A stretch of DNA of 24,094 nt from positions 1 to 24,094 of the IMG/VR virus record IMGVR_UViG_3300008459_000392; one strand, given 5' to 3'. Both the position numbers and the translations under genes were made by a program. This document shows positions 1 to 24,094 of this stretch, one piece after another. The notes beneath the pieces are model-generated. The model was given only the letters and a program-made list of their open reading frames with translations. It was not told where the DNA came from and made no database searches. The DNA is from a virus. The stretch's first letter is position 1, and each line of letters begins with the position of its first letter.

Positions 1-486
1 AGCTCGATAGACTTTAAACGTTAAATCTCTAGTCAAATCAGGTTCAAATGTGGTGCCATTTGTTGATTTAAAGAAAACCCCAACAGCATTATCTTTTGTG
101 GATCTTTTTTGGGTGGTACCAGCTAAGAAGTCACCTAACTTAGCTGTCCAAACTTTATAGGAATCCGCTTTGGCGTTTGACTGTAAAACGATAGCGTATT
201 CTTTTTTACCTTCTAAAAAGATAGGCTCATCAAATCTAAAAACAGTTTCGGCAGTTCCGGTCGATGAAGTAGTAATTTGGTTAGAAGCCTTGAATACTAT
301 TCCATTCTCTAGAATCTTATCAGGATCTGGATATCCGGAAAATGCAGGGCGGATTTGCAATTCAACCGGCAAATCACTAGCCTCTGCTTTTGATTGGAAA
401 TATATTCCAATAGCGGTAATATATGCTCCATCATTTGAATTAATGGAGAATGTTTGGGCTATAGGTTGAACTTTTGTAGTTGCCAT
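1..486 (-). CDS. Virion structural protein, N-terminal part (runs off the window)
   Basis: This minus-strand frame starts with ATG at 484-486 and stays open for 162 codons to the window edge, so only the N-terminal part is seen. A ribosome site (AAGG, about 8 bases upstream) supports the start. The visible protein begins MATTKVQPIAQTFSIN and contains AYITAIGIYFQSKAE, a GYPDPDKIL segment and EYAIVLQSNA. It has the look of a beta-sandwich module found in large baseplate or tail appendage proteins of marine T4-like phages. It lies 41 bases downstream of the 1406-residue DUF4815-type protein in the same direction, in the slot where T4 carries gp9 to gp12. I infer a peripheral baseplate or fibre component; the exact gp number cannot be given. 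No late promoter is seen directly upstream, so it is probably cotranscribed. Confidence 0.8.
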   Translation of the reverse strand, partial: MATTKVQPIAQTFSINSNDGAYITAIGIYFQSKAEASDLPVELQIRPAFSGYPDPDKILENGIVFKASNQITTSSTGTAETVFRFDEPIFLEGKKEYAIVLQSNAKADSYKVWTAKLGDFLAGTTQKRSTKDNAVGVFFKSTNGTTFEPDLTRDLTFKVYRA

Positions 487-526
487 ATTTAAACCTTATC
501 TATTCGTTTAGAAGTTATCATGACTA

Positions 527-3500
527 TCATAACAGACTCTTCCCAACTTGATCTTTTATTTCTTCAATAAGTGCATCGTCAGTGGTGTAAACAAATCCTG
601 GATTATTCTTGAAGAAATTAACGATGACACCATCACCGTTATGGTCAGCAAATTCTATACCATTCGCAAAGATGCGTCTGTCAGTTGTATCTATAGTATA
701 CAATCCATAAACATTATCGATCTTGGTAGCAAGTTTGCTTTCTTCAACCATAATTGTCTTACCATCTTCGATAACATAGTGTGTGCCAGATACACGGACA
801 CCCATATAATTATATAGTGGTGCACCATCATAAAGATGGATTGCTGTAACCATTCCACCGCGTGTCATGTCACCAAGAAGCATATGACTGATTTGCTTTG
901 TAGTTCCATCTGCCATCTCGATTAGGGTATCAGCAGTAAAGCATCCGGTTCCTCCACCAGTTGATCCACTACCTGATGCACCAACGCCGGTTCCTCCAGT
1001 TGCACTACCACTGACACCAATACCGCCGCCTTTGCTAGGACCGCTATTACCACCACCAACAGCGCCGAGGCCACCACCTTTTGTATCACCGAAACATTGG
1101 CCTGGACCAGTTGAAGTATTGCCGCCGCCAGGTTTATCAGGACCGCCTCCACCACCGCCGTTACCGCCACCAGTTGTTACCTTCGGTATAGTTTCTGTTT
1201 TAGTAGTAATTGCAACATCAATATTATATTTTCTAGTGCTCTTTACTGTTTCTTGATAATGGCGTAGAGTTCCGCGAGTAGTGAATACCCCATAGGTATA
1301 TGAGGTAGCATTAGCCAGATTCAATACGCTAATATCTACTAGATAAAATTTAGTATCACCTGTTAAGAATTTCAAAGTATTTGTAGAAGGAATTAGGAAT
1401 ATGCCTTCAATCTCACCACTTGCGTTACTATAAATTTCTGCAGTGGGACCACCTAAATTTTGAGGGAATTGAGTAGCATTTTTATAGATATTACCTGCAT
1501 CAAGATATGGTGAATTTTTAGTTAAAGAGCCAAAGAATGCGAATTTACCGGCGCCGGTTTGAACCCAGTTTGCGACACTTACGTTGTCATAGAATGGGAA
1601 ATATCTAGTATTCGGTCTTAATCCTGAAGCTTTAAAGAATACGAATTTGTTTCTTTGATACTGAATAGAGGTTTCGTACAACTTTTCGTCTTTTACTGAT
1701 GTTGTAACAATCGATGATGAACCTGCTGTAGATGTTGCAGTAGTTGTGGTTTTAATATTTCCGGCTGTGCTGGTCGTAGTTTTAGTTTCTGAGTAACCAG
1801 CATCTAACTGATTTTCTTTAACCCCGGACCAGTTGAAACCCCAACTACCCCACAAAGCATCTTTAGTCGGATCTAAGTTGAATCCACCGTCAATAACTTT
1901 TGCAGGAAGACGCACATCATCGAACCACACGTCCGATGAAGGTGACATTTTAATTTTGCCGGTAACAACACCTAAATTAAAAGCATTAACTGGTTCAGCA
2001 CCAGTATTCGGGGCACCAGAAGGTCCTGAAGTAGCTTCAGTATTTGAAACCTCTACGACTTCAGTAAAGGTTGGATATACTGTATCACCTATAAGGATCG
2101 TATCTACTGAATTTGCTGAATCGTATAGGAGTTCGATATTTCTACTAACATGAGGTGGTCTAAGTTCACCAGAGAACATGTCAATGGCAGCGTTATATTC
2201 ATAAGCAGCTCTTGCAGACTGAGAATGATCCTTAAAGTTATCAGCAGTTAAGCCAATCTTTAATCTATTATTACCATTTGAGTCGAAGACATCTATTAGG
2301 GAAGTTTCAAGCTCAAGCATATTTAAGGTTGTTAGTTCTTCAAGTCTATCAATTCTCTTTTCTAGAGAACCAATATCACTCATAGTATATCTTCTATTAT
2401 TGACATACTGTAATGCTACGTCATCCTGATTAAGTACATATGGATTAACTTTTAGTTTATAAAGCTCCATATTATTTTCTGGTAACGTTGGGAATTGTGG
2501 GAATAAAGCATCATCACCAGGGATAGCTCTAAAGCCACCATCGTTACCAAGAGCAATTCTATAATATTTTCCACGATAATAACTAACATCGGCATTTATC
2601 AAATCAGTGTTAACAGGAATCTCCATACGGACTGCGCCTGTACCGGTGAAGTTTGCACCGGTATTATCTTTTCTAGATCTAAAATCGAGAACATCTCTTA
2701 ACTGTACGATTTGGGCATTTTTCTGTCTAAAGGTAGGAATATCTTCGTAGTTAACTTGACCAGTATATGAGTTAACTGCAAAGAAATCTCCATTAGCACC
2801 ATGTTCGAAATAATCAAAATCTACATATACGTTTCCAGCAGGCGCACTATATCCAGATTTTAGGTACAGTTTAGAAACATCATAGAAGTTATCTTTTTGA
2901 CCATTGTCAAAGATATACTGATTGGTAATAATATTTCCAGTTGCGGAACCATCCCTGATCTCATTAATTCTATATCCATCAGCTTTCGCTAAACTGATAG
3001 TATTATCCACAGCAGGAGTGAATGTAGTTGCAACATTTGTTAAGGTTTTAGTCTTAACAGTTGATGCACTTTTATTCACAATAGCAATCATTGTGATAGC
3101 AGAACTAGTTGGGAGTGATCCAAGCGTTACAGAGGTAGATCCGTTTCCGCCTGAAGTTATATTAATATTTTGAGACACCCCGCTACTATCTAAAGTAGCA
3201 ATCCAACTTGAGGAATTCGCAAATGTTTCACCTGTAGCAGATAGGTTAAACTGAATTGTTCCAGATACAGTTGTAGTACCGGTAAATCTACGTTGAGTTG
3301 CAAGTGAAATATCAGATAATGCAGAGGGTCTGGTATATCTTAAGTCAAATAGTAAATTATTATTTGTCGTATCTTTGATAACCGCAACGCCATTTTCCAG
3401 AACCAGATCTACATAATTAGTTGTACTAGTACCAATACTTCTTACTGCGCTAAAGTTATTCGAACCTGACATTGTTACATCAAAGAGATACACTCTATAA

Positions 3501-4747
3501 TAAGAACCGAATTCTTCAACAGATCTTATTCTAGCTGTACCAATAGTAGAACCACCATAAGTGATAGCTGATCTTAAGTTTACAGTAGCCAAAGTGTTGA
3601 TCTGTGGTAAGCCTCTTAGAGTACTACAGATAACATAGTTACCATAATTTGCTGCAATAACATCATTATTAACAGTTTCAGTTGTTCTAGGTTTATCAAT
3701 CACAATACGGATTGAACTTTCTAATTCTGCATAATGGCCTTCAACATAAGCAGATCCTGCAGAAATTTGAATGTCAAGTTTAGTATTGTCGGAATCATTT
3801 TCTAAAGTTTTAACCAAGAACGGTTTAACTGTATAGCTACCAGATTCATCAGCAGTCCTTTTCTCCATGATTTTCATAATCACGTTAAGGCTATTAGGAC
3901 CTGGTGCAGCTGTAGAAACTAATGCACCCTTTACGATAGAGTATGCTTTTAAGAATGTTGTATCTGAATCAACGTTGTTTTCAAGTTCCAGAGTCAATCT
4001 AATTCTGTAACGATCAGCACCGGGTGCTGTCAGGTTAGGCGTATCGGTAGAATTGTCATATAATTTACTATTATCCGAAGAAGTTACGACATCTTCAGTT
4101 ACTACAAATCCAGCGTTTACAGTTGGTTCATTCGAATATTTTGAAAGGATAATAGACTGGGAATCGGTTGTAACAAAATGGCCTAATACGAAGAAGGTGC
4201 TACTTTTTACTGATAATCTACTACCTCTACCTACAGCAGGGTTTACTGTGGTATTAGTTGTTTGCACCTGGAGGTTTGCACCTGATATTAAACCGTTAAG
4301 GATTTCACCAGGGATTAAACGTGTAGGGGTATCAGTACCGTCTATCTGATTGTTATTGATATATTCAACGTATATGGTAGCGGGATCTAAACCTACAGCT
4401 GGAACCACTTCCGCTATACGAACATTAATAGTCGATGTTAAACCTACAAAGGTTTCTCCAACTAGAGATGTATACGATGTCGGAAGTGAATATGAAGTAG
4501 TATTCAGTTTTACGAATTCGTATTTATTATCAAGTTGTACACCGCCAGATTGAACAGAAGCACCATCGTTAAATACGAATCTAGCATGACGTTCAGCTTC
4601 TTTTTGAATAATAGTCTGTAGCTGAGTTAATTCTCTTGCTTGAAGCGCACGACCATTATTGAAAAGAATTCTATGATAGTGATCACTATCGGCAAAATCG
4701 TCTCTATAGGTTTGGCTGAAGGTTGTGCTAGTAACGTTGCTTACCAT
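527..4747 (-). CDS. Giant DUF4815-type baseplate/tail protein with C-terminal Hint domain
   Basis: This protein has 1406 residues. The N-terminus (YRDDFADSDHYHRILFNNG, then ALQARELTQLQ) is typical of the DUF4815 structural proteins of T4-like phages, which are thought to build the baseplate periphery or link to fibres. A long beta-rich body follows. Residues about 1191-1268 form a Gly/Ser-rich linker. The last 138 residues look like a Hint (hedgehog/intein) domain: it starts at Cys1269 (GCFTADTLIEMADGT), has a block-B-like SGTH (Ser1320 to His1323) and a C-terminal block FANGIEFADHN ending in His1369-Asn1370. There is no Cys, Ser or Thr after Asn1370 (it is Gly), so self-cleavage is more likely than splicing; 36 residues follow. 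The start has a GGA ribosome site. The gene lies between gp8 and the partial structural gene, the slot of gp9/gp10 in T4. Structural role: fairly sure. Hint activity: inference. Confidence 0.85.
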   Translation of the reverse strand: MVSNVTSTTFSQTYRDDFADSDHYHRILFNNGRALQARELTQLQTIIQKEAERHARFVFNDGASVQSGGVQLDNKYEFVKLNTTSYSLPTSYTSLVGETFVGLTSTINVRIAEVVPAVGLDPATIYVEYINNNQIDGTDTPTRLIPGEILNGLISGANLQVQTTNTTVNPAVGRGSRLSVKSSTFFVLGHFVTTDSQSIILSKYSNEPTVNAGFVVTEDVVTSSDNSKLYDNSTDTPNLTAPGADRYRIRLTLELENNVDSDTTFLKAYSIVKGALVSTAAPGPNSLNVIMKIMEKRTADESGSYTVKPFLVKTLENDSDNTKLDIQISAGSAYVEGHYAELESSIRIVIDKPRTTETVNNDVIAANYGNYVICSTLRGLPQINTLATVNLRSAITYGGSTIGTARIRSVEEFGSYYRVYLFDVTMSGSNNFSAVRSIGTSTTNYVDLVLENGVAVIKDTTNNNLLFDLRYTRPSALSDISLATQRRFTGTTTVSGTIQFNLSATGETFANSSSWIATLDSSGVSQNINITSGGNGSTSVTLGSLPTSSAITMIAIVNKSASTVKTKTLTNVATTFTPAVDNTISLAKADGYRINEIRDGSATGNIITNQYIFDNGQKDNFYDVSKLYLKSGYSAPAGNVYVDFDYFEHGANGDFFAVNSYTGQVNYEDIPTFRQKNAQIVQLRDVLDFRSRKDNTGANFTGTGAVRMEIPVNTDLINADVSYYRGKYYRIALGNDGGFRAIPGDDALFPQFPTLPENNMELYKLKVNPYVLNQDDVALQYVNNRRYTMSDIGSLEKRIDRLEELTTLNMLELETSLIDVFDSNGNNRLKIGLTADNFKDHSQSARAAYEYNAAIDMFSGELRPPHVSRNIELLYDSANSVDTILIGDTVYPTFTEVVEVSNTEATSGPSGAPNTGAEPVNAFNLGVVTGKIKMSPSSDVWFDDVRLPAKVIDGGFNLDPTKDALWGSWGFNWSGVKENQLDAGYSETKTTTSTAGNIKTTTTATSTAGSSSIVTTSVKDEKLYETSIQYQRNKFVFFKASGLRPNTRYFPFYDNVSVANWVQTGAGKFAFFGSLTKNSPYLDAGNIYKNATQFPQNLGGPTAEIYSNASGEIEGIFLIPSTNTLKFLTGDTKFYLVDISVLNLANATSYTYGVFTTRGTLRHYQETVKSTRKYNIDVAITTKTETIPKVTTGGGNGGGGGGPDKPGGGNTSTGPGQCFGDTKGGGLGAVGGGNSGPSKGGGIGVSGSATGGTGVGASGSGSTGGGTGCFTADTLIEMADGTTKQISHMLLGDMTRGGMVTAIHLYDGAPLYNYMGVRVSGTHYVIEDGKTIMVEESKLATKIDNVYGLYTIDTTDRRIFANGIEFADHNGDGVIVNFFKNNPGFVYTTDDALIEEIKDQVGKSLL
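944..1177 (-). other. Gly-rich low-complexity linker before the Hint domain
   Basis: This stretch codes for residues about 1191-1268 of the large structural protein and is dominated by Gly with Ser, Thr and Asn, including runs such as GGGNGGGGGG. One lone Cys sits in GQCFGDTKGG, a short echo of the GCFTADT that opens the Hint domain. The DNA is locally much richer in G and C than its neighbours (GCC/ACC repeats on the plus strand). It probably acts as a flexible tether that separates the folded appendage from the Hint domain. Confidence 0.8.
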
Positions 4748-4761
4748 TTTTATTCCATATC

Positions 4762-6114
4762 TTACAATTGAATTACGATTTTAATGTCTTCGGTCTGATC
4801 TACGGATCTAGAAATAGCTGCACGATTTTCAATATAAAGAATTTCACCTGAGTTAAAATCGATAGCTCCTAATCCGAAAGTACCATCACTATCTAGGGTT
4901 CCTGAACCTGCACCATCAGTCTCTGTGATACCTTCTCCGCCTTCGAATGGGATGAATCCGGTTTCTTCAGTTTGGTGATAACGAAGAATTCCTGTTGTTG
5001 TATTGTATGTATCAACGTAGGCTTTTGCTCCAGAAGCTCCACCCAAGATAGTATTATCTGGTGAGAATGCAACTGCTACAGGAAGAACACATTTTAGACT
5101 CTTAAGAGCAAAACCAGAAGCAATACTAAAATCGGAATCAGTAACAGGGACTTTAGGATTCTTAATTAGAGCAATCTGACGGAAGTCGTTATCTGTGAGG
5201 AAGGTATTCGATTCTGTACCAGATGGCTTACTATTAAACATTAAGGCCTTTGCTCTTAGATCGTGAATAGGGTTCGCACCGAATCCACCGGTAGGAGAAA
5301 GATTTGCTTTTGCAGTAGCTGAACCTGAGCTAAAAGAAACTGTTGCTGCTGTATAACCAGATCCATGTTTAGTACTACCAGAACCATTCGAATCAAGTTT
5401 AATATCTACAATAGTTCCACCTGATATAATTGCCTTTGCTGTGCAGCTATCACCGTCACCAGAAATAGTTACAGTAGGTGCAACCGAATAACCGGATCCC
5501 CCCGAAACAATTCTTATACTTCCAATTTGACCGTCGACAGCAGCATTCTGAACTCCAAATTGTTCAACGTCTGCTGCAGGAGAAGAACTGTCGGTTGAAA
5601 GAATATATTTAACTGGCATATAGTTTGCAGAAAGATACTTATTCGCATCGCCTGCTGTAAGTGTGTATAAGAACTTCCACATATATCCGTCAGTAGTAAC
5701 GAATGAGGAGGTAGAAGATCCGGTCGGTTTTACGACAGATGCAACGATTGTTCCAGTAGCATCTCTACCTGCCTTTAAGCATAGGTAAACCCCGTTATCA
5801 TCGGTGATAATAAAGTAAGGTGTTGTAGGATGTCCTGAAACGTTATCATCCCATCCGCTATATAATGTACCAGCGACCCAGTTATTTCTAGGAACTACGT
5901 ATGAAACGTTTTCTGCTGATTTAATCGATTGAAGACTTAAACGGAGATTACGCTCTTCACGGAGACTATTGACAGGGGTAGGAGCAGTGTCTGAACTGTC
6001 CCAGTCAATCGAGTTGCCGATGCCAATATAATAAGAACTTCCAGCAGTTTGGATTTCTGTGACAAGATTGTCAAGAAGAACTCTTTTTAAACTGTCAGTG
6101 ATAATACCTGTCAT
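4762..6114 (-). CDS. gp8: Baseplate wedge protein gp8
   Basis: This 450-residue protein matches T4 gp8, a baseplate wedge subunit, in several places: YVVPRNNWVAGTLYS (T4 has a VIPRRDW segment), TTDGYMWKFLY, DNDFRQIALIKNP, and the C-terminal GEILYIENRAAI followed by DQTEDIKIVI (T4: GEMIYMENRPPI and DQTEEINILF). It is about 115 residues longer than T4 gp8. The extra length is an insertion at residues about 197-275 with two GSGY-type beta repeats (GGSGYSVAPTVTISG and HGSGYTAATVSFSSG) and a small domain at about 353-403 (GGASGAKAYV, later FEGGEGI). The start has an AGGGA ribosome site. It ends 14 bases before the large DUF4815-type gene and is probably cotranscribed with the 328-residue protein upstream. 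Confidence 0.88.
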   Translation of the reverse strand: MTGIITDSLKRVLLDNLVTEIQTAGSSYYIGIGNSIDWDSSDTAPTPVNSLREERNLRLSLQSIKSAENVSYVVPRNNWVAGTLYSGWDDNVSGHPTTPYFIITDDNGVYLCLKAGRDATGTIVASVVKPTGSSTSSFVTTDGYMWKFLYTLTAGDANKYLSANYMPVKYILSTDSSSPAADVEQFGVQNAAVDGQIGSIRIVSGGSGYSVAPTVTISGDGDSCTAKAIISGGTIVDIKLDSNGSGSTKHGSGYTAATVSFSSGSATAKANLSPTGGFGANPIHDLRAKALMFNSKPSGTESNTFLTDNDFRQIALIKNPKVPVTDSDFSIASGFALKSLKCVLPVAVAFSPDNTILGGASGAKAYVDTYNTTTGILRYHQTEETGFIPFEGGEGITETDGAGSGTLDSDGTFGLGAIDFNSGEILYIENRAAISRSVDQTEDIKIVIQL

Positions 6115-6126
6115 TTTATTTCCCTA

Positions 6127-7113
6127 TTAAGCTATCGTAGCGCCGTAATGTCCGGTGATATACCATTTAGTACCATCCCAAATTACCGTAGCAGCATCGT
6201 TCTGATCCAATGCAAAAGTAGTTCCTTGCGCAAAAGATGCAGGTGTTACGGTCGCTATACCAGCACCCATGTTTGTAAATATTTTAGATTCACCAACTAC
6301 TGTTCCATTAGCTAATGAAATTGCAAGAGCTGAACCACTGTTACAGATTATATATGAAGCCGAAGTTGATGCTGCACCAGCCGAGGTAATTGTTGAAGAA
6401 GTATATGCTACCTTACCAATCTCAACAGAACCAGTACCTTTACCAGCTAATTGTAAAGTGATATTGGTATCGTCACCGGTTGCCGTAATAGAAGGTTTAT
6501 TACCGGTGATAGCATTTGTAATATTCACATCATTTACTGCAGACGAGGTTGCGGTAATTCGAATGGACTCCGCACCGTTTACATCATTAATTGCTGTAGT
6601 AACTCTTGGTGTAGTTAATATTGGTGAAGTAAGAGTTTTATTTGTTAATGTAGATACATGGCTATTAAAAGTTAACGTATCACTATCTGTTAAAAGAGGA
6701 AGTCTAATATTTCTATTCGCTACTAACTCTGCGGGAACTATAATATAACGATGAGTTGATGAGGTATCATTAATCTGTGGACCAGTCAATATAGGCGAAG
6801 TAAGAGTTTTATTCGTTAACGTTTGACTTGCTGAATCAAGTAGAAGTGTTCCACTATGATTTGGAATATAAACAGTTCTATCAGCTGTAGGGTTAACTGG
6901 AATAAGGGTTGTCTCAAAACTGTCTGCGGTAGAACCTTCGAAAATAATGGATCCAGCGGTAAAGGCAACCCCGGTGGAAAGTGAGTTGCTATCACCGCCA
7001 AGCTTTATATAAAGCTCCACAAAATTTTCGTTAATTTTTTCACCAGCAGAGCGAAGCGTATCCCCCGTTCCATCATTGGCTGTAGTACCGATGCCAATAT
7101 TTTGCCTAGTCAT
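6127..7113 (-). CDS. Baseplate/tail-fibre-like structural protein (NIGTTANDGTGD type)
   Basis: This protein has 328 residues. Its N-terminus (NIGIGTTANDGTGDTLRSAG, then EKINENFVELY) is a widespread motif of phage baseplate and fibre proteins. Two copies of TLTNKTLTSPIL follow at about residues 95-170, a repeat typical of trimeric fibre shafts, and the C-terminus (ATVIWDGTKWYITGHYGATIA) is the usual small terminal domain of such proteins. It sits between gp8 and the 311-residue protein. A perfect TATAAATA late promoter lies 27 to 34 bases before the expected transcript start-to-ATG leader, with an AAAGGA ribosome site, so it probably opens a late transcript that includes gp8 and the downstream genes. 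Exact T4 counterpart unknown; it may be a short fibre or wedge component. Confidence 0.75.
   Translation of the reverse strand: MTRQNIGIGTTANDGTGDTLRSAGEKINENFVELYIKLGGDSNSLSTGVAFTAGSIIFEGSTADSFETTLIPVNPTADRTVYIPNHSGTLLLDSASQTLTNKTLTSPILTGPQINDTSSTHRYIIVPAELVANRNIRLPLLTDSDTLTFNSHVSTLTNKTLTSPILTTPRVTTAINDVNGAESIRITATSSAVNDVNITNAITGNKPSITATGDDTNITLQLAGKGTGSVEIGKVAYTSSTITSAGAASTSASYIICNSGSALAISLANGTVVGESKIFTNMGAGIATVTPASFAQGTTFALDQNDAATVIWDGTKWYITGHYGATIA
6617..6650 (-). repeat. Internal repeat copy 1 (TLTNKTLTSPIL coding)
   Basis: This 34-bp segment is repeated at 6788-6821 with 30 of 34 identical bases. Three of the four differences are C/T changes. It encodes the fibre-type motif TLTNKTLTSPIL twice in the same protein. 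Confidence 0.8.
6788..6821 (-). repeat. Internal repeat copy 2 (TLTNKTLTSPIL coding)
   Basis: This is the second copy of the 34-bp coding repeat at 6617-6650. The two copies lie 171 bp apart, which is a whole number of codons, so they keep the same reading frame. Confidence 0.8.
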
Positions 7114-7146
7114 TCGATTAAATCCTTTAACGAATCAGATTAATGT

Positions 7147-7154
7147 TATTTATA
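7147..7154 (-). promoter_or_regulatory. T4-type late promoter (TATAAATA)
   Basis: The minus strand reads TATAAATA, the exact T4 late promoter element recognised by the phage sliding-clamp-dependent sigma factor gp55. With T4 geometry the transcript would start near 7141, giving a leader of roughly 27 bases before the ATG at 7113 that contains the AAAGGA ribosome site. It lies in one of the few intergenic gaps (7114-7189) of the block. Confidence 0.8.
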
Positions 7155-7189
7155 ATGTTTTAATAGGTATAATTTAAGGAGAATATAGT

Positions 7190-8125
7190 TTATTCGAATC
7201 TACTTTCATCCATAGTTTCGATTCCACTGGAGAACTTAATTACCTTAATTGAGCCATTGCTATCAGCATCGAAGGTTGGTGAGTTCGGGCTTAACCAATC
7301 TTCAATGTCATTATAGCTTCTATTTAGTTGTTGAATAGTAAGAGTCTGATACATTCGGACAGTATCAGGAACCAGTATTTCTGCTGCAGAATCCGCATCG
7401 CCGCCATCAGGTGCAACGAGAGTAATAGAGGTTACAGCAATTGGTGTTATATTACTGAATGCTTCGAACGAGAATACACCAGAGGCACTATCTAGAATCA
7501 CATTTGGCATAATTGATAGATTCAGATTTGCCAGAGATTCAATTGTAACTTCGCCACCTAGATAAAATCCAGCAGGGTGAACAAACGTCTTATACAAATC
7601 TCTCCATTTGGTGATCGGAGTTCCTGAACGAACCAATATGGAAAGAACTTGGTAAAGAGCACCGTTCTGAATATACTTTAAAGATTCTGGACCAATTCTA
7701 GAATCTCCAACTGTAAACAGATTATTTTTAGGATAAACAATCTGTGGCTGTTCACCATAGAATGCTCGAAAGAAACCTTCAGCTGAATAAAGTGTACCTT
7801 TAATTCTATAGAAATTTGCAAGAAGGTTACCAGCAAGTCTTGGATTCAGGAAGTAATCTGCGTTTACAGATCCGTCACCAATCTCGTAGAAGATTCTATT
7901 CAACAGGGCTAAATCTGTCGAGCCTAAATCTCTTATTTTATAAAGATCAGTTATATCTCTATCGAAGCCATAGGTTTCGTCAGAGTCCATCCAGTCATAA
8001 TAGTATTCTAGAAACTTAACCAGATTAGGATAATCGGTAGTAAAATATGAAGGTAATACTTCTTTCACTTTACTCTGTGAAAGATTTATATCTCTACGGT
8101 TAAGGTCTAAAGTTGTTTGTATCAT
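7190..8125 (-). CDS. Conserved T4-like baseplate structural protein in the gp7 slot
   Basis: This protein has 311 residues. The N-terminal part (INLSQSKVKEVLPSYF, NLVKFLEYYYDWMDS, DLYKIRDLGSTD, NFYRIKGTLYSAEGFFRAFYG) is of a kind found between gp6 and gp8 in marine T4-like phages, where it is usually labelled only as a structural protein. Its ATG overlaps the stop of gp6 by one base (TAATG), so the two are probably translationally coupled. T4 has the 1032-residue gp7 at this position; this protein is far shorter, and I infer, without proof, that it covers part of the gp7 role in wedge assembly. No catalytic motif or membrane segment is visible. Confidence 0.75.
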   Translation of the reverse strand: MIQTTLDLNRRDINLSQSKVKEVLPSYFTTDYPNLVKFLEYYYDWMDSDETYGFDRDITDLYKIRDLGSTDLALLNRIFYEIGDGSVNADYFLNPRLAGNLLANFYRIKGTLYSAEGFFRAFYGEQPQIVYPKNNLFTVGDSRIGPESLKYIQNGALYQVLSILVRSGTPITKWRDLYKTFVHPAGFYLGGEVTIESLANLNLSIMPNVILDSASGVFSFEAFSNITPIAVTSITLVAPDGGDADSAAEILVPDTVRMYQTLTIQQLNRSYNDIEDWLSPNSPTFDADSNGSIKVIKFSSGIETMDESRFE

Positions 8126-9960
8126 TATAGAGCTACTTGGGTTTTACCATAATCTAAACTACCGGATGCAAAAGATCTAGAGTTATCAATATTTAAAACG
8201 TAATTTCTTAATGGTGTAATAGTACTTTGGTTCGCAGGAACTGCAGAGATTCGGATATAACTAATTCCACCAATGATTGAACTTAAAGAAAATCCTACTA
8301 GTTGGACCATTCCGTTATTAGGATTATATGTACCAACATTATTTACCTGAACGTTACCATCTGTATCGACAACTTGTAATACTGTGTCATTTAATTTATT
8401 TCTTATAATACAAATTTTATTATTGTAAGTAAACTGATTTGAAGTTATAATATAGTTTACATCATCTGGTGCTGATAGAGCAACAGGGAATACAAGTGTA
8501 TAAGAAGATGAGGTATTAAAACTTGGGGTAAATCTTTGCTGGATCTTTACATCCATTCTTGAGTTTAGTACTGCCTCAGATAGATTATCAACCTCAGTTA
8601 AGACATTCGATCTTCTAAAAGATTCACCGAATACATTTAGATTATTTGTAAAGTAGTTTAGAATAGTTGTTGTTACATTCGTCTCGGTAGTTTTCAGTGT
8701 AGTATTTGTTTTATTCGGGTTAAATGAAAAGAAGGTAGAGCATTCTAGATATGTTTGAATCGGATCAACAAACTCTGTACTGATTGACATAACTGATAGC
8801 GGTTTGATTAAGTTGGTCTGGATAGCATTCTTAATAATAGCTTTTGCAGATTCAGGGTAAATGTCTGAGAATTTTAAACTTACAAAGACCTTACCATATT
8901 CACGATTCGGAAGGTTTTCTTCTCCGCCCCATGCAACACAATCTTCGACTTGTGGGAAGTTTGTAAGGATAAGGGATTTATAATCCTCTGCAGTAACAAG
9001 TCTTTGCTGTGCAGCAAATTTAACTGGAGCATTCACTCGGATAGATTCAATGCTTTCTTTTCCGGTACCACCAGCTGCAGCATTAATGGTTACTGATGAT
9101 ATAGCATAATTTACGGAATTGACACTAAGAGTTCCAGCAGCAGTAAAGCTTGAACCACCATTTGAAGATGCGCCATTCGAAGAAAGATAACTTACTACAA
9201 TCTTATTACCTGCAATAGGAGCCGCACCAATTGTAATACCGTCACTGAAGGTAAGTTCATAATATCCATTTGGGGTTTCTCTTAACTGATACACACGAGA
9301 TGTAGCATCAATTGTGATAACTTCGTACAGTGATGTATAGGCAATATAGTCGGATGATGTAGGCGACGTGTATACGTTCACTGCGACAGTGCTAGTGTCC
9401 ATAGTTACGTCAGGTATAACATAGATCTGTCTATCTGTGGAACTTCCTACGTAGAAGGTTTTAGTCTTTAAAGTACCTTCAACTACAGGAATAAGAGGAA
9501 CACCATTCTCATCAACAAACTGATAATAACCAGAACCGTTATCTGTTGCAGTATAGTCTTCCAAGGTATAGAATGAATAACTGATATCATCAACAGAAGT
9601 ATTAAATCTTGTATACTTCGGTAGGGTAACTACACTCGGTCTACCTGCAGAAGTAATAGTAACTGATACACTTAGGTAAGCAGTAGGGGATGTGACAGAT
9701 CTAGGGTTATAACCTAGTGCTTCAGCATGGGAAACAATTGATGATCGGAGTTGTGCAGTATTCAGGAACGCTTCATTCAGTGCAAAGTTTGCTACTAGAC
9801 CATTAAAGTGGGTGTTATATGCTAACACGTCAAGAATGTTAGATAAGCCAGAAGCTTCGAAGTTGTAGTCCGCAAACTCAGGCTGCTGAGCAAGATAGGT
9901 CTTTAAGCTGCTCTTAATATTTGCGAAGTCAAGTTGGGTTGACTGGATGTTCGTAACCAT
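8125..9960 (-). CDS. gp6: Baseplate wedge protein gp6
   Basis: This 611-residue protein matches gp6 of T4-like phages, the wedge subunit that forms the continuous ring around the hub and belongs to the baseplate J family. Characteristic segments are FANIKSSLKTYLAQQPEFAD, NILDVLAYNTHFNGLVANFA, NEAFLNTAQLRSSIV followed by AEALGYNPRS near the N-terminus, and RLVTAEDYKSLILTNFPQVE with the baseplate J pattern near residue 330. T4 gp6 has 660 residues, so the length is near normal. It starts 2 bases after the stop of gp25, which fits the conserved 25-6 gene pair, and its stop overlaps the next start by one base. Confidence 0.92.
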   Translation of the reverse strand: MVTNIQSTQLDFANIKSSLKTYLAQQPEFADYNFEASGLSNILDVLAYNTHFNGLVANFALNEAFLNTAQLRSSIVSHAEALGYNPRSVTSPTAYLSVSVTITSAGRPSVVTLPKYTRFNTSVDDISYSFYTLEDYTATDNGSGYYQFVDENGVPLIPVVEGTLKTKTFYVGSSTDRQIYVIPDVTMDTSTVAVNVYTSPTSSDYIAYTSLYEVITIDATSRVYQLRETPNGYYELTFSDGITIGAAPIAGNKIVVSYLSSNGASSNGGSSFTAAGTLSVNSVNYAISSVTINAAAGGTGKESIESIRVNAPVKFAAQQRLVTAEDYKSLILTNFPQVEDCVAWGGEENLPNREYGKVFVSLKFSDIYPESAKAIIKNAIQTNLIKPLSVMSISTEFVDPIQTYLECSTFFSFNPNKTNTTLKTTETNVTTTILNYFTNNLNVFGESFRRSNVLTEVDNLSEAVLNSRMDVKIQQRFTPSFNTSSSYTLVFPVALSAPDDVNYIITSNQFTYNNKICIIRNKLNDTVLQVVDTDGNVQVNNVGTYNPNNGMVQLVGFSLSSIIGGISYIRISAVPANQSTITPLRNYVLNIDNSRSFASGSLDYGKTQVAL

Positions 9961-9961
9961 A

Positions 9962-10405
9962 TTATCTTAACCTCGTTATGGTTGTACCTAGTGTTATCAA
10001 TTCTTCAGTATTCACAACCTGAAAAGTAATTGTCACGTCTATATTGTTTGCATCTGGCTGAAGATTCGTTTTAACAGTTCTGATTAAAGCTCTCGGCTCG
10101 TATCTTGCAACTGTTTCTCTTACTGCAGCATCTAATTCGTATACAGTATCATTGTCAACTAATTCGAATAAAAGATTATTCAAGTCCCCGCCGAAACTAG
10201 GTTGGAATGGTTTCTCATATTTATTAGTAAGCAGTAAATTCTTAACTGCTTGCTTCACTGCAGCTGCATCAGTCTTCTTATAGATTTCCCCAGAAGGCTT
10301 CTTCGAAAAGGTAAGATCAATATCGCTATAGAGTCGCGTACGCGTGGTCACGAGCGATCGCGTACCTAAATTACCATCTTCGACTGCAAAAGCTCTTGTT
10401 ACCAT
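9962..10405 (-). CDS. gp25: Baseplate wedge protein gp25
   Basis: This 147-residue protein matches gp25, the wedge subunit with a lysozyme-like fold that is conserved in all contractile tails (including type VI secretion TssE). The diagnostic segment is FSKKPSGEIYKKTDAAAVKQ, then LLLTNKYEKPFQPSFGGDLN and LLFELVDN. T4 gp25 has 132 residues. It is first in a transcript with gp6: a TATAAATA late promoter lies about 100 bases upstream on the same strand. The ribosome site is a weak purine run (AGAAGAAA). A sigma70-type promoter on the opposite strand lies inside its leader. Confidence 0.93.
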   Translation of the reverse strand: MVTRAFAVEDGNLGTRSLVTTRTRLYSDIDLTFSKKPSGEIYKKTDAAAVKQAVKNLLLTNKYEKPFQPSFGGDLNNLLFELVDNDTVYELDAAVRETVARYEPRALIRTVKTNLQPDANNIDVTITFQVVNTEELITLGTTITRLR

Positions 10406-10420
10406 TTTCTTCTTTTTTCG

Positions 10421-10458
10421 AAATAGGGGGTTTACAAAATTAAAAATCTCGGTATAAT
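10421..10458 (+). promoter_or_regulatory. Sigma70-type promoter with conserved upstream block, antisense to late genes
   Basis: The plus strand reads AAATAGGGGG directly followed by TTTACA (-35, 10431-10436), a 16-base spacer and a perfect TATAAT (10453-10458). The block up to the -35 box is nearly identical to the promoters at 23187, 23445 and 24075. Transcription would run from about 10465 toward the 3' end of the spike gene, in antisense. No convincing ORF follows on this strand. Confidence 0.7.
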
Positions 10459-10501
10459 AATATAGTACTTATATGGGGATTATAATATACCTTGTCCCTG
10501 T

Positions 10502-10509
10502 TATTTATA
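10502..10509 (-). promoter_or_regulatory. T4-type late promoter upstream of gp25 (TATAAATA)
   Basis: The minus strand reads TATAAATA just after the stop codon of the spike gene (10515-10517). With T4 geometry the transcript starts near 10496 and carries a leader of about 90 bases before the gp25 ATG. This leader overlaps the opposing sigma70-type promoter at 10421-10458. Confidence 0.8.
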
Positions 10510-10514
10510 CGAGA

Positions 10515-12527
10515 TTATTCCGGCTTCATTTCAATAAGATCAGAATTCGATAGAGAAGTATTATTGTATAGAGTAACGACTTCTTTACCCCAATTACCAT
10601 CGGTAACAGTATAGGATTCACCGAGAGCAGGTGTTATAACAATGAGTTGTGCATTCAATGAGCCATCAGGGTTATACGTATCATAATCTAGAATCAGTTT
10701 TTGGAATGATCCAACTGTCTTTAAATGCACTGCTAGATCATATGTTTTTTCTAGATCTGATTTACCCTGTGCATTATGAAGCTCATATACGATTGCTCTA
10801 CCTTCGGACTTATATCTATTAACGGAAGTGCTCCAGTCGCTGCTACTTAATTCTATATCTCTTGGTTTATAAACACCTTCGATTACAACCAAACGGTTAT
10901 CTTTAAAAGCAGAATCCCTATTGGATCTGATCCTTTTTACGAGTTCGGCATGAGGTTGTAGATTTCTAGCAATCTGCGCTCTTGAAGCAACTGGGATTTC
11001 TGATAGTCTTCCAATTGCTCCTTTACCACCAGTGAATGTAGAAAGAGGAATCGATTTAATAATCTGTGTGCCTAGAGTAATATTATCACTATTTGAAATC
11101 TTAGAATCTGGAACAAAGTTATAAGATCTAATGTCCGGTGCTTGGAATTTCGTATCTCTTGCAGGTCCTCTTGAACCTAAATCAGTTGCACCTCTAAATG
11201 GTTCTTGATTCGAACTATTTACCCTGGATACTGGCATAGGGGTATTCTGAGAATATGTAGGTGATAGTGTACCATTTGATACAGCATTCTGTACAAATAG
11301 TGGATCGTTACGAACACTTTCGCTTCTCATGAAAGCTCTAACTTCAGTTGTCTTTAAATCTTTTGTTGAAATACCAGAAGTTGCTGACGATCTGTTTATA
11401 GCTCTAAGCATATGATCACCAATATCAACCTTTACATCCACAGCACCAAGTGAAGTCTGGTTAAGATATTGATTAAGTGTTGCGGCATCAGGTTTCGCAG
11501 TTTCTGTAGTATCCGTTGCAGTGTTAACTACGGTTCCAGCACTACCACTTGCACCAAGGCTTCCAGCAGTTCCGGCTCTACCAGCTTGTGTTGCTGTATT
11601 CGCATTACCATTTAATGCACCATGGAACGTAGGAGCTGTAACGCCTGCCGTGAATGTGCCAGATGTACCGAATACATTCTTTACGTAAGCAATAACACCT
11701 TCCCCACCGATTGTACCAGTAGCACCGAATACAGATAGATCTGCAGCTGCAATGTTCATATTATTTGAGCTCTGGAACATCTTTGACTTCGAGCTGATGT
11801 AACTGCTTGCTCCAGATGAAAGACGCATATCACCTTCAGATGTAATTCTGGATGCACCTTTCGTGACTACGTTATTGTCACCGAGTGTTGTCGATGTAGA
11901 AGTACCTAGCGTAGTGCTTGAGTGATTGCCTTTTACGATATGACCTACGTTTGCTTCTGTAGTTGTTCTCCATGAACCTGTAACCGATTCAGATTTATTT
12001 TCACCAACGTCTAGATTATAATTACCAGCAACTTTCAGATTGAAATCTCCAGCTACTTCCATATCGACGTTTCCACCATATATGATTGTAGCGTTACCTT
12101 CAATGATAATCTTTTGGTCTTTTGAGATTTGAATCGTCTGTCCAGCAGCTGCAATTGTCATGCTGCCATCTGACTTTAATTCAATACCATTACCACTGTT
12201 ATGACTGAGGATAATTCTTTCGTTACCCGGTGTATCATCCATCTCAAATGTATGACCACTTGCTGTTTTAATAGCACGGTTTCTGGTGTTCATTGATGGG
12301 GATGGTGTATTGGATGATATATCAGTTCCGTTTATACCACCACCTAAAGTAAGAGAAGTTACTTCCGCACCATAGGATGTTTTCGGTAAGCTTGACCCCC
12401 ACCAATCGGGAAACTTTGGATAGACACCAGTTGCATCACCAGTTAAACTCTTGTCCCGTCCTTGTTCTATTACAACTGGACCGAGAGTGCTTATTCTATC
12501 GTTTAGATCGTCATTTACTGTAGTCAT
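10515..12527 (-). CDS. Central spike protein, gp5 beta-helix type, with extra C-terminal domains
   Basis: This 670-residue protein carries the spike part of T4 gp5 on its own. Residues about 85-125 (GHTFEMDDTPGNERIILSHN, then GIELKSDGSMTI) are the typical join between OB-fold and needle in gp5/VgrG proteins. Residues about 125-265 have the short repeating beta pattern (KIIIEGNATIIYGGNVDMEV, GDFNLKVAGNYNLDVGEN) of a triple-stranded beta-helix. No OB-fold or lysozyme is present; those lie in the gene at 14147-15001. Residues about 345-520 are low-complexity and unidentified. The last 150 residues contain VIEGVYKPRD, EGRAIVYELHN and a hydrophobic tail; the layout recalls an M15 peptidase fold lacking its zinc residues, but this is weak. 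An AAGG site precedes the ATG. Between the amidase protein and gp25. Confidence 0.82.
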   Translation of the reverse strand: MTTVNDDLNDRISTLGPVVIEQGRDKSLTGDATGVYPKFPDWWGSSLPKTSYGAEVTSLTLGGGINGTDISSNTPSPSMNTRNRAIKTASGHTFEMDDTPGNERIILSHNSGNGIELKSDGSMTIAAAGQTIQISKDQKIIIEGNATIIYGGNVDMEVAGDFNLKVAGNYNLDVGENKSESVTGSWRTTTEANVGHIVKGNHSSTTLGTSTSTTLGDNNVVTKGASRITSEGDMRLSSGASSYISSKSKMFQSSNNMNIAAADLSVFGATGTIGGEGVIAYVKNVFGTSGTFTAGVTAPTFHGALNGNANTATQAGRAGTAGSLGASGSAGTVVNTATDTTETAKPDAATLNQYLNQTSLGAVDVKVDIGDHMLRAINRSSATSGISTKDLKTTEVRAFMRSESVRNDPLFVQNAVSNGTLSPTYSQNTPMPVSRVNSSNQEPFRGATDLGSRGPARDTKFQAPDIRSYNFVPDSKISNSDNITLGTQIIKSIPLSTFTGGKGAIGRLSEIPVASRAQIARNLQPHAELVKRIRSNRDSAFKDNRLVVIEGVYKPRDIELSSSDWSTSVNRYKSEGRAIVYELHNAQGKSDLEKTYDLAVHLKTVGSFQKLILDYDTYNPDGSLNAQLIVITPALGESYTVTDGNWGKEVVTLYNNTSLSNSDLIEMKPE

Positions 12528-12536
12528 TATACAACC

Positions 12537-14150
12537 TTATGACACTGCGCCAATTGTAGAAGCAAGTTCTGCTCTACTAAACGGACCGTAATTATTATTG
12601 AATTGAACAACGTTTCTTTTGCCGAAAGTATTTAGGATATAATCATCAACGTCAAATCCAGGATCAACCTTACCAAGGTCACTACACTGATAGTGGCCTA
12701 ACACTTGTCCAGATGGGAATACCCTATAGAATACTTCTAAGAAAGCTTTTTGAGCAGCCCATTGTGGATCTGAAATAGATTCTGCAGAGATATACCTATC
12801 TGGATTAGATGTTCCGGATACGCAATTATAACCTGCAATATGTGATATACCAATGCTATATTTGTTATGGCCGTAATCAAGTGCGTGTGCACCTTGTTGG
12901 TTAATGGGTCTACCTCTTTGGATTCTTCCGTCCCTACGAATAATGTAGTGATAACCGCAACCACTAAATCCTCTTTGCTTATGAACTTCGTGGATTTGTT
13001 CTGAACCTACATGAGGCTGATCTATAAAATTTGCAGACCAGTGAATTACTGTTTCAGTAATCTCTCTTGTTGCTGATCTTAACTCAGCTTCAAGTTCTTC
13101 CATTGAAGTAACGAATGTGAATGCGTATCCACCACCACCGGAATTAACTGAAGCAGGAATATCCGGGACAGGGGTAGAGTAAGGGGAGATGGGTGTCGGA
13201 ACGGTATCAGCCCCTTTCCACAGAGAATCTAAATTACCAATAGAAAATATAGGTGAAGAAGAAACCCCAAATGCGTCTAATTCCGGATTAAATTTATTTA
13301 CTAGTGCAGATGCTGAAGTATCAACCTTTGAAAGTTCTTCTTCTAATTCTTCTAAACTTAAATCAGAATATGGTTTTATAAGAACTGCGGCCTCTTTAAA
13401 TTGTTTTGCATCAACTAGAGATATTGCTCTTTTTTGTAATGCAAGAGGTAATGGTTGTTCTCTACGTGTAAGTCTACCGAATACGTATTTCATCGGATTC
13501 GTATTTGCTTGAATTATATCTTTAATAACCTGATTAAAGCCTTGATCTAAAAATGACTTTAAGCTTTGATTTACAATATTTGTGATATTATTAAACTGCT
13601 GTGCAATGCCAGAAGGAACACCATTTGTCTTTTTCGATAATTGGGTTATTGTATTTTGTGCTGCAGTGTCTTTCACCCCATCCGGAGATACAGCTTCAAT
13701 TGCAGTACGTAGTTTATCATATGGTAAATTTGAGACTGTTGCTAAAGAATCCGCTACAGCTTCAGGAGTAGGTAAGGCGTGAACAAATGTGTTTAATCCT
13801 GCATCAATTTCTGCATCTAATCCGGTAATAGATTTTATAGAGTTCTGAGTACCACCTGATAAAGGAGTTATTAGATTAGTCACGCCAGGAGGTTGATCAG
13901 TTAATAACGCTAAGCCTTTATTCGCTACAGAACTAGTTCCGTCACCTGTATTATCAACCTCTTGGGTTAGGCCTTGCCAGCCACCAACTGTTTCATTTAC
14001 GTTTACCCCAATCTTAGTAGAGGTAACGGATTGATAACTCGAAATAGCTTCAGACCCGGCTTTTACAATCTGATCAGCATTTACTCTCTTAGTAAGATTG
14101 GTTAACTGTTGATTTAGATTATTGAGTGTAACCTTAGGTACTTCAATCAT
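12537..14150 (-). CDS. Hub-associated protein with N-acetylmuramoyl-L-alanine amidase domain
   Basis: This protein has 537 residues. Residues 1 to about 335 are helical and of unknown family, probably for attachment to the hub or spike. A short Gly stretch (SGGGGY, 337-342) leads to an amidase_2/PGRP domain (about 345-510) that cuts the bond between muramic acid and L-Ala. The key residues are in place: His370 (VIHWSAN), Tyr400 (GCGYHYIIRRDGRI), His486 (GHYQCSD), Lys494 and Asp496 (KVDPGFD), the same set as the zinc ligands and helper residues of AmpD. Asp replaces the Cys used by T7 lysozyme. Its ATG overlaps the stop of the OB-lysozyme gene (ATGA) and the spike gene follows after 9 bases, so it is made together with both. 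I infer a virion enzyme that opens the cell wall at infection. Confidence 0.88.
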   Translation of the reverse strand: MIEVPKVTLNNLNQQLTNLTKRVNADQIVKAGSEAISSYQSVTSTKIGVNVNETVGGWQGLTQEVDNTGDGTSSVANKGLALLTDQPPGVTNLITPLSGGTQNSIKSITGLDAEIDAGLNTFVHALPTPEAVADSLATVSNLPYDKLRTAIEAVSPDGVKDTAAQNTITQLSKKTNGVPSGIAQQFNNITNIVNQSLKSFLDQGFNQVIKDIIQANTNPMKYVFGRLTRREQPLPLALQKRAISLVDAKQFKEAAVLIKPYSDLSLEELEEELSKVDTSASALVNKFNPELDAFGVSSSPIFSIGNLDSLWKGADTVPTPISPYSTPVPDIPASVNSGGGGYAFTFVTSMEELEAELRSATREITETVIHWSANFIDQPHVGSEQIHEVHKQRGFSGCGYHYIIRRDGRIQRGRPINQQGAHALDYGHNKYSIGISHIAGYNCVSGTSNPDRYISAESISDPQWAAQKAFLEVFYRVFPSGQVLGHYQCSDLGKVDPGFDVDDYILNTFGKRNVVQFNNNYGPFSRAELASTIGAVS

Positions 14151-15001
14151 GATACAAATCTCCTATATGCATCTTCTGCATACGATATTCTTTTTTGTCT
14201 ATGTGTCCCATCACTTCTTTCATAATGTTGATCGAAGTTAGCAGCTGCTTCGGCTGCAGTACGAGAAGCCTTTAATTTAGTAGCAGCTTTTTTTTCGGAG
14301 GTCTGTAGTTCGTACATAAAGAACCCTAATTGACATTCTAATGTAGTATAGTCCTGACCTGTAGAAGAAGCATAGTTTCTTAAATCATTTAATCGCGTAT
14401 CTCGCCACTGAGCAATACCGAAAGACTGTTTACCCTTATCGTTCGGATTATTTGCATTTGGATCGATATTCGCTGTCGATTCTGCTGCAAAATTACCAAC
14501 AATTCCACAAGCTTGTTCCGGGGTAAATCCGTTATTAATAAGGAATCGATATACCTTTTCTGCATTCGTAGAACCTTCTAATGATCCAGGAGCAATTGCA
14601 GTAGCTGAACCTTTATATATTGCAGCGCTTTGACCCGCATCGGCTCCACCACCTCCACCTGATGGCCTTGCACCAGTATAAGCATTAGCCTGATCTGATG
14701 TTGGAACCATTACCTTAGGAATGCTACCTAGTACCAACGGGATCTGTGAATCGGTTCCATCTAAGAATACTCCGAAGACCTGTGCACCATTTGAAATCAT
14801 AGGGGCAGATCCGACACCACCCATTCCTGGTTCTGTAGACGGTAGCATTGTCTGTGCCCAAGGTAAGTCGTAATTCGGAATCTCCTCCCCATGAAGACCG
14901 TACACTCTTATTTGGACTCTTCCTAGAAACAGATCTGCGTCATTATTATTGACCACAGTTCCAAAAAAGAATCTGTTGATATTATCTCCATAAAAACTCA
15001 T
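14147..15001 (-). CDS. gp5: Short gp5: OB-fold plus tail lysozyme, without the beta-helix
   Basis: This 284-residue protein matches the N-terminal and middle parts of gp5, the hub lysozyme. Residues 1 to about 100 form the OB-fold (FGTVVNNNDADLFLGRVQIR, LPWAQTMLPSTEPG, GAQVFGVFLDGTDSQIPLVL). A Gly-rich linker at 114-119 leads to a tail lysozyme domain (about 145-284) of the phage_lysozyme2 type: FLINNGFTPEQACGIVGNFA, Glu174 (AAES) as the likely catalytic acid, FGIAQWRDTRL. This is a different lysozyme family from that of T4 gp5. T4 gp5 has 575 residues because it also carries the needle; here that is encoded separately at 10515-12527. It overlaps both neighbours by four bases (ATGA). Muramidase activity is inferred from the family. 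Confidence 0.87.
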   Translation of the reverse strand: MSFYGDNINRFFFGTVVNNNDADLFLGRVQIRVYGLHGEEIPNYDLPWAQTMLPSTEPGMGGVGSAPMISNGAQVFGVFLDGTDSQIPLVLGSIPKVMVPTSDQANAYTGARPSGGGGGADAGQSAAIYKGSATAIAPGSLEGSTNAEKVYRFLINNGFTPEQACGIVGNFAAESTANIDPNANNPNDKGKQSFGIAQWRDTRLNDLRNYASSTGQDYTTLECQLGFFMYELQTSEKKAATKLKASRTAAEAAANFDQHYERSDGTHRQKRISYAEDAYRRFVS

Positions 15002-16368
15002 GATACTTCGGTCTCCCCAGGAATATCAGCAAGCTTAACACAACTTGCAATCACGTCATATCTTTCTTTTTTAAACTGATGCTTTACTGCATACATTAGA
15101 TAATCGCCTGATTTCTTTCTATCGAATTCTTCATTTGATGGTGTAGCTTTTGTTGTAGCTGTATCTAAAAATCGGAGTGAGATTTGGTTACCAATTGTAT
15201 TACTGTATTGACCGAACAGGAAGTTTCTTCCAGGTAAAGCCACTTCAATTGCATTGCGAGTTAATATGCTACGAAGTGCTTCAGATACAATCTTTAATCT
15301 GTGGTCCGCAAGAGTAGAGGCTTGCGAATAGTTACCAAGATCAGCACCTGAATAGGTATTCGTTGTTACGAGATTTGTTATGACCTTGGATTTTAATTCT
15401 GCAAACGGTGTACCATCTAATTCATAACCGCTACTGAATGCAATCTTATTCTGTGTTTTACCTATAATATCTTTGTTAACTAAATCTTTTAACATCTTAT
15501 CTAGATTAAAATCTGTATGGGTATTATCGATCGGTATTCCAGTTAATGGATCATAGAAGAAATATCTAGCTCCGACTAATCCCTTTTTAACAAGAGATAT
15601 AATCTCATCATTTGATTTCGAAACATAATTTTGGATAAGATATGCCTGATCGTCAATACCAGTCGATGATGCAAACGATGTAGAGATTTGTGAATATACG
15701 TACGGTTTAGGATCTGATGCTGTAGTAAGCATTTCATCCAAACCAATGATGTGAAGGTTTTGATTAGCTAAAGTAGAGAAGAAGAAATATGGAACGCCAT
15801 CAATCGATGATGCTCTATCTCTTATCCACTTAGCAGCTTCAAGAGGGGTAAGGTTAGGAATGATAACTCGAATTGGATTCTGATTGTCTGGCTTAACTGG
15901 ACCAGAGAAGTTCTTTTTTAGATTATCTTTCACAATCTTTTGAATTATTTCTACTGGCTTACCTGTGTAAGATTTATTCACGTTAATCAGAGACGAATTG
16001 AAAGCGTGTTCTTCCACAATATGGAATAGAACAGTTGCTGATCTATCATTGCTACGAATATTCTTTACGGTCTTTTCAATGATAAAGTCTTTCGCAACCG
16101 GAATCATATCAGTGCCAGGTAATGAAAACTGTAATGATATTTTCTCTGCACCGGAAAAGTCGACAGCATTATAGATGCTATATTCATCCACGAATACAAT
16201 GTTACCAGTTAAATAAGGTTTATCTAAGTGTTCGTAAATCTCAATATCGGTGATGATATTTTTTAGATCTATAGTCTTACCGCCCACGAAAGCAGATGAG
16301 CTTACTACAGCTTTCTCTAGTATGTAATCGAACGGAGATTCAGGTTTACCTTTTTTGCCTTGCGCCAT
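14998..16368 (-). CDS. gp27: Baseplate hub protein gp27-like
   Basis: This 456-residue protein is placed as the gp27 hub subunit, which forms the trimeric ring that holds gp5 and joins tube to baseplate. It has the ordered segments expected: ITDIEIYEHLDKPYLTGNIV, FIIEKTVKNIRS, VEEHAFNSSLINVNKSYTGK, EIIQKIVKDNLKK and ANKWIRD-like AAKWIRDRASSIDGVPYFFF, and it ends with DYLMYAVKHQFKKERYDVIA, the usual last strand pattern of gp27/gpD proteins. T4 gp27 has 391 residues. Position directly before the OB-lysozyme gene, with an ATGA overlap, strongly supports the call. The start overlaps the stop of gp53 by one base (TAATG). Confidence 0.8.
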   Translation of the reverse strand: MAQGKKGKPESPFDYILEKAVVSSSAFVGGKTIDLKNIITDIEIYEHLDKPYLTGNIVFVDEYSIYNAVDFSGAEKISLQFSLPGTDMIPVAKDFIIEKTVKNIRSNDRSATVLFHIVEEHAFNSSLINVNKSYTGKPVEIIQKIVKDNLKKNFSGPVKPDNQNPIRVIIPNLTPLEAAKWIRDRASSIDGVPYFFFSTLANQNLHIIGLDEMLTTASDPKPYVYSQISTSFASSTGIDDQAYLIQNYVSKSNDEIISLVKKGLVGARYFFYDPLTGIPIDNTHTDFNLDKMLKDLVNKDIIGKTQNKIAFSSGYELDGTPFAELKSKVITNLVTTNTYSGADLGNYSQASTLADHRLKIVSEALRSILTRNAIEVALPGRNFLFGQYSNTIGNQISLRFLDTATTKATPSNEEFDRKKSGDYLMYAVKHQFKKERYDVIASCVKLADIPGETEVS

Positions 16369-17105
16369 TATGCAGTTCTCAATGATTCGTTATAGGCTTT
16401 AACAATTTGTTCTATAGCGCCAGGTTTAATCACTTTAATTCTTCTTAGATTGTCATTCGCCTGAATATAACGATCGAGATATGTTATAGAATTTAGAATA
16501 CCTGGAGGTGCAGAGTAAGGATTGATATCAGTTGGAACACCGTTGGCATCTTCATAATGATGTACAGTATTATATTCATCAGAAACCGATGCAATAGTAA
16601 TAGATTCTGGAAAACTGGGATCTGTATTATCACGAAGTGTTTCACCTGATACGAATGATAAAGCACCATTCATCTTAACGAATATCTGTCCTAAATCTAA
16701 TTCTCGTTTTACTACTTGAGCAGTTGCACCAGAAGTTAAACCAGATACCGTATCACCAACTTGGAAGTGAGTGAAAAGATCTGATACATCATTTGTAGTT
16801 ATAACCTTATGCGGATAATCTACTTGTGCTTTTGCTCGGATCTCTTGAACTGTTAGCGGCCAGCCTTGCTGACGGATAGTATCATTTAGAAGATACAAAG
16901 TCCAATAGTATCTTGGTGTGCGGTAATAATCTTGGGATATAGTATCAGGTCTATCACCATCTTGGATGATATAGTATTCATAAAAGTTTAGATTGTCTTT
17001 CACTTGATCAATTATATCGACATATGCAGAAAGATTCTGAAATGCAGTGACTGAAACCTCAGTTCCAAAATTATAGGTTGTGGTCGGGAAATTCGTAAAG
17101 AACAT
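16368..17105 (-). CDS. gp53: Baseplate wedge protein gp53
   Basis: I chose the ATG at 17103-17105 (245 residues) because it begins right after the stop of the gp48-like gene and has the expected N-terminus (MFFTNFPTTTYNFG); an in-frame ATG 48 bases further up would lie inside that gene. The gp53 pattern is clear: FYEYYIIQDGDRPDTISQDY, then YRTPRYYWTLYLLND, a LysM-like element that joins wedges around the hub. T4 gp53 has 196 residues. The extra length is a small inserted beta domain at about 115-160 (VGDTVSGLTSGATAQVV, later FVSGETL), which resembles one in gp8 of this window. The C-terminus (NPYSAPPGILNSITYLDRYI, then NDNLRRIKVIKP) is the usual gp53 end. Confidence 0.88.
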   Translation of the reverse strand: MFFTNFPTTTYNFGTEVSVTAFQNLSAYVDIIDQVKDNLNFYEYYIIQDGDRPDTISQDYYRTPRYYWTLYLLNDTIRQQGWPLTVQEIRAKAQVDYPHKVITTNDVSDLFTHFQVGDTVSGLTSGATAQVVKRELDLGQIFVKMNGALSFVSGETLRDNTDPSFPESITIASVSDEYNTVHHYEDANGVPTDINPYSAPPGILNSITYLDRYIQANDNLRRIKVIKPGAIEQIVKAYNESLRTA

Positions 17106-17106
17106 A

Positions 17107-18117
17107 TTAGTAACCCTGTAGAATATCGTTACGGTTAAGAGTTCTTTCTTCACCGAAGCTAAGAAGCAAATCTATCTCTGACGGTTTACCATCTTTATGC
17201 CAACTCATAGACTGTGGATTCATAATGACCTGAACAGATCTAAGAACGCTATTCAGGATTTTAACCCCAACTTGTTGACCACCGTATCTCATTTCAATCT
17301 GGAACTTATCAGGGAATTCATAACCAATAGGAACATTTAATCCATTGGGATCGAAGTTAATGGTGTCTGGATACATAGTTGATCGAAAGAATTTTACGAT
17401 CCCATCAATCTCTTCTGCCTCTTTTGCTGAACTAGCAATCAGTTTAAAAGTAAATTGAAATTCTCTTAATGTCACAGATTTAAATAGGTTAATCGTATTT
17501 GGATTAATAGTAGTAGAAAGCCCAGCTCTTACTACTGTATTAACCGTGTCTCCACCAGCTTCAGAAAGTCTAACTGCTGCAAGTCTAGCACCTTGTTGAT
17601 TTGCAACGTTACCCTTCATTAGATCAATCATACTTCCAGTGGCTTGACCGACACCTTGAGCAAGAGACTTCATAATGCCAGAACCTTGTTGTGCTCCAGC
17701 AAGTCCAATTGCACCAACAGCTCCTAAAGAAGGTTGTTCATAGTTAATCTGGTCAGTTACGTTGATATTTGTAGGAAGATATAGAATAACACCACGTGAT
17801 CGATCTACTACAATGGAAGCGGCTTTCACCGGATCTTCTTCTATAACATTCGGTTCATTTAAGCTAGGAGAAGCTTGTCTATCCCTATTATCAGAAGTCC
17901 CTGAGCTGTTAAATCCTTCCAAAAATCCAGAAGCCAGAACACCTTCACCGTTTGCTAATTGACTTAAAAATCCATCGCCTTTACGAGTAAACACGTTTGC
18001 AAATGATGATGAAATTTCAGGAGGAGTATATTTTACAGGCCTGAATGTGATAGTTCCCTTATAGTCATCAGATCTCTCTAAAGGAAACCTCCAGGTTTTA
18101 TTTGGTAGAGGTGCCAT
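17107..18117 (-). CDS. gp48: Baseplate tail-tube cap protein gp48-like
   Basis: This 336-residue protein matches gp48, which sits between the hub and the first tube ring. The C-terminal half is most telling: LREFQFTFKLIASSAKEAEE, IVKFFRSTMYP, LRSVQVIMNPQSMSWHKDGK and a final LSFGEERTLNRNDILQGY. This tube-protein-like fold is shared by gp48, gp54 and gp19. T4 gp48 has 364 residues. The N-terminus begins MAPLPNKTWRFPLERSDDYK. It is first gene of the minus-strand block: an AGGAT ribosome site sits just before the ATG and a TATAAATA late promoter lies 25 to 38 bases upstream. Gp54 is the alternative, but a better gp54 candidate lies at 19266-19973. Confidence 0.82.
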   Translation of the reverse strand: MAPLPNKTWRFPLERSDDYKGTITFRPVKYTPPEISSSFANVFTRKGDGFLSQLANGEGVLASGFLEGFNSSGTSDNRDRQASPSLNEPNVIEEDPVKAASIVVDRSRGVILYLPTNINVTDQINYEQPSLGAVGAIGLAGAQQGSGIMKSLAQGVGQATGSMIDLMKGNVANQQGARLAAVRLSEAGGDTVNTVVRAGLSTTINPNTINLFKSVTLREFQFTFKLIASSAKEAEEIDGIVKFFRSTMYPDTINFDPNGLNVPIGYEFPDKFQIEMRYGGQQVGVKILNSVLRSVQVIMNPQSMSWHKDGKPSEIDLLLSFGEERTLNRNDILQGY

Positions 18118-18125
18118 TTTTATCC

Positions 18126-18133
18126 TATAAATA
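18126..18133 (+). promoter_or_regulatory. T4-type late promoter for gp4 (TATAAATA, plus strand)
   Basis: The plus strand reads TATAAATA. With T4 geometry the transcript starts near 18139, about 23 bases before the gp4 ATG at 18162. It is interlocked with the opposing late promoter at 18148-18155. Confidence 0.8.
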
Positions 18134-18147
18134 AAATAGATTTAAAC

Positions 18148-18155
18148 TATTTATA
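18148..18155 (-). promoter_or_regulatory. T4-type late promoter for the minus-strand baseplate block (TATAAATA)
   Basis: The minus strand reads TATAAATA. The transcript would start near 18142, about 25 bases before the ATG of the gp48-like gene. The two start sites of this divergent pair would lie within a few bases of each other. Confidence 0.8.
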
Positions 18156-18161
18156 TGAAAA

Positions 18162-18641
18162 ATGAAGACGTATTCCGGAAAATATAAAGTTAAAAACCCT
18201 GCGAAGTATAAGGGTGATTACACAAATGTCGTATATCGATCGATGTGGGAACGCCAGTGTTTTGCCTGGTGTGAGAATAATAGCGAGATAAAGGAATGGT
18301 CTTCAGAAGAGATTGTGGTTCCTTACTTCTATGATGTCGATAAAAAGTACCACAGATATTTTATTGATCTAAAGATCACATTTAATAATGGTCAGACTAT
18401 CTTGGTGGAAGTAAAACCTGAGAAAGAAACTGCGCCACCAAAAAGGCCTGACAAAAGTAAAAGATATATTAACGAATCTTTAACCTATGTTAAGAATATG
18501 AATAAGTGGTTAGCAGCACATGAGTTTGCTAAAGATCGTGGTTGGGAGTTCCAGGTCTGGACTGAAAAGACTTTAGAGAAGCTAAACATACTTCCCAAAG
18601 CATTCAAACCATTAAAACCCATAAAGAAGATCAAGAAATAA
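18162..18641 (+). CDS. gp4: Head completion protein gp4 (nuclease-like)
   Basis: This 159-residue protein matches T4 gp4 (also called gp50/gp65), which is needed to finish DNA-filled heads before tail joining. Matching parts are SGKYKVKNPAKYKGD, YRSMWERQCFAWCE, WSSEEIVVPYFYDVDKKYHR and ILVEVKPEKET. The fold is that of TnsA-type/PDDEXK endonucleases, and the acidic core is visible: Glu30, Asp69, and Glu83-Val-Lys85. It begins a plus-strand late transcript under the promoter at 18126. The ribosome site is weak. An upstream ATG at 18155 is out of frame and was not used. Confidence 0.93.
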   Translation: MKTYSGKYKVKNPAKYKGDYTNVVYRSMWERQCFAWCENNSEIKEWSSEEIVVPYFYDVDKKYHRYFIDLKITFNNGQTILVEVKPEKETAPPKRPDKSKRYINESLTYVKNMNKWLAAHEFAKDRGWEFQVWTEKTLEKLNILPKAFKPLKPIKKIKK

Positions 18642-18643
18642 GA

Positions 18644-18651
18644 CATAAATA
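18644..18651 (+). promoter_or_regulatory. Possible variant late promoter (CATAAATA)
   Basis: The plus strand reads CATAAATA three bases after the gp4 stop, one base off the late consensus. A start near 18657 would leave a 22-base leader before the TTG at 18679, the same spacing as at the perfect sites in this window. Confidence 0.45.
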
Positions 18652-18678
18652 GATCTATGCTATGCAAGGAAGAATGTA

Positions 18679-19266
18679 TTGAGCAATCTATTTCAAACAC
18701 TTGAGATTGAAGCTTTCCGTAAGGGTATTACCCCAAGGACTGCGCAGTCAAGAGAATGGTTTATGAACAAGACGAAGGACCTTAGAAACATCAACAGAAA
18801 CGTGTTGATGAAGGAAACCCCTATTACCCTAAAGAATAGAACTATTATTGGTTCTATGTTTATGTTTTTCTATCAGCCAAAGCATAAAGACACGTTGCCA
18901 TATTATGACTCGTTCCCGTTAGTGATTGTTCTAAAGCCAGCTGAAGGGGGATTCCTAGGATTAAATCTCCACTATCTTCCTCCAGTATTAAGAGCTAAAT
19001 TCTTAGACGCTTTGTTAGAAAATACCAACAATGACAGGTTTGACGAGACCACTAAATTCAATTTAACGTACAATCTACTCGAACGTGCAACCAAACTGAA
19101 GTACTTCGAACCTTGTATCAAACATTACTTAACCGATCACGTTAGAAGCAGATTCGCTTTAGTCGAAGCTCCTGAGTGGGAAATCGCTACGTTCCTACCA
19201 GTTGCAGACTTCCAAAAGGCAAGAGCTTCTACTGTGTGGAAAGACTCTAGAAGAAAGATATCATAA
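18679..19266 (+). CDS. Conserved T4-like phage protein of unknown function
   Basis: This protein has 195 residues and I do not recognise its function. It starts with TTG: an ATG five bases upstream is out of frame and stops at once, while AAGGA lies 8 bases before the TTG. Notable segments are KGITPRTAQSREWFMNKTKD, MFMFFYQPKHKDTLPYYDSF followed by PLVIVLKP, and GGFLGLNLHYLPPVLRAKFL. This style is common to an anonymous family of T4-like phages. In T4 the DNA-end protector gp2 gene is next to gene 4, so a head or DNA-end role is possible, but I could not confirm similarity to gp2. The stop codon shares its last A with the start codon region of the next gene (TAATG). Confidence 0.75.
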   Translation: MSNLFQTLEIEAFRKGITPRTAQSREWFMNKTKDLRNINRNVLMKETPITLKNRTIIGSMFMFFYQPKHKDTLPYYDSFPLVIVLKPAEGGFLGLNLHYLPPVLRAKFLDALLENTNNDRFDETTKFNLTYNLLERATKLKYFEPCIKHYLTDHVRSRFALVEAPEWEIATFLPVADFQKARASTVWKDSRRKIS

Positions 19267-19973
19267 TGGCTTACAGCATCGACCAAATGAAATCTCTCAT
19301 TTCACGTAAAGGTGGAGTATCTGAGGCTAATGTATTTCGTGTAGAATTCCCGTCTTTGCCCGGTGCATCGGCAGAAGAAGTAAACCTTCTTTGTACTCGC
19401 GTGAATATTCCAGGCCAACAAATCCTAACTTATGATAAAGAGATTGGTATCAAGACTGAAAAAGTAGGATATCGTCGCGCGTACGAAGATGTCTCTATGA
19501 GCTTCCTACTATTAAATGATTATGGTATTCGAAAGTATTTTGAAACGTGGATGGGCTATGTTGTTGATCCGAACACGTACGAGATTGGTTATAAGAACGA
19601 GTATATTGCAGGTCAGGTAAAGATTCAGCAACTAAGAAAGGGTATTGGTCTACCGATCTATTCCACACCACTTGGTCTGCCACTACTCCCCTCAGAGATT
19701 CAAAATAGACTTCCGAAATTCGGTCCGTTCGATCTTGCAAGAGGTCAACTCGATCTAAACTATATTACAAATGACCAAGTAGTCTATGAAGTTATTCTTG
19801 AGAACGTATTCCCTACAACTATGACCGGTATTGAACTTGGAAATGCAATTGATGGCGTGCTCGAATTCCAAGTTACTTTCTCTTACACTAAATATACTGC
19901 ACAAAATAAAGAAGCGAACCCTACAGCCGATTTTATAACAACTGGCATAGGTTCTTTGCTAACAAATCTATAA
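19266..19973 (+). CDS. gp54: Tail tube-type protein, probable gp54 tube initiator
   Basis: This 235-residue protein has the tail-tube fold pattern of gp19/gp54: SEANVFRVEFPSLPG near the N-terminus, CTRVNIPGQQILTYDKEIG, YRRAYEDVSMSFLLLNDYGI, KYFETWMGYVVDP, and near the C-terminus VYEVILENVFPTTMTGIELG then LEFQVTFSYTKY. T4 gp54 has 320 residues and gp19 has 163, so length does not decide between them. I prefer gp54, the first tube ring on the baseplate, because it sits among baseplate genes next to gp26 and gp51; tube protein gp19 usually lies with the sheath and portal genes, which are not in the window. Start overlaps the previous stop; gp26 follows after 11 bases. Confidence 0.75.
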   Translation: MAYSIDQMKSLISRKGGVSEANVFRVEFPSLPGASAEEVNLLCTRVNIPGQQILTYDKEIGIKTEKVGYRRAYEDVSMSFLLLNDYGIRKYFETWMGYVVDPNTYEIGYKNEYIAGQVKIQQLRKGIGLPIYSTPLGLPLLPSEIQNRLPKFGPFDLARGQLDLNYITNDQVVYEVILENVFPTTMTGIELGNAIDGVLEFQVTFSYTKYTAQNKEANPTADFITTGIGSLLTNL

Positions 19974-19984
19974 GGATGATTTAA

Positions 19985-20689
19985 ATGGCTCTACCTAAAC
20001 TGAATGACAATCCAAAGTATGATCTTATAATTCCTTCTATGAATAAAAAGGTCAGATACAGACCTTATCTCGTGAAAGAAGAAAAGGTAATGCTAATGGC
20101 TATGGAATCACAAGATAACCAGGCTATGATGAATTCGATTGTCGATACGATTGTCGCGTGCGTGGACGATGATATTGATCGTAAGAAGCTTGCAATGTTT
20201 GATGTTGAATATATGTTTCTTAAGATTCGTTCGAAGTCTGTTGGTGAAACTTCTACTGTAGGTATTAAGTGCACTTCCTGTAATACGCAGAATGATGTTA
20301 CTATCGATATCTCTGCAATGGAGATTGAAGTTCCGACAGTCAATAAAACGATTCAGGTTACACCCGAGATTGCTATTGAAATGAAATGGCCAACGTATGA
20401 AGATATCATAAAGATTGGTTCAACCGGCAATAAACTGACTAAGAACCTATTTTCTATTATCGAGAAATCAATTGAAGCTATCGTAACTGAGAATGAAAGA
20501 ATCTTAGCGAAAGATGTGACCGATAAAGAGCTTGAAGAATTCGTTGAGTCCATGACAAAAGAGCAATTGGATATGCTTGGTGACTTTGTATCGAAGATGC
20601 CTAGATTGAATAAAGATGTTCATTTCGATTGTGTATCATGTAAAGAACATAATCACGTAAAACTGGAAGGTATGACTGATTTTTTTTAA
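19985..20689 (+). CDS. gp26: Baseplate hub assembly protein gp26
   Basis: This 234-residue protein matches the gp26 family (T4_baseplate), needed to build the central hub. The N-terminal NPKYDLIIPSMNKKVRYRPY, then LVKEEKVMLMAMES is the family signature. Two CxxC pairs (Cys96/Cys99 in KCTSCN and Cys216/Cys219 in DCVSCKEHNH) suggest a zinc-binding site; T4 gp26 is a little shorter (208). A ribosome site (AAGGA) lies upstream. The last codons are GAT TTT TTT TAA: the stop directly follows a run of eight T. In the -1 frame the reading continues without a stop into the gp51 frame, so a gp26-gp51 fusion of 300 residues is likely made by frameshifting. This parallels the tail assembly chaperones lambda gpG and gpGT. 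Confidence 0.88.
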   Translation: MALPKLNDNPKYDLIIPSMNKKVRYRPYLVKEEKVMLMAMESQDNQAMMNSIVDTIVACVDDDIDRKKLAMFDVEYMFLKIRSKSVGETSTVGIKCTSCNTQNDVTIDISAMEIEVPTVNKTIQVTPEIAIEMKWPTYEDIIKIGSTGNKLTKNLFSIIEKSIEAIVTENERILAKDVTDKELEEFVESMTKEQLDMLGDFVSKMPRLNKDVHFDCVSCKEHNHVKLEGMTDFF

Positions 20690-20738
20690 TAGCTCTTTCT
20701 CATGAAAATTTAATCAATTACTATAAGGTAAATTTTCA
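20680..20738 (+). promoter_or_regulatory. Programmed -1 frameshift signal at the end of gp26
   Basis: Eight T occur at 20680-20687, so both tRNA pairs at T TTT TTT (20680-20686) can slip back one base without loss of pairing. The zero-frame stop TAA (20687-20689) comes directly after, which would favour slippage. After the slip the codons TTA ATA GCT continue to 20886. A perfect 9-bp inverted repeat (TGAAAATTT at 20703-20711 and AAATTTTCA at 20730-20738) follows and may act as the stimulating hairpin, though its distance is longer than usual. Confidence 0.75.
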
Positions 20739-20742
20739 GTTA

Positions 20743-20886
20743 ATGCAGCACCATCATTATTCGTTAACTGAAATTGAAATGCTGATACCGTGGGAAAGAG
20801 AAATCTATTTGACTTTGTTATTGCAACATATACAAGAAGAAACAGATGCCGCAAAGCAGAGGCAAAGGGATTTAAAACATGGCTGA
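20743..20886 (+). CDS. gp51: gp51-like baseplate hub assembly protein frame
   Basis: From the ATG at 20743 this frame gives 47 residues (MQHHHYSLTEIEMLIPWERE, then IYLTLLLQHIQEE). The block LTEIEMLIPWEREIY is typical of the small gp51 hub assembly proteins of T4-like phages. However, the frame is open further up: codons from 20686 add SHENLINYYKVNFQL, which fits the usual protein better than the bare ATG start. The only ribosome site for the ATG is AAGG about 14 bases upstream, which is too far. I therefore think the main product is the frameshift fusion with gp26 (66 residues from this frame). The end overlaps the tape measure start by 8 bases. Confidence 0.8.
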   Translation: MQHHHYSLTEIEMLIPWEREIYLTLLLQHIQEETDAAKQRQRDLKHG

Positions 20887-22684
20887 AGCAACTCTGAATG
20901 ATGTAATCGCTAGATTAAGAACAGATAATGAGAAACAGCTAAGAGAACAACAGGACACAACTGTTGCTGTTGAGGAATTGTCTGGTACTATTCGTGCTCT
21001 TCTAGAGCAAATGGAAGCCCAGAGATTACGTGATAAAGAATCAGAGTTTGAAGCCAGAAAAAGAGTTACTGCTCCCGCAGCGGCAGGAGCTGCAGCCTCT
21101 CCTTCTAGTTCCGGAAGTATTTTAGACCTATTAGGTCCTGGTAGTATGCTTGGAACATTAGCTGGTATTGCCGGGAATCTAGGTGCTGCTACTATTGCTC
21201 TTGCAGCTGCTACAGAAGGCTTTGGACCATCACTTAAAAATCTTAAAAACTTTACCACAAATTTAACAAAGCTTCAAAAGGCATTAATCCGAATCCCATT
21301 ATACCCATTTGAAAGATTACTTAAAGCGAATCCATTTGATGATATTACTAAGAATTTTTCAAAAATGGAAAAGGTCTTAAAGGATCGATATAAATTCGAT
21401 CCAAAATCTTTAAGATGGCAAAATCTTCTAACTGGTAAATTTGTAAAATTTGACGAAGTGAATCGTGTTGCTAGAGAGTCTAGTGGTTTCTTAACTAGGA
21501 TATCCAGTTTATTTAAATCAATTACTATTCCCGAATCAGTAACTAAACTTTTTACTGCTGAAGGTGCTATCGGTCAAGCATTTGGAATTCTCAAGAATAA
21601 TAAATGGCTTACTGGTATATTAAAATTTCTAAGACCCCTTGCTATTATACTTTCATCATTTGACGGCCTGAGGGTTGCAAGTGCTGAAATGGAAGATCGT
21701 GAAGGGTTCTTTAACAAATATATTGGTGGTGGGGCTGGTGGGTTTATTGGCGGCTTTGCTGGATCATTCTTTGGCGAAATGGCCAATTTATTCAAAGATA
21801 TTCCACTATGGTTAATCTCGTGGGTAGTACCAGATGATTGGATTACTACAAATCCAGATGGGACCTGGAAGTTTAATGAGTCTAAGAATATAGTTACAAA
21901 GCTTCTATCAGGAATACAGAATCTAGACTTTAACGAAATGCTAAAAAATCTAATAATGACGCAATTTGATACCTTAGGTACCGTGTTTGATAACATTGGC
22001 CAGTATTTCGGTTTGTCCGGCACTGAAGAACAGCAAGCAGCAACTCAGAAGATGTTTGATGAGTGGTGGAACAACTGGTTCTCTCTCAAAGGCGCTGGTG
22101 AAAATACACTTGGTATCTTGGGATGGCTAGTCAATACTGCTCTATCACCTATAAACTCTATATTAGATAGTGTTCTAGAAGCATTCGGTGTAAGCACTGA
22201 AGGTGAGGAAACTACATTCTTACAAAAGATTAGTAATTTTGTATCCTGGATCTACGGTCTGATTCCTTCAGTGGATGATATTAAACGTAGCCTCGCTAGT
22301 AAGCTTGATCCTGATGTAGCTTGGTTTTTAGGTCTTTCGGATTACCTTCCCCAGACCCAAGCAGAGTACGATCAAAGATCACAAGAGCTCTTAAAAACTA
22401 TGAAAGATGAAAGTTCTAAGATTGCTGAACTAGAAGCACAACTAGCAGCTGCAGAAAATAGTAATGGGGCTCTTTCTGGTCTTACTGTTGCCAGAACTAA
22501 AGGTGCACTAATAGCAGCTCAAGAAGAACGTGATGAAGCAAATAGAGCCCTTACAGCTCTTCAAGATACAGCTAGAACGTCACCAGGAATCAATCAGAGT
22601 ACTGTTAATAATGTTCAGTCGCAGTCTGATACGATCTTTATGCCAAACAGTGGATCGATTGATAACGACGATATTAGAAGATAA
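20879..22684 (+). CDS. Probable tail tape measure / baseplate hub protein (gp29-like)
   Basis: This protein has 601 residues, close to T4 gp29 (590), which sets tail length and sits in the hub. I infer the role from position directly after gp26-gp51, where tape measures follow their chaperones in most tailed phages, and from composition; no strong gp29 motif is recognised. Visible parts: a helical N-terminus with coiled-coil character (about 15-62), an Ala/Gly-rich hydrophobic stretch (about 81-112, GTLAGIAGNLGAATIALAAA), further hydrophobic segments at about 245-260 and 282-300 (GGGAGGFIGGFAGSFFGEMA), Trp-rich helices around 305-400 and a coiled coil at about 490-565. Such hydrophobic segments often insert in the host membrane at DNA entry. 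The start overlaps gp51, and the stop lies in an inverted repeat shared with the converging lysin gene. Confidence 0.72.
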   Translation: MAEATLNDVIARLRTDNEKQLREQQDTTVAVEELSGTIRALLEQMEAQRLRDKESEFEARKRVTAPAAAGAAASPSSSGSILDLLGPGSMLGTLAGIAGNLGAATIALAAATEGFGPSLKNLKNFTTNLTKLQKALIRIPLYPFERLLKANPFDDITKNFSKMEKVLKDRYKFDPKSLRWQNLLTGKFVKFDEVNRVARESSGFLTRISSLFKSITIPESVTKLFTAEGAIGQAFGILKNNKWLTGILKFLRPLAIILSSFDGLRVASAEMEDREGFFNKYIGGGAGGFIGGFAGSFFGEMANLFKDIPLWLISWVVPDDWITTNPDGTWKFNESKNIVTKLLSGIQNLDFNEMLKNLIMTQFDTLGTVFDNIGQYFGLSGTEEQQAATQKMFDEWWNNWFSLKGAGENTLGILGWLVNTALSPINSILDSVLEAFGVSTEGEETTFLQKISNFVSWIYGLIPSVDDIKRSLASKLDPDVAWFLGLSDYLPQTQAEYDQRSQELLKTMKDESSKIAELEAQLAAAENSNGALSGLTVARTKGALIAAQEERDEANRALTALQDTARTSPGINQSTVNNVQSQSDTIFMPNSGSIDNDDIRR

Positions 22685-22703
22685 TTATTCGTATCTTCTA
22701 ATA
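22672..22703. terminator. Perfect 12-bp inverted repeat between converging genes
   Basis: TATTAGAAGATA (22672-22683) and TATCTTCTAATA (22692-22703) form a perfect 12-bp stem with an 8-base loop. It spans both stop codons of two genes that end on adjacent bases (22684 and 22685), so it can act for both strands. There is no strong U run after either arm, so it may be a weak bidirectional terminator or a 3'-end stabiliser. Confidence 0.55.
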
Positions 22704-23173
22704 CCTAAAGCTCTTCTAGCCAGATAAGGTTTGTACGAGACAGTACTGTCTTGGTTACCGCCAAGTATAATCCAGTGCTCTTCACCATCAATGATTTCGG
22801 TCTCCACGTAGAATCCTACGTGTCCTTGCCATCCTTGATTACCTCTTGGGAAGATTACTATATCACCCTTCATAGGTGTTTCTACTGGTGTTCCCCAGTC
22901 TAAGAAACCTCGCGCGAGAAGAGGATGTTGCGATACAGATTCTGATCCCGGTATGCTATGCAGATTCAGTATACTATTTACGAAAGCTGCGCACCATTCA
23001 TATCTAACCGGATCTACACCAAGAAAATATCTGAGTTCCCTTCTATGATCTTGCTCATTCAAGCCAACCATAGATTCAGCAACTACCATTACTTTTGGTG
23101 CGTATAGGTTAACCGAGTTATTTGGACTATAGACACATCCGCCTAACAGAAATATGAATAACAGATAACGCAT
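22685..23173 (-). CDS. Lipoprotein cysteine peptidoglycan hydrolase (probable lysin, TIGR02594 type)
   Basis: This 162-residue protein begins with a lipoprotein signal: MRYLLFIFLLGGC, with lipobox LGGC and Cys13 as the lipidation site; residue 14 is Val, which fits outer-membrane sorting. The rest is an NlpC/P60- or CHAP-like domain of the kind annotated TIGR02594: Cys61 in YEWCAAFVNSIL as likely nucleophile, GDIVIFPRG, His118 in GHVGFYVE and the late LGGNQDSTV block. It would cut peptide bonds in peptidoglycan from the periplasmic side. I infer a role in lysis at the end of infection. It is the only minus-strand gene in the right part. No ribosome site is visible: only AATAATTTC precedes the ATG, and a late-promoter-like CATAAATA sits so close that the transcript may be leaderless. 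Confidence 0.85.
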   Translation of the reverse strand: MRYLLFIFLLGGCVYSPNNSVNLYAPKVMVVAESMVGLNEQDHRRELRYFLGVDPVRYEWCAAFVNSILNLHSIPGSESVSQHPLLARGFLDWGTPVETPMKGDIVIFPRGNQGWQGHVGFYVETEIIDGEEHWIILGGNQDSTVSYKPYLARRALGIRRYE

Positions 23174-23178
23174 GAAAT

Positions 23179-23186
23179 TATTTATG
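23179..23186 (-). promoter_or_regulatory. Possible variant late promoter for the lysin gene (CATAAATA)
   Basis: The minus strand reads CATAAATA six bases before the lysin ATG. If the T4 geometry (element at about -13 to -6) holds, the first transcribed base would be the A of the ATG. The same variant occurs before the gene at 18679. Confidence 0.4.
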
Positions 23187-23225
23187 AAATAGGGGATTTA
23201 CAAAATATTTTTCATACGATATAGT
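23187..23225 (+). promoter_or_regulatory. Sigma70-type promoter of the structured RNA unit
   Basis: The conserved block AAATAGGGGA runs into TTTACA (-35, 23197-23202), followed by a 17-base spacer and TATAGT (-10, 23220-23225). The start would be near 23232. A further TATAAT lies at 23248-23253. The T4 early promoters also have GTTTAC as -35 sequence, so this is probably an early promoter read by host RNA polymerase. Confidence 0.8.
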
Positions 23226-23275
23226 TTTTATTGTCATAACACGTATATATAATAGTGTAACAAAGGAATCAAGTA

Positions 23276-23374
23276 ATGCAACCCTGTATGGTATCATATA
23301 ATCCAACAGAACAGAAAACCGAGTTTCTCGGTCGCTGGATTATTCATGCAGTGAAGGGTTTGTGTAACAGTTAA
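23276..23374 (+). CDS. Possible 32-residue peptide inside the structured RNA
   Basis: An ATG at 23276 is preceded by AAAGGA at a good distance (about 8 bases from AGGA) and opens a 32-codon frame (MQPCMVSYNPTEQKTEFLGR, then WIIHAVKGLCNS). The peptide has no recognised family, no signal peptide and no clear membrane segment. It is translated across all three nested stems, so a ribosome on it would open the rod and free or hide the antiterminator strand AGGGTTTG near its 3' end. It could be a real small protein, a leader peptide or chance. Confidence 0.45.
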   Translation: MQPCMVSYNPTEQKTEFLGRWIIHAVKGLCNS

Positions 23375-23400
23375 CTATCAAGTTAGTCTTAACGAGTTCC

Positions 23401-23433
23401 AAACCCTCTAGCTTCGGCTTAGAGGGTTTTTTT
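23401..23433 (+). terminator. Rho-independent terminator with UUCG-type loop
   Basis: ACCCTCTA (23403-23410) pairs with TAGAGGGT (23420-23427). The inner part is GC-TTCG-GC with one bulged T, and seven T follow (23427-23433). Together with the promoter at 23187 it defines one short transcription unit. Confidence 0.9.
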
Positions 23434-23444
23434 ATGGGAAAATG

Positions 23445-23483
23445 AAATAGGGGGTTTACAAACGATCGTAGATGCCTTACACT
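23445..23483 (+). promoter_or_regulatory. Sigma70-type promoter of the tRNA cluster
   Basis: AAATAGGGGG (23445-23454) runs into TTTACA (23455-23460); with a 17-base spacer the -10 box is TACACT (23478-23483). The block is identical to the other copies through the -35 box, but the -10 box is weaker. It lies right after the terminator and reads into the tRNA leader. Confidence 0.7.
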
Positions 23484-23489
23484 ATACGA

Positions 23490-23641
23490 ATAACAAGAAA
23501 CGAAGCGATAGCATCAATCTTTCTTAGCTCATTGAAAATTTAGCTTTTGTCCTAGCGTAAGCGATGATGGACTGGAAATAGAAGAAATTCTATTTTCACA
23601 TGCATTCGTAAGGCCTTACAGTGCAGCTGAAAATAGAATGT
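23490..23641 (+). other. tRNA leader with alternative hairpins
   Basis: This stretch has no convincing ORF. It holds three copies of one arm. AAATAGAA (23576-23583) can pair with TTCTATTT (23588-23595) around a GAAA loop. The same strand, extended to TTCTATTTTCA (23588-23598), can instead pair perfectly over 11 bp with TGAAAATAGAA (23628-23638), which ends three bases before the first tRNA. Between lies a perfect 12-base palindrome GTAAGGCCTTAC (23608-23619). The hairpins exclude each other. They may steer tRNA precursor processing or expression. No known RNA family is recognised. Confidence 0.6.
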
Positions 23642-23715
23642 TGCCCCATCGTCTAGCGGTAGGATATCTGACTTTGAATCAGAAGAGCGCGGTTCGAATC
23701 CTCGTGGGGCATCCA
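23642..23715 (+). tRNA. tRNA-Gln (anticodon TTG)
   Basis: The acceptor stem TGCCCCA pairs with TGGGGCA, followed by discriminator T and an encoded CCA. The anticodon stem TCTGA/TCAGA holds loop CTTTGAA with anticodon TTG at 23674-23676. The U1-A72 pair is the usual Gln identity feature. The T arm has one mismatched pair. Confidence 0.94.
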
Positions 23716-23723
23716 ATTATCAT

Positions 23724-23801
23724 CTGGGTGTAGCTCAGTCTGCGTAGAGTGCTTGCCTTGGAAGCAAGAAGTCGCTGGTTCAAATCCAGTCACCCAGACC
23801 A
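23724..23801 (+). tRNA. tRNA-Pro (anticodon TGG)
   Basis: The acceptor stem CTGGGTG pairs with CACCCAG, with A73 and encoded CCA. The D stem is GCTC/GAGT, the anticodon stem CTTGC/GCAAG and the T stem GCTGG/CCAGT. The loop CTTGGAA puts TGG at 23759-23761, which reads Pro codons. C1-G72 and A73 are known features of bacterial tRNA-Pro. The base after the anticodon is A, where Pro tRNAs normally have G37. Confidence 0.88.
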
Positions 23802-23806
23802 AATAT

Positions 23807-23889
23807 ATCGGTGTAGCGTATAGGTAGCTGGTGCTACCACGGGCCTCCAAAACCCGCCGCAAGGAGTTCGATTCTTCACACCGGTGCCA
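23807..23889 (+). tRNA. tRNA-Trp (anticodon CCA), unusual D arm
   Basis: The acceptor stem ATCGGTG pairs with CACCGGT (one T-G pair), with G73, the normal Trp discriminator, and encoded CCA. The loop CTCCAAA puts CCA at 23847-23849. The length of 83 is about 7 more than usual, all in the D region, where a 6-bp hairpin GGTAGC-TGGT-GCTACC follows seven extra bases. Confidence 0.85.
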
Positions 23890-23895
23890 ACTAAC

Positions 23896-23977
23896 GGTGT
23901 GTGGCCCGGATGGTAAGGGGATGGATTGCAAATCCATAGCACGAAAGTAGTCAGTTCGATTCTGACACACACCTCCA
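23896..23977 (+). tRNA. tRNA-Cys (anticodon GCA), extended variable region
   Basis: The acceptor stem GGTGTGT pairs with ACACACC, with T73, the Cys discriminator, and encoded CCA. The anticodon stem ATGGA/TCCAT holds loop TTGCAAA, with GCA at 23928-23930. The T stem is GTCAG/CTGAC. The variable region has 12 bases (AGCACGAAAGTA) instead of the usual 4 or 5. Confidence 0.86.
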
Positions 23978-23982
23978 ATCAT

Positions 23983-24053
23983 AGCGACAGCAGTGGTCTG
24001 CACAGAGGTCTCATAAGCCTCGAGGCTGGGTTCGATTCTCAGTGGCGCTACCA
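23983..24053 (+). tRNA. tRNA-Met or tRNA-Ile2 (anticodon CAT), short D arm
   Basis: The acceptor stem AGCGACA pairs with TGGCGCT apart from one A-G mismatch, with A73 and encoded CCA. The T stem is CTGGG/CTCAG. The loop CTCATAA puts CAT at 24012-24014, which may read Met, or Ile if the C is modified to lysidine. The initiator feature of three G-C pairs is absent. Only 71 bases long: the D arm is GCAG-TGGT-CTGC. Confidence 0.75.
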
Positions 24054-24074
24054 AAAATAATTCTAACAAAATGA

Positions 24075-24094
24075 AAATAGGGGGTTTACAAACC
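24075..24094 (+). promoter_or_regulatory. Fourth copy of the conserved promoter block, cut by the window edge
   Basis: AAATAGGGGG runs into TTTACA at 24085-24090. The -10 region lies beyond the window. The copy shows that a further plus-strand unit begins just after the tRNA cluster. Confidence 0.65.

Follow-up and report, generated by a model that had tools for sequence, protein, structure and literature searches.

A gp26-type gene and its -1 continuation

The stretch of viral DNA analyzed here (the window) comprises 24,094 nucleotides and corresponds to positions 1 to 24,094 of IMG/VR virus record IMGVR_UViG_3300008459_000392. Its gene order runs from a tail tube gene through gp26 and an open reading frame (ORF) in the -1 frame to a putative tape measure gene (Table 1). 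Window gp26 matches the Pfam family PF12322 (T4_baseplate) at 1.4e-56 and covers positions 5 to 232 of the 282-position profile phrog_150 ("baseplate hub") at 4.7e-58. The last 8 nt of the -1 ORF are shared with the start of the 601-residue ORF; the putative identity of the latter as the tape measure protein is taken mainly from its place and size, and a comparison with T4 gp29 gave no sequence match.

Table 1. Features at the gp26 locus (window coordinates)
Feature	Position	Strand	Basis
Tail tube protein (gp19-like), directly upstream of gp26	19266..19973	+	phrog_45 tail tube, 1.1e-34
gp26 homologue, 234 aa, predicted short form of the tail assembly chaperone (TAC-N; counterpart of lambda gpG)	19985..20689	+	PF12322, phrog_150, AlphaFold2 model
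Shine-Dalgarno-like GGAAGG, possible frameshift stimulator	20665..20670	+	Best anti-SD match in window gp26
Slippery heptamer T_TTT_TTT	20680..20686	+	Sequence; T_TTT_TTN in 40/45 loci; codon-choice statistics
-1 extension, 66 codons plus TGA, predicted C-terminal domain of long chaperone (TAC-NC); elsewhere annotated gp51	20686..20886	+	phrog_634, phrog_150, hhalign
Perfect 10-bp inverted repeat, unsupported as stimulator	20703..20738 (20703-20712 / 20729-20738)	+	Fold energy, spacing, relatives
First ATG of the -1 ORF, unlikely to serve as a start of its own	20743..20745	+	19 codons after slip, within conserved block
Putative tape measure protein, 601 aa	20879..22684	+	Location and length; phrog_10613 (tape measure) matched weakly, 0.005

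The 3' end of gp26 reads GGT ATG ACT GAT TTT TTT TAA and contains a run of eight T (20680-20687), with the stop codon TAA (20687-20689) immediately 3' of the heptamer T_TTT_TTT. At this junction the +1 frame is closed; the -1 frame, blocked by TGA at 20677-20679, opens at 20680 and runs to a TGA at 20884-20886. A slip on the heptamer adds 66 codons (20686-20883) to gp26 and gives a 300-residue fusion. An earlier note on this DNA had described both gp26 ending in GAT TTT TTT TAA inside eight T and a -1 frame open for 66 codons, to 20886, with a gp51 block, and the sequence bears it out on each count. For the -1 ORF, phrog_634 ("baseplate hub assembly catalyst") gives a match at 6.7e-26, and in phrog_150 the ORF covers positions 231 to 278 of 282, exactly where the gp26 match stops. 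Because the two parts match successive positions, phrog_150 already includes proteins in which gp26 and the C-terminal domain are joined.

Elsewhere in the window, parts of T4 gp5 are split across 10515-15001 (-), with the OB domain and tail lysozyme in 14147-15001 (-; PF06714, PF18013), the C-terminal needle in 10515-12527 (-; PF22178, PF06715), and a separate gene with an Amidase_2 domain (12537-14150, -) between them. A 1,406-residue DUF4815 protein (PF16075; 527-4747, -) has a Cys-led terminal segment (GCFTADTLIEMADGTTKQISHM...). This C-terminal segment looks like a Hint/intein-type domain, and Pfam gave no match to it at 0.01. Three tRNA genes (Gln, Pro, and Cys) lie at 23642-23977 (+), and the opposite-strand ORFs over them are probably spurious.

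Conservation and selection at the junction

We scored 45 junctions, the window included, with relatives drawn from IMG/VR and from annotated phage records; many of these loci are closely related, and they represent about 20 distinct lineages. At all 45, the -1 frame continues without a stop into a common C-terminal domain, whose consensus is roughly SHxxLxxYYxxNFxLMxHHxYSxTEIExMxPWEREIY. The taxa include Kyanoviridae, Pootjesviridae, Menderavirus, Schizotequatrovirus, Cinqassovirus, pelagiphage and methylophage relatives, and Ackermannviridae. The motif T_TTT_TTN stands at the junction in 40 of the 45 loci, with the zero-frame stop following immediately or 1 to 8 codons on, and is retained even in genes that otherwise favor C-ending codons. 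Such an alignment of relatives, for the T run and the -1 frame, was one check that the earlier note had proposed, and its outcome favors a -1 frameshift. In all 20 representatives, the codon before the phenylalanines ends in T and the first Phe codon is TTT, which, given the genes' own codon usage, has a joint P of ~1e-9 (log10 P of about -9), the lineages being partly non-independent.

An eight-T run is a classic indel site, so we considered whether a homopolymer error in sequencing or assembly had split one intact gene. An independent contig (L001), however, carries an identical gp26 and the same junction, and all relatives, many of them with other run lengths, show the gp26 stop together with a continuation in the -1 frame. 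Comparison with L001 and with these divergent relatives refutes an error of this kind, to which we give practically no credence. Judged from the aligned sequences, the junction is neither a product of chance nor a sequencing slip.

RNA polymerase, rather than the ribosome, might slip on the eight T and add one U to the mRNA; the window and many relatives have eight consecutive T, and one extra T yields the same -1 reading. Many lineages, however, have only six T (T_TTT_TTC/A/G), and Ackermannviridae have three to five, and the -1 frame is still kept. What is conserved is the in-frame heptamer and not the length of the T run, and we regard polymerase slippage as very unlikely. On T_TTT_TTT, tRNA-Phe would re-pair without mismatch in the P site as well as the A site, which would let a ribosome slip there.

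At five Ackermannviridae-type loci (L064, L071, L082, L083, and L084, including related Vibrio phages), the frame is kept with a weaker, non-canonical site. Examples are A_ATT_TTC, G_GTT_TTC, G_GCT_TTC, and A_CTT_TTY, in which only the A-site Phe codon re-pairs well; the L071 site was assigned by reading the sequence, the automated scoring having taken a neighboring site. One outlier is Alishewanella phage Slicko01 (L073, 2366-3320), where the gp26 homologue matches PF12322 at 2.6e-13 and the -1 frame is closed. The gap before its next long gene is filled by a +1-frame ORF that the C-domain profile does not recognize, and which might be a +1 version or unrelated.

In nine other loci (L013, L014, L017, L021, L024, L029, L054, L068, and L077), approximately 280 to 360 nt separate the end of the -1 ORF from the next long ORF. 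The corresponding gap holds annotated hypothetical genes in the related records Mosig, Melnitz-2, OLIVR5, and RHph_I1_9.

We also weighed whether gp51 is instead a separate small protein, made from its own start or by termination-reinitiation after the gp26 stop, with no frameshift. Public records do annotate a separate small ORF at the -1 position, and an ATG overlaps the gp26 stop in V07, QD01, Moby, and RHph_I1_9; in some relatives with a TAATG start right behind the slip site, a free C-domain could be made as well. Against this, the first start codon in the window lies 19 codons into the conserved domain. Its sole purine-rich leader is an AAGG ending at 20728, poorly placed at 14 nt from the ATG, and a second perfect 10-bp repeat (20734-20743 / 20764-20773) would, if paired, span the ATG at 20743-20745. 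These features agree with the earlier note, which had judged the gp51 ATG to lack a well-placed ribosome site. The ATG is missing in several lineages, its position holding other residues in L002, L003, L025-type, and C48C1 loci, and T4 has the C-domain in fused form only. Within the 18 codons after the slip, changes number 28, 19, and 48 at -1-frame codon positions 1, 2, and 3 (P = 0.001; seven groups), a count that includes one misaligned pair and becomes 15, 7, and 36 without it (six clusters). Because changes concentrate at position 3, the bases upstream of ATG 20743 appear to be kept as protein code. Plain initiation at this ATG would not explain such codon-phase selection 5' of it, and we consider a separate gp51 highly improbable.

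Candidate stimulators of the proposed shift

Two elements near the slip site were evaluated as possible stimulators. Downstream, the earlier note had pointed to a perfect 9-bp inverted repeat; the repeat exists, and is 10 bp long rather than 9, but it is not a convincing stimulator. It is AT-rich, has a fold energy of -4.9 kcal/mol, and begins 16 nt 3' of the slip site. The 74-nt region 3' of the slip folds only marginally better than its shuffles (z = -1.5), fold z averages -1.7 across 27 loci, which is a slight trend only, and the relatives showed no conserved stem-loop at a fixed position downstream. We therefore rejected the repeat as weak, badly spaced, and unconserved.

Upstream, the Shine-Dalgarno-like GGAAGG ends 9 nt before the heptamer, and in dnaX an SD-like stimulator lies upstream of the slip site at comparable spacing. 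Several relatives have GGAGGG at about the same spacing (9 nt upstream), with a combined P of 0.006 over related sequences. The element is absent in the Ackermannviridae, L009, and L025 groups. In the window, synonymous codon shuffles equaled GGAAGG in 132 of 500 cases, and amino acid constraint alone could produce it there.

T4 gp26 and gp51 and the tail assembly chaperones

In T4, gp26 (208 aa) and gp51 (249 aa) are encoded on opposite strands. PF12322 matches T4 gp26 at 8.8e-64 and also residues 1 to 201 of T4 gp51 at 4.2e-55, and T4 gp51 matches phrog_150 from end to end (1.8e-87). In hhalign comparisons, a profile of the conceptual -1 fusion aligned with the T4-type gp51 profile over 243 columns, straight through the junction (E = 2.9e-28). 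The C-domain family alone matched the C terminus of T4 gp51 (E = 6.9e-9), and the C-domain gave no match to T4 gp26, whose C terminus, GLKEFFELL, lies just beyond the expected slip point. On these profile matches, T4 gp51 joins a gp26-like domain, in frame, to the C-terminal domain of the -1 ORF. Since gp51 contains its own gp26-like domain, T4 has the short form (gp26) and the long form (gp51) as two genes. Unlinked gp26 and gp51 in a relative had been named in the earlier note as grounds for abandoning its proposal; they are found in T4, and they support it, gp51 having its own gp26-like domain.

The layout with separate genes on opposite strands is shared by T4, Krischvirus, Biquartavirus, and Lazarusvirus, and Pseudotevenvirus has short and long forms as tandem genes on the same strand. 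The frameshift layout is kept in Schizotequatrovirus and Cinqassovirus, which are likewise Straboviridae. In a tree of the N-domain, the gp51 copies group together (100/100), the split gp26 copies make up a second group (88/86, unstarred, on long branches), and the frameshift genes stand apart from the split copies (98/92); this unrooted tree is compatible with a single split into two genes. A history in which Straboviridae switched once from frameshifting to gene duplication, while Ackermannviridae shift on a non-canonical site, is possible, and we offer it only tentatively, as less than an even bet. The Ackermannviridae slip site and the placement of this switch would be the unpublished parts of the present results, if any are.

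An AlphaFold2 model of window gp26 (pLDDT 86) was compared with solved structures using Foldseek. The most probable PDB match was the HK97 tail assembly chaperone 2ob9 (chain B, probability 0.87, E = 0.56; 3.7 Å over 62 columns), which is not significant by E-value; chain A of 2ob9 followed at 0.28, and the remaining listed matches were at 0.12 or below. A T4-type gp51 model did not find 2ob9, and a sequence search against solved structures gave no match. The modeled resemblance of gp26 to the HK97 chaperone is weak and no more than suggestive. T4 gp51 is reported to be needed for assembly and absent from the particle, as expected of such a chaperone, and reports on gp26 disagree (PMC3004832).

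The earlier note had read gp26 and gp51 as a chaperone pair of the lambda G/GT type, and conservation, selection, gene order, and the T4 gp51 fusion all support this reading. We put the probability at roughly 0.9 that gp26 and the -1 ORF are one tail assembly chaperone gene that makes its short and long forms by -1 slippage. Most ribosomes would end translation at the TAA that follows GAT TTT TTT, giving the short form of 234 residues, and we infer that a smaller share move back by one base on T_TTT_TTT and read the 66 further codons, yielding the 300-residue long form. By analogy with lambda gpG/gpGT, the N-domain common to both forms would coat the product of the adjacent putative tape measure gene, the C-domain of the long form would bring in tail tube protein from the gene directly upstream, and neither form would stay in the virion.

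The core finding is right and is already known in substance, as is evident from a 2022 paper, papers of 2024 and 2025 citing it, and an Acinetobacter phage record that labels gp26 and gp51 as tape measure protein assembly chaperones. The abstract of the 2022 paper reportedly names T4 genes 26 and 51. That paper (Vladimirov, Gautam & Davidson, Virology 2022, 566:9-15) is cited as having identified the tail assembly chaperones of T4-like phages. A 2024 paper summarizing it (PMC10885494) describes some T4-like phages as having one short gene and one fused long gene, with no frameshifting, and a 2025 paper (PMC12846349) cites it for poly-T slip sites that TAC-N genes of T4-like phages contain. A 2016 review had held the G-T frameshift to be conserved in long-tailed phages "except T4" (PMC5009743). 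The earlier note's recasting of two T4 "hub assembly" proteins thus stands as a reading but not as a novelty, having been published in 2022 (Vladimirov et al.). It would account for the many T4-like genomes in which gp51 is either absent or listed as a detached hypothetical ORF. We suggest that gp26 and gp51 here be annotated as a single gene for a tail assembly chaperone, expressed with ribosomal slippage, rather than as subunits of the baseplate hub.

Compared with known systems, the mechanism would be that of lambda G/GT, with the differences that this phage has T_TTT_TTT with a stop directly behind it and a contractile tail. Phage Adele (Vandenendeviridae/Andersonviridae; PMC12846349) likewise has a -1 shift on a poly-T motif where TAC-N ends, and its extension is listed as a hypothetical gene, but its group belongs to other phage families and uses a GTTTTT motif. 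The T4-like chaperones of Vladimirov et al. are of the same gene family; this uncultured T4-like phage is a further member, and nothing in the present analysis distinguishes it. T4 gp26 is homologous to the short form, and T4 gp51 is homologous over its whole length to the predicted frameshift product; T4 differs in having two separate genes where this phage has both forms in one. Recoding in one lineage would be matched by gene duplication in another.
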